Source: Bombiscardovia nodaiensis
GTDB lineage: Bacteria > Actinomycetota > Actinomycetes > Actinomycetales > Bifidobacteriaceae
Assembly: GCA_033127725.1 (NCBI GenBank)
Contig: AP026798.1
Location: 1,488,001 to 1,552,000, forward strand
Direction of reading: 5' to 3'
Length of the DNA: 64,000 nucleotides
The translations under genes and the position numbers were made by a program. The notes beneath the pieces are model-generated. The model ran no database searches, was not told the origin of the DNA, and worked only from the letters and a program-made list of their open reading frames with translations. Shown here one piece after another: positions 1 through 64,000 of the stretch. Within the stretch, counting starts at the first letter, position 1; the number at the start of each line of letters is the position of its first letter.

Positions 1-268
1 CTTCTACTTGCTGCCCGAGCTGCTTCAAGGCATCTTCTTCGATATGCCTGCCCTGGCAGGCCTTGCGCACACCGGAGATGACCTTGTCCCTGTTGAAAGG
101 CTCGCTGTTGCCAGACCGCTTTTTAACCAGCAGAGTGGCGGTTTCAACGGTTGTAAAGCGACGGGAGCACTTCGGGCACTCTCGACGGCGACGGATGGCA
201 TAGCCATCGTCGCTAATTCGCGTGTCGACGACTTTCGTATCTGGATTTTGACAAAAAGGACAGTGCAT
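1..268 (-). CDS. nrdR: NrdR, repressor of ribonucleotide reductase genes (3' end outside window)
   Basis: NrdR is a zinc-finger/ATP-cone repressor of ribonucleotide reductase operons. The minus strand from ATG at 268 begins [17 protein letters not shown] and continues with [12 protein letters not shown]: two CxxC pairs forming the N-terminal zinc ribbon, followed by the start of the ATP-cone with [16 protein letters not shown]. The gene runs off the left edge, so about 89 residues are visible. It lies downstream of the LysM gene on the same strand, the usual lexA/LysM/nrdR neighbourhood in actinobacteria. Family identity is seen directly in the motifs; the regulatory role is family knowledge. 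Confidence 0.95.
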
Positions 269-333
269 ATCAACCGATGATAGCCTGAAAGTGCCAGAAA
301 CAGAAGGCCCGCCGCGCCGGAAAAGCGATGAAT

Positions 334-732
334 TCACTGCTTAGGCACAATAATACGCTGCCCAACTTGCAAAGATGGCGAATTGAGGCTATTGAGTTCC
401 ATCAACTGGTCAACCCCCCGCGACACGTCTCCGCCCTGGGGTGTCACCATACTGGCATAGGTCCACAGGGTATCCCCCGGTTGGACAATATAACTGGTCA
501 CTTCTTGCACGCCAGTGTCGGAACGAGCCTGGTCGCTCATAACTAAACCGGCACCCGCCACCAACAGGCAGCCAGCCAGCACCATGGCCGTGACTTTACC
601 CTTCACCGTCAGCACTAGACGGCCAGAGGCGGAGGCAGGGGTAGCCCCCTGGCCCCGGCTTCCCCGCTTACCGCTGCGGGCACCCATGGCAAACTGCTTT
701 GAAGACACTGGCATACTCACGCTTGCACTCAT
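334..732 (-). CDS. LysM-domain membrane protein, SOS cell-division inhibitor-like (YneA/ChiZ type)
   Basis: The 132-residue product has a basic N-terminus, one hydrophobic segment (about residues 45-65, [17 protein letters not shown]) and a C-terminal LysM domain starting [12 protein letters not shown] and ending [13 protein letters not shown] at 732 was chosen because AAGGAGG sits about eight bases upstream; an ATG seven codons earlier lacks this. It is divergent from lexA with two SOS boxes just upstream. Small LysM proteins in this position (YneA in Bacillus, ChiZ/Rv2719c in Mycobacterium) block septation or hydrolyse wall after DNA damage. The domain and SOS boxes are seen; the division-inhibitor role is inferred from context. 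Confidence 0.85.
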
Positions 733-746
733 AGGAAGCCTCCTTA

Positions 747-776
747 CGAACATCTGTTCTATCGAACAAGTGTTCT
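747..776. promoter_or_regulatory. Two tandem LexA (SOS) boxes
   Basis: CGAACatctGTTCT at 747-760 and CGAACaagtGTTCT at 763-776 match the Gram-positive/actinobacterial LexA operator CGAAC-N4-GTTCG with one mismatch each at the last base. They are 16 bp apart and lie 15-45 bp upstream of the LysM gene start, so they probably control that gene and contribute to lexA autoregulation. Confidence 0.9.
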
Positions 777-814
777 AATATTGACACACTTTTGCGAACT
801 TAGCAAGGCCTATT

Positions 815-828
815 CGAACATTTGTTTG
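815..828. promoter_or_regulatory. Third LexA (SOS) box, lexA-proximal
   Basis: CGAACatttGTTTG at 815-828 is a degenerate copy of the same operator, about 50 bp upstream of the lexA start. It fits negative autoregulation of lexA. Confidence 0.85.
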
Positions 829-879
829 ATTTTCACCAAATCTTCCGCTATGCTGTAGCTGAGAGCGAAAGGAGTTCCC

Positions 880-1611
880 GTGGGCACCATACCCTTTACT
901 GGAGCGCAGACAGCAGGCACTGGCAAGATTCAAGTCGACCGGCCCGAGCTCACCGACCGCCAACAGCGCGTCTTATCTGCCATCCGCACGCATTTGTCCA
1001 AGCAAGGGTTCGCTCCCTCCTACCGCGAAATCGGATTTGCTGCGGGCCTCAAAAGCCCTTCCTCAGTCAAGCATCAGCTCGAAGTGCTCGAGGAGTTGGG
1101 CTACATCCGCACTAACGCCAACAAGGGACGAGCGATCGAACTCGTCGAGGAATCGAGCCCGCAAGCTGCTGAGCATCAGGGCTCTGTCGTCATCGACTTC
1201 CCTCATGTTTCACAGGCCAGCAGCGAATCTATAGAGCACTCCAGGGACGTGCCGCTCGTCGGACGCATCGCCGCCGGTCAGCCCATTACTGCTGAGCAGC
1301 ACGTCGACGACATCATGCGCCTACCGGAACGGCTGACGGGCACTGGCCAACTCTTTATGCTGGAAGTACACGGCGACTCCATGATTGAAGCAGCTATCTG
1401 TGATGGCGATTTCGTAGTCGTCCGCGAACAACCGACAGCCGAAAACGGCGACATCGTGGCAGCCCTGCTCGACGATGAGGCCACGGTCAAAACTTTTCGC
1501 AATGAAGATGGCCATGTCTGGCTCATCCCCCACAACCCGGCATACTCCCCCATTGACGGCACCGATGCAGCAATCATGGGCAAGGTTGTAACCGTACTGA
1601 GAAAGGTATAA
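880..1611 (+). CDS. lexA: LexA, SOS repressor
   Basis: LexA represses DNA-damage genes and self-cleaves when stimulated by RecA-ssDNA. The 243-residue protein has a winged helix (about residues 23-88: TDRQQRVLSAIRTH, PSYREIGFAAGLKSPSSV) and an S24 protease domain with the cleavage site Ala132-Gly133 in RIAAGQP, nucleophile Ser167 in HGDSM and Lys204 in ATVKTF. The start is GTG at 880, preceded by GAAAGGAG. About 20 residues precede the conserved helix, a little longer than in many homologues. Three SOS boxes lie upstream and the LysM gene is divergent. All catalytic elements are present. Confidence 0.98.
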   Translation: MGTIPFTGAQTAGTGKIQVDRPELTDRQQRVLSAIRTHLSKQGFAPSYREIGFAAGLKSPSSVKHQLEVLEELGYIRTNANKGRAIELVEESSPQAAEHQGSVVIDFPHVSQASSESIEHSRDVPLVGRIAAGQPITAEQHVDDIMRLPERLTGTGQLFMLEVHGDSMIEAAICDGDFVVVREQPTAENGDIVAALLDDEATVKTFRNEDGHVWLIPHNPAYSPIDGTDAAIMGKVVTVLRKV

Positions 1612-1752
1612 GCAGCTTTTCCGCTCTCTTACCCGACGAGCCAAAGGGAAGTCGGACGCGTGTACACTCCGAGTGCTTGGGCTGGTAGATACTACTTTGT
1701 CTCGTGCCAGCCCAAATCCCATCACTCAGCTCTCTGGCAGATTAGCTGCCGA

Positions 1753-2733
1753 TCACATATCCAAGTGCTCGCTGTGCCGCTCCTTGTAATTTTCAGGTTC
1801 GATCTGAAAAGTAGTGTGCTCAATGCTCACTGGAAAATGCTCAAGCAGGCAGTCCTGCATCTTGGCCAACATGACCCCAGCTTCTTCCATGCTGGTACCC
1901 GGCTTCACGGTCACATGCGCCGATAGTTGAGGCATTCCGCTAGCTACAGTGCTGGCATGCAAGTCATGAACGGCCACCACGCCAGGAACCTTTGCTAGGT
2001 GCTCGCGCACTTGGTCAACATCGAGATCCGAAGGTGTCTCCTCCAAGAGTATTTTGACACTACTCACAAAGAGGGAGGCAGCCCGAGGAATCATCATCAG
2101 AGCGATGACACCTCCTGCGATGGCATCAAACTCGCCCCATTTCGTCAACAGCATGACGACAGCAGAAATTACTACCGCAAAGGACCCCAAAGCATCGTTC
2201 ATAACCTCCAAGAACGCAGCCTTCATATTGAGATTATCCGCACGCTGGGCATATAAGACTAGCAAAGACGAGAGGTTAGCTGCCACTCCCACCACGCCAA
2301 AGAAGAGAAGGAAGCTGGGTGATTTTACCTGTTCGCTCTCACTGGAAAATAGCCGAATACCAGCCTCGATCACAGCATAAATACCGACTACAAATAACAC
2401 CATCGAACCGAGAGTAGCCGTCAGCACTTCAAGCCTGGCCCAGCCCCAGGTACGCTTCGCAGTAGGCTTGCGCTGCATAAGAATGGCTGTGACAGTAGCG
2501 GCGGCTAGCATAGCGATATCAGTCAGCATATGAGCAGCATCAACCAGCAGGGCCAAGCTGTTAGTGACGATGGCTCCCACCACTTCGACCAAAAAGATGG
2601 TGGTCGAAAAGCTCAAGGTGAGCATTAATCGCTTGCTGTGGCTCTTAGCAGCAGAAAGACCAGCATGGCCTTCCCGATTCACCCCATCCGCCTCTTGAAC
2701 ATGTGGGCTTATGGTCTGATGAGAATGCGCCAT
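1753..2733 (-). CDS. Cation diffusion facilitator (zinc/cobalt efflux, CzcD/ZitB type)
   Basis: A 326-residue inner-membrane metal/proton antiporter of the CDF family. The N-terminus is histidine-bearing (MAHSHQTISPH); six hydrophobic segments follow, with the TM2 metal site in DAAHMLTD and the TM5 motif NDALGS. A cytoplasmic C-terminal domain (about residues 225-326, VREHLAKVPGVVAVHDLH) is the usual dimerising regulatory domain. ATG at 2733 has AGGAGA eight bases upstream. It is a single gene between lexA and ldh. Export of Zn2+ or a similar divalent metal is inferred from the family; the exact metal cannot be read from sequence. Confidence 0.93.
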   Translation of the reverse strand: MAHSHQTISPHVQEADGVNREGHAGLSAAKSHSKRLMLTLSFSTTIFLVEVVGAIVTNSLALLVDAAHMLTDIAMLAAATVTAILMQRKPTAKRTWGWARLEVLTATLGSMVLFVVGIYAVIEAGIRLFSSESEQVKSPSFLLFFGVVGVAANLSSLLVLYAQRADNLNMKAAFLEVMNDALGSFAVVISAVVMLLTKWGEFDAIAGGVIALMMIPRAASLFVSSVKILLEETPSDLDVDQVREHLAKVPGVVAVHDLHASTVASGMPQLSAHVTVKPGTSMEEAGVMLAKMQDCLLEHFPVSIEHTTFQIEPENYKERHSEHLDM

Positions 2734-2814
2734 ACTGGTCTCCTGTCTGATACTGAGAATAGTTCCTAGCAGCCCCTGTGCAGGGGTGGACCAGTGTATC
2801 AGAGCTTTTGAGGC

Positions 2815-3840
<1,026 letters not shown>

Positions 3841-3997
3841 TCACTGTATCCACACTCGCTGACGTTTGCAGCTGCCAGCGAGACTTACAGCCATACGCTT
3901 TTAGCATAGCGGTAGAGCCCAACGACAGGCGGCTGCGAAACGCTTAAGCCTGGCGACCGGCAGGCAGGCCTTCGAGTGCTTCTGGTCTGAGCGTGGC

Positions 3998-5533
3998 TTA
4001 CTCCTGCTTATCGTGCCCGTCGATTGACTGACTTATGACCTGCGCCGCCAACCTGTTGTCAACGTCTGCCACGAGCTCAATGCCGTCAGCCTCGTATCCT
4101 ATCTGCCGAACCTGCCCAAACTCGCGTATTTGCGAGAGCAGAGCGCCTGCCGAATACGGCAATTTCGCCTTTACTCGCACATCTGGATGCGGCAGCAAGG
4201 ATTCGACCTGCTCCCGCAGCTCGTCGATGCCCTCACCGGTCCGAGCCGACACGATGCAGGCTTCGGGCTCCAGCTGACTGACGCGCAGGCGGGCTGCCTG
4301 ATCCATCCTATCCGCCTTGTTGAAGACAATGAGACGTCCTATGTCCGCCGCGCCGTCAATCTGGGCCAAGACCTTATCGACTGCCTCAATCTGGCCGAAG
4401 GGGTCGGGGTGGGAGCCGTCGACCACATGGACAATAAGGTCGGCTTCGGCTACTTCTTCGAGGGTGGATTTGAAGGCTTCAACCAGCTGTGTGGGCAGGC
4501 GGCGCACAAATCCCACCGTGTCTACCAGCGCATAATATCGGCCGTCCGCAGTCTTAGCCCGGCGCACAGCCGTATCCAAGGTGGCAAACAGCGCATTTCC
4601 CACCAATTCCTGAGAGCCGGTGAGTCGGTTGGTCACCGACGACTTGCCCGCATTGGTGTAGCCAACGACCGCAACCGTTGGCAGCCCGTAGCGCTTCCGG
4701 GAGCCACGCTTGACCTCGCGAGCAGGCCCCATCTGAGCAATCTGACGCTTGAGCCGGGAAATCTGATGTCGGATGACCCGGCGGTCTGTTTCAATTTTTG
4801 TTTCACCAGGGCCGCGCGAACCAATGCCGCCGGACTGACCAGCCGCCTGCCCGCCCGCCTGCCTGGAGAGCGAGCCACCCCAGCCACGCAGCCTGGGAAG
4901 CATATATTCCAGCTGAGCGAGTTGCACCTGGGCCTTGCCCTCGCGACTGGTGGCGTGTTGGGCAAAAATGTCGAGAATCAAGGCTGTGCGGTCAACCACT
5001 TTAACCTTGGTCACATCCTCTAGGGCACGGCGCTGGGAGGGCTGTAGGTCGTCGTCCACAATGATGGTGTCCGCCTCTTGGCTGGCCACCACATTCGCCA
5101 ATTCCCGGGCCTTTCCCGAGCCCACATAGGTGGCAGGATCGGGCTTGTCGCGTTGCTGAAGGAGCCCATCCAAAACCTGCGCACCCGCTGTCTGGGCTAA
5201 AGCCGCAAGCTCTCGCAGGGATTCCTCTGCCTCGTCTGAGGTGGTCTGCGCCGAGGAATACACCCCCACCAGTACGACACGCTCCAGGCGTACCTTGCGG
5301 TATTCCACCTCGGACACGTCCTCAAGCTCGCCCAGGCCTTCAACGTGCTTGAAGAGGTTCCGCCGCTCTCGCTCCTGCCAAAGTTCGTCCCCGCTCGAAC
5401 TTTCAAACTCGTCGGCGCCGCCTTCGAGCAGCACCTGCGAACGACTATCTAAGGGCGCTTCTTCACGCCTGTGCTCCGCCTCGCCAAGTTGCGAGTCAGA
5501 CTGCATTCCTGTGGACTTTTGGGTCACTGACAC
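3998..5533 (-). CDS. hflX: HflX, ribosome-associated GTPase
   Basis: A 511-residue GTPase that splits or rescues stalled 70S ribosomes in stress. The N-terminal HflX domain carries LLQQRDKPDPATYVGSGKA and a glycine-rich linker (GGIGSRGPGETKIETDRR), followed by the G domain: G1 GYTNAGKSS, G3 DTVGF, G4 NKAD. The first about 90 residues are an acidic, low-complexity extension common in actinobacterial HflX. ATG 5533 overlies an AGAGGTGTC sequence. It stands alone between ldh and the divergent methyltransferase. Confidence 0.97.
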   Translation of the reverse strand: MSVTQKSTGMQSDSQLGEAEHRREEAPLDSRSQVLLEGGADEFESSSGDELWQERERRNLFKHVEGLGELEDVSEVEYRKVRLERVVLVGVYSSAQTTSDEAEESLRELAALAQTAGAQVLDGLLQQRDKPDPATYVGSGKARELANVVASQEADTIIVDDDLQPSQRRALEDVTKVKVVDRTALILDIFAQHATSREGKAQVQLAQLEYMLPRLRGWGGSLSRQAGGQAAGQSGGIGSRGPGETKIETDRRVIRHQISRLKRQIAQMGPAREVKRGSRKRYGLPTVAVVGYTNAGKSSVTNRLTGSQELVGNALFATLDTAVRRAKTADGRYYALVDTVGFVRRLPTQLVEAFKSTLEEVAEADLIVHVVDGSHPDPFGQIEAVDKVLAQIDGAADIGRLIVFNKADRMDQAARLRVSQLEPEACIVSARTGEGIDELREQVESLLPHPDVRVKAKLPYSAGALLSQIREFGQVRQIGYEADGIELVADVDNRLAAQVISQSIDGHDKQE

Positions 5534-5674
5534 CTCTCTTGTGGTAGTGCTCCTTACTCTATAACCCGCCCCGGTCGAATCAGCCTTGAGCCGAGAGAGC
5601 GGCTAGCACAGTCGCAAGCTGTTCACTGACCGCTTGCTAGACCATATACGAGGCTACAATCGTAGGGGAAACCG

Positions 5675-6370
5675 ATGAACAGCAAGTATGAATCCGTAGT
5701 GGACAGTTGCAGTAAAAGGCAGAAAGTAGTGGACGTGGGCGAGGGTCAAGGCAAGCAGCAGCAAGGTAATGAGCAGTATTTCGCGGCCCAGCCAGCCTCC
5801 ACAGACCTCCGCCACCAACTCACGGTAACCCTGGCCGGCGAGCCCATGAAGGTGGAAGTCTCCCAGGGCGTTTTTTCTTCCCACCGCCTAGATTTGGGCA
5901 CTTCCGTCCTCCTGCGCCACGCTCCAGAGCCTGAACATCCTGGCACCTTCCTCGACCTAGGCTGCGGCTGGGGTCCCATCGCCCTGCATCTGGCGAAGCT
6001 GAGCCCCCAATCTACGGTCTGGGCGCTCGACATCAACGAACGAGCCCTGGATTTGACCCGACAAAACGCTCGAATAAACGGTTTGTCTGCCGTCCGCGCC
6101 GTCAATGCCGACCAGCTGCCTGCCGACCTGACCTTTGACCAAATCTGGTCCAATCCCCCCATTCGCGTGGGCAAGGAGGCCCTTCACCAGCTCCTGATGG
6201 CCTACCTGCCCCGCCTAAATACCGGCGGTGTGGCCTATCTTGTGGTGCAGCGCAACCTGGGCTCCGACTCCCTCATTCCTTGGCTGCAGGAGCATCTGCC
6301 CGCTGGGTTTGAGGTCAGCAAATATGCGTCTTCGAAAGGGTATCGAGTGATTGAGGTCACGCGCGCATGA
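5675..6370 (+). CDS. Class I SAM-dependent methyltransferase, RsmC-like small-domain type
   Basis: The 231-residue protein has motif I FLDLGCGWGPIA, an acidic motif II (WALDINERAL) and motif IV SNPPIRVGK, the signature of the MTS (methyltransferase small) domain found in RsmC/RsmG-type rRNA guanine-N2 methyltransferases. The first about 30 residues are poorly conserved in character; AGGGGAA precedes ATG 5675. The stop codon overlaps the hrpA start (ATGA at 6367-6370), so the two are translationally coupled. rRNA modification is inferred; the substrate base cannot be read from sequence. Confidence 0.9.
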   Translation: MNSKYESVVDSCSKRQKVVDVGEGQGKQQQGNEQYFAAQPASTDLRHQLTVTLAGEPMKVEVSQGVFSSHRLDLGTSVLLRHAPEPEHPGTFLDLGCGWGPIALHLAKLSPQSTVWALDINERALDLTRQNARINGLSAVRAVNADQLPADLTFDQIWSNPPIRVGKEALHQLLMAYLPRLNTGGVAYLVVQRNLGSDSLIPWLQEHLPAGFEVSKYASSKGYRVIEVTRA

Positions 6371-9144
6371 AGTTTACTTACCCGAGCGAGCTGCCGGTTT
6401 CTGCCTCCCGGGGCGAGATTGAGCAGGCCGTCCGCTCCAGCCAAGTGGTGATTGTCTCCGGGCAGACCGGCTCCGGCAAGACCACGCAGATCCCCAAAAT
6501 TTTACTGCAGATGGGGCGGGGCAGCCACGGCCACCAGATTGTGCACACCCAGCCCCGCCGTATCGCCGCCCGCACCGTGGCCGACCGCATAGCCGCCGAG
6601 CTCAATGTCCAGCTGGGTGAGGAAGTGGGCTACCAGGTTCGTTTTGACGACAAGTCCTCCCCCGCCACCCGCCTGCGCGTAGTGACCGACGGCATTCTCC
6701 TGGCTCAAATTCAACGAGATCCCCGGCTCTCAGCCTATGACACTATCGTGATTGACGAGGCCCACGAACGCAGCCTGAACATTGACTTCCTCTTGGGCTA
6801 TCTGACGGCGCTCCTGCCCAAGCGGCGGGATCTGAAGCTCATTATCACCTCGGCCACCATCGACTCCGTCAAATTCCAAGAGCACTTCGCCAAGGCCCTG
6901 CACACCAAGGTGCCGGTCATCGAAGTGTCGGGCCGCACCTACCCGGTGCAGACCATCTATGAGCCCCTGGGTTCGCCGCCGGCACTCATGAACTCAGTGC
7001 CCGGTTTCGCTAGCGTTCAACTGGACCCTGACTCCGGCGACCCACTCGAAACTGCCCAGGCCGACCTGCCCACAGCCGTAGCCCGCGCCTGCGCCGAGCT
7101 GGTTATCCACTCCTCCCACTCCTCGGGTCCACGCGACATTTTGGTCTTTGCAGCGGGCGAGCACGACATTCACGAGTACGAGGCAGCTCTGCGCCACCAT
7201 TTCGGCCCCCGGGCCGAGGACATGCGCCGGGCTGACGCCATCGAAATTCTCTCCCTCTACGCGCGCTTGTCCGCCAAGGAGCAGCACCGGGCCTTCCAAG
7301 CCCACAGCCACCAGCGCATTATTATCGCCACCAACGTGGCTGAAACTTCGCTGACTGTGCCCGGCATCCGCTACGTGGTCGACCCGGGTCTGGCCCGCAT
7401 CTCCCGCTACTCTAAGTCCGCCAAAGTCCAGCGCCTGCCCATCGAACCCATCTCCCAGGCCTCGGCCGACCAGCGAGCCGGCCGCTGCGGTCGTGTGGCC
7501 GACGGCATTGCCATCCGCCTCTACTCCCACGACGATTATGAGACCCGACCCCGCTTCACTGAGCCGGAGATTCTGCGCACCTCCCTGGGCTCCGTCGTGC
7601 TCCACATGCTCTCGGTCGGCGTGGCCCGCACAGCGCAGGATGTGACCGAGTTCGGCTTTATTGACCCACCAGACATGAAGGCCGTCTCCGACGGTTTCAA
7701 CGAGCTAACCGAACTGGGTGCTATTGACCGCAAGCACGGCGAAATTCGCTTAAATCCCTTGGGCCGCAAGCTCTCCCGCATCCCTATCGACATTCGCCTG
7801 GGTCGCATGATCCTGCAAGCTGCCCAGACCTCCACGCCCAACACCCTGGCCGCCGTGATTGTCGTTGTGGCCTTCCTGAGCCTGCAAGACCCCCGCGAGC
7901 GCCCGGAGGACAAGCACGACGAAGCCGACCGCCTCCACGCCCGCTTTGAGGACCCGGCCTCAGATTTCGTCTCCGTCTTGAACTTGTGGCACTACTGCTT
8001 CCCCGAGGGCAAGTCGCCATCCTCGTCGGCCCTACGCAAGCTGGCCAAGGGCGAGTACCTGAGTTTTCTGCGCCTGCGCCAGTGGCACGACCTCTACCGG
8101 CAGCTGAGCCAAATGTGCCAGCAGATGAAGATGAAGGTGGGCGAACCCCTGCCAGCTTCCGGCCCCAATCCCGAGATTGCATCCCTCCCCTTAGCCCAGC
8201 AGGGGCGCGGATCCCTAGCCTGCTCCTGGGACAGTGACGGCCTGCATCGGGCCATGCTCGCCGGGCTCCTGTCCAATATTGGCATGCAGGTCATCACCGA
8301 CCCCAAGGCCTCCCAGTTCGCAGGGCTAAAGGGTCCAGCACGCGCCAAGGCCATCAAACGGGCGCAAAAGCGCTCCCGCAATGACTATAGGGGTGCTCGC
8401 GGCACGCATTTCGCCATCTTCCCCGGCTCAGCGGTCGTCAAGTCGCCGCCCTCATGGATTATGTCCGCAGGCCTGGTAGAAACCTCCCGCCTCTGGGCCC
8501 GCTACTGCGCCACCATTGACCCAGTCTGGGCCGAGAACCTAGCTGGCGATTTATGCCGCGTTACCTACGCTGAGCCCCACTGGTCGGCTTCCAAGGGCGC
8601 GGCTGTCGCCTCCTCCACGGTTCTGCTCTACGGCCTGCCTATCGTGGCCAACAAGCCAGTCTTGTGGGGGTCGATCAACCCAGCCGAAGCGCGCGATTTC
8701 CTGATCCGTCAAGGGCTGGTAGAAGGTGACATTCGTCAACGATTCTCCTATGACTCATTCATTGAGGACAACCGGTCTATCTTGCAGGAGGCGAGCGACG
8801 AGGCCAGCAAGACCCGGCTGGTATCGCAGGCGGCCACCGAGGAAGATTTATTTGACTTTTACAATGATCGTCTCCCGGCTACCATCACATCGCTGGCAGC
8901 TCTAGCCAAGTGGTGGAAGGGCGAGCGAGCCCAGCGCCCTGACTTCCTGACCTTCGACCCAGCCCAGGTGGACCGCCTGCAAGAGCGCGAGCACTCAGTC
9001 AAGCCCGGCGATTATCCGGACCACTGGCAGACCCAGGGCACTGACGGCAGGCCACTCTCCCTACGCCTGAGCTACGTCTACGATCCCCAGGCCAAGGACG
9101 ACGGCGTCACCGTCCACATCCCCTATCTGCCCTGGGCCAGCTGA
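6367..9144 (+). CDS. hrpA: HrpA, DEAH-box RNA helicase, N-terminal part (frameshifted)
   Basis: An ATP-dependent 3'-5' RNA helicase family. Residues 1-925 contain Walker A GQTGSGKTTQ, the DEAH box (VIDEAHERS), SAT motif, motif V/VI with QRAGRCGR, the HA2 and OB-fold regions and the beginning of the DUF3418 domain. Translation ends at a TGA at 9142-9144 (HIPYLPWAS), but the expected sequence continues one frame over (LSALGQLTPEQFTWNVPGLL) from about 9123. One extra C in the run at 9120-9123 restores a single reading frame through 10517, a product of about 1,380 residues that matches the usual HrpA length. This is either a genuine recent frameshift or a sequence error. Confidence 0.93.
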   Translation: MKFTYPSELPVSASRGEIEQAVRSSQVVIVSGQTGSGKTTQIPKILLQMGRGSHGHQIVHTQPRRIAARTVADRIAAELNVQLGEEVGYQVRFDDKSSPATRLRVVTDGILLAQIQRDPRLSAYDTIVIDEAHERSLNIDFLLGYLTALLPKRRDLKLIITSATIDSVKFQEHFAKALHTKVPVIEVSGRTYPVQTIYEPLGSPPALMNSVPGFASVQLDPDSGDPLETAQADLPTAVARACAELVIHSSHSSGPRDILVFAAGEHDIHEYEAALRHHFGPRAEDMRRADAIEILSLYARLSAKEQHRAFQAHSHQRIIIATNVAETSLTVPGIRYVVDPGLARISRYSKSAKVQRLPIEPISQASADQRAGRCGRVADGIAIRLYSHDDYETRPRFTEPEILRTSLGSVVLHMLSVGVARTAQDVTEFGFIDPPDMKAVSDGFNELTELGAIDRKHGEIRLNPLGRKLSRIPIDIRLGRMILQAAQTSTPNTLAAVIVVVAFLSLQDPRERPEDKHDEADRLHARFEDPASDFVSVLNLWHYCFPEGKSPSSSALRKLAKGEYLSFLRLRQWHDLYRQLSQMCQQMKMKVGEPLPASGPNPEIASLPLAQQGRGSLACSWDSDGLHRAMLAGLLSNIGMQVITDPKASQFAGLKGPARAKAIKRAQKRSRNDYRGARGTHFAIFPGSAVVKSPPSWIMSAGLVETSRLWARYCATIDPVWAENLAGDLCRVTYAEPHWSASKGAAVASSTVLLYGLPIVANKPVLWGSINPAEARDFLIRQGLVEGDIRQRFSYDSFIEDNRSILQEASDEASKTRLVSQAATEEDLFDFYNDRLPATITSLAALAKWWKGERAQRPDFLTFDPAQVDRLQEREHSVKPGDYPDHWQTQGTDGRPLSLRLSYVYDPQAKDDGVTVHIPYLPWAS

Positions 9145-9167
9145 CCCCTGAGCAGTTTACCTGGAAT

Positions 9168-10517
9168 GTGCCAGGACTCCTCGACGAGCTAATTGTCGCG
9201 ACCATCAAATCCCTGCCCAAGGCCCTGCGCGTGCAGTTCGTGCCAGCTCCCGATACGGCCGCCGCCATCCGCGCTTGGATTGACGAGCGCTACCCCCTCC
9301 TGCCCGGCGCCGACCAGGCCAGTCAGCTGCCAGCTCCCGAGGCTCGCGCAGATACCCAGGCCAGCGGCGGGCCCTGGCCCCCCTTCGACCAAGTCTTTAC
9401 CAAGGCCGCAGTGGAGGTCGTCGGTGCCCAGGTCCATCCCCAGGTCTTCTCCCCCGAGCAGGAGGAGCGCCTGCCTGCATACCTGCGTATGACCTTCGCC
9501 GTGGAAGAGCCAGTCAAACCCGATCGCTCCCAGCAGGCCAGCAAGAGCAAAGGCCGACAGCATAAGCACCGGCAACAGGACCAGCAGCAAGGCAACCAGC
9601 AGCCCACTGGCTCGGCTCCCCGCACCAAGCCCCTGGGCCAGTCCAAATCCTTGGGCGACCTCCAGCGCCGCTTCGCCGAGCAGGCCCGCAAATCCGCCCA
9701 AGCGCGCGTCTCCTCCAAGGCTCAGCAGGCCAAGCAAGAGGGGCAGATTGTCAAGCAGGCCAACCTCTTGCAGCGCTCCGGTGCCACGACTATCCCCCGC
9801 TCCCAGCTCCTGTGGCAGGGTGCCCTGGAGACCCTGCGCCTGCCCGCCGAACGCGTTTCCTCCCGCTGGCTCAGCCGGGAGGCCCTCATGCTGGCTTCCG
9901 CGCCCTACGCCTCCACCAAGGCACTGGTCGAGGACCTGCAGATGGCAGCCGTCAAGCGCCTCCTGCCCCGCGTGGCGGACCTGCCGGACGACCAGGCCTT
10001 AAAGGAGGCCGTTTACAAGGTCTCTGGCGTCTACGAGGACACGGTCTACCAGGTCGCCCAAGACGTTATCCGTATCCTCAAGCGCTATGCCGAGGTGGAC
10101 AAGGCAGTATCCGGTCCTGCTGACCTGCCCCTGCTCTCCGTCTTGCAGTGGGTGCGCGAGCACATCGCCACATTGGTCTACACCAGTTTTATTGCCAACA
10201 CTGCCCCGGAGGCCCTGCCCCGCCTGGAAACCTACCTGAACGCGGACCTGGAGCGCCTGCAGAAGGCTCGAAAAGACAAGGACCGTGATGTACGCTGGGC
10301 TTGGCAGGCTAACGAAGCGCAGGAACTCGTGAGCAAGGCACGAACTCGCGCCAGTCAGCAGCCCGCCGGTCCCAGGCGAGAGGCCCTGCTGGAGCGAGCT
10401 GATCAGGCCCGATGGATGCTCGAAGAGTTCTACATTTCCCTGTGGGCACAGGAGCTGGGCACCAAGGGTCCGGTCAGCTTACAGAGGATCCGCAAACTAT
10501 TGGAGGAGGAGTCATGA
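9168..10517 (+). CDS. hrpA: HrpA C-terminal part (DUF3418 domain remainder)
   Basis: This reading frame continues hrpA after the frameshift at 9120-9123. It carries the rest of the DUF3418 domain (PGLLDELIVATIKSLPKALR, FVPAPDTAAA) and a charged Q/K-rich linker near 9520-9740 typical of bifidobacterial HrpA, ending RIRKLLEEES. GTG 9168 is the first plausible start codon but has no ribosome-binding site and falls inside a conserved segment, so independent translation is unlikely. The stop overlaps the next gene (ATGA at 10514-10517). Confidence 0.85.
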   Translation: MPGLLDELIVATIKSLPKALRVQFVPAPDTAAAIRAWIDERYPLLPGADQASQLPAPEARADTQASGGPWPPFDQVFTKAAVEVVGAQVHPQVFSPEQEERLPAYLRMTFAVEEPVKPDRSQQASKSKGRQHKHRQQDQQQGNQQPTGSAPRTKPLGQSKSLGDLQRRFAEQARKSAQARVSSKAQQAKQEGQIVKQANLLQRSGATTIPRSQLLWQGALETLRLPAERVSSRWLSREALMLASAPYASTKALVEDLQMAAVKRLLPRVADLPDDQALKEAVYKVSGVYEDTVYQVAQDVIRILKRYAEVDKAVSGPADLPLLSVLQWVREHIATLVYTSFIANTAPEALPRLETYLNADLERLQKARKDKDRDVRWAWQANEAQELVSKARTRASQQPAGPRREALLERADQARWMLEEFYISLWAQELGTKGPVSLQRIRKLLEEES

Positions 10518-11470
10518 GCAAGCAGCGGCAGTCCGCTTCCCCGTCGGCAGGCGCAAAAAAACGCCGGAAGTCAACCAAGCGCACCCGCTCACTCTACCAG
10601 CGCTGGCTCCACCTGCCCCTGAAAAAGAGGGTCGAGACCGCGGCGGCTGGATCGATAGCGCTGATTCTCGTACTCGCCCTTGTCGTCACTGCCCTCGCCT
10701 TCCTAGGCTACGGGGTCAAGGTCAACACGGTGCGCCAGCAGCAGGAGAAAGTGAACGAACGCTATGGTTTTAACCCTGGACAGATTATCTCCGACGACAG
10801 CTTTTTCGACACGACCAGCATGAACGCCGACGACGTGCAGGCCTTTCTTGACCAAAAAGGCGCCCAGTGCACGGCCCAGACCACTAAAAACTCCGAGCCC
10901 TGCCTCAAACTCTTCAAGATGGACACGCCTTCGAAGCCAGCCGACGGCTTGTGTGACGAATACCAGGGCGGCAAGGGGCAGAGCGCAGCCAAGATTATCG
11001 ACGGCGCAGCCCGCTCCTGCGGCATCAGTCAAAAAGTCTTGCTGACCATGCTCCAAAAGGAGCAGCATCTGGTCTCAGCAACCGCCCCCACGAAGATTCA
11101 ATACAAGGCCGCCATGGGCCTGTCCTGCCCAGACGACGCCTCCTGCGACCCCAAGTATGCCGGCTTCTTCAACCAGGTCTACGGCGCAGCTCAGCGCTAC
11201 CGCTACTACCAGCAGCACATGGACGACTACCAGTTCAAGCCCCACCGCATCAACTCAGTGCGCTACTCCCCCAACGTCTCCTGCGGTGCCTCCGACGTCT
11301 ACATCGAGAACACAGCCACGGCCTTACTCTACATTTATACGCCCTACCAACCCAATGCGGCCGCCCTGCGCGCCGGAGCCGGTGAGGGCGATGAGTGCTC
11401 CGCCTACGGCAACCGCAACTTCGCCCTCATGTACAACGGCTGGTTCGAGCCCGCCAAGCCTGAGTCCTAG
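10514..11470 (+). CDS. Membrane-anchored extracellular protein, actinobacterial QKEQ-type domain, function unknown
   Basis: A 318-residue protein with a basic cytoplasmic N-terminus, one membrane segment (about residues 42-65, SIALILVLALVVTALAF) and an exported domain. The domain has a phrase recurrent in actinobacterial surface or wall-associated proteins: MNADDVQAFLDQKGAQC, then CGISQKVLLTMLQKEQHLV, MGLSCPDDASCD, FFNQVYGAAQRYRYY and a C-terminal SAYGNRNFALMYNGWF. Several paired cysteines suggest disulphides. ATG 10514 was chosen because GGAGGAGGA lies just upstream and the start overlaps the hrpA stop; a longer start at 10412 has no such site. Some relatives are annotated as hemagglutinin-like; no activity is claimed here. 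Confidence 0.8.
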   Translation: MSKQRQSASPSAGAKKRRKSTKRTRSLYQRWLHLPLKKRVETAAAGSIALILVLALVVTALAFLGYGVKVNTVRQQQEKVNERYGFNPGQIISDDSFFDTTSMNADDVQAFLDQKGAQCTAQTTKNSEPCLKLFKMDTPSKPADGLCDEYQGGKGQSAAKIIDGAARSCGISQKVLLTMLQKEQHLVSATAPTKIQYKAAMGLSCPDDASCDPKYAGFFNQVYGAAQRYRYYQQHMDDYQFKPHRINSVRYSPNVSCGASDVYIENTATALLYIYTPYQPNAAALRAGAGEGDECSAYGNRNFALMYNGWFEPAKPES

Positions 11471-11963
11471 AGTCAGTCACGTATTACAGCAACGGGCACA
11501 CATATTTTCAAACATATGCCTGGATGGATATAAAGACAAGCGGGGCCAGCAATACACTTTCTTAACATTTGTCTGTTGATCAATAATTTAAAATTTTGAC
11601 TGTAGTTAGATCAATTAAGTATGCTCCACATATAATCACCGTAAACATTTACACAAGGTTTAAACAGTTATCATCATAAGAATATGTCCAGTGTCTGAGC
11701 CACTTCTGCGGAAAGTACTTCTTATACTTCTGCAATATTAATCTAGAACATTCGCAAAAGTTCCGGAGAATAGAATTTTCTTACGATCTCTTAATTACAC
11801 CCGTCAACTTCATATCATTCTTATGTTATCAATTGGCCACCTGATATAACTCGTGTTATCATTCTTTGCATATAGCTGCATTCCTTAAAGCTATATAAGA
11901 AGATATGAAGTTTGTTGGTTTCCAGAATTTGTTTGTGCAGTGTAGCATTAAACGGAGGTAATT
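11471..11963. promoter_or_regulatory. AT-rich intergenic region with repeated GTTATCA half-sites
   Basis: About 490 bp without a gene, far more AT-rich than its surroundings. GTTATCA or its complement recurs: GTTATCA at 11667-11673, GTTATCA at 11825-11831, TGATATAAC at 11842-11850 and GTTATCA at 11855-11861. The last two form an imperfect palindrome around TCGT, and the 11825 and 11842 sites face each other across 10 bp. A TATATAAG at about 11893 is a plausible promoter element. They lie 100-300 bp upstream of the bacteriocin-like gene and could be binding sites for its regulator; this is inference from pattern only. Confidence 0.45.
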
Positions 11964-12505
11964 GTGAAGAAGCAACATTGCTTTAATTTTAGCTTAGCTA
12001 TAGTCGCAATTATGAGCATTTTGGCACTGCTAGCCTGTGTTATTGCTCCAGTCCGCGCAAGTGCTGCGCCTAATGATTCATATAGCAATTCAACAAATAC
12101 TCCAGCATACTTTGGAGGGAGATTACATGGGAAAAAGACAAGTACAGAAATCATAGAAGGTAAAGGTACCGTTACAGTCACTATTGATTACGATGAAGGT
12201 AATGTTGATATTATTTCTTTCGATGGTAGCAGGAAACACACGTCACTGTATACATTAACGTCTCAAATATCAACTCAACTCAACTCAAGTCCTTAGATGA
12301 GGATCAACAACAATGGCTTCTATTCCACGCACAATCTAGAATAACAAAGAGTCAAGTGTGCCCTTACCTTGTTGCAGGTGTCGGAGCGATTAACGGCAGC
12401 GCCTGGCAAGCGGCCCTCGCTCTCGTAGGCGCAAATCCAGCAATCGCATTTTTGGTTGCAATGGGCGGAACATTCTTCTGGACATGGGTTAGTACCCATT
12501 GCTAA
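11964..12505 (+). CDS. Secreted bacteriocin-like precursor, split at a pentanucleotide repeat
   Basis: GTG 11964, preceded by GGAGGT, opens a frame of 110 residues ending at TAG 12294. It starts with a clear Sec signal peptide (MKKQHCFNFSLAIVAIMSIL, cleavage near ASAAP). A second frame, open from 12230 to TAA 12503-12505, has no plausible start codon and encodes a helical stretch (LDEDQQQWLLFHAQSRI) then a 48-residue Gly/Ala-rich hydrophobic segment bounded by cysteines, from CPYLVAGVGAING to TFFWTWVSTHC. The two frames overlap over a TCAAC repeat; removing one 5-bp unit joins them into about 178 residues. Secretion and a hydrophobic two-Cys C-terminus suggest a Sec-exported antimicrobial peptide or similar small toxin. 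No family was recognised with certainty. Confidence 0.5.
12270..12289. repeat. Pentanucleotide tandem repeat (TCAAC)3 + TCAAG in coding sequence
   Basis: Three perfect TCAAC units at 12270-12284 followed by TCAAG at 12285-12289. The tract lies in the stretch where the signal-peptide frame and the hydrophobic-core frame of the bacteriocin-like gene are both open, so loss of one unit or gain of two joins them. This is the arrangement expected of a slipped-strand switch, or of a gene recently inactivated by one unit gain. Confidence 0.7.
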
Positions 12506-12537
12506 GACAGAAAAACTAAAAGCAGGAGGGGGATGAA

Positions 12538-12621
12538 ATGCGACCGCAACTATTTATCGTTATCATTGCATGCCTTATAGGTGATTGGTTCGGTAGAAAA
12601 TGGGGCGAGCGAAGAAAATAA
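12538..12621 (+). CDS. 27-residue membrane peptide, possible immunity or accessory peptide
   Basis: ATG 12538 has AGGAGG eight bases upstream (12524-12529), and the frame reads MRPQLFIVIIACLIGDWFGR followed by a basic KWGERRK tail and TAA. It is one hydrophobic helix with positive charge at the C-terminus. It begins 32 bp after the bacteriocin-like frame and is followed by a strong terminator, so the two would share a transcript. Small one-helix basic peptides often serve as immunity or helper peptides for membrane-active toxins; that role is inferred from position only. An ATG at 12533 in another frame is too close to the ribosome-binding site. Confidence 0.5.
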   Translation: MRPQLFIVIIACLIGDWFGRKWGERRK

Positions 12622-12649
12622 CAGTTCATCTTTCTCCTACTTAGCCCGT

Positions 12650-12686
12650 CAGGAGGAGGAATATGCTATTCATATTCCTCCTCCTG
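12650..12686. terminator. Strong hairpin terminator, 16-bp perfect stem
   Basis: CAGGAGGAGGAATATG at 12650-12665 pairs perfectly with CATATTCCTCCTCCTG at 12671-12686 around the 5-base loop CTATT, and is followed by ATTTTATAAAT. It closes the bacteriocin-like operon. Confidence 0.85.
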
Positions 12687-12803
12687 ATTTTATAAATCTT
12701 CTATTTTATATAATTCCGAAAATTAGTACTAAAAAGCCAACTTTCATAGTTATTTATTCGTCTGTCGTTTCTTAGATTGACACTGAGACACACTTGACTA
12801 TTT

Positions 12804-14053
12804 GGGTTATACGCCAAAAGGTGTGTCTGTTAGTTTGTGGTGTTGGGGTATCTGGTGGGTGTGTGAAGTCCGTTCCAGTTGATGGCGGTGTATAGTGTTC
12901 GGGCATGCCGGTGCTCTGGTGGAGACCTTGTCGGCTGTGTTGCCAAGCGAGAGTGTTTAAGAGTTCGAGGTCTTGGTCGCTGTAAGCGTGTTCCACGAGC
13001 TATACATCACTTTCTGGTTCGATTGTGTGTTGATAGCACCACCAGCAGATGGCCCTGATTTCACGTTCCAAGCTCAAGCCGTTGTGCTTGCGCAGCATGG
13101 CTCGTAGTTGTTTATTCCATGATTCAAGCAGGTTCTTCGTAGTGGGTATAGGGGTTTGGCATTGGTTGGCCCGTATAATGAACGTGTTTATGGTGCCTTC
13201 TCCGATTCCTAATTGTGCGGTTGAGGAGGTTACGGGCTTTGACGAGTCTCTGGTGTCTATCGGCTTCACTGCCGTCCTGGTAGGTGCTGCTTTCTTTCAA
13301 CCATGCATGCCATTTGGTTTCCCAAGCGTTGTAAGCAACCAGCCAGGTTCTCAGATCGTTCTCGCTTTTGACCTGGCTTAAGGGGATAACTAGGTGTTTG
13401 AGTTCCTTACCAGCTTGCAGCCTGAGACCCATAATAGTCAAAGCGGTGACGTTCATACTAATGTGGAACAGGCAACGTTGCATGGCCGTGGCAGGCCAGG
13501 CTTGTTTCAAAGCCTTGCTGATACCACCTCCACCGTCACGCACCAGCACTCTAGGGGCTGCGCTACGTTGCATGAGCAGGCTCCAGGCCAGGCTGGTCTC
13601 ACTCCTGGCTACCCTTCAGCCGATAACATGAGCGTCAGCTACGGCGATCAGGACCACGGCTTTGCAGTGCAACCAGATCCCATCCACCTGTACGGTTGTG
13701 GATGAGGGGCACGGGTGGCATCAGGGACCAGATCAACTGGTTACACCGCTGCTGGGTACGAGCACTGACCGGTCCCTTGTCGAGTGCGCGGTTGGAGAGC
13801 AACCAGTCCAAACCACTTCTCAAGTCAAGGGCCCGCCGATCGTAAGCACGGCTCGCGGAAACACCGCACTGTTTACACCGCAACGGGTGCGTCCCGCGCT
13901 GGTAGTGCCGTTGGTGCGCATTCGCCCGCCACAAGCGGGGCAATCTGATGTGTTCATGACTTCCCAGCCAAGCAGACACATTCGAACCCATCTCAGCCCC
14001 GCTGGCACAAGGCCTAAGAACCGATTTTAGACACACATTTTGGCGTATATCCC
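12804..14053 (-). mobile_element. IS1249-like insertion sequence (IS256 group), 1,250 bp, with 8-bp target duplication
   Basis: The left end GGGTTATACGCCAAAAGGTG at 12804 and the right end at 14029-14053 are 25-bp terminal inverted repeats agreeing at 23 positions. The octamer GACTATTT occurs directly outside both ends (12796-12803 and 14054-14061), an exact target duplication of the length typical for the IS256 group. The element is inserted between the bacteriocin-like operon and glnA. Its transposase is on the minus strand and broken by several frameshifts, so it cannot move by itself. Confidence 0.93.
12830..13957 (-). pseudogene. IS1249-like transposase, multiply frameshifted
   Basis: Read from ATG 13957 the pieces are MNTSDCPACGGRMRTNGTTS (zinc ribbon), then CKQCGVSASRAYDRRALDLR, then the catalytic-region start TVQVDGIWLHCKAVVLIAVA, MQRSAAPRVLVRDGGGGISK with CLFHISMN, then NLLESWNKQLRAMLRKHNGL and ICWWCYQH, and finally NWNGLHTPTRYPNTTN with TAA at 12830-12832. 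They lie in different frames, so at least four indels (near 13878, 13690, 13205 and in the C-terminal region) are needed to join about 375 residues. The order and motifs match IS1249/IS256-group transposases. Non-functional. Confidence 0.85.
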
Positions 14054-14077
14054 GACTATTTAAACTTCAAGCTTGGA

Positions 14078-15415
14078 TTAGAGCCGGGGCAGGTAGTACT
14101 CCAGCTCGTAGGGGGTGACTTGGCGGTTGTATTCGTTCCACTCCTGGCGCTTGTTGCGCAGGAAGTATTCGAAGGCATGCTCGCCCAAAACACCGGCTAC
14201 GAAGTCAGACTTTTCCATGATTTTGAGGGCTGTGTCGAGCGAATCGGGCAGGGGCTGGATGCCCATGGCCCGGCGCTCAGCGTCGGTGAGCTCCCAGACG
14301 TCGTCGCTCGTGGGCTCGCCCAGTGTCATCTTCTGCTCAATGCCGTCCAAGCCAGCGGCCAGGAGCACCGAGAAAGCCAGGTAGGGGTTGGCCACCGGGT
14401 CCAGGGCGCGGAACTCCATGCGGGCCGAATTGCCCTTGCCGGGCTTGTACTGCGGGATGCGCAGGAGGGCTGAACGGTTGTTGTGCCCCCAGCAGACGTA
14501 AGACGGCGCTTCGTTGCCCCCCCACAGGCGCTTGTAGGAGTTCACATACTGGTCGGTCACCGCACAAATCTCGGCCGCGTGGGCCAGAATACCCGCCGCA
14601 AACTGCCGGGCCGTGGTGGACATGTTGAACTCTTGCCCCACCTCGTAGAAGGCGTTGGTGTCGCCCTCAAACAGGCTCAAGTGGGTGTGCATGCCCGAGC
14701 CGGGCTTGTCGGTAAAGGGCTTAGGGATGAAGGAGGCATGCATGCCCCGCTCCAGGGAAACCTCTTTCACCACCGTGCGGAAGGTCATAATATTGTCTGC
14801 CGAAGCCAAGGCATCCGCATAGCGCAGGTCAATCTCGTTTTGCCCCGGGCCTGCTTCGTGGTGGGAGTACTCCACGGAGATGCCCATCTGCTCCAAGACC
14901 GACACACAGGAGCGGCGGAAGTCCATGGATGGACTGCGCGGCACATGATCAAAGTAGCCACCTTCGTCAATGGGCTCAGGGGTTTGCGACCAGTCCTCCT
15001 GGTCCTTGAAAAGGTAGAATTCAATCTCCGGGTGCACGTAGAAGGTGAAGCCCTTTTCCTTGGCCTGAGCTAAGGCACGCTTTAAAACGTGGCGGGGGTC
15101 GCCGCGGGAGGGTTCGCCGTCGGGGGTCAAAATATCGCAGAAAATGCGGGCCGTGCCCTGCGGACCGCCGTGGGCAGGCATGATTTGGAAGGTAGAGGGA
15201 TCGGGCTTAACAATCATGTCATCTTCAGAGACGCGCGTCATGCCCTCAATGGCGGAACCGTCGAATCCCAAGCCCTCGTCGAAGGCCTTTTCCAACTCAG
15301 CCGGTGCAATAGCGACCGATTTCAGGGTACCTAGTACGTCAGTGAACCACAGGCGAATGAAGCGTACATCTCGCTCTTCAACCGTGCGCAGGGCGAACTC
15401 TTCTTGTTTTTCCAT
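14078..15415 (-). CDS. glnA: Glutamine synthetase type I (GlnA2-like)
   Basis: A 445-residue enzyme making glutamine from glutamate, ammonia and ATP, active as a dodecamer. Motifs visible are GFDGSAIEG, the glutamate-rich metal sites (FYVHPEIEFYLF, HHEAGPGQNEIDLRYADAL), SFIPKPFTDKPGSGMHTHLS and RSALLRIPQ. The N-terminus (EERDVRFIRLWFTDVLGTLK) and 446-residue length resemble mycobacterial GlnA2 rather than the longer GlnA1. The IS element lies 24 bp past its 3' end. Confidence 0.96.
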   Translation of the reverse strand: MEKQEEFALRTVEERDVRFIRLWFTDVLGTLKSVAIAPAELEKAFDEGLGFDGSAIEGMTRVSEDDMIVKPDPSTFQIMPAHGGPQGTARIFCDILTPDGEPSRGDPRHVLKRALAQAKEKGFTFYVHPEIEFYLFKDQEDWSQTPEPIDEGGYFDHVPRSPSMDFRRSCVSVLEQMGISVEYSHHEAGPGQNEIDLRYADALASADNIMTFRTVVKEVSLERGMHASFIPKPFTDKPGSGMHTHLSLFEGDTNAFYEVGQEFNMSTTARQFAAGILAHAAEICAVTDQYVNSYKRLWGGNEAPSYVCWGHNNRSALLRIPQYKPGKGNSARMEFRALDPVANPYLAFSVLLAAGLDGIEQKMTLGEPTSDDVWELTDAERRAMGIQPLPDSLDTALKIMEKSDFVAGVLGEHAFEYFLRNKRQEWNEYNRQVTPYELEYYLPRL

Positions 15416-15556
15416 GGCCCTATGCTCGCATGTTGATGTTTCATGAGAACTGCGTCATGTTAACGCTGTGTCGCCAGCCTGTGACGGCTTGGCGAATGCA
15501 GCGAGAAAACGTCGATAACTGCCCCAGGCAATTGGCTGTATACCGAGCTTTCGAGC

Positions 15557-16261
15557 CTATTCGATGCGCCCTTCGCCAGGCTGGTTGCGCCCCGTAAACC
15601 GGGTGTGGGAGGCAATAACGGTCATAGCTTTCTGCCGGTCGAGGTCGCCAGAGTCGTGAACCGGCACGCCTTGACCTTTGAGCATAGGCACGTCGGCCGT
15701 GCCGATGAGCAAATCCTCCACGAAACCGGCAGCAGAGGCGAACAGGACCGGCGGAGGAAAGGCCTGCGCCGAGCGGCCGTCAATCCACAGCTTAGCTTCC
15801 AACTTATCCGCCCGGTTGACCACCAGCACAGCCGAGAGGCCGGAGACCACTGTCGTCAAATCTTTCACTGCCGCTTCGGGACCGTCGCCATCCAGATTTT
15901 TCAAGACCGCCACCGCACCCTCGCGCGCGTCCAAGCAGCTGGCCGAGATGTCAGAAATCTGGCAAAAAGCCGCCAAGAGCTCAGCCGAAGCCAATCTGGT
16001 GACCATCAGCGCCACCTTGGCCCGGTTGCCAATCAGCCCTTGGAGCTCGTCATCAAACGACGTGCCCGCCAGGGGGTCAGCAGCATCCAGATCATCCCCT
16101 ACCGCCGGCGAATCCTCAGACAAGTCAGAAGACGCAGGCGCTCCGCTCTCTTGAAACTCCTGCTCGAAGCCTGCGAGCGCGCGCTCAATTTCCTCGTCGC
16201 TCAAGTGGTCACCCTCGCCACCTGACGGAGTTGACGACGCATTCGGATCCTGCTCGCTCAT
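15557..16261 (-). CDS. Conserved hypothetical protein, acidic N-terminus
   Basis: A 234-residue protein not recognised as a named family. The first about 80 residues are acidic and low complexity (DHLSDEEIERALAGFEQEFQ). The rest (about 80-234) looks like a compact alpha/beta domain with LIGNRAKVALMVTRLASAEL, SGLSAVLVVNRADKLEAKLW and a C-terminal RQKAMTVIASHTRF. No signal peptide or membrane segment. It follows dnaE on the same strand after 80 bp, so it may be co-transcribed with dnaE. Function unknown. Confidence 0.8.
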   Translation of the reverse strand: MSEQDPNASSTPSGGEGDHLSDEEIERALAGFEQEFQESGAPASSDLSEDSPAVGDDLDAADPLAGTSFDDELQGLIGNRAKVALMVTRLASAELLAAFCQISDISASCLDAREGAVAVLKNLDGDGPEAAVKDLTTVVSGLSAVLVVNRADKLEAKLWIDGRSAQAFPPPVLFASAAGFVEDLLIGTADVPMLKGQGVPVHDSGDLDRQKAMTVIASHTRFTGRNQPGEGRIE

Positions 16262-16341
16262 AGCACCTCCCTTAGCACTGCCTTACCTTCCAAGGTACTC
16301 ATGCCCAGCGAAAAGCCCGCTGAGCGCCGAGTCCACACGAT

Positions 16342-19300
16342 TTACGCCGCGGGCAAGCAGGAGGCGCCAAACACGGCTTTAATCTCAGCCAGCATAGAGG
16401 TGTCGTGCCGCGTGCGGAAGCGGTCGCCGCAGGTGAAGAGCTTCACATTGCCCTTAGCATCGTAAACAGCCAACTGCACCTCGCTGTAGCCAGGGTGGTC
16501 GGTCAAGATGCGGGCCAGTTTCGCCAAGCGCCCGCGGTCCAGGGCGGTACGCTGGAGGGTGATGGTGAGCGGGCGCTCGTCCACCGACTCCAGGGTGGGC
16601 ACTTCCATGTCCTGCACCCGCATATCCACGCCCTCGTCGCGAATCTCCACCTGCCCGCGCACACGAATGACCGTGTCGATAGCCAGCTGCTCACTGGCCT
16701 TGTCGTAGGCTTTGCCGAAGAAGTTGCAGGTGATGGAGCTCTCCAAGTCCTCGAGCGTGATGCGCGCCCAAGGATTACCGCGCTTGGAGACTCGCCGGTC
16801 CACCGACGTGACCAGACCAGCCAGGGTAACGCTTTGGTTGTCGCCCAAGGATTGGGCTCGGTCAATGAGCTGGGCGATAGACATGTCTCGCAGTCCTGCC
16901 AGCACGGAAGCCATGCCGGACAGGGGGTGGTCGGAGACGTAGAGGCCCAGCATCTCGCGCTCGAAGTTGAGCTTGGTCTTTTTATCCCACTCTTCAATGT
17001 CGGGCACCGACACATCGGCGTCGCCCAAGATGTCAGACTCGGCCGTGTCCTCCTCGTCCGCAAAGAGGTCGAACTGCCCCTCGGCCTGCTTGCGCTTCAA
17101 CGGAACCACCTGGTCGATGGCCACCTCGTGAATCTGGAAGAGAGCCCGGCGGTTGCCGTCCGTCCCGTCAAAAGCGCCGGCCTTAATCAGGGACTCCACA
17201 GTGCGCTTGTTGAGCGCGTCCATGGACACACGCTTGACAAAGTCAAGGAAGTTGACGAACTTGCCCTGCTTGCTTTCGCGCTGTTTAATTATCTCGTCCA
17301 CAGCCTTGTCGCCCACATTGCGGATAGCCCCCAGACCAAAGCGAACCACGTCGCCGACTGCGGAGTACTCGGAGACTGACTCGTTGATGTCGGGCGGCAG
17401 CACCTGAATGCCCATGCGTCTGGCCTCACCCAGGTAGAGGGCGGTCTTGTCTTTGTTGGTACGCTCGCCCTGGAGGAGGGCGGCCATGAACTCCACCGGG
17501 TAGTGGGTCTTCAGGTAGGCGGTCCAATATGCGATCAGCGCGTAGGCAGCCGAGTGGGCCTTGTTAAAAGCGTAACCAGAGAAGGGCACCAAGATGTCCC
17601 AGACGGCCTGGGCCGCCTCCTTGGAGTACCCGTGTTCCTTCATACCTTCGAAGAAAGGCACCTGCTCCTTGGCCAGCACTTCCGGCTTCTTCTTGCCCAT
17701 GGCTCGGCGGAGCACGTCGGCTCGGCCCAGGGAGTAGCCCGCCAGAATTCGCGCGGCGGACTGCACCTGCTCCTGGTAGACAATCAGACCGTAGGTCTCG
17801 TCGAGCACGGCCTTCAGGGGCTCGGCCACCTCGGGGTGGATGGGCTCAATCTTTTGCAGACCGTTCTTGCGCTTGGCATAGTTGATATGGGAGTTCATAT
17901 CCATAGGGCCGGGCCGGTAGAGGGCGATCAGTGCCGATATATCGTTGAAATTATCGGGCTTTAGAAGGCGGAGCAGGGAGCGCATGCCGTCGCCATCGAG
18001 CTGGAAGACGCCCAGGGTGTCACCCCGGGCCAAGAGCTCGTAAGTCTCCTTGTCGTCCAGAGGAATCTTCTGGTAGGAGATGGGTTCCTTGCCGTTGCGG
18101 GCAATGTTGGTCAGGCAGTCGCGGATGACGCTCAAGTTGGAAAGCCCCAGGAAATCCATCTTGACCAGGCCCAGCGTCTCGCAGGTGTGGTACTCGAAGG
18201 TGGTGGTGACCGTGCCGTCGTTGCGCTCCATCAGCGGTGAGGTGTTCGTAATCGGCTCCGCGCCCATGATTGTCGCGCAAGCGTGCACGCCGGTCTGGCG
18301 GATGATGCCTTCCAAACCTTTGGCTTCGTCGGTAATGCGGTGCACGTCGGAGTCCGAGTCGTAGAGCTCGCGGAATTCGCGCGCCTCCGGGTAGCGCTTG
18401 GAATTAGGGTCGAAAATGTCTTTCAGACTCATGTCCTTGCCGTTGGCCGACGGGGGCAGCGCCTTAGTCACCTTGTCGCCCATGGAGTACTCGTAGCCCA
18501 TAATGCGGGCCGAATCCTTCAGGGCGTTCTTGGTCTTAATAGTGCCGTAGGTCACGCACTGGGCCACCTTGTCGGAGCCGTACTTGTCGGCCACATACTC
18601 CAGGACTTTCATGCGGCCCTCAGGGTCGAAGTCCACGTCGATATCGGGCAGGGAGACGCGCTCAGGGTTCAGGAATCGCTCGAAAATAAGGCCGTGCTTC
18701 AAGGGGTCCAGCTCGGTGATGCCCATCGCATAGGCCACCATGGAGCCTGCCGCAGAGCCACGCCCGGGCCCCACCATAATGCCATTCTCCTTGGCCCAGT
18801 TGATGTAGTCGGAGACCACCAGGAAGTAGCCGCAGAACTGCATCTGGCAGATCACGCCGCACTCGTAGTCGGCCTGGTGGGAAACTTCCTCGGGCACACC
18901 GTCCGGGTAACGCACTTTCAAGCCCTCATCGACTTTCTTGAGGAAGAGCGAGGTCTCGTCCCAGCCTTCCGGACAGTCGAAACGGGGCATAAACGCGCCG
19001 TCCTCGTGGTCGTCAAACATCACATTGCAGCGCTCGGCGATGGCGAGCGTGTTGTCGCAGGCCTCGGGGAACTCCTTAAAGAGGTCACGCATCTCCTGAG
19101 CCGAACGAATGTAGTAGCCAGTGCCGTCGAACTTGAAGCGTCCAGGCTCGTCCAGGTGGGATCCGGAGTTGATGCACAGGAGCGCGTCCTGGGCGCCTGC
19201 GTCCTCCTTGCGCACGTAGTGGGCGTCGTTCGTGGCCACCAGGGGTGCGCCGATGCGCTTAGCTATCTCCAGCAACTCCTTGGACACGCGGGTCTCAATC

Positions 19301-19905
19301 TCCAGGCCGTGGTCCATCAGCTCCACGAAGTAGTTGTCTTTGCCGAAGATGTCTTGGAACTCGCCAGCCGCGCGCAGGGCCTCGTCAAACTGGCCCAGGC
19401 GCAGGCGGGTCTGCACAATGCCCGAGGGGCAGCCAGTCGTAGCAATCACGCCCTTGGAGTAGGTGGAGAGCACTTCCTTGTCCATACGCGGCCACTTACC
19501 GACCAAACCCTCCAGATTCGCCACAGACGAAGCCTTAATCAGGTTCACCAGGCCCGTGTCGTTCTCGGCCCAGAGGGTCATGTGGGTGATGAAACCGCCA
19601 CCGGAGACGTCGTCCGAGCGCTGTGTATCGTCACCCCAGTGCACGCGGGTCTTGTCCTGGCGGGCCGTCTCAGGCGTGACATACGCCTCAATGCCAATGA
19701 TGGGCTTAATGTCGTTGTCCACCGCGTTACGCCAGAGCTCGTAGGCCCCGTGCATGTTCCCGTGATCGGTGATGGCGATAGACTTTTGCCCCATCTCTTT
19801 CACCTGCTGCACCAGCTCAGGAATCTTGGAAGCGCCGTCGAGCGTGGAGTAGTGCGTGTGGTTGTGCAAGTGCACAAAACTATCAGGAGCAACAGTAGAA
19901 GCCAT
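16342..19905 (-). CDS. dnaE: DNA polymerase III alpha subunit
   Basis: The 1,187-residue replicative polymerase. An N-terminal PHP domain (FVHLHNHTHYSTLDGASKIP) is followed by the C-family polymerase core with catalytic aspartates in LPDIDVDFDPEGR and the VGPGRGSAAGSMVAYAM motif, a helix-hairpin-helix region, and an OB-fold (VTLAGLVTSVDRRVSKRG). It is DnaE1-type by length. In bifidobacterial relatives rluD is commonly next to dnaE; here the two are separated by the 20-27.7 kb surface-protein insertion. Confidence 0.98.
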   Translation of the reverse strand: MASTVAPDSFVHLHNHTHYSTLDGASKIPELVQQVKEMGQKSIAITDHGNMHGAYELWRNAVDNDIKPIIGIEAYVTPETARQDKTRVHWGDDTQRSDDVSGGGFITHMTLWAENDTGLVNLIKASSVANLEGLVGKWPRMDKEVLSTYSKGVIATTGCPSGIVQTRLRLGQFDEALRAAGEFQDIFGKDNYFVELMDHGLEIETRVSKELLEIAKRIGAPLVATNDAHYVRKEDAGAQDALLCINSGSHLDEPGRFKFDGTGYYIRSAQEMRDLFKEFPEACDNTLAIAERCNVMFDDHEDGAFMPRFDCPEGWDETSLFLKKVDEGLKVRYPDGVPEEVSHQADYECGVICQMQFCGYFLVVSDYINWAKENGIMVGPGRGSAAGSMVAYAMGITELDPLKHGLIFERFLNPERVSLPDIDVDFDPEGRMKVLEYVADKYGSDKVAQCVTYGTIKTKNALKDSARIMGYEYSMGDKVTKALPPSANGKDMSLKDIFDPNSKRYPEAREFRELYDSDSDVHRITDEAKGLEGIIRQTGVHACATIMGAEPITNTSPLMERNDGTVTTTFEYHTCETLGLVKMDFLGLSNLSVIRDCLTNIARNGKEPISYQKIPLDDKETYELLARGDTLGVFQLDGDGMRSLLRLLKPDNFNDISALIALYRPGPMDMNSHINYAKRKNGLQKIEPIHPEVAEPLKAVLDETYGLIVYQEQVQSAARILAGYSLGRADVLRRAMGKKKPEVLAKEQVPFFEGMKEHGYSKEAAQAVWDILVPFSGYAFNKAHSAAYALIAYWTAYLKTHYPVEFMAALLQGERTNKDKTALYLGEARRMGIQVLPPDINESVSEYSAVGDVVRFGLGAIRNVGDKAVDEIIKQRESKQGKFVNFLDFVKRVSMDALNKRTVESLIKAGAFDGTDGNRRALFQIHEVAIDQVVPLKRKQAEGQFDLFADEEDTAESDILGDADVSVPDIEEWDKKTKLNFEREMLGLYVSDHPLSGMASVLAGLRDMSIAQLIDRAQSLGDNQSVTLAGLVTSVDRRVSKRGNPWARITLEDLESSITCNFFGKAYDKASEQLAIDTVIRVRGQVEIRDEGVDMRVQDMEVPTLESVDERPLTITLQRTALDRGRLAKLARILTDHPGYSEVQLAVYDAKGNVKLFTCGDRFRTRHDTSMLAEIKAVFGASCLPAA

Positions 19906-20041
19906 ACCCCTAATCTACTAAACCCCCTGACACATCCGCCGTTCGCATTAGAGCCCTTGCTACTACAGCAAAGGCGGATTCACAAGGGTTTCACTGGCTT
20001 GAGATATATTCAGGAAACCGCCAGGTGAGCTCACAGCAAAC

Positions 20042-20110
20042 ACAGTATTTGAAACCATCTTTCTCATCTCGGCAGAAGCGAGCGTCTACGAGCCCATTTG
20101 GTCAGACAGT
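20042..20110 (+). pseudogene. Fragment of a PIN-domain toxin gene
   Basis: The plus strand reads TVFETIFLISAEASVYEPIW SDS in one frame without a start codon. AEASVYEPIWSD resembles the segment LAKARLYEPFW of the decayed PIN toxin at 24161-24729. The fragment abuts the first copy of the surface-gene leader repeat, which suggests that a PIN gene once preceded it as well. Short and degenerate, so moderate confidence. Confidence 0.45.
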
Positions 20111-20199
20111 GCTACACTTGCTATTTGTATGAGACAGAGCGCGTAGTAGCTGATAGTTGGGGAATCGTATCGGCCATGTACGCATTGAAGAATTTGTAT

Positions 20200-20232
20200 G
20201 CCGAAAATAGGCGTAAGACCGCTTTTTTCGGC
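20200..20232 (+). promoter_or_regulatory. Conserved 5'-leader hairpin, copy 1
   Basis: GCCGAAAA at 20200-20207 pairs with TTTTCGGC at 20225-20232, with an inner helix AGGCG/CGCTT around TAAGAC. It sits 16 bases before the start codon. The copy at 24923-24956 keeps the stem with a compensatory C-G to T-A change. No U-run follows, so a translational or stability role is more likely than termination. Confidence 0.6.
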
Positions 20233-20248
20233 TTAGAGGGGTGTTATC

Positions 20249-23200
20249 ATGCGCGTCAAGCACACGTTTAGTGCGGCACTCGTAGCATTATCTATGGCTA
20301 TCCTGGGGGGGGGGATACGCTAGCCTAGCGGCCCCCATCAGCGCATATGCTGATCCCGCAACCGGTGACTACCAGTTCACACTTACACATCCCAGCGGCG
20401 CCACCAAAGGCGGTGAAACCGTCACCATCAACGCCCGTTTAGCTGGTGGATTCACCACAGTAAGCGCCGGCGACACCTTCTCCCTCGCCACCGGACACGA
20501 CGGCAACGTCTGGGCCTGGGGCGACAACAGCTCGGGCCAGCTCGGCGACGGCACCACCACCAGCAGCACCACACCCGTCAAGGTCCACACGCCGGCAGGT
20601 GTGCGCTTCGCCACCGTCAAGGCCGGCGGCAAGCACGCCCTCGCCCTCGGATCGGACGGCAAGCTCTACGCCTGGGGAGACAACAGCTCCGGCCAGCTCG
20701 GCAACGGCACCACCACCAACAGCACCACCCCAATAGTGGTCACCCAGCCGGCCGACTCCCAACGCTTCACCCGCATAGCCGCAGGAGCCAACTTCTCCAC
20801 CGCCATCGCACCAGCACTCGGCGACGCCTACCCCAGCGGTACGGGTTATGATTTTAGAATGTTCGCCTGGGGCGCCGGCGTGGGAGCCGGAAAAACCACG
20901 CCGACTAACGTCAAGTTACAATTATCGGGCACGGGAAAGGATTGGTCACAGGCGCAGGATGTGAGCGCTCAAGGCGGCGGCTCACTCACCCTCATGAAAC
21001 GATACCCCTTCTACGACGGTCTTACCTCTTTCTCGCTGATTGCTGGTTATCCGTTTAATGTAGGAGGAGTTAACCGTCCTCCAGGATCACCTGATGACCC
21101 GGAGGGCATTTATGGTTTGGATTTGTTTGCTGGTGGCTCGCATTTCCTTTCCGCCTCTGCTGCTCGCAGCACGGCTACTGCGGTTGCTCTTTATGGGTAT
21201 GGCTCTAACGCGTATGGGCAGCTCGGCGACGGCACCACCACCGACCACCCTTCATACCCTGGAGTTCAGGTGCATGACCCCTCGCCCACGGTGGGGTTCA
21301 CCGGTATGGTCAGCGCCGGGGGCAGGCATAACCTGGCCGTCGGCACCGACGAGAAGACCTACGCCTGGGGGGCCAACACCTCCGGCCAGCTCGGCGACGA
21401 GACCACCAGCAACCGCCTCGAACCGGTAGAGGTCCACGCCCCCGCGGGCGTCACCTTCCGGGCCATCGACGCCGGCGACAGCCACAACCTCGCCATCGGC
21501 TCGGACGGCAACGCCTACGCCTGGGGCGACAACCAACACGGGCAACTGGGCGACGGCACCACCACCAACCGCGGCAAACCCACCCGCGTGCAGACCATCC
21601 TCAACATCACCGCCATCACCTTCGACACCACACCAGGAACCACACCCGCATACGACCCCGCCACCGGCGACTGGACCACCACCACACCGGCCCACCCCGC
21701 GGGCAAGGTCAACGCCACCATCGACTGGACCATCAACGGCACACCCCAAACCAGCCGCACCCTGGCCAACGGGTACGAATACCTGCCCTACAAGACCATC
21801 ACCTTCACCGACACCGGCGGCCAACCCCTCAACCCCGCCATACCCGACCAGACCGTCACCCAAGGCAGGACCACCACACAGCCCACCAACCCCACGCGCA
21901 AGAACTGCGCGTTCAGCGGCTGGTACCGCAACAACCAACCCTTCTTCTTCCACCAGACCATCACAACCGACACCACCCTAGAAGCCCGATGGTCCTGCTT
22001 CACCATGACCCCCCAACAAGGAGCCAAGGAAGGCGGCACCACCGTCACCATCACACCCCCAACACCACCCACCGGCACCAGATTCACCCACGTCCAAGCA
22101 GGCATCGGCACGAGCGCCGCCCTGGGCAGCGACGGCAACGCCTACATGTGGGGCAGCGACGACGGCGGCCAACTTGGCGACAACGCCGCCGCCGGTGGCT
22201 ACTCTGCCCAGCCGGTGCAGGTGCAGGCCCCTCAGGGAGTCCACTTCACCAGCGTCAAACCCGGAAGCGATCATACTCTGGGCCTGGCGGAGGACGGCAC
22301 ACTCTGGGCATGGGGACGAAGCGTACAAGGCGAGCTGGGAAACGGATTCATAAGAGGAACTGGCAACCCGGAATGGTCTCAATCTAATGTGCCGAAGCGG
22401 GTGAAGACACCACCCAACGTGCGCTTCACCGCGATCAGCGCAGGCGCCCACACCTCGTTTGCCATCGGAGACGACGGCAACACCTACGCATGGGGGAACG
22501 GATTCTACTACAGCAGCGTAAGCAGTAACAAACTAAGCAATGTATTGCCTGTACCGGTCAGTCTTCCACCAAACGTCACCTTCACCGACATCGCATCCAC
22601 TATTGCAACCACAGTGGCGCTCGGCAGTGACGGCAAGGTGTACACCTGGGGCACCGGCCAGGCGGGAGCAAACGGCAACGGAAAAACACCACCTACCGAG
22701 ATCACGCACACTTCAACCAATTTCGTCCCCCAGGCAATCAGCACTCCGGCAGGCGTCACCTTCACACAGATATCAACAAACGCGGCAGCGAACTCTTCCG
22801 TGCTGGCGTTGGACAGCAACGGCAACGCCTGGGGATGGGGAAGGAACGAAAGTGGCATGACAGGCATAGGCAACGCCACAATGTGGATAACGACTCCCAC
22901 TAGGGTTTCGGCGCCGGCAGGGCTCACCTTCACCAGCGTCAGCGCAGGTAGTCGACATGGCATGTTCACCGGCTCCGACGGCAACACCTACGCCAGCGGA
23001 TGGGGAAGCATAACAGGCACCGGAACCAACGGTTTTGTAAACGTGCTCACACCCACGCGGGTCAACACGCCAACGGGCGTCACCCTCACCCAAATCAGCG
23101 CGGGAAACGATTACACGCTCGCCATCGGCTCCGACGGCAAAACCTACGCATGGGGAGCGGGAACAAACGGCATCCTCGGCACCGGAGGCACCGACCAAAA

Positions 23201-23579
23201 ACCCTCCCCCGCGGAAGTGCTGCCACCGAAGGTGGGAGCCTCCAGCGTCCGCTTCGATCAGAGCGCCGGCCTCAACCTCACACCAACGGCCGACGGCAAA
23301 TACACCGTCGTCACCCCGGCCCACCCCATCGGCACCGTCGACACCACCATCACATGGACCCTGGGTAACAACCCCCAGGACAACGCCACCCTCCCCTTCG
23401 AATACGTAGGATTCATCCTGCCCTCCGCCGGCAGCATCCCCCTACACCAATACACCGGCGGCAGCCTTCTTCTCCTAACCACTCTTGCAACAATCACCTA
23501 CACCGGCTACCAGTTCACCACCCGCAAACACACCAACCCACACGAACCCCGCATCATCACCAGCACCCACGGCCAGTAA
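20249..23579 (+). CDS. Giant RCC1-repeat surface protein, out of frame at a G10 tract (phase-OFF)
   Basis: ATG 20249, with AGAGGGG upstream, encodes the signal peptide MRVKHTFSAALVALSMAILG but runs into TAG at 20321 after ten Gs (20305-20314). With nine Gs one frame runs to 23579, about 1,109 residues. Content in order: a short TIG-like start, six RCC1-type repeats (pattern AGxxHxxAIGSDGxxYAWG), an InlB-type repeat near 21780-21980 (TITFTDTGGQ to LEARW), a TIG-like stretch (GGTTVTITPP), about seven more RCC1 repeats, then LPSAGSIPLHQ, a hydrophobic helix and a basic tail, a sorting-signal layout with LPSAG in place of LPXTG. Probably a wall-attached adhesin or sensor; function inferred from architecture. 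Confidence 0.8.
20305..20314 (+). repeat. G10 homopolymer tract in signal-peptide codons (out-of-frame length)
   Basis: Ten consecutive Gs follow CTATCCT. Nine or twelve keep the signal peptide in frame with the RCC1 ectodomain; ten do not. The paralogous leader at 25029-25038 also has ten and is in frame because its flanking sequence differs by one base. Confidence 0.85.
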
Positions 23580-23681
23580 GCCAAGTGCATCCCGTCTCTG
23601 CACCGATTCAGGCTCTCAGCACAACGCATTTGTCCATTCGTCTATTATCCACACCGCTGAGAGGTATAGCGAAGGACTGCT

Positions 23682-24158
23682 ATGACTATTGCAAGGCAAG
23701 CTGACCTCTCGTCTCAGGAAGGGCAGCAGTACGGTTCGCCGCCCTTCCTGTAAGGCCAAGATGGTGAGCGCATTCTCCTATCAGCCAAGCTCTACCAACT
23801 GATTCGAGACTTCGTGCTCTCCTCGCTGGCCTCGCCGAGCTCAGTTACGGATTCGCATTTGCATCCCGAGCAGGCCGCACTAGCTCAGCAAGCCCAGCGC
23901 CTCACAACAGGCCAAGCCGCCCACATTCTCGGCGTATCGCAGCGCACCCTTACCCGCATGCTGGACCGAGGCCTTATCCCCTACTCGCGCCCGCAGACGC
24001 AAGGCTATCGTTTTCTCTACTTGGAAGATGTACTCGCCTATAAGCGTCAGCGAGACCAGGAAACCCGTCGCAACCTAGAAGGCATGCGAGAAAGCGCCGC
24101 TCAAGCCGGTTCCTACGACGTGGACTACTCCCAGTATCTCTCCCAGTTCAAGGACTAG
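23682..24158 (+). pseudogene. Helix-turn-helix (excisionase-type) antitoxin of a PIN toxin pair, interrupted near its N-terminus
   Basis: ATG 23682 with GAAGGA upstream opens MTIARQADLSSQEGQ and meets TAA at 23751-23753; the same frame continues GQDGERILLSAKLYQLIRDF, the usual N-terminal part of this antitoxin family, and then the DNA-binding domain LTTGQAAHILGVSQRTLTRM with LYLEDVLAYKRQRD. A shortened product could start at GTG 23814 (114 residues) and would still contain the helix-turn-helix. The PIN gene begins 2 bp downstream. The stop within the N-terminal part marks the gene as probably decayed. Confidence 0.7.
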
Positions 24159-24160
24159 TC

Positions 24161-24729
24161 ATGCCAGAAGCCGCCTTCCTCGATGCCAACCTCTTCGTTC
24201 CTACTTGGACGCTCGATGCATTCCTCAGCCTAGCGAAAGCGCGATTGTACGAGCCGTTTTGGTAAGACAAGGTCATGGAGGAGGCGAGCGCTGCAATTCA
24301 AGAGGTCCGGCAGGTAAGCAGCCGGCAGGCCCAACAAGTGCTAAGCGCAGCCAATAAGGCCTTTCCCCCCTGGCACTCACCCAGGGTTGGGAAACACTTG
24401 AGCAAGACATAGATTTGCCAGATATAGATGACCGTCACGTCCTCGCAGCAGCGCGCTGGGCGGGAGCTCAAACTATCGTCACCTTCAACCTAAAACACTT
24501 CCCACAATCTGCACTCGCTCCTGTTGGCTTAGAAGCCCAATCCCCCGACACCTTCCTGAGTCGCATGTACGACAAGGAGCCAGACTTGTGCGCGCAAGCT
24601 ATGAGAGATTTGGTGGGCAGTAAACACCACCCTCCCCGCACTATGCAAGAGGAAATCGCACACCTCCAACGCATAGGTCTCCCCTTATTCGCTAGCCGTT
24701 TAACCGAATCCGAACAGCTGGAGCTATAA
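24161..24729 (+). pseudogene. PIN-domain (VapC-type) RNase toxin, decayed
   Basis: ATG 24161 begins MPEAAFLDANLFVPTWTLDA, the first acidic PIN motif, and stops at TAA 24263 right after YEPFW. The frame then reads DKVMEEASAAIQEVRQ, and needs one more C in the run at 24365-24370 to reach LALTQGWETLEQDIDLPDID, DDRHVLAAARWAGAQTIVTF and NLKHFP, the remaining PIN core with its later aspartates. One nonsense and one frameshift thus inactivate the nuclease. It is paired with the upstream antitoxin remnant. Confidence 0.75.
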
Positions 24730-24922
24730 GACCCTTCATACTCCTTATAAGCTCAACTAACACCAGAGGAATTAGAAAACCTCCTCACCGGCAGAGAATC
24801 AGACATCGTCTAGGAAGCAATACGATCGCAGGTGATACACTAGAGGCTTGTATACGACAGAGCGCCTTGTAGCTTTTGGTTGGGGAACCATATAAGACTT
24901 GTGCGCGGCAGAATATTTGAAG

Positions 24923-24956
24923 GCTGAGAATAGGGCGTAAGACCGCTGTTTTCAGC
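24923..24956 (+). promoter_or_regulatory. Conserved 5'-leader hairpin, copy 2
   Basis: GCTGAGAA at 24923-24930 pairs with TTTTCAGC at 24949-24956. Against copy 1 the third base pair changed from C-G to T-A on both arms, and an A-T became a G-T wobble, so the helix is preserved while the sequence drifts. It lies 16 bases before the start codon. Confidence 0.6.
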
Positions 24957-24972
24957 ATAGAGGGGTGTTATT

Positions 24973-27672
24973 ATGCGCGTCAAGCACACGTTGAGTGCTG
25001 CACTCGTAGCATTATCCATGACTGTCCTGGGGGGGGGGTCCGCTAATTTAGCGGCACCGGTCGCTGTTCACGCTGACCCGGCCCAACCCCAATCTTCACT
25101 TTCGGATGCAGATTCGCGCAATGCAGCGCAATCACAGAAAATTCAAGACTCATCGCAACTCGATACTGTAACAAAGTCGGCAGATTCTCCCGCACCGGAA
25201 GTGCCGACGCCCCAAAATCAATCAGAATCGCCCACTCCCCTAGGCACTTCCCAGCCCAAGCAATCAGCGCCAACCCCTGAGCCCAATCCCAAACCCGCTC
25301 AGCCTAAGCCGCAGCCTTCCCCGACCCCAACTGCTACCCCATCGCCACAGCCCAGCTCCAGTTCAACCCCAAGCCTAAGTCCGACCCCATCGCAACCCAA
25401 TACAATCACCCCGCGCGGAGGCCCATACTCCTGCACCCCGGACGTCAGCACCATAGCCGACTGCTTCCCCGACCCCAACCTAGCCGTCGCCATCGCCAAT
25501 CGCATGCCCCGCACACCCCCCAGCTACCCAGCCAGGCAAGTAACCGATAAGCTCACCACAGCCGATATCACTGCAACAACATATCTGCAATTTGCTGGCT
25601 CAACATCAGGAGAAGGTTTAATTGTTGCCAATATCAGAAACCTTCAAGGTATGGCCGTATTCAGCAATCTACAAGAGCTTCATTTTACAGGCGGTAAGAT
25701 TACCGACATCAGTGCATTAACAAACATGCCAAGCCTCACCACCATTGAAATGCCCGGCAATGAAATTAGCGTCCTTGGTCAGCTGAATAATCCAAATCTA
25801 CAATCACTTACTCTCGGTAGAGCTTACTCTTTGCCCGATAACGACGACGCCGACGGATTACCGATTCATAAATCGTCCACTAACAAAGTAAATGATGCAA
25901 GCTTAAAAACAGTTAATTGGAACAATCTCACTAAGCTAGAGAATTTGTATCTAATGGGAAACCCGATAACAGATCTTAGCCCAATTACTAATCTGCCAAG
26001 TCTCAAACAACTCTATGCGCCAGATTGCAAAATAACAACTTTGGGATTACTTAACTGCCCGAATCTCACGTTTTTATACCTTCAATGTAATCAAATATCT
26101 GAACTCTCAAGTGTGAATTGGAACAGCTTAACCAATTTGAAGACACTATACCTGCAAAGAAATAAAATTACAGATATCAGTTTACTCACGGGCATGCCTT
26201 CTTTGCAAACTCTCAAAGTCTGGTTTAACAAAGTTGAGACTATAGGAACATTAAACAATCCTCAATTAGAATTGCTCTACTTACAGAGTAATAAAATCAC
26301 GAATACTGCTATCAGCACGGTTAATTGGAGTAGTCTCACTATGCTCCAGTACCTACGTCTAGATAATAATTTACTCACAAACGGCAGCATTTTAACAAAT
26401 ATGCCTGCCCTACGTCTCCTTTACCTGATGGGCAATAAAATTACAACTATCGGCCCCCTAGATAATCCAAATCTAGAGTTTCTATATCTGGGAACCAGCT
26501 GGGGAGGCGGCACGGGTTATCCTGACGATGAAGATTTTATCACCGGCGGAGGAGGAAACCCTCTTACTAGTTCAGCTATGTCAGATGTACGATGGAGCAA
26601 ACTTACGAAACTTCAGAGTCTCCAAATAGACAGCAACTCTATTACAGATCTTAGTTTTTTACCGAGGATTCCGAGTTTGGCATACTTGTCGGCCACTAGC
26701 AACAGTTTAGCTTCGCTAGGCGATTTAGATTTGCCGAACCTCTCTTCCCTATATCTAGACAGATGTAAACTAACGAGCAGTATTATTTCAGCTACAGACT
26801 GGGGCAAACTCACCAAGCTGACAACGTTATCACTCAATAGCAATGAGATTACCGAACTCACTATGATTAATACTGCTTGGGCTCCGTTCATAGCGGGACT
26901 AAGCCAGTTCTATCTTCAGAATAACCGGATAACAGATGTAAGCACCGTAGATTGGAGCAAGTTCACCGCTTTAACAAATCCGAACTACATACTAGACAAT
27001 CAACAAGTGCGCTTGCCAGACATACCTACCTACTCAGACAATCCCCTTAACCTCGGCCCCGCAATCATTAGCCACAGTCCGGATGTATTCGCCGTCCCAG
27101 ATAAATATAATTGGAATAACACTGACGTATCGACTCCTGCTGGTGGTTCCTACAACACAGCTAATGGAGTTTACACCTGGCCGCACTCATATCCAGGCGA
27201 TTATACATACGGTTTTACAGGCACCATCCAGCTTCCTAATGCCTCCGGACCAACAAAGTTCAACGGTAGAATCTCCCAGAAAGTTTTAGGCGTCACAGTC
27301 ACCTTTAATCCTAATGGCGGAACCCTCCACACGCCTGCGGTACAGGCTCTGGCGAACGTCGGCGACAGAGCTACTGCTCCGAATCCTAGACCCACCAAAG
27401 AGGGCGAGATCCTGGCTGGTTGGTACACCCAAGCCACAGGCGGCAGCCTCTGGGACTTCAGCAATCCCGTCAACTCCAACATGACCCTCTACGCCCACTG
27501 GGCCCCCGCCATGACTCTCCCCACCGCCGGAGCCATACCGCTCCAGCAGATCAGTGGAGGTGGTCTCTTGGTTCTGTCTGCCTTGTCAGCGCTTGCCTAT
27601 GCGGCATATGAGCTCAAGGGGCATCGCCAGCACAAGGCCCGTCACGCTCCGCGTACTGTCAGCTCGCGGTAG
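24973..27672 (+). CDS. LRR (internalin-like) surface protein with InlB repeat and LPTAG signal (phase-ON)
   Basis: An 899-residue exported protein. In order: signal peptide MRVKHTLSAALVALSMTVLG with Gly-Gly-Gly from the G10 tract and cleavage near VHADP; a Pro/Ser/Thr/Gln linker (about 85-150); a cap with two cysteines (YSCTPDVSTIADCF); more than a dozen 20-24-residue leucine-rich repeats (LxxLYLxxNxITDIS); an InlB-type repeat (VTFNPNGGTLHTPAVQALAN to LYAHW); then LPTAGAIPLQQ, a hydrophobic helix and a basic tail. The LRR region is AT-richer than its neighbours. Likely wall-attached and ligand binding; the ligand is unknown. With ten Gs the gene is in frame. Confidence 0.88.
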   Translation: MRVKHTLSAALVALSMTVLGGGSANLAAPVAVHADPAQPQSSLSDADSRNAAQSQKIQDSSQLDTVTKSADSPAPEVPTPQNQSESPTPLGTSQPKQSAPTPEPNPKPAQPKPQPSPTPTATPSPQPSSSSTPSLSPTPSQPNTITPRGGPYSCTPDVSTIADCFPDPNLAVAIANRMPRTPPSYPARQVTDKLTTADITATTYLQFAGSTSGEGLIVANIRNLQGMAVFSNLQELHFTGGKITDISALTNMPSLTTIEMPGNEISVLGQLNNPNLQSLTLGRAYSLPDNDDADGLPIHKSSTNKVNDASLKTVNWNNLTKLENLYLMGNPITDLSPITNLPSLKQLYAPDCKITTLGLLNCPNLTFLYLQCNQISELSSVNWNSLTNLKTLYLQRNKITDISLLTGMPSLQTLKVWFNKVETIGTLNNPQLELLYLQSNKITNTAISTVNWSSLTMLQYLRLDNNLLTNGSILTNMPALRLLYLMGNKITTIGPLDNPNLEFLYLGTSWGGGTGYPDDEDFITGGGGNPLTSSAMSDVRWSKLTKLQSLQIDSNSITDLSFLPRIPSLAYLSATSNSLASLGDLDLPNLSSLYLDRCKLTSSIISATDWGKLTKLTTLSLNSNEITELTMINTAWAPFIAGLSQFYLQNNRITDVSTVDWSKFTALTNPNYILDNQQVRLPDIPTYSDNPLNLGPAIISHSPDVFAVPDKYNWNNTDVSTPAGGSYNTANGVYTWPHSYPGDYTYGFTGTIQLPNASGPTKFNGRISQKVLGVTVTFNPNGGTLHTPAVQALANVGDRATAPNPRPTKEGEILAGWYTQATGGSLWDFSNPVNSNMTLYAHWAPAMTLPTAGAIPLQQISGGGLLVLSALSALAYAAYELKGHRQHKARHAPRTVSSR
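25029..25038 (+). repeat. G10 homopolymer tract in signal-peptide codons (in-frame length)
   Basis: Ten consecutive Gs follow CTGTCCT and encode the LGGG of the signal peptide. Gain or loss of one or two Gs would truncate the LRR protein near residue 25. Confidence 0.85.
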
Positions 27673-27736
27673 CTGTAATGAGTTGAGTCCTTGCGAATCA
27701 GAGACTCACACGAAAATAAACTAAGAGCTCTCGCTT

Positions 27737-28672
27737 TTACTCGCTGAGTTTGGCGGCACTCTCCTGGCGGAGAAGGGTGAGGGAGTCGCTCAGGTCGGGG
27801 GGGTAGGCGGAGTCTACCTTGGTCCAGATTTTGGTGCGGGGGTGGCGGAACTCTAGGTGGGTGGCGTGCAACCATTGGCGCTCCAAGCCCAGGCGCTCGG
27901 CCAGCACGGGGTTGGCTCCGTACATGTGGTCGCCGACCAAAGGGTGGCCGATGGAGGAGAAATGCACGCGAATCTGGTGGGTGCGGCCCGTCTCCAGGTT
28001 CACTTTCACCAGGGTGGCCTCGCTCAGGCGCTCCAGCACGTCCCAGTGGGTCACAGCCTCCTTGCCGGCAGGAGTGACCGTAAAGCGGAAGTCGGAGACC
28101 CGTGCGCGGCCGATGGGCGCCTCAATCGTAGCCTTGTCCTGCTGCAAGTGCCCCTGGACGAGCGCGTGATAAATCTTGACCACCTCATGCGAGGCAAACT
28201 GCTTGCGCATCTCCTTGTAGGCCAGGTCGGACTTGCAGACCAGCATGAGGCCTGATGTGCCAGCATCCAGGCGGGAGACGATACCCTGCCGCCCTTGCGC
28301 GCCTAGAGCAGTGATGTGTACACCCCGGTCGAGCAGGGTGCCCAACACCGTGGGCCCATCCCAGCCGGGCGAAGCGTGCGCCGCCACACCAACTGGCTTG
28401 TTGACCACGACCACATCGTCATCCTCGTAGGCCACGGTCATCTCTTCGCTCACAGGTTCAGCAGCTGACTGGTGCGCGCTTTCCTCAACTTCAACCACGT
28501 CTCCAGGCTGGAGAATAGTAGCCTTATGGACTTTGCGATTAAGCAGGCGGGCGTGATTGTCTCGGATCAGGTCACCGGCCTTAGCCCGCGAAATACCCAG
28601 CATCTTTGATAGGGCCATATCGAGCCTCAAGCCAATGAGAGCATCGGGCGCAGGCAACAGCTTACCGCTCAC
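27737..28672 (-). CDS. rluD: RluD-type 23S rRNA pseudouridine synthase
   Basis: A 311-residue enzyme with an N-terminal S4 RNA-binding domain (LDMALSKMLGISRAKAGDLI) and the RluA/RluD catalytic core: VNKPVGVAAHASPG, the catalytic aspartate in SRLDAGTSGLM, KIYHALVQG and the GRTHQIRVHFSSIGHPLVGD motif. The start codon overlaps the lspA stop (28669-28672), so the genes are coupled. Confidence 0.95.
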   Translation of the reverse strand: MSGKLLPAPDALIGLRLDMALSKMLGISRAKAGDLIRDNHARLLNRKVHKATILQPGDVVEVEESAHQSAAEPVSEEMTVAYEDDDVVVVNKPVGVAAHASPGWDGPTVLGTLLDRGVHITALGAQGRQGIVSRLDAGTSGLMLVCKSDLAYKEMRKQFASHEVVKIYHALVQGHLQQDKATIEAPIGRARVSDFRFTVTPAGKEAVTHWDVLERLSEATLVKVNLETGRTHQIRVHFSSIGHPLVGDHMYGANPVLAERLGLERQWLHATHLEFRHPRTKIWTKVDSAYPPDLSDSLTLLRQESAAKLSE

Positions 28673-29244
28673 CTACCGCCTCCTTGGCCGCTATCACTCC
28701 TCACTACTGCTTCCGCCTCCTCTTGAGCTTCTTGCGCGCTTCTCACCGCGTTGAAAGGCTTACCTACTACGATGAGCACAATAATAATCACAGCTGCCAA
28801 ACTTAGGTAGACATCTGCCACATTGCCCACCGACCAGCCGTAGTCTAGAAAATCTACCACACGACCATTGAGAAAACCTTGGGCGTACACTATGCGATCA
28901 ATCAAATTGCCAGCTGCACCAGCGAAAGCCAGTGCTAGCGCCAGAGTCCAGGCCATCGAGTCCGTGCGCAGAAGGAGGACTATGAAGGCCAGGCATGCGA
29001 ACACAGCAATGAGAGAGATGAGCCAAGTTGCTCCCGAACCCAAGCCCAGAGAAGCCCCTGGATTGCGGAGGAGTCGCAGGGAGAGCAGACCAGGAATAAC
29101 CACCCGCGCTTGCGTCTGCGAAAGGTGGAGCTGGGCGAGCGCCTTGGTCACCTGATCAATGCCGAGCGCCACGAGCACTATGCACGCAAAGACGGCCACG
29201 CGAGTGCGCAGCCGTCTTGCTTCAGTAGATTGAATGGTAGTCAC
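28669..29244 (-). CDS. lspA: Lipoprotein signal peptidase II
   Basis: A 191-residue membrane aspartyl protease that removes the signal peptide of prolipoproteins. Four hydrophobic segments are evident; the catalytic aspartates lie in AGNLIDRI and FLDYGWSVGNVADVYL. A charged tail of about 20 residues follows (EEAEAVVRSDSGQGGGR). Between divIVA and rluD, as in other bifidobacteria. Confidence 0.96.
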   Translation of the reverse strand: MTTIQSTEARRLRTRVAVFACIVLVALGIDQVTKALAQLHLSQTQARVVIPGLLSLRLLRNPGASLGLGSGATWLISLIAVFACLAFIVLLLRTDSMAWTLALALAFAGAAGNLIDRIVYAQGFLNGRVVDFLDYGWSVGNVADVYLSLAAVIIIVLIVVGKPFNAVRSAQEAQEEAEAVVRSDSGQGGGR

Positions 29245-29258
29245 AGACCTAACCAGCT

Positions 29259-30617
29259 TTAGTACTGCTGATTGGTGGGCTTACCGCCATTCTCAACGAG
29301 CTGGTAGTTGTTGGTGTCCGAAACCTGCGAAACCAGCTGACCGAGGAACTCAGTCAGACGACTACGGTACTCGGCTTCAAACTGCTTAAGGCTCTGAATA
29401 TTGCCCTCCACAGCCTTGGACTGAGCCATGAGCTTGTCTTGCACACTGGCCGCATACCGCTCAGCGGATTCGCGCGTGCTCTTGTCGTAGGACTGAGCCC
29501 GCTGCTGCACCTGAACCTCGTACTCGTCGGCCTCGTTGCGCTTGCTCTTAGAGTAAGCCTCCGCGTCGCCGCGCACCTTGCTGGAGTATGTATCAGCCTG
29601 ATTGCGCACGTTCTGTGAGTAGGAGTCAGCCTCGGAGTGGACACGCTTGGCGTAGTCGTCAGCGTCCGAACGAGTCTTGCGAGCGTAGGCGTCGGCCTTA
29701 GACATAGCCTCATCGACCTTGGACTGGCTAGCCTTCACAATATCTGCACCCTTAGCCTTGCCCTTGTCTACATACTGATCGTGCAGCTGCATAGCCAGGG
29801 TGAGCATGGCCGTAGCGCGCTCAGCCTCGGAGCTGGCATTTGCCCCAGCGCCGGCAATCTGCTGGAGGCTACCGGTCTCGGTCGGAGGCTCCACCTTCGC
29901 CATCTGCGTGCGCAGCTCTTCTTCACGGCGCTTAGCGGCTTCCAGCTGCTGCGAGAGTTGAGCGGTCTTGCCGCTCTCCTCTCGGATACTCTGCTGGAAC
30001 TGAGCAACCTGCTGGCGGGCAGCAGTAACATTCTGCTGGGCGGCAGCCAAATCACGCTTAGCGGCGTTGAGCTCCTGGTTCAGGGACTCTGCCTGACGAC
30101 GGGCTTCGTCGCGTTCACGCTGCAGGCTAGCAAGCTGCGCATCAGCCGGAGCGCTGCCGTTGCTACGACCGGCTTGAGCAGTCAGTTGATCGATCTGCTG
30201 GTTGAGTTGAGCAACTTGCTTCTTCAACTGATCGTTCTGACCGGAAAGGGTGCGGACCTGCTCCTCAGCATCGGCCAGACGACGCTGTATCTGCGGATCC
30301 GGCTGCCCGACAGGAGCGGCCTGAGCAGGCTGCTGCTGGGCGGCGGAAGCCAGCTGCGTCTTCAAGGTGCGATTTTCGGTTTGCAGAGACTGCACCTGAG
30401 CGGTGAGCTCCGAAATCTTCGAGTTCAAGTTGGCAACGTCCGGCCCGAAGGACTGAGTTGAAGCGCCACTCCCCTGCACGGCTTGTTTGCCGAGCGCCTC
30501 TACCGTCTCCGTTACCTGGTCGAGGAAGTCATCCACCTCGTCAACGTCATACCCTTCCTTGAACCGCACTGTTTGGAAGGTATGCTCCCTTATATCTTTG
30601 GGCGTCAAAAGAGCCAT
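29259..30617 (-). CDS. divIVA: DivIVA/Wag31 polar growth scaffold
   Basis: A 452-residue coiled-coil protein marking negatively curved membrane at poles and septum. The N-terminal membrane-binding domain reads LTPKDIREHTFQTVRFKEGY DVDEVDDFLDQV, followed by long Gln/Ala/Glu heptad stretches (QLKKQVAQLNQQIDQLTAQA) and a repeated Ser/Tyr/Ala-rich segment (ADAYARKTRSDADDYAKRVH and similar) before the C-terminus. ATG 30617 (MALLTPKD) is preferred over 30629. Downstream of yggT in the division cluster. Confidence 0.95.
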   Translation of the reverse strand: MALLTPKDIREHTFQTVRFKEGYDVDEVDDFLDQVTETVEALGKQAVQGSGASTQSFGPDVANLNSKISELTAQVQSLQTENRTLKTQLASAAQQQPAQAAPVGQPDPQIQRRLADAEEQVRTLSGQNDQLKKQVAQLNQQIDQLTAQAGRSNGSAPADAQLASLQRERDEARRQAESLNQELNAAKRDLAAAQQNVTAARQQVAQFQQSIREESGKTAQLSQQLEAAKRREEELRTQMAKVEPPTETGSLQQIAGAGANASSEAERATAMLTLAMQLHDQYVDKGKAKGADIVKASQSKVDEAMSKADAYARKTRSDADDYAKRVHSEADSYSQNVRNQADTYSSKVRGDAEAYSKSKRNEADEYEVQVQQRAQSYDKSTRESAERYAASVQDKLMAQSKAVEGNIQSLKQFEAEYRSRLTEFLGQLVSQVSDTNNYQLVENGGKPTNQQY

Positions 30618-30790
30618 ATGTATCTCCACCTCGCTTCAGGCAACAATCTACCGACATTGCTGTTCTTTACTTATGCTAGCACGTCCACCCCTCTTGGACT
30701 TGCCATCTTCAGCACTTACCTTAAGCCTTCACTTGTATACCCCGAAACGTCTGGCTCACAAGGCTTCCCCAACCCCGCTAAACAGACTCC

Positions 30791-31093
30791 TCAAAGCACA
30801 ATATTGACGACTACTTGCAAAACAATCAAAGCAAACCACAACACCACAAAACTTACGTCTAACTGTATCCTACCCAATGGCAGCGGCGGAATATAGCGGC
30901 GCAGCCACCGAAGAGGAGACTCTGTGAGCTGGTAGACAATAGAGACCAGCCAGCCTACGAAACCGTGCGGATACCAGCGAGGGGCCAGTATGAGCACCCA
31001 GTCAATAATCATGCGAGCGAATAAAACGATAATGTAGGCATCAATCAGCCAGTTGATAATAGTGGCCAAGAGTGCAAAGAGCACGGCTGTCAC
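30791..31093 (-). CDS. YggT-family membrane protein
   Basis: A 100-residue protein with two hydrophobic regions (LLATIINWLIDAYIIVLFA and FVVLWFALIVLQVVVNIVL) and the YggT motif region ARMIIDWVLILAPRW and YQLTESPLRWLRRYIPPLPL. Found between sepF and divIVA in most actinobacteria and Gram-positives; associated with division or osmotic tolerance, without a settled biochemical role. Confidence 0.93.
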   Translation of the reverse strand: MTAVLFALLATIINWLIDAYIIVLFARMIIDWVLILAPRWYPHGFVGWLVSIVYQLTESPLRWLRRYIPPLPLGRIQLDVSFVVLWFALIVLQVVVNIVL

Positions 31094-31198
31094 AACTCCT
31101 TAACTGATAGTTCGGGCACAACCAGGACTGATCTACAAATATCGCTGCCTACGCTGCAAGGCGCGCTCCCCAGAACGCCCGCCGCTTGAAGCCGATGA

Positions 31199-31681
31199 TT
31201 AATTACCGAAGAAATCTTGTGAAGCTGCGGGAGCTTCTGCCTCTTCCACCTTGATGTTGACCTGGGCAGGGCTCAGGAGAAACACGCGCGGAGTCACTCG
31301 CTCGATTGAGCCACGCACACCGAAGACAACGCCGGCGGAAAAATCTACAATCCTGTAGGCCACTGACTCACTCACCCCAGTCAGGTTCAGCACTACAGGC
31401 ACACCGTCACGAATGGCGCGACCCACCATCTGCGCATCCTCATAGGACTTGGGATGGATGGTGGTAATGCGGTTGAGCCTGCTCTGGAAAGGGCTGGCAG
31501 CCGGCTGAGAGCTCGTGGAGGGCGCAAAGGCAGATGATGCCGAGCCACCACTGATTGGCGTGACCGAATGGTCGTTGTCGAAGCCAGCATCTTGCCCCTC
31601 ATCTTCGGGCTCCTGCTCTTCGTCATCCACCACATCGGCCATGCCGAAGTACGACATAGCGCTCTTCATCAATCCTGCCAT
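31199..31681 (-). CDS. sepF: SepF, FtsZ membrane anchor
   Basis: A 160-residue protein that tethers and bundles FtsZ. The N-terminal amphipathic helix (MAGLMKSAMSYFGMADV) is followed by an acidic linker and the globular SepF domain (ITTIHPKSYEDAQMVGRAIR, VVLNLTGVSESVAYRIVDF, FSAGVVFGVRGSIERVTPRV). It starts 45 bp after the ftsZ stop on the same strand. Confidence 0.96.
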   Translation of the reverse strand: MAGLMKSAMSYFGMADVVDDEEQEPEDEGQDAGFDNDHSVTPISGGSASSAFAPSTSSQPAASPFQSRLNRITTIHPKSYEDAQMVGRAIRDGVPVVLNLTGVSESVAYRIVDFSAGVVFGVRGSIERVTPRVFLLSPAQVNIKVEEAEAPAASQDFFGN

Positions 31682-31726
31682 GCTACTGACTCCTTACCCC
31701 TTATTGGTCCCGTTCATACACGCCCT

Positions 31727-32926
31727 TCAGCGCAGAAAGTCTGGAATATCTAAGTAACCGCCCGTGTCCATCGGCTTAGGCTGGTCGTCGTCTGGGGCAG
31801 TGGGCTCCTGACCCTGCTCGGGTGCAGGTTGAGCCCCCTGCTGGTCCTGGCCCGCCGAATCGTCGTCCTGCTCATACTCCGGTTCGCCCTGCTCGTCCGG
31901 CTCGCTCTCGCTAGAGGCGGACAGGTCGTCTGAAGTCTGATCCAGCTGGCCCGACTTCTGCGCGTTGGGATCGAAACCTGCGGCAATAACCGTGACGCGC
32001 ACCTCGTCACCGTAAGCGTCGTCCAGGGCCAGACCCCAGATAATCTGCGCTTCGGGATGGATGGCGTCTTGCACGAGCTTGGCCGCGGCCGAAGCCTCCT
32101 GCATGGTCAAATCCGTAGGACCTGCCACATTGATCAAGGCACCGTGAGCACCCTCGATGGACTCCTCCAGGAGCGGCGAGGAGATAGCGATTTCGGCGGC
32201 CTGGGTGGCGCGATCTTCGCCCCGGGCTGCACCGATACCGAAGAGGGCCGTACCGGCATCCTTCAGGATGGCAGTTACATCGGAGAAGTCGACGTGGATG
32301 TAAGAATTCATGGTGATCAGGTCAGTAATGCCCTGTACGCCAGCCAGGAGGGCCGTGTCGGCTGTCTTGAAGGCATCCATGACCGAAACTGTGCGGTCAG
32401 ACAGGTCCAGCAAGCGGTCGTTAGGAATGACGATGAGCGCGTCCACTTCCTTGCGCAGGTTCTCAATGCCGGACTCTGCCGAAGCTGCACGACGCGGACC
32501 CTCGAAGGTGAAGGGGCGAGTGACCACAGCAATCGTGAGCGCACCCTGCTGGCGGGCTGCCCGAGCCACAACTGGGCTAGCACCCGTACCAGTACCACCG
32601 CCCTCGCCTGCGGTGACGAAGACCATGTCGGAACCCTTGAGAACTTCCTCAATGTCGCTCTGGTGGTCCTTGGCCGCCTTGGCACCCTTTTCAGGGTCAG
32701 CACCGGCGCCCAGCCCACGCGAATTCATGTCCGAAAGGGATATTTTCACGTTCGCATCAGAGCGCAGAAGATCCTTGGCATCGGTATTGATGGCTACAAA
32801 CTCAACGTTTTGCAAGCCCTCAGCGATCATACGATTGACCGCATTGCCGCCTGCACCACCGACACCGACGACCTTGATATTGGTCTTGTCATTGAAATTG
32901 TCAGTCTGGGCAATCTCGCTCACCAT
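31727..32926 (-). CDS. ftsZ: FtsZ, tubulin-like division GTPase
   Basis: A 399-residue GTPase forming the Z ring. It has VVGVGGAGGNAVNRMI, the tubulin signature GEGGGTGTGASPVVA, the T7 catalytic loop region and an acidic, Gln/Glu-rich linker ending in the conserved tail YLDIPDFLR that binds SepF and other partners. First gene of the ftsZ-sepF-yggT-divIVA-lspA-rluD series; 236 bp separate it from dus, room for its own promoter. Confidence 0.98.
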   Translation of the reverse strand: MVSEIAQTDNFNDKTNIKVVGVGGAGGNAVNRMIAEGLQNVEFVAINTDAKDLLRSDANVKISLSDMNSRGLGAGADPEKGAKAAKDHQSDIEEVLKGSDMVFVTAGEGGGTGTGASPVVARAARQQGALTIAVVTRPFTFEGPRRAASAESGIENLRKEVDALIVIPNDRLLDLSDRTVSVMDAFKTADTALLAGVQGITDLITMNSYIHVDFSDVTAILKDAGTALFGIGAARGEDRATQAAEIAISSPLLEESIEGAHGALINVAGPTDLTMQEASAAAKLVQDAIHPEAQIIWGLALDDAYGDEVRVTVIAAGFDPNAQKSGQLDQTSDDLSASSESEPDEQGEPEYEQDDDSAGQDQQGAQPAPEQGQEPTAPDDDQPKPMDTGGYLDIPDFLR

Positions 32927-33161
32927 ATGCTCCTGTCACTCCACGTTACGGTCAACTCTAGCGCAAACCTGATACGCCAACACGCACACGTATACAGACA
33001 CATACTAGACTAACCCCAGTTCTTTCACTTTGGGGACACACCCTATATTTCTGCACACACCAAACGCGACTCCCCTAGCAGCCCACCGCTCAAGCTCAGC
33101 TACACTGACACAATCTGGTGCTCAGCCACCATGTAAGGTTTATTTCTATAGTATAGGAACC

Positions 33162-34325
33162 TCAGTATGAGGCGTCCATCGGGTCGTCGCCAAAGAGGGC
33201 TTCACGCTCCTCGTGCGTCGTCTGCCTGGAATCCAGCCAGCCCTGGGGCAGGTGCACTTTTTTAGCGTATCGAACCCGGCCTCGCGGCTTGGCTGCCACC
33301 GATTCAGGGTAGGGCTCGTCCTGCGGCAGGAGGGCAATCTGCGCACCCAAATCTTCTAGGGATTCACACTCCATAAAAGCCCGCCGGGTGAAGCCGCCAA
33401 CCGGGAAACCCTTCAAATACCAGGCTACGTGCTTGCGGATGTCGTGCACGGCCATCTGCTCGTCACCATCGTAAAACTCCACCAGCATCCGAGCATGTCG
33501 GGCCACAATCTGCCCCACCTGGCCAAGAGTCGGCTCCACTCGCTCGCTTGAGCCGGCGAAAGCGTTCGCAATATCGCGGAAGAGCCAGGGCCTGCCCTGG
33601 CAGCCGCGCCCTATTTCAACTCCCGCGCAGCCCGTCTGGCGAACCATCTCCTCCGCATCTTCGGCTGACCAGATATCACCATTGCCAAAGACGGGAATAG
33701 AGAGCTCCTGGGTCAGCTGGCCGATGCGCTCCCAGTCGGAATGACCGCCGTAGTATTCGGCCGTGGTGCGCGCGTGCAGGGCAACAGCGGCACACCCCTC
33801 CTCCTGGGCAATGCGGCCAGCTTCCAGAAAAGTAGTGTGGTCAGCGTCAAGACCGACGCGAATCTTAGCCGTGACAGGAATGCCAGCTGGTTGGCAGACG
33901 GCCACCACCCGGCGCAGGAGCTCGCTGAACAAGTCCAGCTTCCAAGGCAGAGCCGAGCCACCGCCCCGGCGCGTCACCTTAGGCACCGGGCAGCCAAAGT
34001 TCAGGTCGATGTGGTCAGCCATACCACCGTCAACCACCATGCGCGTAGCCCGCTCCATAATGACCGGGTCTACCCCGTACAGCTGCAGGGAACGTACCCG
34101 TTCGGAAGGCGCAAACCGGCACAGGCGGAAGGCTTTCGGATTCCTGGCGACAAGCGCCCGGGCCGTCACCATTTCGGCCACGTAGAGCCCGTCAGGCCCA
34201 TATTCCTCGCACAAGACGCGGAATGGCCAGTTGGTGACTCCAGCCATAGGCGAGAGAATAACTGGCGTAGGTACCGCGATAGGCCCCAGCTGAACCGGGG
34301 CCAGGTTGACATGCTCTTGGCTCAT
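33162..34325 (-). CDS. dusB: tRNA-dihydrouridine synthase, DusB-like
   Basis: A 387-residue flavoenzyme reducing uridine to dihydrouridine in tRNA. Visible are the FMN-barrel start LSPMAGVTNWPFRVLC, the catalytic-cysteine motif NFGCPVPKVTRRGGGSAL, ARTTAEYYGGHSDW and the phosphate-binding GNGDIWSAEDAEEM with GCAGVEIGRGCQGRPWLFRD. Five bp after glyQS on the same strand, so likely one operon. Confidence 0.95.
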   Translation of the reverse strand: MSQEHVNLAPVQLGPIAVPTPVILSPMAGVTNWPFRVLCEEYGPDGLYVAEMVTARALVARNPKAFRLCRFAPSERVRSLQLYGVDPVIMERATRMVVDGGMADHIDLNFGCPVPKVTRRGGGSALPWKLDLFSELLRRVVAVCQPAGIPVTAKIRVGLDADHTTFLEAGRIAQEEGCAAVALHARTTAEYYGGHSDWERIGQLTQELSIPVFGNGDIWSAEDAEEMVRQTGCAGVEIGRGCQGRPWLFRDIANAFAGSSERVEPTLGQVGQIVARHARMLVEFYDGDEQMAVHDIRKHVAWYLKGFPVGGFTRRAFMECESLEDLGAQIALLPQDEPYPESVAAKPRGRVRYAKKVHLPQGWLDSRQTTHEEREALFGDDPMDASY

Positions 34326-34330
34326 GGACT

Positions 34331-35848
34331 CTAGTATTCGCCGCCAGCCTCAGCCACCTTGACCGGTGCGGACTCGTCCTCGCCAGCCTCGCGGGCCACG
34401 TCCACAGCTCCGTCGGCTGCCGTAGTTCCGGTAATGGAAGCTGGGCCCTCCGGGTAACGCACACGCTTTTCGCTGATGCGGGCTCGCACGTATTCCTCGA
34501 CCTTGTCCAGGCTGACGCGCTCCTGGGCCATGCTGTCGCGGTCACGGATGGTGACGGCCTGGTCGTCCAGGGTGTCGAAGTCCACAGTGATGCACAGGGG
34601 CGTACCAATTTCGTCTTCACGGCGGTAGCGACGGCCAATAGCACCAGCCTCGTCGTAGTCAATCATCCACTCATTCTGGCGCAGGTCGGCGGCCAGGTTG
34701 TGGGCAATGCCTTGCAGGTCGGGCTTCTTCGAGAGCGGCAGGACGGCGGCCTTCACCGGGGCCAGACGCGGATCAAGGCGCAGCACGGTGCGGCGGTCTA
34801 CGCCGCCCTTAGTATTGGGCGCTTCATCCACGTCGTAAGCGTCGACTAGGAAGGCCATCAGCGAGCGCGTCAGACCAGCAGCAGGCTCAATCACGTAGGG
34901 CACGTACTTCTCGCCCGAAGCTGGGTCGAAGTAAGAGAGATCCTCGCCAGAATGCTTGGCGTGAGCGTTCAAATCGTAGTCAGTGCGGTTGGCCACACCC
35001 TCCAGCTCACCCCAGAGAGAGCCAGTGAAGCCAAACTTGTACTCAATGTCAACCGTGCGCTTGGAGTAGTGGGCTAGCTTCTCCTTGGGGTGCTCGTAGT
35101 GGCGAAGATTCTCCGGGTTGATGCCCAGGTCCGTGTACCAGCGGGTGCGGGCGTCAATCCAGTACTGGTGCCATTCTTCGTCGGTGCCTGGGGTGACGAA
35201 GAACTCCATCTCCATCTGCTCAAACTCGCGGGTGCGGAAGATGAAGTTGCCGGGCGTGATCTCGTTGCGGAAGGACTTGCCCATGTTCGCAATGCCGAAG
35301 GGCGGCTTGGAGCGTGAAGCTCCCATCACGTTCTTAAAGTCCACAAAAATGCCTTGGGCGGTCTCCGGGCGCAAGTAGTGCAGGCTGTTCTCGTCTTGCA
35401 CCGGCCCCAGGTGGGTTTGCAGCATCATGTTGAAGTCGCGGGGCTCGGTCCAGTTCCCCTTCGTGCCGCAGTCAGGGCAGGCAATGTCCTTCAAACCGTT
35501 CTCAGGCGCGTGCCCATGCTTCTCCGCATAGGCTTCCTCCAGGGTGTCGGCCCGGTGACGCTTGTGGCAGTTCAGGCATTCGATAAGCGGGTCGTTGAAG
35601 ACCGACACATGGCCGGATGCCACCCAGACGGGCGTCGGCAGAATAACGGAGGTGTCCACACCCACCACGTCGTCGCGGGTCACGACCATGGCCCGCCACC
35701 ACTCGCGCTTAATGTTGTCTTTAAGCGCCACACCCAGGGGGCCGTAATCCCAGGCCGAGCGAGTGCCGCCGTAAATCTCGCCTGCGGGGAACACAAATCC
35801 GCGCCGCTTCGCCAGGGAGACCACTTCATCAAGTTTTGACGCTGCCAC
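34331..35848 (-). CDS. glyQS: Glycyl-tRNA synthetase, single-chain class II
   Basis: A 505-residue dimeric-type synthetase charging tRNA-Gly. N-terminus [34 protein letters not shown], zinc-binding pairs CLNCHKRH and [10 protein letters not shown], motif 2 region [20 protein letters not shown], and a C-terminal anticodon-binding domain ([20 protein letters not shown]). Followed by a short acidic tail. Full length for the family; heads an operon with dus. Confidence 0.97.
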
Positions 35849-35965
35849 TAGTCACACCTTCTATTGCCAAATGAGTAAATCTAATGCTTCTACAGTACCG
35901 TGCGCTTATGACCGCCTGTACCCACGGCACGCTCACGCCTGTCCCCTGTGTGGCCTAGGCTGAAA

Positions 35966-36065
35966 GCACATGCAGGGGAACTCCCGCGGGAGTTGAGAAG
36001 GCTTGGAGCCTGACCCTTGGAACCTGTTGGTTAACACCAGCGTAGGGAGCATTCTCGGCCTGCAT
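35966..36065 (+). ncRNA. TPP riboswitch (THI element)
   Basis: The conserved core is present: AGGGGAACTCCC, then TTGAGAAGG, CCTGACCCTTGGAACCTG and ACACCAGCGTAGGGA. An extended P1 pairs ATGCAGG (35970-35976) with CCTGCAT (36059-36065). It ends about 40 bp before the thiamine-binding-protein gene, whose start region could be sequestered when TPP is bound. Confidence 0.95.
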
Positions 36066-36106
36066 TGAAGCTGTGCATATAGGATTCACAGGAAAGGCGG
36101 CCAGCG

Positions 36107-36460
36107 ATGGCGGGCAATCAGCAAGACGCAAACCAAGGCGAAGACTACATCAACACGGTGGCTGCCGTGGCCATCGCCCCTTCTGGCACGGGCGAGGAGC
36201 TGTCTGAATACGTGGCTCAGGCGGTCGGCGTCATCCGCGACTCCGGACTCAAAAACGAGACCAATGCCATGTTCACCAACATTGAAGGCAACCTGGACGA
36301 CGTACTGCGCGTGGTGCGCGATGCCACCCTGAAGCTCGCAGCGCAAGGCTACCGCACCGGCGTGAGCCTCAAGCTCGACATCCGCCCCGGCGTGCGCGAC
36401 CAAATGGAGCGCAAGCCCCAACTGGTCAACGAAATCCTCGCCCAGCGCAGCGAATCGTAA
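36107..36460 (+). CDS. Thiamine-binding protein, UPF0045/MTH1187-YkoF family
   Basis: A 117-residue small cytoplasmic protein of the thiamine-binding (Thiamine_BP) family: VAAVAIAPSGTGEELSEYVA, VIRDSGLKNETNAMFTNIEG and the C-terminal GVSLKLDIRPG. Relatives bind thiamine or its pyrimidine moiety. GGAAAGG lies nine bases before ATG 36107. A TPP riboswitch controls it, which supports the thiamine role independently of the family match. Unlike ykoFEDC clusters, no transporter genes accompany it here. Its last about 35 codons are repeated at 37281-37382. Confidence 0.9.
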   Translation: MAGNQQDANQGEDYINTVAAVAIAPSGTGEELSEYVAQAVGVIRDSGLKNETNAMFTNIEGNLDDVLRVVRDATLKLAAQGYRTGVSLKLDIRPGVRDQMERKPQLVNEILAQRSES

Positions 36461-36567
36461 AATACTACTCTCAAGCTGCCTTGTGTTGGTTTGCTGAACC
36501 TTCATCTCAAGCATTGCAGTAGCATTCATTCCCGTATACGCTCGCGGTAAAATATCAGTAGTTCATA

Positions 36568-36588
36568 TAGTATCGCATTGCAATACTA
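36568..36588. promoter_or_regulatory. Inverted repeat, probable HigBA operator
   Basis: TAGTAT and ATACTA flank CGCATTGCA, and AGTATCG recurs at 36601-36607. TATGAT at 36595-36600 is a good -10 candidate, which puts the transcript start close to ATG 36612, so higB may be nearly leaderless. Antitoxin autoregulation at such palindromes is typical for the family. Confidence 0.55.
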
Positions 36589-36611
36589 ACAACTTATGAT
36601 AGTATCGGTAT

Positions 36612-36896
36612 ATGAAAGCGCGCGACCGAGATTTATTCAATTTCCTCTTCGGTGGACCCTATCCAAAAGGTTATCCGGCAGGAATAGAAAAACAAGTCAA
36701 ACGCAAACTGCAGATGCTCAAAGCTGCATACTCTTTGCAAGATTTAAAAGTGCCTCCAGGCAATAGATTAGAACCATTGCAAGGCAATTTATTGGGCCAT
36801 TGGAGCATCAGAATTAACCGTCAGTATAGGCTCATATTCCAATGGGACGACGAGGGGAAGGAAGCATACGATGTCTACTTTGACGACTACCACTGA
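36612..36896 (+). CDS. higB: HigB toxin, RelE-superfamily mRNA interferase
   Basis: A 94-residue RelE/HigB toxin that cleaves mRNA on the ribosome. The core reads VKRKLQMLKAAYSLQDLKVP PGNRLEPLQG followed by WSIRINRQYRLIFQWDD and AYDVYFDDYH, with the basic and aromatic catalytic region near the C-terminus. No Shine-Dalgarno sequence is seen before ATG 36612. The reading frame overlaps higA by 26 bp. Toxin-first order is characteristic of higBA. Confidence 0.93.
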   Translation: MKARDRDLFNFLFGGPYPKGYPAGIEKQVKRKLQMLKAAYSLQDLKVPPGNRLEPLQGNLLGHWSIRINRQYRLIFQWDDEGKEAYDVYFDDYH

Positions 36897-37173
36897 TCAA
36901 TACTTGAGCTCGCCGGGAGAGATTTTAAAGGAAGAGTTTTTAGAACCGTTAGGCATCAGCAATTACCGTCTGGCGAAAGCAATCGGGGTAAGCGACACTG
37001 CGGTTGGCGAGATCATTAACGGCAAGAGAGGCATCTCCACGGCCATGGCTTACCGCCTAGCCAAGGCTTTTAACATGACTCCAGAATTTTGGCTCAACCT
37101 CCAACGCGACTACGACTTATTCACCTTCAAAGCCGGTGAACTCGACAACATCAAGCCGCTCGTCTGCGCATAA
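36871..37173 (+). CDS. higA: HigA antitoxin, XRE-family
   Basis: A 100-residue antitoxin with the HTH motif SNYRLAKAIGVSDTAVGEII and the HigA signature MAYRLAKAFNMTPEFWLNLQ. It neutralises HigB and represses the operon. The start lies inside the end of higB, giving tight translational coupling. The product appears intact. Confidence 0.94.
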   Translation: MSTLTTTTDQYLSSPGEILKEEFLEPLGISNYRLAKAIGVSDTAVGEIINGKRGISTAMAYRLAKAFNMTPEFWLNLQRDYDLFTFKAGELDNIKPLVCA

Positions 37174-37280
37174 TCTTGCATTGTGCCACAAATTGCGTGA
37201 GTTTGCTTGCAAGTCGCTAGGAACGCTAGGGCAACAGGCGTTGAGAAATAGCAGTTGTGGGCTATGGTTGGACGAATCTT

Positions 37281-37382
37281 CACCTGCACATTGAACTCGA
37301 CATCCGCCCCGACGCCCGAGGCCAAATGGAGCGTAAGTCCCAACCAGTAAACGAAATCCTATCCCAGCGCAGCGAATCGTAG
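37281..37382 (+). pseudogene. Partial copy of the 3' end of the thiamine-binding-protein gene
   Basis: The plus strand reads HLHIELDIRPDARGQMERKS QPVNEILSQRSES then TAG, closely matching the last about 33 codons of the gene ending at 36460. No start codon or 5' part remains. The copies flank the higBA module, as if the module entered with a duplication of the gene end. Confidence 0.8.
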
Positions 37383-37563
37383 TTACGGTATTTCAGTACT
37401 CGTCAAGTGAGATACAAAGCAAGCCCAGAGTTGCCCTAGCGTAGACAAGTTATCCTTCCAATGTAGCTTCTGCCCGTAGCAAGGTGAATACACAGCGAGT
37501 CCAGCAAATGCAAGCGTTCGGGGCTGGCTATATGCTGAGGATATTGGGCGAGAGGAGGCGGTT

Positions 37564-38625
37564 ATGACCACGATGAAGGAGATTGCGCAGGCGACGGGAG
37601 TGTCCGTGTCTACAGTTTCTCTGGTGGTCAACGGCCGCGACCAAGGGCGCGTCAAGCCCGACATCGCCGAGCGGGTGCGGGCCCAGGCCAAACGCATGGG
37701 ATACCAGCCCAACCCCTTGGCCAGCTCACTGCGCACCTCGCACACACGCATTCTGGGCTTCATCTCCGAAGAAGTGGCGACCACACCCTACGCGGGCGGC
37801 ATTATTATGGGCGCTCAAGACGCGGCAGCCCGGCTGGGATACATGCTCATCACCGTTTCCACCGACGGAGTGGCCGAGGAAGGCAGACAGATTACAGCCC
37901 TAAAGCGCTACGGGGTGGACGGCTTCCTCTACGCCAAAATGTACAACCGGATAACGGATTTACCACGCGCTCTGACCACCTTGCCGGTAGTGGTGGCGAA
38001 TGCGCGCGAGCGCACCGGGCGGGTGCCCTCCATTTCGCCCGACGAATTCCAAATTGGCTTCGATGCCACCCAGCGCTTGCTAGAGGCGGGCTGCCAGCGG
38101 ATTGCCTACGTGGGTGACCAGGACCCGATACTGGCTCAGGGCATACGCTTCAAGGGCTATCAGGCAGCACTCAAAGCCGCGGGCCGCCGTTGTGATCCGG
38201 CCCTGGTGGCAAATGTGGGCTTCAACCAGCAGGCCCTGAACGGCGTGGAAGCGTTAGTAGAGCGCGCTTCGCCGGACGGATTCTTCTGCTTTAACGATGC
38301 CCGCGCCTGGTACGTGTACGAAGCCGCGGCCCGGCGGGGACTGGCCATCGGCCGCGACTGGAGCGTGGTGGGCGTAGACAATCACCGGGTGTTTGCAGAG
38401 ACGCTGGCCCCTCGGCTGACAACGATTGAACTGCCCCACTACGAAATGGGCTACTGGGCGGCCTGCAAGCTGGTCTCGCTGATTGAGGGCCGCGAACTGG
38501 ACCCAGCTCGGGCTCCCGATACGACCGCTCCCCTGCCGCCGCTCAATGCCGCCAATCCCACCAGCATTCACTGCCAGCTCTTGGAGAAGGATTCCGTAGC
38601 CGCTCAACCCCGTTTAGGCGAGTAA
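37564..38625 (+). CDS. cscR: LacI-family regulator of sucrose genes
   Basis: A 353-residue repressor. The N-terminal HTH is MTTMKEIAQATGVSVSTVSL and the hinge NPLASSLRTSHTRILGFISE; the rest is a periplasmic-binding-like effector domain (IAYVGDQDPI, DGFFCFNDARAW, WSVVGVDNHRVFAETLAPRL). ATG 37564 is preceded by GAGAGGAGG. It stands directly upstream of the sucrose permease and invertase genes and two LacI-type palindromes, which supports regulation of them by a sucrose-derived signal; that specificity is inferred. Confidence 0.88.
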   Translation: MTTMKEIAQATGVSVSTVSLVVNGRDQGRVKPDIAERVRAQAKRMGYQPNPLASSLRTSHTRILGFISEEVATTPYAGGIIMGAQDAAARLGYMLITVSTDGVAEEGRQITALKRYGVDGFLYAKMYNRITDLPRALTTLPVVVANARERTGRVPSISPDEFQIGFDATQRLLEAGCQRIAYVGDQDPILAQGIRFKGYQAALKAAGRRCDPALVANVGFNQQALNGVEALVERASPDGFFCFNDARAWYVYEAAARRGLAIGRDWSVVGVDNHRVFAETLAPRLTTIELPHYEMGYWAACKLVSLIEGRELDPARAPDTTAPLPPLNAANPTSIHCQLLEKDSVAAQPRLGE

Positions 38626-38802
38626 ACCGCCGGCAGCTCAGCGCAATCGCCTACAGTTGCCGCAATGTTTCGCTACGTCTTTGGCGGCTCCAAAGCCTCC
38701 AGGACCTCCAAAACCAATTCACCCGTTCATGCAAGAGCCAGAGCCTGATAGATGCCGAAAACCCACCGATTACGCCAGTATTGACTCTTGAGCAAAATAC
38801 AA

Positions 38803-38841
38803 CGTCAATCGTTTGACGTAAATCGATTGACGCATTACACT
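38803..38841 (+). promoter_or_regulatory. Promoter with two overlapping LacI-type operators
   Basis: CGTCAATCGTTTGACG at 38803-38818 and CGTAAATCGATTGACG at 38817-38832 are near-perfect palindromes of the LacI-family type with a central CG. The same stretch holds -35 TTGACG (38813-38818), a 17-base spacer and -10 TACACT (38836-38841). The operators cover the -35 box and spacer, so a bound repressor would block RNA polymerase. Confidence 0.8.
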
Positions 38842-38929
38842 AATTCCTGTGTCGCATCGAAGCAAAGGTAGCTTCACCAGACAGACGGATGAGCAGCGGC
38901 GTATCCGTCACCGCGAGAAAGAGGCAGCA

Positions 38930-40234
38930 ATGGCAGCGAAAACCAAAAAAGCACAATTTTGGAGGAATCCCTCCTACCTGGAGAGTTCAACGGGAATCTT
39001 CCTCTTCTTCTGCGCCTGGGGTATCTGGTGGGCCTTCTACTCCCTGTGGCTCACCGACAATCTGCACATGAACAACACCCAGGTTGGGCAGATTTACAGC
39101 GTCAATTCGGCCGCTACCCTCATTATCATGTTCGTCTACGGCGTTATTCAAGACGAACTCGGGGTCAAGCGCCATCTCACTATTTTGATAGCAACGCTGG
39201 CCGCACTAGTAGGCCCCTTCGTGCAGTTTGTGTACGCGCCACTCATGCACACCAACCTGATGCTCGGCGCCCTCCTCGGCTCCGTCGTCTTGTCCGCTGG
39301 ATTCATGTCAGGCTGCTCCCTGATTGAGGCCGTAACCGAACGCTACTCGCGCAAGTTCGGCTTCGAATACGGTCAATCCCGCGCCTGGGGCTCCTTCGGT
39401 TACGCCATCGTAGCCCTCATTGGCGGCATGACGTTCACCGTAAATCCCCTGATCAACTTCTGGCTAGGCTCGCTCTTCGGCGTTGGCATGCTCTTGGTCT
39501 ACGCCTTCTGGGTGCCAGCCGAGCAGAAGGAGGAGATGCAGAAGGAGTCCGACCCCAACGAGAAGACAAATCCTTCTCTCTCCGACATGATCCACGTCTT
39601 AGGCGTTCCCGCCCTGTGGTTGCTCATCGTTTTCATGATCTTTACCAACACCTTCTACACAGTTTTCGACCAGCAGATGTTCCCCAAGTACTACGCCGGA
39701 CTCTTCTCCACGGTAGCTCAGGGCACGAAAGTATACGGATATTTGAACTCATTCCAGGTCTTCCTTGAGTCCGCCATGATGGGCGTAGTGCCGGTCATTA
39801 TGCGCAAGATTGGCGTGCGAAACTCCCTACTTTTGGGCGCTACCGTCATGTTCATGCGCATCGGCCTGTGTGGGCTCTTCCACGACCCTGTGCTGGTGTC
39901 CTTCGTCAAGCTCTTCCACTCCATCGAAGTGCCGCTCTTCTCCCTGCCGGCCTTCCGCTACTTCACCCTGCACTTCAACCCCAAGCTTTCGGCCACCCTC
40001 TACATGGTGGGCTTCCAGATTGCCTCTCAGGTGGGCCAAGTGCTCATGTCTACGCCTTTGGGCTACCTGCACGACCGCGTAGGCGACCGCCCCACCTTCT
40101 ACACCATCTCCCTGGTGGTCTTCATCGCACTGATTTACGGCATCTTTGTGCTCAAGCGCGACAACCAGCAGGTGGACGGTGACCCCTTCTACACCGATAA
40201 ACAGCTTGCCGCGCAAGGCAAGTCAGCCGCCTGA
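38930..40234 (+). CDS. cscB: Sucrose permease, oligosaccharide:H+ symporter family
   Basis: A 434-residue MFS carrier with 12 hydrophobic segments, of the LacY/CscB group: SSTGIFLFFCAWGIWWAFYS LWLTDNL, FGYAIVALIGGMTFTVNPLI, QMFPKYYAGLFSTVAQG and TLYMVGFQIASQVGQVLMST. It lies between the LacI regulator and a GH32 invertase, which supports sucrose or short fructo-oligosaccharide as the substrate. ATG 38930 with GAAAGAGG upstream is preferred; a GTG at 38849 would sit at the expected transcript start. Confidence 0.88.
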   Translation: MAAKTKKAQFWRNPSYLESSTGIFLFFCAWGIWWAFYSLWLTDNLHMNNTQVGQIYSVNSAATLIIMFVYGVIQDELGVKRHLTILIATLAALVGPFVQFVYAPLMHTNLMLGALLGSVVLSAGFMSGCSLIEAVTERYSRKFGFEYGQSRAWGSFGYAIVALIGGMTFTVNPLINFWLGSLFGVGMLLVYAFWVPAEQKEEMQKESDPNEKTNPSLSDMIHVLGVPALWLLIVFMIFTNTFYTVFDQQMFPKYYAGLFSTVAQGTKVYGYLNSFQVFLESAMMGVVPVIMRKIGVRNSLLLGATVMFMRIGLCGLFHDPVLVSFVKLFHSIEVPLFSLPAFRYFTLHFNPKLSATLYMVGFQIASQVGQVLMSTPLGYLHDRVGDRPTFYTISLVVFIALIYGIFVLKRDNQQVDGDPFYTDKQLAAQGKSAA

Positions 40235-40349
40235 GCTGAGCTCCTACCCTAGCCCAGACCCCGCGTATGCCCTACCCACCTTCCTAGAATCGCAGTAGGG
40301 CGTACGCTTACAAGAATTTGAAATTGCATACCAATTGAAAGGATGCTCA

Positions 40350-41873
40350 ATGATGAACATTGACAGCATGACAACATACGACCAGAGCGAGCAGCTGGCC
40401 AAGGCCGAGGCCGGCGTGGAAGCACTCTTCCAGAACCGCAAGGACCGCTGGTATCCCTCAAGCCACATCGCCTCCAAGGCTGGATGGATCAACGACCCCA
40501 ACGGCCTGTGCTACTTCAAGGGCCGCTACCACGCTTACTACCAGCTCAACCCCTTCGACAGCGTCTGGGGAGCCTGCCACTGGGGGCACGTCTCCAGCGA
40601 GGACATGGTCACCTGGCGGCGCGAACCTATCGCTATGGCCCCCTCCTTTGAAGCCGAGCAAGACGGCGTGTTCTCAGGCTCCGCAGTGGTTTCCGACGAC
40701 GGCAAACTGGTCATCTACTACACCGGCCACCGTTGGCGCAACGGCGTGAACGAAGACGAAGGCAACCTGCAGGAGCAGTGCATGGCCGTCTCTGACGATG
40801 GCATCCACTTCAGCAAGCTGGGCGTGGTGGTCCCCTGCCCAGACGACCGCATTCTGCACTTCCGCGACCCCAAGGTCTGGAAGCAGGGCGATAGCTGGCG
40901 GATGGTCTTTGGCGTGTCCACCCCCGAGCACCGGGGAGAAATTTGGATGTATACCTCCAAAGACATGGTCAACTGGACTTTCGAGAAGCCCATCTACCAG
41001 CACCCGGATCCCGGCGTGTTCATGCTCGAATGCCCGGACATGTTCCCCCTGGACGACAAGTGGGTTATCTGCTACTCGGCCATGGGCCTGCACCCGCAAG
41101 GCTTCGAAGCCCGCAATCACAACAACGCTGGCTACGTGATTGGCACTTGGCAGCCCGGCGGCGACTTCCAGCAGGAGACCGAGTTCCACCTGTGGGACGA
41201 CGGCCACAACTATTACGCCCCCCAGACTTTCCAGGGCCCCGACGGCCGCCGCCTGGTCTTCGGCTGGATGAGCCCCTTCACCGAACCCATCCCCATGCAG
41301 GAAGACAACTGGTGCGGACAGTTCACCGTGCCGCGAGAAGTCACGCTAGCTGGCGACCACCTACGCACGCAGCCCATCCGCGAGTACTCACAGCTGGACC
41401 AGGGCCAACAGGACTTCGGCCCTATCGAGCTGGGAGTCAACGAGAGCCGTGACCTGCTTGCCGATGCCCAGACCGCCGACATTGAGATGGAGATTGACCT
41501 GGCTCGCTCCCAGGCCGAGCGCATTGGCCTGGAGATTCACCGCACCTCCAACGGCGACCACACCCTGGTCTGCTACGACGACCAGCTGGAGCGAGTGGTC
41601 TTGGACCGCCACTGCAACACCTACGGCGACCGCGGTTACCGCACGGCCCCGCTCGACAAGTCCGACGGCAAGCTCAAGCTGCGCATCATCGTAGACCGCG
41701 GGTCCATCGAGGTCTACGTCAACGACGGCCTGGAAGTCATGTCCTCCTACTCCTTCCCAGCCGAGGGTCCCCGCGCCATCCGACTGATTGCAGAGTCCGG
41801 CGAGGGCAAGGCTCTCATCCCCAGCCTCACTATCAGCCAGATTGGCACGATTTGGCAGGAGAGCGACCGCTGA
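40350..41873 (+). CDS. cscA: Beta-fructofuranosidase (sucrose-hydrolysing), GH32
   Basis: A 507-residue intracellular glycoside hydrolase without a signal peptide. Catalytic nucleophile Asp49 in GWINDPNG, the transition-state stabiliser in FRDPKVW and the acid/base glutamate in MLECPDMFPL are present, followed by the GH32 C-terminal beta-sandwich (QAERIGLEIHRTSNGDHTLV, IIVDRGSIEVYVNDG). It hydrolyses sucrose and short fructans to fructose and glucose. GAAAGGA precedes ATG 40350. Last gene of the sucrose cluster, before a strong terminator. Confidence 0.96.
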   Translation: MMNIDSMTTYDQSEQLAKAEAGVEALFQNRKDRWYPSSHIASKAGWINDPNGLCYFKGRYHAYYQLNPFDSVWGACHWGHVSSEDMVTWRREPIAMAPSFEAEQDGVFSGSAVVSDDGKLVIYYTGHRWRNGVNEDEGNLQEQCMAVSDDGIHFSKLGVVVPCPDDRILHFRDPKVWKQGDSWRMVFGVSTPEHRGEIWMYTSKDMVNWTFEKPIYQHPDPGVFMLECPDMFPLDDKWVICYSAMGLHPQGFEARNHNNAGYVIGTWQPGGDFQQETEFHLWDDGHNYYAPQTFQGPDGRRLVFGWMSPFTEPIPMQEDNWCGQFTVPREVTLAGDHLRTQPIREYSQLDQGQQDFGPIELGVNESRDLLADAQTADIEMEIDLARSQAERIGLEIHRTSNGDHTLVCYDDQLERVVLDRHCNTYGDRGYRTAPLDKSDGKLKLRIIVDRGSIEVYVNDGLEVMSSYSFPAEGPRAIRLIAESGEGKALIPSLTISQIGTIWQESDR

Positions 41874-41911
41874 CCCGATAGGTAACGTTCGACCCGCTCA
41901 TCATCGAGAGA

Positions 41912-41951
41912 GAAAGGCCCGGCTTGCAAATAACAGCAAGCCGGGCCTTTC
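41912..41951 (+). terminator. Terminator of the sucrose cluster
   Basis: GAAAGGCCCGGCTTGC at 41912-41927 pairs perfectly with GCAAGCCGGGCCTTTC at 41936-41951 around an 8-base loop; CGTATATCTT follows. It lies 38 bp after the invertase stop and may also end transcripts from the MFS gene on the other strand. Confidence 0.88.
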
Positions 41952-42061
41952 GTATATCTTCAACACTATCCGCATAGTATACGCATACATGGTTGTAGGC
42001 ACATTAGGCACACTACGAGTTGCATCTGGGTGCTTAAATCAAGCGGATTGTAAACCTGCGC

Positions 42062-43297
42062 TCAGGCTTTTTGTACCTTCACCAGGAGCACAGCCAGGCC
42101 GCTCAGGAAGCCCATGAGCGCCATGAAGCCAAAGGCCCAGACGAAGGAGCCGCCAGCAACTTCCACCAGGTAACCCGAGATGATAGGAGCCAAGAATCCA
42201 CCTATTGTGCCGCCCGTATTGATAATGCCGGTGGCCGAGCCAATGAGAGCCGGATCCATAATCTTGTGAGGCCAGGTAAAGATGCCGGTAAAGGCCACGA
42301 CTGCCACGCAGGAAATCAGAATCATCACGACCACGCTCAGCCACAGGTTGTGGGAGGTGAGGAAGGCCACCATCAGAAGGGCAGTAATCGTGGCAGCGCC
42401 AAAAATGGCCATTTTCTCCTTGCCCAGGAAGAGCTTGGAGAGTAGTTTGCCTGCGAAAATCGTGGCCACCGTAGTGAAAATGGCGTTGAAGGCCAGCAGC
42501 CCGCCCGTCTGCGTAATCGTAAGTTTGAAGGTTCCCTTGATATAGCTGGGAATCCACGACATGGTGCCGTACAAGAGGATGTTGAGCAGGAGCATAGACA
42601 GGAAGAGAACCAGCACGTTGCGGGTCCTCATCAGCTGCCCGACACTGACCTTGCTCTTCGCTGCTGCCCCATCGGACGAGACCTGAGCTTGGGCCTGGGC
42701 CTGAGCACTACCCCGCTTGGGCAGCGCGTCACCCGGCACAAAGATCAGAATGCAGACAAAAGCCACCAGATACAAGCTGCCCAGCACCCAGTACGCCACA
42801 TGCCAGTTGCGATCAATCAGCGCTGCGCCCAAGGTGGAGGCCAAAATGCCGCCAATGCCCGAGGTGGAGAGGATCAAGGCCTGCACAAACGTGCGGCGCT
42901 CCCGCGGAAAGTTCTCGGCCACTGCCTTCGTGCAAGAGGGCGGATATCCCCCGTGACCCATGCCCGCCAGGCAGCGAATCAGAATGAAGAACCCCAAGCT
43001 GCTGGAGAAGCTGAAGAGGAAGCTGAACAGCCCGATCAGCAGCATGGAGCACAGCAGCACCGGCTTGGCGCCGAAGCGGTCAGCCAACCAACCGGAGACA
43101 ATCAACGTCAAGGTGTAACCCAGGAAGAAGGCCGACATGATAGCGCCAGTCTGGCCAGTCTTGAATCCAAACTGATCCGCAATCTGAATGATTGCAGTGG
43201 AAATCATGTTCTTATCCATGTAAACGATGGAATACCCAGCCATCAGTGAGAAAATCAGACTCCCACTCGCCAGGTGAGCATGGCTCTTACTGTCCAT
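42062..43297 (-). CDS. MFS transporter, anion:cation symporter (ACS)-like
   Basis: A 411-residue carrier with 12 predicted hydrophobic segments. The N-terminal SIVYMDKNMISTAIIQIADQ, WLADRFGAKPVLLCSMLLIG and CLAGMGHGGYPPSCTKAVAE resemble the ACS family of sugar-acid and organic-anion carriers. A central cytoplasmic linker is Ala/Gln-rich (GSAQAQAQAQVSSDGAAAKS). ATG 43297 with GGGGAGG upstream was chosen over 43348. No enzyme neighbours point to a substrate. Confidence 0.85.
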   Translation of the reverse strand: MDSKSHAHLASGSLIFSLMAGYSIVYMDKNMISTAIIQIADQFGFKTGQTGAIMSAFFLGYTLTLIVSGWLADRFGAKPVLLCSMLLIGLFSFLFSFSSSLGFFILIRCLAGMGHGGYPPSCTKAVAENFPRERRTFVQALILSTSGIGGILASTLGAALIDRNWHVAYWVLGSLYLVAFVCILIFVPGDALPKRGSAQAQAQAQVSSDGAAAKSKVSVGQLMRTRNVLVLFLSMLLLNILLYGTMSWIPSYIKGTFKLTITQTGGLLAFNAIFTTVATIFAGKLLSKLFLGKEKMAIFGAATITALLMVAFLTSHNLWLSVVVMILISCVAVVAFTGIFTWPHKIMDPALIGSATGIINTGGTIGGFLAPIISGYLVEVAGGSFVWAFGFMALMGFLSGLAVLLVKVQKA

Positions 43298-43422
43298 AGG
43301 CTCTCGCCTCCCCAATTGGTAAAACCGACCCCTTGCCGGTCTGTCCAATATACGGGGTCAAATGTCACGAACGCGTTACCAAGACACGCTCATGGACAAG
43401 AACTGCAAGCCTCGCAGCGCAT

Positions 43423-44217
43423 TTAGGCAGCCTTCACGCCCCCAAAACGGCGGTCCCGGTGAATATAGTCGTCTAAGGCCCTGAAGAGCACGTCTCGCCC
43501 ACAGTCGGGGAAGAGTTCAGGCACGAAGGCCAACTCGGCGTAGGCGGCCTCCCAGGGCAGGAAATTGGAGGTTCTCTGCTCGCCCGAGGTGCGAATTACC
43601 AGGTCGCAGTCGGGGATGTCGGGATTGTAGAGGTGCTCGGCAATCATTTTCTCCGTCACCTTCGAGCCCTTAATCCGCCCGGCAGCCACCTCTTGAGCGA
43701 TAGCCGTTGCTGCGTCCGCTATTTCGGCCCTGCCGCCGTAGTTGATGCAGAAGACCACGTCAATAGTGCTGTTGTGCTTGGTGCGCTCCATAGCCACGTC
43801 GAGCTCGTCGATGACCGACTTCCACAGGCGGGGTCGCCGTCCTGACCAGCGCACACGCACTCCCCACTCGTCCATCTGCGCCACCCGACGGTGGATAATG
43901 TCACGCGAAAAGCCCATCAAAAAGCGCACTTCACTGGGGCTGCGCTTCCAGTTCTCCGTAGAAAAGGTGTACAAACTCAAGTATCTGACGCCCGCTTCGA
44001 TGGCGCCTGCAATGGTGTCAAACACGACCGGTTCAGCCGCCTTGTGACCCTCGGTGCGCACCAGCCCTCGCTGCTTAGCCCAACGGCCGTTGCCGTCCAT
44101 AATCACGCCCACATGCTGGGGCACCTTGCCAGCGGGAAAGTTGGGAATGCGCGTCGGGTCTGCAAAAGGGGCAGCGGGCACGCTCAGGGACTGGTAGTCA
44201 ACACCTTCAAAGCTCAT
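43423..44217 (-). CDS. uppS: Undecaprenyl (isoprenyl) diphosphate synthase
   Basis: A 264-residue cis-prenyltransferase making the lipid carrier for cell-wall precursors. It shows VGVIMDGNGRWAKQRG with the catalytic aspartate, YLSLYTFSTENWKRSPSEV, VFCINYGGRAEIADA and IRTSGEQRTSNFLPWEAAYA. ATG 44217 overlaps the recO stop (TGA 44214-44216). The final stretch ends HRDRRFGG, as usual. Confidence 0.96.
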   Translation of the reverse strand: MSFEGVDYQSLSVPAAPFADPTRIPNFPAGKVPQHVGVIMDGNGRWAKQRGLVRTEGHKAAEPVVFDTIAGAIEAGVRYLSLYTFSTENWKRSPSEVRFLMGFSRDIIHRRVAQMDEWGVRVRWSGRRPRLWKSVIDELDVAMERTKHNSTIDVVFCINYGGRAEIADAATAIAQEVAAGRIKGSKVTEKMIAEHLYNPDIPDCDLVIRTSGEQRTSNFLPWEAAYAELAFVPELFPDCGRDVLFRALDDYIHRDRRFGGVKAA

Positions 44218-44951
44218 AGTGTCGAATCTAGTAGCTTGAGCGAACGAAGTGGGCGTTCCAAATAGTATTCTCCCCATTTCTCGACAAGTCGATCCGTCAG
44301 CGGGTCGAGCGGGGACCTCCCAAGACTCGCCCAATCCCCTGCAGTTAGGGCCGCCAGCTGCCCCACCACAGTCGGTGTAACGCGCACTGACTCGGGCGTG
44401 TGGTCCGCTTGACAGACCAGACCGCCGCCGGAGACCGAAAAGTAATTCAAATCAGTCTGGCCGCCTGTGCGAGCGCACACAATGCAAGCGTCGCAGCGAG
44501 GCTGCCAACCGGCCAGAGCCAGAGCCCGCATCAGGTAGGAGGCCGAAATCATTCTTGGGTCGCGCGCGCCAGTGGAAAGCGCTTTCAGAGCCGATATAAG
44601 CAGCAGGTACTGGGTCTGGGCAGGCTCGTGTTCGCTGGAGAGCAACTTATCCGCCGTCTCCAAGATGACGCCACCGTTGGTGTACCGGTCATAGTCAGCG
44701 CAAATCGGCTCCGCGTAGGTAGCCAGCGAGGCCGCCTGGGAGACCACGTCCAAGTTCCGCCCTTGGGCCAGCAGCAGGTCGGCTCGCATGAAAGGCTCCA
44801 AACGCGATCCGAAGCGAGATTTGGTACGCCGCACACCCTTGGCCACCGCGCGCACCTTGCCATGACTGCGGGTGAAGAGGGTGATAATGCGGTCAGCTTC
44901 GCCCAGCTTCGTGGTCCGTAAGACCACACCCTCATCCCGGTAGGTTGCCAC
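44214..44951 (-). CDS. recO: RecO, recombination mediator
   Basis: A 245-residue protein loading RecA in the RecFOR pathway. An N-terminal OB fold (ATYRDEGVVLRTTKLGEADR, IITLFTRSHGKVRAVAKGVR) is followed by a helical domain and a zinc site with paired cysteines (CDACIVCARTGG, later LVCQADH). GTG 44951 is chosen because AGAGGGGG lies five bases upstream. Coupled to uppS by a 4-bp overlap. Confidence 0.94.
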   Translation of the reverse strand: MATYRDEGVVLRTTKLGEADRIITLFTRSHGKVRAVAKGVRRTKSRFGSRLEPFMRADLLLAQGRNLDVVSQAASLATYAEPICADYDRYTNGGVILETADKLLSSEHEPAQTQYLLLISALKALSTGARDPRMISASYLMRALALAGWQPRCDACIVCARTGGQTDLNYFSVSGGGLVCQADHTPESVRVTPTVVGQLAALTAGDWASLGRSPLDPLTDRLVEKWGEYYLERPLRSLKLLDSTL

Positions 44952-45087
44952 TAATCCCCCTCTGCCGCCTTGCACACTTACTGAAAGGTACTGCCTTATC
45001 CCGCCAATCGTCTAGGCTTCCCCTATCCTCGCTGCCCTGGTCGACAAGTCCGCTCCCTCGCCGCTAGCAGCGAACAGCAGGGAACCG

Positions 45088-46872
45088 CTAGTAGATAAAG
45101 AGGCCCCAAAAAGCAAAGAAGAGTAGGAGGCAGAACATGGCGAGGGCTGTGAGCCCGAAGAAGATATGCCCAAATCGCGTAGAGGCTAGTACAGGCTGGG
45201 GATCGTTGGCTTTGAGCTGGCGGGCAATGGCAGCCCCGCTCAGCTTCTTGCCCTTGATTTGCGAGGGAATCTTACCCACGCCCTTGAGCGTAGCCACCTC
45301 ATACATGCGCACCAGCACCCGCGACCAGGCCCAGACCACCAGCGCACAGACCACCTGAATCACCGGCCACGACCAGTCGCTGACCCCCGCCGGATCGGGC
45401 ACACCGCCCCAGCCCAATTTGACTAAGGCGATAATCACCTGCCCCAGACCGGCGGCGAAGAGCAAGAAGGCCGCCAGCGTTGAACCCGCTATCCCCGCAA
45501 GCGTGCCACCGAAGCCGTGAGAAAAGCCGAAAACTGGCCGTTTGTCTCGTTTGAGCAGGCGGAACACCTTCAGCCCAGCCGCCAGCAAGGCCAATACGGC
45601 CGAAAGCAGCAAGAGCACGAAAGCTGCCAGATGGATAATCACCATGTACACCGTCAGTTTTCGCCTGCCATACAAGTCCGAGGGAACTGCGATGGACTGG
45701 TGAATGGTGGAGCCCGCAACCCTCTGCGTAGCCTGTTTGAGACCGCGCACCTGCCCCTGAGCCCAGTCCACCAAGTCCTCCTGGTAGTGGTCGGCCAGCG
45801 GCGTACCAGCGTTCGCCTCGTCGCCCAAGCGGAGCACATGGTTCGAGACCGCGTAGGAACGCACGGTCACATTCCAATTGTTTGCCTGGTGGGCCATATC
45901 CAATATTTTTTGTACGCCCTCCACCTGAGCCGTCATCACATCTTTCGTGCCGTAGGCCACAAACGTTGGAACAGCATAGGCTTGCTTGAATTGGGTGTCG
46001 ATGTCGAAATTCCCTAAGCCAAAGAGCGTACCGTCGACTGAAAACAGGCGGCGGACCACTGACTGGTAGCCCGGATTCGCACCGGCAATAGCGAAATCCT
46101 GGGCCACGAAGAATCCCATGGCGTGTCGGGGCGTATAGACCATAGGGCTGAGCAAGATTTGAAAGGCTATGCGCGGGTCATCACGCAGGAGGTAGGCCGA
46201 AATCCAAGTGGACTCGCTCGTGGCGTAGATGCCCACTTTCGCCGGGTCCACGCTGGGCTGCACGCGCAGGTAGTTGATCACCTGGTCATAGGCAACGGCC
46301 GAGGCCGGATAGTCGCGGTTAATGTCGCTAGTAGACCAGACGGGCTTGTCAATGACCGCCGTCACAAAGCCCGCAGAAGCCATATTGGTAGCCACATCGC
46401 CGAAAGAATTGTCGCAAGTGCCGTAACCGGCCCCGTGCATAAAAACGACCGCCGCGCGCCTGCCAGGTGCTCCAAGAGGCTCTCGCACGAGCGTGTGGAT
46501 GCGCTGCACTTCGCCCGTGGCTGCCCGGCGAGCCTCAATCCAGGTGTAGCGTTGAGCCACCCGGTAGGTGCCCACCCGCTCCAAGGGTAGCTGCTGGGGG
46601 TTGTCATAGGTCACGGCTGTGTCGGCTGCAAGCGTGGCGAAATTTTGGTCAACGGGCTCATACTTCCAAGGTACGGCCGTCAGGTGGGAAACGGAGACAA
46701 GAATGCCCATCAGAATAATGAACACTGGCAAACTGGCCATCAGTCTACGGGCGCGCGTCCAATCAGCAGGCCGGTTCTGGGAACCGTCTGACCCGCTCTT
46801 GGAGGACTCGCTGACTTGCTGTGACACGCTGGCTATTCTATCGACAAGCCCCGAACAGGCGCTCAACCGCAT
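45088..46872 (-). CDS. Membrane-bound alpha/beta-hydrolase, function unknown
   Basis: A 594-residue protein: one membrane helix (about 45-65, ASLPVFIILMGILVSVSHL), an extracytoplasmic alpha/beta-hydrolase domain with an oxyanion region VVFMHGAGYGTCD and the putative nucleophile in GIYATSESTWISAYL (about residue 220), and four or more C-terminal membrane helices (VYMVIIHLAAFVLLLLSAVL, FLLFAAGLGQVIIALVKLGW). The nucleophile elbow reads SES in place of the usual GxSxG, as in several dienelactone-hydrolase-like proteins. Substrate unknown; upstream of recO and uppS. Confidence 0.8.
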   Translation of the reverse strand: MRLSACSGLVDRIASVSQQVSESSKSGSDGSQNRPADWTRARRLMASLPVFIILMGILVSVSHLTAVPWKYEPVDQNFATLAADTAVTYDNPQQLPLERVGTYRVAQRYTWIEARRAATGEVQRIHTLVREPLGAPGRRAAVVFMHGAGYGTCDNSFGDVATNMASAGFVTAVIDKPVWSTSDINRDYPASAVAYDQVINYLRVQPSVDPAKVGIYATSESTWISAYLLRDDPRIAFQILLSPMVYTPRHAMGFFVAQDFAIAGANPGYQSVVRRLFSVDGTLFGLGNFDIDTQFKQAYAVPTFVAYGTKDVMTAQVEGVQKILDMAHQANNWNVTVRSYAVSNHVLRLGDEANAGTPLADHYQEDLVDWAQGQVRGLKQATQRVAGSTIHQSIAVPSDLYGRRKLTVYMVIIHLAAFVLLLLSAVLALLAAGLKVFRLLKRDKRPVFGFSHGFGGTLAGIAGSTLAAFLLFAAGLGQVIIALVKLGWGGVPDPAGVSDWSWPVIQVVCALVVWAWSRVLVRMYEVATLKGVGKIPSQIKGKKLSGAAIARQLKANDPQPVLASTRFGHIFFGLTALAMFCLLLFFAFWGLFIY

Positions 46873-46970
46873 AGCTGAACTCCAGCAGCCACCCTCCCCC
46901 TCCCTGGCAACGCAGGAAGTCTGGCAGTGCGAATTACTGGATGATGCAGGTCAGGCATAGAAAAAGCCCC

Positions 46971-47010
46971 TTCCTGCTGCCTGGAGGCTGAGGAAGGGGC
47001 CAGAAGGGCA
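46971..47010 (-). terminator. Rho-independent terminator after the DivIVA-domain gene
   Basis: On the minus strand GCCCCTTCCT (47010-47001) pairs with AGGAAGGGGC (46985-46976), followed by TTTTT at 46975-46971. It begins 12 bp after the stop of the DivIVA-domain gene. Confidence 0.88.
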
Positions 47011-47022
47011 CCATTCGTGCTC

Positions 47023-48638
47023 TTACTGCTTAGTTTCGTCGCTCTCTTCGTCCGACTCAAAGCTGGGGAAAGCGAGGTCTGGAATGTCGACATCAACTTC
47101 TGGCAGTTGCATAGAAATCAACGTCTCTTCTGGATCTAGCTCAGTCACAGGCTGGACGACTGGCTGCTGGGCTGTATGAGCAGGTGTGGAGGGCTGGCGA
47201 GAAGCCGGAGCCGGAGCAGAGGCCCGGGGAGCTTCTTGCGGTGTGGGTTCGGCAGTGGAATCGTCCGAACCAGTCTCATCATCCCAGTCAGTCAAGGGAT
47301 TAAACTGTGTAGTCTCCTCAAGCGGTGCTGGCGCTGGTACCGGAGCAGGAGCTGGCGCTGACTGGGCCGATTGATCAGCAGCTTTACCCCGCTTCACCGA
47401 GGAAGTCGTCTGGTGCTGAGCATCCTCAGATTCACGGGCTGCTGCTTTAGCGAGCGCCGCTAGAGACGAACCGCCCTGAGCGACATCAGCTGCCGCCTCT
47501 TGGGCGCTGTCAGCTGCGGCAGCAGCAGGGGCAGGAGCTGGAGGCGCTGCAGGCACAGACGCTGCCTTGGAAGCCCCCGAGGAACTGGTACGACCAGCTG
47601 AACGTGCTGCCGGTGCCGGTACAGCCGACTTGCTGGCATGAGATCCTGCCTTGGGAGCTGGAACGGGAGGCGTGAGCGCGGGAGCATCAGCTGTCTCGCC
47701 GCCGTCGAAAATGGCTTGTTCCGCCTGGTGAAGCTGGTCGAATTGGTCTTCCTCACCCTCTGCCAGACCACTATCTGCGGGCTGCGCACTGACCCGCCCG
47801 CGCGAAACTGGGGAGGCCTGAGCCGGGGGCTGGATGCCCACGACGGTATCAGCAGCACTGGTGTCTTCGACAGCTTCGGCCTCTTGAGCTTTTTGTGCAA
47901 GCGCGGGAGAGGCAACAGGCGCTGACATAGCCACCTGGGCTGCGGCAGCTTCCACGGACACCGCTGGCTCGGCTGACGACCGGGCTGACCCGGCGCTCTC
48001 GTCGAGACCCAGGCGCACATAAGACTCCAACTGCTGCAAAAGCTCCACGGCCTTGACCATGTAGTAGTCCACCTGGCGCTCGTCGTAGCCATGGCTGCCC
48101 CTGCGCTGGGTAAAAATCACGTTGGAAACGCGCTCTGCCGTAATGTCTGCCAAGCTGTCCCCATCTTCGGCATCGGCAGACTCCAGATTCAGTTGGCTGG
48201 CTGTCTTGGCAACGATCTGATCCACCAGTCGGTCAACCTGCCTGCGGTCGTAGGAAGGATCACTGGACCGCCCCGGTGAGAAACGCTCGCGCTCTGCCCG
48301 CATGGCGTGTACCGCGAGCTTTTGCTGCGCACTCACCAAGCCCTTTATCCAGCTCTCCTGGCCGTACTGGTTAATCTGCCAGGAAATCCGCCGGTCAGAC
48401 ACGGCACGCTCAAGCCGAGCCAGAGCTGCGTCAACCTGGGAGATGGTGTATCCATTCTTGCGCAGGTCGAAGCAAATATTACCAATGTCGCTGGGGGCTA
48501 GCTTCACTTCGTCGCTCTCATACAGCTGATGGGCGCGTGCGAGGAAGGTGTCGACCTGCCGGGGTCATAACCCCACTTGCGCTTGCCCGCACGAGCGATC
48601 ATGGCGTCGCTACGGTTCGATTCAGGCTCATGTGCCAT
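47023..48638 (-). CDS. DivIVA-domain protein with four GYD-QVD motifs, frameshifted near its N-terminus
   Basis: From ATG 48638 (AGGAGGT upstream) the frame reads MAHEPESNRSDAM and KRKWGYDPG, then drifts into a stop. One extra C in the run at 48561-48564 joins it to QVDTFLARAHQLYESDEVKL and the long frame to 47023, about 538 residues. Four short DivIVA-like motifs follow each other: KWGYDPRQVDTFL, KNGYTISQVDAAL, PSYDRRQVDRLV and HGYDERQVDYYM. The remainder (about residue 210 on) is a low-complexity Ala/Pro/Ser/Glu tail ending in an acidic VDVDIPDLAFPSFESDEESD. Probably a peripheral polar or septal protein; the frameshift could be a sequence error. Confidence 0.7.
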
Positions 48639-48816
48639 CGTGACACCGACCTCCTGCCTTTTCTTGCGATCAATACTGCTCTGTCGTCTAGCTTACGTGT
48701 GCACGCCGACGGCAAACTGCTTATCCTGGCCTTCAGTTACTATATCTGATTGTATTCGTGAGCACCACGTCCAGCGGAATATTCTTGTTGTTGCTGGGTT
48801 CAGCGGGGTTGCAAAC

Positions 48817-48893
<77 letters not shown>

Positions 48894-49154
48894 GCCGCAG
48901 CTCGGCGCGCTACTTACCCCCAGGCCTACACTAATTGCGACCTACACAAATTTTTTACTATTTACTCAGCAGGAACCCACTGTTGACGCTTTCCCCCGGC
49001 TGCCCACAGTCAATCGAACGTATTACTGCTGAATGACATAGTTAACCCGCTAGCGGTGCATCAAGCTGAGTACAACGCACGCCAAAAGTCCCCCTCCACC
49101 CCTGCTTGGAGGTAATCAGGCTCGCCCTCAGCTCGTCAACGCTGCTGCTAGGTA

Positions 49155-49574
49155 CTACTGCTTGCCCTTGCCGAAAGCACGCAAGCGGATAGCATTCCAA
49201 TCCTGACTCACCGTCAGCGGCATAGCAGCATTCATACCAGCGGTTTTAGCCGCGTTCTGAATCGTACTGGGCCCAGGCGCACCCTCACGTCCCGGTTTAG
49301 GACTCAAGACCCACACGGGCGTGTCATCTTCGAGCGCTGTGGAAGCGTCGACGATGGTATCAGCCAGGTCGTCTTCTTCATCCCCGTCGCGCCACCAGAT
49401 AATAATCCCATCTACAGGCGCATCATAGTCTTCGTCTACCAGTTCCTCACCAGTTACATTTTCAATTTGCTGGCGGATACTGTCATCGACATCATCATCC
49501 CAAAGCCACTCTTGCACAACAGAGCCTTGGTGGAAGTCGAAATCTTCTGCTCTCTTGGTTGTCGTTTCAGCCAC
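49155..49574 (-). CDS. DUF3052 family protein
   Basis: A 139-residue small acidic actinobacterial protein: TTKRAEDFDFHQGSVVQEWL WDDDVDDSIRQQIENVTGEE, then VDGIIIWWRDGDEEDDLADT and TPVWVLSPKPGREG. GTG 49574 (residues VAETTTKRAEDF) matches the usual N-terminus of the family; longer in-frame starts add an atypical hydrophobic leader. No activity is established for the family. Confidence 0.88.
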   Translation of the reverse strand: MAETTTKRAEDFDFHQGSVVQEWLWDDDVDDSIRQQIENVTGEELVDEDYDAPVDGIIIWWRDGDEEDDLADTIVDASTALEDDTPVWVLSPKPGREGAPGPSTIQNAAKTAGMNAAMPLTVSQDWNAIRLRAFGKGKQ

Positions 49575-49677
49575 GGTATTAGCATAGCAACCAACCAAGG
49601 ACAGCGGCAAGCTAGATTCCAAATTTGAGCGCTCCTTGCGAAGAGAGTTCCTGCCCCGACATTCTTTACGCGCAGTC

Positions 49678-51744
49678 CTATTTGCGCTGCTTCAGGCGCC
49701 AAGCTAGCCCTGCAGCCGCCAAACCGCCGGCCAAGCACAACAGCAAAAGACCAGCGAGCTGGTTCATAGGCTGTCCACCGGCTTTCGGCAGCGCTCGCTT
49801 CCAAACTGCGTAGAGGGTAAGGTCTGAATCCGGCATGGTATCGGCGTTTAAACGCCACAAAATAGTGCCGCTTTGGCTGGTAGACCAACCCAGGAGGTCA
49901 TCTCGCCCCGTGCTTGGAGGCGAGAGCAGACTGCCATACGCCGCCTGAGCTGTGCTGGTCACGGGAGTGCCATCTACGCGCTGATAGATGTAGGTCACTG
50001 TGTGCTGGTGCGCTGTCCACGTCTCTTTCAAGGTGACATCGCGCGTCACCGGCGTTGTAGCCAAATTCCAGGCAGAACCATCGCTCGCATCCACCCAGGA
50101 GAGGGTGTAGCCGGTCCTGGATGGCAGCGGGGAAACCGCGCCCACAGGGTCATTTTCGTTCACCTGCCGCGTGGGCACAATTGAGGGTGTGGTTCCGTCC
50201 GCCTGCACGAATTTGACAGTGTAGGTCATCATATAGGTAAACGACAAGTCAGTGGGCTGCGGCTGCGGTGTGCCGCCAACCGTCCACGAGACCGCCACGG
50301 GCACAGTTCCCTTCGCGTGCGGCGGGGTAGTCACCACCCACGTGCCCGCAGCTACTCCAGGTGCGAGTCCAGTACCTGCCACACCACCAAAGGACACGCC
50401 TGTAATGGCGGTATAGGGCAGCCCAACGTTCTGTGGGGTCGAATAATAACTAGCGGTGCCGCCGCTGCCTAGCTGGCCGTTATTGTTGCGCCCCCAGGCC
50501 CAAGTCGTGCCGTCCTGGGCCATAGCGATGGTTTGATAAGCAGACTCCGCTATCAACCTCACAAACGTCACGCCAACGGGAATGTTAGTCATTTTCCGCG
50601 CGTACCGGCTAGTGCCAATGTCCGCCAGCTCGCCGTATTGGCTCGTCCCCCAGCCCCACACTTCGCCGGAAGCCGTCATCCCGGTCGAGTACCCCCAACC
50701 GCCCGTGATCGACGTTAACCTGGCAGGCACGCTAATTTGCACAGGTTCCGCCTTAGGTGTAGCGGTGCCGTCGCCCAACTGGTAACCGTCGTTGCGGCCC
50801 CAAGTCCACACTGTGTCGTCGGTGGCAACAGCTAGAGAGTGATAAGCACCCGCCCCAATGGCCCTGAAGCTCAGGCTCGTATTCACCGCCACCGGCGTGT
50901 CAATACCCATTGCAGAAGAAGCACTTCCTATCTGCCCGTAATGGTTGGCACCCCATGAGTATAAACGCCCATTAGACCCCAAAACCAGCGTGTGCGCCCA
51001 ACCTGTGGCGACACTGACCACTGACGACACCTGGGGTATGCGCACAGCTCTGGGATAGTAGGTCGTATCGCCGCTGGACCCGTCGCCCTGCTGACCGGCT
51101 CGGTCGTCTCCCCAAGCGTACAAGTGCCCGGTAGCATCCAGGCACATGGTGTGATACCAGCCCGTGGAAATGTGCACGATTTTCGCAGCAGTGGCAGGGA
51201 AAACAACTTTCTTCGGAGTCAAACTGTGCTCGGTGCTAGACCCCTGACCCAGCTCTCCATTCGTGCCCCTGCCCCAGGTGTAGACGCTCCCGTCGCTAGA
51301 GAGAGCAACCGAAGTCCAATAGCCCGCTCCCACTTCAATAATGCCCGCGTTATTCAGCTCTGCAATTTTGACTGCCCTATTGTGGAAGCCCCCGGCAATG
51401 CCCACTCCGACATCTTGCGAGCCGTTACCCAGCTCGCCGTCTGAGTTGTCGCCCCAGGAGTACACGTTGCCGTCACTGCCCACAGCGACTGTGTGACGGG
51501 GACCGGTGCTAGCGGTCACATATTTCAGGCCCTGTGCGGCGGGCGGCGTAATCGTGACCCGAGTGCCGCCAGTTGTGGGCCCAGAAGTTGGGGTCATCGT
51601 AAAACCAGAAGGAAGGGCGTGAGCGAGCGGAACGGGCGTAAGGCAGGCAGCCACGCACAGGACAAGGCCCGTTGCCACAGCCGTAAGCCTTCCTAACCTG
51701 GCTTTCAGGCAGGATAATAGTCGTGCAACCTTCATCGCTGTCAT
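49678..51744 (-). CDS. RCC1-repeat surface protein with InlB repeats and LPKAG signal
   Basis: A 688-residue exported protein: signal peptide RLTAVATGLVLCVAACLTPV ending LAHA, a TIG-like stretch (TPTSGPTTGGTRVTITPP), seven RCC1-type repeats (GAGYWTSVALSSDGSVYTWG, TGWAHTLVLGSNGRLYSWG and others), the number needed for one seven-bladed propeller, then two InlB-type repeats (VKFVQADGTTPSIVPTRQVN and VTYIYQRVDGTPVTSTAQAA), and LPKAGGQPMNQ, a hydrophobic helix and a basic tail. No homopolymer tract. Related in layout to the 20249-23579 protein. Confidence 0.88.
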   Translation of the reverse strand: MTAMKVARLLSCLKARLGRLTAVATGLVLCVAACLTPVPLAHALPSGFTMTPTSGPTTGGTRVTITPPAAQGLKYVTASTGPRHTVAVGSDGNVYSWGDNSDGELGNGSQDVGVGIAGGFHNRAVKIAELNNAGIIEVGAGYWTSVALSSDGSVYTWGRGTNGELGQGSSTEHSLTPKKVVFPATAAKIVHISTGWYHTMCLDATGHLYAWGDDRAGQQGDGSSGDTTYYPRAVRIPQVSSVVSVATGWAHTLVLGSNGRLYSWGANHYGQIGSASSAMGIDTPVAVNTSLSFRAIGAGAYHSLAVATDDTVWTWGRNDGYQLGDGTATPKAEPVQISVPARLTSITGGWGYSTGMTASGEVWGWGTSQYGELADIGTSRYARKMTNIPVGVTFVRLIAESAYQTIAMAQDGTTWAWGRNNNGQLGSGGTASYYSTPQNVGLPYTAITGVSFGGVAGTGLAPGVAAGTWVVTTPPHAKGTVPVAVSWTVGGTPQPQPTDLSFTYMMTYTVKFVQADGTTPSIVPTRQVNENDPVGAVSPLPSRTGYTLSWVDASDGSAWNLATTPVTRDVTLKETWTAHQHTVTYIYQRVDGTPVTSTAQAAYGSLLSPPSTGRDDLLGWSTSQSGTILWRLNADTMPDSDLTLYAVWKRALPKAGGQPMNQLAGLLLLCLAGGLAAAGLAWRLKQRK

Positions 51745-52318
51745 CCGTGTCCAACCTTCGCTCCGCTACGTCCCTTTTCGCCCAATTGAGCTAACTGCGC
51801 GCAGATCCCGCGCTGTTTCATCGATAGAGCTACCCCAGCGAAACACGCTTACATGGACCTTTTCCCCTAGTATTATTTTATATGATTAACCTGGAGAAAA
51901 CCTGAAAATATCCCGTCAATCATCAACGAATGCTCTGCCACCAGAGCCAACAAACGAATTCCACAGAACCGCCGCGCACACGACAGGCCGGCACACTTCG
52001 ACTTCAACATTCGCAGTCCACAATCAGCTCTCAGATGAATTCCTCTATCTGCGCCACTCACCACAGAACGACCTTATCCAGCCATACAAGGCAAGATGCT
52101 CTCGTTCGGCGCAAAAACGGACACTATAACTTGTACATCCTTGTACATCAAAGACCGCCTGAACCAGACAATTTGGTTTCCGCCGGGGAAAGAAAATAGG
52201 CTAGCTATCCCCTTGCGGGGAAAAACGCCCGTGGCATTTTTATCACTAACCTGTATAAATTTCAGCATAGCAAAGATTGTGGGCGCCACACAAGGCCCTA
52301 GCTCTGCTTTGCTCAAGC
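51745..52318. other. Intergenic region, no gene seen
   Basis: About 575 bp between the second RCC1 gene and the terminator of the second LRR gene, both on the minus strand. It must contain the RCC1 promoter, but no convincing elements or coding frame were recognised. Confidence 0.5.
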
Positions 52319-52354
52319 AAAAAATGAGGGGCAATCGCGCATGGCGACTGCCCC
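52319..52354 (-). terminator. Rho-independent terminator after the second LRR gene
   Basis: On the minus strand GGGGCA (52354-52349) pairs with TGCCCC (52333-52328), with GTCGC/GCGAT strengthening the helix, followed by TCATTTTTTG. It lies about 70 bp past the LRR gene. Confidence 0.8.
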
Positions 52355-52424
52355 GTTACACCGAGCCAGTGAACTTACTGCTCTAGCAGAAAGCTAGCTG
52401 TGCTCAGACTTGGTCGGTATGAAC

Positions 52425-53936
52425 TCATGCCTGCAAGCGCCTGCTGAAAGCAAGAGCACCCGCCCCAACAATCATCAGTGTCAGAGCCAACCCAGCCGGA
52501 GCCCAAACCTCAGCCCCCGTCTGTGCCAGCTGCCCAGGATCCCCAGACTTCGCCGCGGCAGCGGACTTCTGCTTTGAGGCAGTCTTGTTACCCGCCTGAC
52601 CGGACTGAGTTGCCGGATCCGTTGCCCCCGTGTTGCCCCCGTTATTTCCATTGCTTCCAGTAGTTGAAGCTCCAGAGGTAGTGGCCGGTGATTGACCTGC
52701 ACCAGCTGGGTTAGCCTGCTGCCCGTTGCTAGCAGCAGTGCAATTACCTTCGACTAAGGGACTCAAGGCATCTGGTCCATAGATCAATTTGACCTTGTCT
52801 TCACAAATAAAATGCCCTAACGTTTCCACACCGTCGACCTTATCCATGATAATTTGGAAGAGTTGGTTCGCCGGAATGTTCGTGAGCAGGCCAGCAATCG
52901 GCGTAACGCTTGCAAGCTTATTGTGGTCGAGCCACAGCTGACCTTTGAGCTTGGTCAAGCCCTGAATCGCAGTGAGATCACTCACCTGGTTGCCGTGTAT
53001 ATCTAATGACTCAAGCTGAGTTAAACCGCTGAGCACACTGATATCGCTAATCTGATTGTCTTCGAGAATCAACGACTTCAAACCTGTGGCATCTTTCAGC
53101 GGAGAAATATCGCTGATAGAGCCGTGATCAGAGCGGAAACTCACTAGCTGCGTCTTGTTGCGCAAAGCACTGATATCACTGATCGAGTTGTATTGCTTGC
53201 TGTTGCTGTTACCCATATAGCCTTCTAGGGTCAGATTGGTTAAGTTATTCATATCTGACAGCGCATCGATATTGCTAATTCGATTACTTGAAATATTTAA
53301 CTCGGTCATCCCCGTGAGGCCACGCAAGGCCGAAATATCGCTGATATTGTTATCAGAGATATCGAGCTTCGTTAGATTCGTAAGATGGGATAGGAAGCTC
53401 ACATCGCTAATTTGATCGCTGCTTAGTGTCAACTGGTTCAGATTAGTCAACGCTCCCAAGGGGCTAGTATCACCCAACTGGGTGAGATTGATCCGCAGAT
53501 CTTTCAAGCTCTGCAACCCTTGTAGAGGCGTCAAGTTAGCTGTCTTTAGGCCGTAGAGGCTCAGACGCTGTAAATGAGTGAAAACTTCTAAACCACTAAG
53601 GTCCGCTATACCCTCACCCAAAGGCGTATCATTATTTATACTTGTCGCGCCGTTTGGCAACTGGTTCGTAATGATATGGCTCCCCAAATCAGTTTCTTGT
53701 GCAAACTTCGATGTAAACACATCTGTGGGGGAAGCCTTGAAATGCTTCTCTAGGCTACTGCTCAATACAGAATCAGGGAAGCAATCTGCAAACCTGCTCT
53801 GGTCGGGAACGCAGGAACTTACTTGGTCAGCTGTCGCTGGGGGGGGGGTCACGGAAAATGCGAAACTGGCAGCGATAGTTGCCAGCGCAGCCGCGCCCGC
53901 CACTACCAATTTCACGGGATGATTACGAACTTGCAC
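52425..53936 (-). CDS. LRR (internalin-like) surface protein with LAQTG signal and a C10 tract
   Basis: A 503-residue exported protein. GTG 53936, with AAGGAG upstream, begins VQVRNHPVKLVVAGAAALAT (signal peptide) followed by PPP encoded by ten Cs (53839-53848), then a two-cysteine cap (SSCVPDQSRFADCF), about twelve 22-residue internalin-type repeats (LNISSNRISNIDALSDMNNL), a C-terminal cap with cysteines, a Gly/Asn/Ser/Thr linker and LAQTGAEVWAPAGL, a hydrophobic helix and a short basic tail. LAXTG is the class E sortase type. An upstream extension to 54119 lacks a ribosome-binding site. Confidence 0.85.
   Translation of the reverse strand: MQVRNHPVKLVVAGAAALATIAASFAFSVTPPPATADQVSSCVPDQSRFADCFPDSVLSSSLEKHFKASPTDVFTSKFAQETDLGSHIITNQLPNGATSINNDTPLGEGIADLSGLEVFTHLQRLSLYGLKTANLTPLQGLQSLKDLRINLTQLGDTSPLGALTNLNQLTLSSDQISDVSFLSHLTNLTKLDISDNNISDISALRGLTGMTELNISSNRISNIDALSDMNNLTNLTLEGYMGNSNSKQYNSISDISALRNKTQLVSFRSDHGSISDISPLKDATGLKSLILEDNQISDISVLSGLTQLESLDIHGNQVSDLTAIQGLTKLKGQLWLDHNKLASVTPIAGLLTNIPANQLFQIIMDKVDGVETLGHFICEDKVKLIYGPDALSPLVEGNCTAASNGQQANPAGAGQSPATTSGASTTGSNGNNGGNTGATDPATQSGQAGNKTASKQKSAAAAKSGDPGQLAQTGAEVWAPAGLALTLMIVGAGALAFSRRLQA
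53839..53848 (-). repeat. C10 homopolymer tract at the signal-peptide end of the second LRR gene
   Basis: Ten Gs on the plus strand, ten Cs in the coding sense, encoding ValThrProProProAla at the end of the hydrophobic segment. This length is in frame; one base more or less would truncate the protein. Length and position match the G10 tracts at 20305 and 25029. Confidence 0.85.
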
Positions 53937-54250
53937 AATACACTCCTTCGGATTCAAATACACGAACCGACCCCACACATCAACCGTGCAAAGCCGCTCA
54001 ACCACCAGGGTCAAACTCCACAAATGCAAATCCAACCCCAGCACATCCCAGTATACAAACAAACCCGCCAGCCGCACAAAAGCTAAACTCACTACAAACT
54101 GCGTCTCAAAAGAGAACAAAGGTTAAACCGCCGGTTGCTGCTCATTCCTTACGGCTTGCTTGATCCTATTTCGGCATTGAACTGGCCCAGTGACTGCGTA
54201 CTGAGCACCGCGTCGTGGCTGCCAACCCGCAGGTAGCACAGCTGAGGCCA

Positions 54251-54526
54251 TCAGATGTCCAAATCGGCGAACATGCCGTCGACGGAGGCGAAGCCTGGAT
54301 CCTTCCGCTGTGACATCGTGTGGGCTTCTTGCACTGCGTCTAGGGTCTCTTGGGGCACGCTCGGCTGCACACTCAAGCTGAGGGGCACAGACCTGCGCTG
54401 CGCAATTTGCCGATAAAACATGCGCGTCAGATTGGGCAAATCAGTGCCCAGCTCATGCGCCACAGCACTGGCGGCTGCGCGCACGCTCTTGTCGACACGA
54501 ATTGAGTAAGACTCCATCTGTGTCAT
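54251..54526 (-). CDS. RelB/DinJ-family antitoxin, apparently orphan
   Basis: A 91-residue ribbon-helix-helix-type antitoxin: MESYSIRVDKSVRAAASAVA HELGTDLPNLTRMFYRQIAQ, with a C-terminal SQRKDPGFASVDGMFADLDI that resembles the toxin-wrapping tail of DinJ. ATG 54526 has GGAGGT upstream. No YafQ/RelE toxin gene is found downstream (54120-54250) or upstream, so it is solitary or its partner is elsewhere. Confidence 0.8.
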   Translation of the reverse strand: MTQMESYSIRVDKSVRAAASAVAHELGTDLPNLTRMFYRQIAQRRSVPLSLSVQPSVPQETLDAVQEAHTMSQRKDPGFASVDGMFADLDI

Positions 54527-54675
54527 AATGCAACCTCCAATGTCAGACAACCAACGTTATTCGTCTGACACTCTACTACGCATATAGTGCTCATACCGCG
54601 TTTAGGCTCGCAGCCCAGCCGCCGAACACCAGTGACCACAGTATTTGCCAAGGTCTCGTATCGTTTTGCTAGGTG

Positions 54676-55677
54676 TCAGGACTTGCCTGACGGCGCTACG
54701 GTGCAATGAGGCAGGGAGGAGGCTTGGCCCTGGCCTATTTTGGTTAGGGCATCGTAGGCTTCTTCTAGGGTGCTGACGCGCACGTCGCGCAGACCGTCGG
54801 GGACGTGTCCCACTACCTCGTCGCAGTTGCCGGCGGGGGCCAGGAACCACGTTGCCCCGTCTCGCTTGGCGCCCAGCATTTTAAGGCGTATACCGCCGAT
54901 ACGGCCGACTTTGCCGCCTTTTTCCATCGTTCCCGTGCCCGCTATCACCTGGCCGCCAGTCTCGTCTTGCGGGGTGAGCTTGTCGATAGCCCCCAGCGTG
55001 TACATGAGCCCAGCAGAAGGGCCGCCGATGTCCTCAACATGCATGCTGATGTCCACCCCAGTGGTGTCGGTGCCGTAGCGCTTGGTCATAAAAGCGAGCG
55101 CCTGCTTGCTGGCCGAGTCCTGGGAGCCAGACATGTCCTTCTTACTCTCCTTGTCGTAGTCCTGGCGGGACTGGCCGGGCGGGAAAACCACTTCCTGCGG
55201 CAGAACGGTGGCGTGCGGGTCAGCCCAAGCGATCAGCGTCTGCAGGCCCGAAGCTGGCGCACCTGGGATGCCTTCGGCGTTGACCGTGAGCAGCAGGAGC
55301 TTGCCCTTGCCCTCAAAAGTCGGCGCGCCCTTAATGGCAATAACTGGCTCGGAGCCCGAGCGGCCAAGCACATCCTGCGTGGGTCCGGGACTCTCTATGA
55401 CGTATGGACTGGGGAGAACGAGCACAAACAGGGCCAGCAGCAGGGCCAGAATCAGCGCTTTTGTGCGGTTAGAGTAAGGCTGACTCAAGAACGCCACGAG
55501 CCCACGCGGCTGCTTAGCTGGTTCGGACTGGGAGCCCGAAAACCCTTGCGGCTCTTGGTCTTGCACAGGCATCGAAGCCCCGCTCGACGGGTTGCCACCG
55601 GCCGTCTGACTGCCGCCTTCTTGTGCGCTGGGCGTAGATGATGCGCTCTCGACATGCAAATGTGCCATATGACCCAT
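54676..55677 (-). CDS. Lon-like serine protease (S16, YlbL-type), membrane anchored
   Basis: A 333-residue protein with a low-complexity N-terminus, one membrane helix (about 78-98, ALILALLLALFVLVLPSPYV), a PDZ-like region (AEGIPGAPASGLQTLIAWAD) and a C-terminal S16 domain with catalytic Ser in EDIGGPSAGLMYTLG and Lys in IGGIRLKMLGAKR. It probably works outside the membrane. The starts at 55677 and 55668 are both possible and no ribosome-binding site decides. Divergent from the DUF2342 gene. Confidence 0.88.
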   Translation of the reverse strand: MGHMAHLHVESASSTPSAQEGGSQTAGGNPSSGASMPVQDQEPQGFSGSQSEPAKQPRGLVAFLSQPYSNRTKALILALLLALFVLVLPSPYVIESPGPTQDVLGRSGSEPVIAIKGAPTFEGKGKLLLLTVNAEGIPGAPASGLQTLIAWADPHATVLPQEVVFPPGQSRQDYDKESKKDMSGSQDSASKQALAFMTKRYGTDTTGVDISMHVEDIGGPSAGLMYTLGAIDKLTPQDETGGQVIAGTGTMEKGGKVGRIGGIRLKMLGAKRDGATWFLAPAGNCDEVVGHVPDGLRDVRVSTLEEAYDALTKIGQGQASSLPHCTVAPSGKS

Positions 55678-55781
55678 ATTATGGAAGCAAGCGACGAATG
55701 CGCTCGTGTCAGCAAATTTTAGCGATATCCGCGCATACACAGTGCCCAACCTGAGCGGCAGAACTAGAGGACGGAAACAGC

Positions 55782-57419
55782 ATGGACGACAATGCAATCC
55801 ACCAATGGATGATTGAGTGCTTTGGCCCCATCCAAGGTGAGATGGCCTGGCAGCAGTTCTCCCAGCTGCCCGAGGGGGTGCGCGAGCAGATGCGATCCCA
55901 GGGCGGCGGCCAGCTACCCAACCCCAGCGAAGTGCGGGCCATGATGGAGGCATTCACTGCTGGCGGTCTCAACACGCCCGAGCAGATGAAAGAATCCACA
56001 CAAGAGGGGCCTATCAATGTCAAGCTGGCAAAGGCGATTGCCCTAGGACGGGTGCAGGCCAAGAAATCGGACTCGGTCGTGAGCGCGGCCCAGGCGGAAA
56101 AGGTGGCTCAAGCTATGAGCCAGGCCAATCTGTGGCTGGATGCAGTCTGCTCCTTCGACCCGGCGCCCGGCCAAGCTCAAGCGCTGACGCGCGCCTCCTG
56201 GGTGGAGGGGACGCTGGACTCTTGGGCGAAGTTTGCCGCCCCAGTGGCCCAGTCTATGAATAATGCCCTGCTGGAGGTGCTGGGTTCGCGCTTCGGGGAC
56301 CTGCCCCAAGCGGAAATCTCTGGCATGTTCGCGGGTCCGGTGCCTATCCCTATGCCGGAGGGGCTCAAGGACCCGAAGACGCTGATCAGCTTGCTGGGCA
56401 ACACCTCGTTCGCTATGCAACTGGGCCAGGCTGCCGGAGAGATGTCGAGCGAAGTGCACGGCTCCTTTGATCAAGGCATTGCTCTGCTGGAAAATCCTGC
56501 CGGTGGTCTGATTGGACAGAATATTGTGGAGTACGCCACGTCATTGGAGTTTGGTGAGGATGAGGTGATGGCATTTGTGGCCCTGCAAGAGGCTGCCCAC
56601 GCCCGCCTGTACGCGGCTGTGCCTTGGCTCATGCCTCGTTTTGAAGCGCTGATTGGCAAGTACGCTCGCGGTATCGATATTGACTTAGAAGCTATGCAAG
56701 ACCAGATTGACCAGGCCACCAGTCTGGACCCTGAGTCCATGGCCGGAGCCATCAACATAGGCAAGGTCGGCATGCAAGACACGCCCGAGCAGGAGGAGGC
56801 CCTGCACGGCCTGGAGACCTTGCTGGCCCTAGTGGATGGCTGGGTGGATTGCCTGGTCTGGCGAGCTGGCATGGCTCACCTGCCTCACCTGGAACAACTG
56901 CGGGAGATGATGCGTCGGCAACGGGCCGTCGGAGGACCTGCCGAGCAGACTTTTGAGAGCCTGATTGGATTGAAGTTCCGCCCCAAGCGCCTGCGCGAGG
57001 CAGCTGAGGTCTGGGAACGCATGACGGTGCAATCTGGCAGCGAAGAACGAGATGCCCTGTGGAGCCACCCCGACCTGCTCCCCCAGTTACCCGGCGATGC
57101 CAACCAGGTACAGACCTCACCAAGCACTGGCGAAGCCCAGACCGACGAGCAAGCATCTGCTAGCAACTCGGCTCAGGCAGAACCCGCCCAGAGCAAGAAC
57201 AAGAACGAGGGAAGCAAGCCACACGTCATTGACTGGGATGCGGAGCTTGCTAAGCTCTTAGACGACGATGCTCAGCAGCACGACAACTCAGACGAGACGG
57301 ACGGCACTAGCGGATCTACCAATGCTGACGGACCCCATAGGCCTAGCGACAACAATGGCCACGGCGATACTGACGGACCCCGTAGCCCAGAGAGCCCGAA
57401 CGACCCTTCGGACCAGTGA
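55782..57419 (+). CDS. DUF2342 zinc-metalloprotease-like protein
   Basis: A 545-residue protein of the actinobacterial DUF2342 family. A helical N-terminal part (about 1-230) precedes the segment FVALQEAAHARLYAAVPWLM, an HExxH-like metal motif in which the first position is not His (QEAAH), then MAGAINIGKVGMQDTPEQEE ALHGLETLLALVDGWVDCL. The last about 130 residues are a low-complexity Gln/Ser/Asp-rich tail. Neighbour of an S16 protease and a UvrD-like helicase, as in related genomes. Proteolysis is not established. Confidence 0.85.
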   Translation: MDDNAIHQWMIECFGPIQGEMAWQQFSQLPEGVREQMRSQGGGQLPNPSEVRAMMEAFTAGGLNTPEQMKESTQEGPINVKLAKAIALGRVQAKKSDSVVSAAQAEKVAQAMSQANLWLDAVCSFDPAPGQAQALTRASWVEGTLDSWAKFAAPVAQSMNNALLEVLGSRFGDLPQAEISGMFAGPVPIPMPEGLKDPKTLISLLGNTSFAMQLGQAAGEMSSEVHGSFDQGIALLENPAGGLIGQNIVEYATSLEFGEDEVMAFVALQEAAHARLYAAVPWLMPRFEALIGKYARGIDIDLEAMQDQIDQATSLDPESMAGAINIGKVGMQDTPEQEEALHGLETLLALVDGWVDCLVWRAGMAHLPHLEQLREMMRRQRAVGGPAEQTFESLIGLKFRPKRLREAAEVWERMTVQSGSEERDALWSHPDLLPQLPGDANQVQTSPSTGEAQTDEQASASNSAQAEPAQSKNKNEGSKPHVIDWDAELAKLLDDDAQQHDNSDETDGTSGSTNADGPHRPSDNNGHGDTDGPRSPESPNDPSDQ

Positions 57420-57550
57420 GCACCAAGCAGTAGTGGGTCTGAGCTGGCCTGAGTATGCTCCAGGGCCAGCCCTGCCCTAGGGTATTGCAGGCACCAAAAC
57501 CTATACACTAGAACGGCAAACACACTCTCCAGACTCATCGGACGCCCAGG

Positions 57551-57578
57551 CGCAACTCGCAACTCGCAATTCGCAACT
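57551..57578. repeat. Heptanucleotide tandem repeat, four units
   Basis: CGCAACT, CGCAACT, CGCAATT, CGCAACT in a row. The array covers the end of the helicase gene, whose stop codon is read from 57577-57579 on the minus strand. Confidence 0.8.
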
Positions 57579-59088
57579 ACCCTTGCAGGAAGCGCGAAGG
57601 CGAGCGCCTGGGGCCTCCAGCCTGATTTTTTCGCTCGGCAAAGGAGATGTGCAGGCTGTCAGCCGCACGCGTCACGGCCACGTACATGAGCCGCCTCTCC
57701 TCCTCCAAAAGCGGCCCGGCAGCTGGTGAGCCAAAGGGCATCAAGCCTTCAGAGCAGCCAACCAAAAAGACATGGTCAAACTCCAGGCCCTTGGAGGCGT
57801 GGATGGTCGACACGGTCACGAGCCCTGGGCCCTGTCCACGTAAGGTCTCCAGCAGTTCAGCGTCATCCAACTGAGCCAACTGAGCAGCAGTAATAGAGCG
57901 CTGCCAGCCCGAGTCGGTCCTCACCCGGTAGTGGATGCCCGCCTGTTTCAGGGCCTGACAGATGACGGACTGCTGCGCGTTAATGCGGGTAAGCACCGCA
58001 CACTGCCCTGCTTGCGCACCCCGGCTGATCAGGTATTGAATCCGACGAACTACGCCGGCTGCCTCGGTCTCATCGTCCTCATATTTCATCATGTTGACTT
58101 TGGGTCCACGCTCGCGCTGGGAGCTCAGCCGCAGGTAGTCGCTGCGCTCGGGAGAAGTGGCCAGAATGTGATTGGCACAGGCCACCACCTGCGGCGTGGA
58201 GCGGTAGTCAGTTCCCAGTTCTACGTCCGCTGCAATGGGGCTGAATTCATGGTCAAAGTCAAGTAAATAGTAGGAACTCGCGCCAGCGAAGGAGTAAATG
58301 GTCTGAGCCGGGTCGCCCACCACGCACACTGACCGGTTCTCGCCCAGCCATAGGTCGAGCAGGCGGTGCTGGAGGGGGGATACGTCCTGGTACTCGTCCA
58401 CCGTCAACCAACCCACTGAGCGCCGTATTATCGCTGCCGCCTCTTCAAAATCCTCCAGCACATGGCAGGTCATGAGTAGAATGTCATTAAAATCCATGGC
58501 CGCATGGTAGGACTTCTCCCGCTCAAACGCCTCCATCACGTCGGACATCTGGTCCGGTTCAAGGCCAGCAGGCGGCGTGCGGTGACTGGCGGCACAGACG
58601 CGCGTGTAGTCGTCAGGGGCAATCAGAGACACCTTGGCCCAGCCCACTTCCTCAAGCAAGTCGCGCAGTTGCACCGGATCTGGATCCTCTTGCGCCGTCA
58701 CCTGCTGGAAGGCGCGCGACATATAAGGCCGCAAATCTTCGGCCACCTGCGGAAAGTAACCGTCGGTAATCTCGGGCCAAGCCCGGCGCAACTGGTGGAG
58801 GGCAGCCGAATGAAAGGTAGCTGCTTTCACAGCCTGAGGCACGCCCAGAGCACTCAAGCGCGAGCGCAACTCCCCCGCCGCCTTGACCGAGAACGTGACC
58901 GCCAGAGTCCGGCTGGGATCCCAGGCTTCTTGAGCGCAGGCGTAGGCTATACGGCTCGTAATTGTGCGCGTTTTGCCGGCCCCAGCGCCAGCGATAATGC
59001 GCACCGGCCCCTCCAAAGCCGTGGCCGCACGCCGCTGGGAGGGGTCCAGTCCCTCCAATATTTTCTCCGCCTGCTCTTGATTACTCAC
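57577..59088 (-). CDS. UvrD/Rep-like ATP-dependent helicase, short form
   Basis: A 503-residue superfamily 1 helicase: Walker A IIAGAGAGKTRTITSRIA, LAVTFSVKAAGELRSRL, DEYQDVSPLQHRLLDLW (Walker B DExQ), VVGDPAQTIYSFAGAS, TIHASKGLEFDHVFLVG and VAVTRAADSLHISFAERK. Compared with UvrD it is shortened, resembling UvrD2-type proteins without their C-terminal HRDC. The assumed start is GTG 59088 (VSNQEQAEKIL); upstream in-frame starts to 59172 cannot be excluded because the ribosome-binding site is too close to GTG. Confidence 0.88.
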   Translation of the reverse strand: MSNQEQAEKILEGLDPSQRRAATALEGPVRIIAGAGAGKTRTITSRIAYACAQEAWDPSRTLAVTFSVKAAGELRSRLSALGVPQAVKAATFHSAALHQLRRAWPEITDGYFPQVAEDLRPYMSRAFQQVTAQEDPDPVQLRDLLEEVGWAKVSLIAPDDYTRVCAASHRTPPAGLEPDQMSDVMEAFEREKSYHAAMDFNDILLMTCHVLEDFEEAAAIIRRSVGWLTVDEYQDVSPLQHRLLDLWLGENRSVCVVGDPAQTIYSFAGASSYYLLDFDHEFSPIAADVELGTDYRSTPQVVACANHILATSPERSDYLRLSSQRERGPKVNMMKYEDDETEAAGVVRRIQYLISRGAQAGQCAVLTRINAQQSVICQALKQAGIHYRVRTDSGWQRSITAAQLAQLDDAELLETLRGQGPGLVTVSTIHASKGLEFDHVFLVGCSEGLMPFGSPAAGPLLEEERRLMYVAVTRAADSLHISFAERKNQAGGPRRSPSRFLQG

Positions 59089-59244
59089 CCCTCCATTGTG
59101 CCAAAGGCGCTGCCCGAAAGCAGCCCTGTTCACCCCCAGCACGCTAGGGCTGTGCATATGTGGATAAGGCACCTTAAAGAGCTGAGCCTGTGGATAAGTG
59201 AGCGAAAAATGTCACAAAGGCACCGCTTGTATTAGTCTGGAAGC

Positions 59245-61182
59245 GTGACTGAACGTACAAAGCTTACACTTGTGGCCCTTGCGTCGGCTGCCATGCCAGA
59301 CGCTTACTTTACGGGCGCCCGCGCATCTGACCAAGCCAACGCCATCGACGAGGCCAGTGGGATAGACTGCGCCGTAGTGCAGAACGCCTCCGGCCGCCTG
59401 TACGATGTGTGGGCTACGAGTACTGAACGAGGCAAGGCGCGCTTAGACAAGCGCGTTAAGGCAGCGCAGGCTCTGGAAGATGTGCGCGGCATTGCAGCCC
59501 TGGGCTTCGGCGTAGAACAGGTGCTCTGCTACCAACCTGCCGAGGACGAGAACGGCCCCACAGGTGACGCGGCCGTAGCGATTATGACCCATGAGCCCGG
59601 CCACACCCGCAGCCTCAAACTTTTGACCGGCGAGGAGTGCTCGGCTGTAGGCACCGCTATGGGAGCCATCCACCGGATTGACCCTCGGGCCCTCCAGGAG
59701 CGCTTCTACCCGTCATTTACCACAACCCAGATTGCCAACCAACTCAAGGCCTGGATTGCCAACCTGAAGCAGGCTGGTCATGTGCCGGAGGAGATAACGG
59801 ACTCCTGGGCCCGCATTATCCGTACCGAGGGCCTGTGGTCCTTCCACACCACGATGGTTCACGGCGGTTTTACTGACGGCGACTTCCTCTTTTCCCGCTC
59901 CGGTTTGAGCGCCGTACACAATTGGCAGAGTATGCAGGTCAACGATCCGGCGCGCGACCTGGCTTGGACATTCGCCAAACTCGACCAGGCTGGGCGGGAC
60001 GCGGTCATCGCTGCCTACGGGCGCATGATGGGCTCTCACCTTGATGATCTGATCATGCTGCGCGCCAACCTCTGGCTTCAGATGGAGCAGGTGGGCGACT
60101 TCATTGTGGCTTTGGAACGGGCCGACAATGAGAAAATCATCCGTTTCAAAGCGCAGGTGGAGCACCTTGCTCAGCAGCTGGCTGACCAGGCACCAAAGCC
60201 CAAGGCCTTTACCCCCGAACAGCGGCCTTACCAAACCAGCAGGAGCAGCGCCCAAGCGGCAGCAACCCGAGAACCGGAGCCCCAGGGCAACAGTTCACCC
60301 ACCATAGCGATTACGCCCGCCAGCAAGGGCGAGAGCCCGGTCAAGCAGGAAGCACAAGCCCAGCAGGGAGCACAGCCCAAGCAGGAACCGCAAACTAGCC
60401 AGGACCGACCTTCGCCAGCCGTAGACGAGGATGCCACCGTCGTCAGGCCTGCCTACCAGAAAGCCCCTGGAGCGACCGGCCGCCACGCCGCTGTACGGCC
60501 GCCAACCCTGCCAGACATGACCGGTAGCCATCACTCAGGCAATTTCAGCGCGCCCGAAGAGCAGTTCGACCGGCCCCAACGCCCTGTCGGTCGGCACAGC
60601 CGCGTGAATATGCCCGCGCAAACCCAGCCGGGTAGCGAAACCAATACTCAAACAGCTACTATCGATCTGGCAAGTATGCGCCAACTCGCTCAAGAGCAGA
60701 GCGCACAAAGCAGGCAAGAACAGGACTCTTCAAGCAAGCAGGAGCCGGCAGTCCAGAATCATCGAACTCACTCAGATTCGAGTACTACCTCCGAGGAGAA
60801 GGCCCCGGGTCCCGAGCCAGTCAAGGCAGAGGCTCTCTCGGCCGACGCGCAGCCACAGACAGCCAGCAAAAAGCCAGAGACCGGCAACCGCAGCCAAATG
60901 CCCTCCTCCCCTACTAGCAATACGTCTGCGCAGACTATCGTGATTGAGAAACCGACCGTATCCGCCGAAGGCTCCGAAACCCAGCTGGTGCCCCCGGCCG
61001 AGGTTCGGCAGAGCGCCTGGGCATCGGCAGACTCAGCGAGCACAGGCAGTCAGCAGGGTCGCGGGCGCTCTCAGGCCCAGGCCTTGGCCGGTCGGAGCAG
61101 TGACTCCATCGACGACTCTGCCAACGATTCACCGGGCCAGCAGGACCATCATCAGGACTCGCCCAGCTCCGAGCGGGACTGA
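59245..61182 (+). CDS. APH-fold pseudokinase with low-complexity tail
   Basis: A 645-residue protein. Residues 1-330 align with aminoglycoside/macrolide phosphotransferase-type kinases, including the position of the catalytic loop, here HGGFTDGDFLF (206-216) instead of HGDxHPGN, and the metal-binding segment AVHNWQSMQVNDPARDLAW (223-241) instead of VIDW. The catalytic Asp, the loop Asn and the metal Asp are thus replaced by Gly, Asp and Asn, so kinase activity is unlikely. Residues 330-645 are a Gln/Ser/Pro/Glu-rich tail without a membrane segment. Start GTG 59245; divergent from the helicase. Confidence 0.82.
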   Translation: MTERTKLTLVALASAAMPDAYFTGARASDQANAIDEASGIDCAVVQNASGRLYDVWATSTERGKARLDKRVKAAQALEDVRGIAALGFGVEQVLCYQPAEDENGPTGDAAVAIMTHEPGHTRSLKLLTGEECSAVGTAMGAIHRIDPRALQERFYPSFTTTQIANQLKAWIANLKQAGHVPEEITDSWARIIRTEGLWSFHTTMVHGGFTDGDFLFSRSGLSAVHNWQSMQVNDPARDLAWTFAKLDQAGRDAVIAAYGRMMGSHLDDLIMLRANLWLQMEQVGDFIVALERADNEKIIRFKAQVEHLAQQLADQAPKPKAFTPEQRPYQTSRSSAQAAATREPEPQGNSSPTIAITPASKGESPVKQEAQAQQGAQPKQEPQTSQDRPSPAVDEDATVVRPAYQKAPGATGRHAAVRPPTLPDMTGSHHSGNFSAPEEQFDRPQRPVGRHSRVNMPAQTQPGSETNTQTATIDLASMRQLAQEQSAQSRQEQDSSSKQEPAVQNHRTHSDSSTTSEEKAPGPEPVKAEALSADAQPQTASKKPETGNRSQMPSSPTSNTSAQTIVIEKPTVSAEGSETQLVPPAEVRQSAWASADSASTGSQQGRGRSQAQALAGRSSDSIDDSANDSPGQQDHHQDSPSSERD

Positions 61183-61275
61183 GGCAGCACGCTTTAGGCG
61201 CAATTCCAAGCCTGCGCGAATAATAGGAAATAGTCAAGCGCCTCCGGACGCACATATAGGATAGGGAGCAAGAGT

Positions 61276-61500
61276 ATGGACATTGAATTCGGCATCAGGA
61301 ACGTAGGCCGCCCGGTATCTTTTAGCACCGATGCGCAGGCCAGCGAAGTATCTGCCAGCATTGAAGAAGCGCTGAAATCGGGCCAAGCCATCGACATAGT
61401 GGATGACAAAAACCGGCATATTATCGTGCCGGCGGGTGCCCTGGGTTACGCCATCGTGGGGTCTGACACCACGCGCCCAGTAGGCTTCGGAGCCCTGTAA
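61276..61500 (+). CDS. DUF3107 family protein
   Basis: A 74-residue actinobacterial small protein: MDIEFGIRNVGRPVSFSTDA, EVSASIEEALKSGQAIDIVD and IIVPAGALGYAIVGSD. TAGGGAGCAAGAGT precedes ATG 61276. Commonly found next to UvrD2-like helicases. No function is assigned. Confidence 0.9.
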   Translation: MDIEFGIRNVGRPVSFSTDAQASEVSASIEEALKSGQAIDIVDDKNRHIIVPAGALGYAIVGSDTTRPVGFGAL

Positions 61501-61539
61501 AGAGCTTCACCAAGAGCCTCGTTAATCAGAAGTTACCCC

Positions 61540-62478
61540 TCACTCAATCGCCCCCTGTGCTGGCTCACTGCTGGCAGAGCGGGCGATTATTTCATCTACC
61601 GTGGTCTGGGCTGTGGTATGCTCCCCCATCTGATTGGGCTTGCCCTTACCATGCCAGTCCGAACCGCCAGTCACCAGGAGCCGCAAGCGCACAGCCAGAG
61701 CCAGGAGCCGCTCCCGCTGCTCGGGCGGATTGTCTCGGTGCCACACTTCCAGCCCATCCAGCCCCAGCTGAGCCAAGCGGCCTATCTGCGAGTCCGAGAG
61801 CAGCCTCACATTGCGGTTGACGGCTCCCGGGTGAGCTACCACGGCCACCCCTCCCGCAGTCTTCACGGCTTGTACCACCTGCGCAGCCGTGGGCGAAGGG
61901 GTCGGAATGTAGTACTTACTGCGAGAGGAGCAGACGCCTTGGAAGGCCTGCGAGCGCGTCTGATAGACCCCAGCAGCCACCAGCGCATCGGCTATATGCG
62001 GCCGTCCTACGGTGGTGCGTGACCCCTCTTTGACTTGCGCCAGCACGTCATCCCAGCTGATGGGATAATCCTGGCTTATGCGCTCCACCATCCGGCGCGC
62101 CCGGCTCAAGCGAGCCTGCCGGGTAACGCGGAAAAGCTCAGCCAGAGCCGCGTTTTCAGGGTCATACCGGTAACCCAGCAGGTGTACCGAGACCCCGTCG
62201 TCGTCCGCGGTAATCTCCGTGCCCATCAGCACAGGCAGCCCATACTCCCGGGAAGCCTGCCCCGCCTCCTGCCAGCCCTGGGCCGTGTCGTGGTCGGTAA
62301 TGGCCACCCCCGCCAAGCCCAGCTGCTGGGCCTGAGCCACCATCTCCTCTGGGGTCCTGGTGCCGTCAGAGAAGACCGTGTGGCAGTGCAAATCCCAGCC
62401 GCGGCTCTCGCCCTGCCCGGGCAGAGTAACACCAGCAGAGGGCCAATGGGCACCTTGTTCGCTCAGCGTATGCGTCAT
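61540..62478 (-). CDS. PHP-domain phosphoesterase (TrpH/RNase AM-like)
   Basis: A 312-residue metal-dependent phosphoesterase: WDLHCHTVFSDGTRTPEEMV (first metal histidines), AITDHDTAQG, GTEITADDDGVSVHLLGY, GVAVVAHPGAV and GGSDWHGKG. Members of this family include the 5'-3' exonuclease RNase AM (YciV/TrpH). ATG 62478 (MTHTLSEQGAHW) is chosen because a longer frame to 62796 lacks family similarity; no clear ribosome-binding site. Confidence 0.88.
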   Translation of the reverse strand: MTHTLSEQGAHWPSAGVTLPGQGESRGWDLHCHTVFSDGTRTPEEMVAQAQQLGLAGVAITDHDTAQGWQEAGQASREYGLPVLMGTEITADDDGVSVHLLGYRYDPENAALAELFRVTRQARLSRARRMVERISQDYPISWDDVLAQVKEGSRTTVGRPHIADALVAAGVYQTRSQAFQGVCSSRSKYYIPTPSPTAAQVVQAVKTAGGVAVVAHPGAVNRNVRLLSDSQIGRLAQLGLDGLEVWHRDNPPEQRERLLALAVRLRLLVTGGSDWHGKGKPNQMGEHTTAQTTVDEIIARSASSEPAQGAIE

Positions 62479-62652
62479 ACTGGTATCGTAAGCTGATTTT
62501 TGCAAACTTTCACGTTCAGCTCCCGCCTCGCGTGAGTTTCCGGCTGCGCAAGACGGGCAGCCGGCTCCGGGCGTGTCGTCAGGCCTGCCGTTTTCCGTGA
62601 AGTTTGCGCAGTATTTCCCGGCGTCCCCACTGCCTTCCAGCAAGGAGCACAT

Positions 62653-63309
62653 ATGAGCGAACAAGACTCTCAGGCCACACTTTCTGGCTGGCGGCACGGC
62701 CCCGTCTGGACATACGTAGTGGCCCTCCTGGCGAGCGCTGTGGCACTGTTTGTCTCTTTTGCTCTCTCCGCACAGACCCTCCAGCTGGCCCGCCACCCGC
62801 TCTCCAAGCTCAGCTGCGACATCAACGCCACGATTTCTTGCACCACCGTGGCCCAGTCCTGGCAGTCCGAGATTCTACACTTCGGCGATCTAAGCATTCC
62901 CAACGCCTTTCTGGGTATCGCGGCGGAGTCGGTATTTGTCACCATCGCGGTCATCGGCCTGGCTCGAGTGCGCCTGCCCGCCTGGTTTGCACGCCTGACC
63001 TGGCTGGGTTCCCTCCTGGCCCTGCTCTATGCATACTGGCTTTTGAGCCAGTCCCTGTTCGTCATCAAAGCCCTGTGCCCCTGGTGCCTGGGTCTCATGT
63101 TTTCCACCACTATTCAATTCATGGCCATCAGCCATGCCAGCGTCAGCGTGCAGGGACTACCCAAGGCAGACGGGCCCTTCGCTGGACTGCGCAGCCCGCT
63201 CAACCGCTACTACCGGCTGCATTTCGACCTCATGCTCGACGCTATTTGGATAGTGGCATTGGTAGTACTCATCGTCGTGAGCGAGGGACCGGCCCTTTTC
63301 GCCAGCTGA
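62653..63309 (+). CDS. Vitamin K epoxide reductase (VKOR) family protein
   Basis: A 218-residue membrane thiol oxidase with five hydrophobic segments. The two loop cysteines occur in LSCDINATISCTTVAQSW and the active-site CxxC in ALCPWCLGLMFSTT. Actinobacterial VKORs reoxidise DsbA-like proteins during exported disulphide formation; here the cysteine-bearing LRR caps and the gene at 10514 could be clients (inference). AAGGAG precedes ATG 62653. Confidence 0.93.
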   Translation: MSEQDSQATLSGWRHGPVWTYVVALLASAVALFVSFALSAQTLQLARHPLSKLSCDINATISCTTVAQSWQSEILHFGDLSIPNAFLGIAAESVFVTIAVIGLARVRLPAWFARLTWLGSLLALLYAYWLLSQSLFVIKALCPWCLGLMFSTTIQFMAISHASVSVQGLPKADGPFAGLRSPLNRYYRLHFDLMLDAIWIVALVVLIVVSEGPALFAS

Positions 63310-63508
63310 GCCTGGAGCCTTGAGCTGTGGCCCTGTGCTCGCAGGTCTATATGCGCATATATATGTATATAGGCATACCTGCGCGGGCTGCTCCTTCGGC
63401 GAGTCCGGCCAGCTTTTCGCTCCCCATACTCTCTGCCAGCGCAACCCGTCAAGCGCCTGAGTAGGCTCGGGGAAGATATGTTTTCTGCGTAACTTCAGGA
63501 GGATGGGC

Positions 63509-64000
63509 ATGGCGAGTACGGCCCCTATCGGCATCTTTGACTCTGGTCTGGGTGGCTTGAGCGTCACCGCCGCAGCGCACCAGCTCATGCCCGCAGAAAA
63601 TCTCCTGTTCTTCGGCGACTCAGCCAACGCCCCCTACGGCACTAAGGCGCCCGAGCAGGTGCGTGATCGCTCATTCGCCATCGCCGACCACCTGGTGGAG
63701 CAGGGAGCCAAAGCCATCGTCATCGCCTGCAATACAGCCACTTCGGTGTGTGTGGGCGACCTGCGCGAGCGCTACCCTATCCCAGTAGTAGGCATGGAAC
63801 CGGCACTCAAGCTCGCCTGCGACCGGGGCCAAGGCCAGCCTCAACGCGTGATCGTAGCTGCCACGCCACTGACCTTACAGGAGCACAAATTCGCCCGACT
63901 CATGGCCCGTTTCCAGACCGATCACACGATTTGGAAGCAGCCCTGCCCGCAGCTGGTGGAAATCGTGGAAGCCGGACAATTAGACGACCAGACCATCGTC
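63509..64000 (+). CDS. murI: Glutamate racemase (3' end outside window)
   Basis: The first 164 residues of the enzyme providing D-glutamate for peptidoglycan: [38 protein letters not shown], the first catalytic cysteine in [10 protein letters not shown], and [15 protein letters not shown] at 63497-63502 favours ATG 63509 over ATG 63503. The second catalytic cysteine lies beyond the window. Confidence 0.95.

Follow-up and report, generated by a model that had tools for sequence, protein, structure and literature searches.

Does a surface-protein gene that is split by a run of ten guanines reflect a sequencing error, a decaying copy or a switch in its off position? This question is raised by a locus in a 64,000-nucleotide stretch of the genome of Bombiscardovia nodaiensis (contig AP026798.1, positions 1,488,001 to 1,552,000), here called the window, whose numbering is used for the locus. 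Its features are as follows:

20125..20332, plus strand: 5' module of upstream region, leader and G run, common with the downstream LRR gene (blastn)
20249..20323, plus strand: leader frame as assembled, a signal-peptide-like start of 24 codons and then TAG (translation), with a ribosome-site-like GAGG upstream
20305..20314, plus strand: G10 tract, next base A (sequence count)
20316..23579, plus strand: RCC1 body, open, 1,087 codons plus stop, out of frame relative to the leader (ORF reading, Pfam)
23418..23432, plus strand: LPSAG as the putative sortase site, ahead of a hydrophobic stretch and a basic tail (translated C-terminal tail)

A split RCC1 gene and its neighbours

The tract holds exactly ten Gs and lies 56 bases after the ATG at 20249, which has a ribosome-site-like sequence. 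Translation from this ATG ends after 24 codons at the TAG in 20321-20323, and the frame of the body, open from 20316, has its stop codon at 23577-23579. In random sequence of matched composition, a frame this long would be free of stops with a probability of about 3e-12; 23 and 20 stops are found in the other two frames across the body, and the third-position GC of the body, 0.746, is coding-like. Pfam profiles run on the body alone gave RCC1 (9.4e-106) and Flg_new (3.6e-09) and no pilin domain, and the next ORF encodes an HTH protein. At the C-terminal end, the hydrophobic stretch and basic tail follow an LPxTG-type variant, LPSAG, which we take to be the sortase recognition site of the body; anchoring is predicted from this arrangement. 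An intact signal-peptide start is thus cut off by frame from an intact, putatively sortase-anchored RCC1 body. The initial annotation had claimed the same, and its arithmetic, that nine or twelve Gs would join the two parts, agrees with the computed phase. As assembled the gene reads as off; its state in living cells we infer from that. Directly upstream and divergent lies a gene for DNA polymerase III alpha (16342-19905, minus strand), probably by coincidence.

Three G10 runs are present in the window, compared to a mean of 0.29 after shuffling (at least three were reached in 2 of 100 shuffles); the excess of G8 runs is not significant (nine observed, a number reached by 12 of 100 shuffles). 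All three G10 runs (20305-20314, 25029-25038 and 53839-53848) are at the starts of surface genes, the second and third of them, which the initial annotation had not linked to the target, in the following setting:

24973..27672, plus strand: neighbouring LRR surface gene with the same kind of leader, in frame as assembled (ORF reading)
25029..25038, plus strand: G10 tract of the neighbouring LRR gene, in the signal-peptide region (run count)
52425..53936, minus strand: gene of an LRR surface protein, in frame in the assembly; its coding-sense run is C10, and the GTG at 53936 is taken as its start
53839..53848, minus strand: C10 run, read as G10 on the plus strand, close to where the signal peptide of this LRR gene ends

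The 5' module of the target matches 24848-25055 with 81.5% identity over 211 columns (blastn), despite the different bodies, RCC1 and LRR, that follow. The piece made of upstream region, leader and tract has thus been shared among different bodies. Between the two genes are a small HTH_17/MerR-type protein (23814-24158) and apparently broken small ORFs (24160-24730, one piece with an internal stop), which by resemblance we presume to be perhaps the remnants of a toxin-antitoxin pair. Another RCC1 surface gene of the window (49678-51744, minus strand) is on the leading strand and has no long G run.

A genome-wide set of tracts at surface-gene starts

A pattern search of the own genome (G000) for runs of at least nine Gs or Cs returned 51, and the flanks of all 51 were read. 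Of these, 32 are at the starts of large surface genes, 28 in the G sense and four in the C sense. The target, presented in the initial annotation as a single case, is one of these 28, and a single-locus reading was dropped once the 32 surface-gene tracts had been counted. The bodies of the G-sense genes have 586 to 1,148 codons; by Pfam, 22 of the 28 are RCC1 and five are LRR (LRR_4) proteins. Two C-sense genes of the own genome are near-identical; the one that was scanned has, like a counterpart in a second genome of the genus (G007), SdrD_B and SpaA domains. Out-of-frame C-sense cases are:

Own genome, 1728654 (L085) and 1932317 (L091): two large anchored genes, out of frame, with a run of 10-11 Cs close to the start; L085 is SdrD_B/SpaA, pilin-like
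G007, 384168 (L146) and 729204 (L148): two large anchored genes, out of frame, with a run of 10-11 Cs close to the start; L146 is SdrD_B/SpaA, pilin-like

Runs of at least nine number 8 to 103 per genome in 18 other genomes of the genus and 0 to 9 in ten genomes from other families within the order. RCC1 is present in 22 of 27 same-genus genomes examined, and clear matches to the leader type were found in 4 of the 27 searched (G000, G007, G029 and G006). In two more, G034 and G001, the leader of the RCC1 genes is of another type, and the run is 111-168 bases from the start. Long runs also occur in other settings. In a gene for an ABC transporter ATPase, a C9 run lies 26 bases past the putative start (own genome 683724, L072), possibly another length-sensitive start. 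In G003, G005, G011, G013, G014, G034 and G035 a conserved T run is directly followed by a G run of 10-14; this stretch is not a surface-gene leader and is possibly a switch or an element.

Frame states were counted for those G-sense genes whose body reaches 300 codons and whose leader begins at an ATG with a ribosome-site-like sequence; genes with shorter bodies or without such a leader (for example 562273, 696470, 800597 and 470350 of G007) and the stretches from G006 were left out. Of the 80 runs of G007, 52 were read in addition to two more regions, which gave 35 G-sense and four C-sense genes. For G034, 14 of 26 runs were examined and 11 counted, and for G001 11 of 36 were examined and seven counted, in both cases picked at evident clusters and not at random. 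The leader is in frame with the body in 21 of 28 G-sense genes of the own genome (seven are out), 9/35 in G007, 6/11 in G034, 3/7 in G001 and 1/2 in G029, altogether 40 of 83 in five genomes. One own-genome gene (1598802) was counted as in frame with a start 167 nt upstream of its tract. Only one of the eight C-sense genes, four each in G000 and G007, is in frame.

The length class that joins leader to body is largely shared within a genome: it is the same in 22/28 genes of the own genome, 30/35 of G007, 11/11 of G034 and 7/7 of G001. Compared to one third by chance, this gives p values of 5e-4 to 2e-10, with paralogues treated as independent and shared ancestry ignored. Single consensus calls of tract length range from 10 to 11 in the own genome and in G007, from 11 to 14 in G034 and from 12 to 17 in G001. 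Among gene pairs with flanks at least 85% identical, tract length differs in 47 of 66 (17/30 within a genome, 30/36 between genomes). One pair of G001 has 17 and 15 Gs between flanks identical in 120 of 120 bases, and several counterparts in the own genome and G007, with flanks 95-98% identical, differ by one G, with one in frame and the other out. This variation between close copies with kept flanks was found for copies of the family, not for the target itself. In addition, two genes with a family-type leader have an interrupted run, and both are in frame.

Off copies of the RCC1/LRR surface genes stay open and constrained. Of the 43 out-of-frame G-sense bodies, 38 are open as far as the anchor motif, and dN/dS is 0.17-0.47 in 19 close pairs; the five pairs in which both members are out of frame (0.17, 0.24, 0.25, 0.25 and 0.43) are no looser than the others. 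For the body of the target the best match in the genomes compared reaches 37% identity, which is not close, so constraint is claimed for the family and not for the target body.

The initial annotation had described the target as apparently switched off by one base in its tract. That it is off as assembled holds, but the length of the tract does not set it apart, because ten is also found in 27 of the 28 G-sense genes of the own genome, the in-frame neighbour included. The phase is what differs: the length class that would join leader and body in the target is not the one of 22 of these 28 genes, and the base after the run, A in the target, is A in 4/7 out-of-frame and in 0/21 in-frame own-genome genes (p 0.002). 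From the sequence, it looks as if the target has been set out of frame, relative to its family, by a change of one base where the run ends on its 3' side. The minority phase class, the A and the missing relative on which constraint could be tested are also what is expected of a decaying copy that is permanently off through this change. We consider such decay unlikely, because 1,087 codons free of stops, an intact anchor motif and coding-like third positions argue against it and the pure G10 run is still present. Nevertheless, the A next to the run and the minority phase class make it uncertain how often the target turns on, and it may switch less freely.

Probable slipped-strand phase variation and the uniformity of the tracts

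The most likely mechanism for the RCC1/LRR tracts would be slipped-strand phase variation, and we regard the target as probably (about 0.78) belonging to a set of homopolymer contingency genes that extends across the genome and by which the RCC1/LRR repertoire is varied in this way. In the plan of these genes, a signal-peptide-like leader is followed by about 10-17 Gs, or Cs in a few, and a large, usually sortase-anchored body, mostly an RCC1 beta-propeller and in some cases LRR. Replication slippage in the run would add or remove one base. With a fitting length class leader and body would be joined, and the protein could be exported and anchored; with a non-fitting one translation would end soon past the run, in the target with a peptide of 24 residues as the off product. 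The benefit may be a changing coat of RCC1 and LRR proteins that diversifies surface binding in the host gut. The initial annotation had proposed an on/off design of the slippage type in the signal peptide; the wider tract family strongly backs this design, and it is from the family that we infer the switching itself, its rate and its reversibility.

The repair genes point in the same direction. In a profile search none of four genomes matched MutS_V (11 of 14 control genomes did), and all four matched NucS_C (7 of 14 controls did). According to PMC8228993, in the part of the paper used here, indels are not corrected by NucS, but most of them may be removed by the PHP proofreading of actinobacterial DnaE. 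Slipped-strand phase variation is thus favoured by the 32 of 51 runs at surface-gene starts, the shared phase, the in-frame state of the genes with interrupted runs and the missing MutS_V match; DnaE PHP proofreading, the other length class of the target and the uniform length of the own-genome tracts argue against it.

This uniformity is striking. Of the 32 surface tracts of the own genome, 31 have a length of exactly ten, regardless of frame; among the 19 other runs seven have this length and the remainder 9 or 11-13 (Fisher p 3e-6). In G007, 31 of the 39 counted surface tracts, and 27 of the 35 in G-sense genes, have eleven. Free slippage does not predict the near-uniform ten of the own genome, which could be partly technical.

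Could the homopolymers then simply be miscalled in sequencing or assembly, with the target really in frame? Called lengths do cluster by genome, with ten in 27/28 G-sense genes of the own genome and eleven in 27/35 of G007, and G-tract lengths in databases can differ from the true mixture (PMC9187656, the part of the paper considered). But the same assembly has its other runs called at 9 to 13, with the lengths as called 21 of the 28 genes are in frame, and miscalling leaves the placement of the runs at surface-gene starts unexplained. Hence, we find this explanation distinctly unlikely.

Long G runs are also plausible sites for slippage of RNA polymerase or ribosomes. Slippage of this kind on ten Gs would yield some full-length protein from out-of-frame genes with no switch at the DNA level, and the nearly constant tract length of the own genome, out-of-frame genes included, is consistent with it. 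However, if the frame were irrelevant the phase class should drift. Instead, each of the four genomes has a class common to most of its genes, and both genes with an interrupted run are in frame. Moreover, in Bifidobacterium breve it was the length of the DNA tract that governed pilus display (PMC9187656, in the part used). Slippage at the level of expression is therefore very improbable in our view.

A different idea takes the uniformity at face value: each genome could have one length set-point, held by the replication and repair machinery, so that a small shift would flip most RCC1, LRR and pilin genes together, with the position of the G run on the lagging side as part of the mechanism. 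The figures behind it are ten in 31/32 tracts of the own genome and eleven in 31/39 of G007, with 21/28 versus 9/35 genes in frame. We mention it as a highly speculative possibility.

The strand pattern on which it draws is the following. For strand calls the origin was taken at zero; GC skew of the own genome is mostly positive below approximately 1.1 Mb and negative above, though not perfectly clean, with the opposite sign in two stretches (L070, L079) and in the first 3 kb (L098). All counted G-sense surface genes, 28/28 in the own genome and 35/35 in G007, are on the lagging strand, compared to 41% and 47%, respectively, of the other ORFs of at least 250 residues in the stretches examined. 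The C-sense genes (four in each of the two genomes) are on the leading strand, which places the G run on the lagging side in all surface cases (32 and 39). Other runs of the own genome are without bias (G run on the lagging side in 8 of 19). G029 was set aside, since one gene is leading by coordinate versus a local skew of +0.074. Five of seven own-genome RCC1 genes read that have no long run are also lagging and two are leading. With the origin at zero in the genomes of B. breve and B. dentium, which we assume, their pilus tracts are on the leading side. These tracts are on the plus strand at low and on the minus strand at high coordinates (PMC9187656, Table 1, the part of the paper considered). 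Taken together, the orientation of the tract-free RCC1 genes and of the pilus tracts suggests that the lagging bias may be inherited gene orientation, and a general strand rule for G runs is not claimed.

Comparison with known switches and RCC1 families

If about thirty surface genes per genome are randomly on or off, a clonal culture would contain cells with different surfaces. Tract lengths would then have to be genotyped in work on knock-outs, adhesion and colonisation, and copies annotated as frameshifted should not be thrown out as pseudogenes.

The literature cited in this section was drawn on in part. The closest known system is found in the sortase pili of B. breve UCC2003, for which replication slippage at a G-tract was measured and tract length governs pilus display (Penno et al. 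2022, PMC9187656). There, too, an intragenic G-tract is located between an ORF with the signal peptide and an LPxTG-type ORF, with lengths of 8-13 (Table 1 of that paper). However, the B. breve tract is in the first gene of a pilus operon, with one or two per genome, and the survey, in the part of the paper used, was confined to pilus clusters, whereas the genes described here, 28 in the G sense and four in the C sense, are mostly RCC1 and LRR genes. The target would work like the B. breve switch but does not belong to that system, given that it has no pilin domain and an HTH ORF next to it.

Within the same bacterial family, Gardnerella has many homopolymer tracts with LPXTG surface genes, one of which was shown to be variable (Garcia et al. 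2024, PMC11287997). Its G/C tracts are approximately 70% upstream of ORFs, whereas here they fall within the signal-peptide region, in a single family of paralogues, and RCC1 does not occur in the text of that paper. The initial annotation had called homopolymer phase variation hardly described for RCC1-type surface proteins in Bifidobacteriaceae. As these two studies show (PMC9187656, PMC11287997), such variation as a whole is already published for this family; a link to RCC1 proteins was not found among the matches of the literature search.

In bee bifidobacteria, surface proteins with RCC1 repeats form a much-expanded family, to which PMC3447821, in the part considered, assigns no distinct function. 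Like the target, they have RCC1 domains, the Listeria-Bacteroides (Flg_new) repeat and a cell-wall anchor, and the paralogues are many, with 19 copies in one report and 7-24 per genome (PMC3447821, PMC4449606). The term 'phase variation' is absent from both texts, 'homopolymer' from that of PMC4449606, and 'poly-G' and 'frameshift' from that of PMC3447821. In a search of the open-access literature, none of the matches listed linked RCC1 or bifidobacterial surface proteins to phase variation.

In size, the set is similar to the 29 poly-G/poly-C loci of at least seven repeats in Campylobacter jejuni (PMC4965091), and it is found in genomes without a MutS match. C. jejuni is an unrelated bacterium with unrelated genes, and there switching was measured (PMC4965091). 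RCC1 surface families and homopolymer phase variation are thus each known; within the literature searched, it is their link that would be new, and it would cover a whole protein family.
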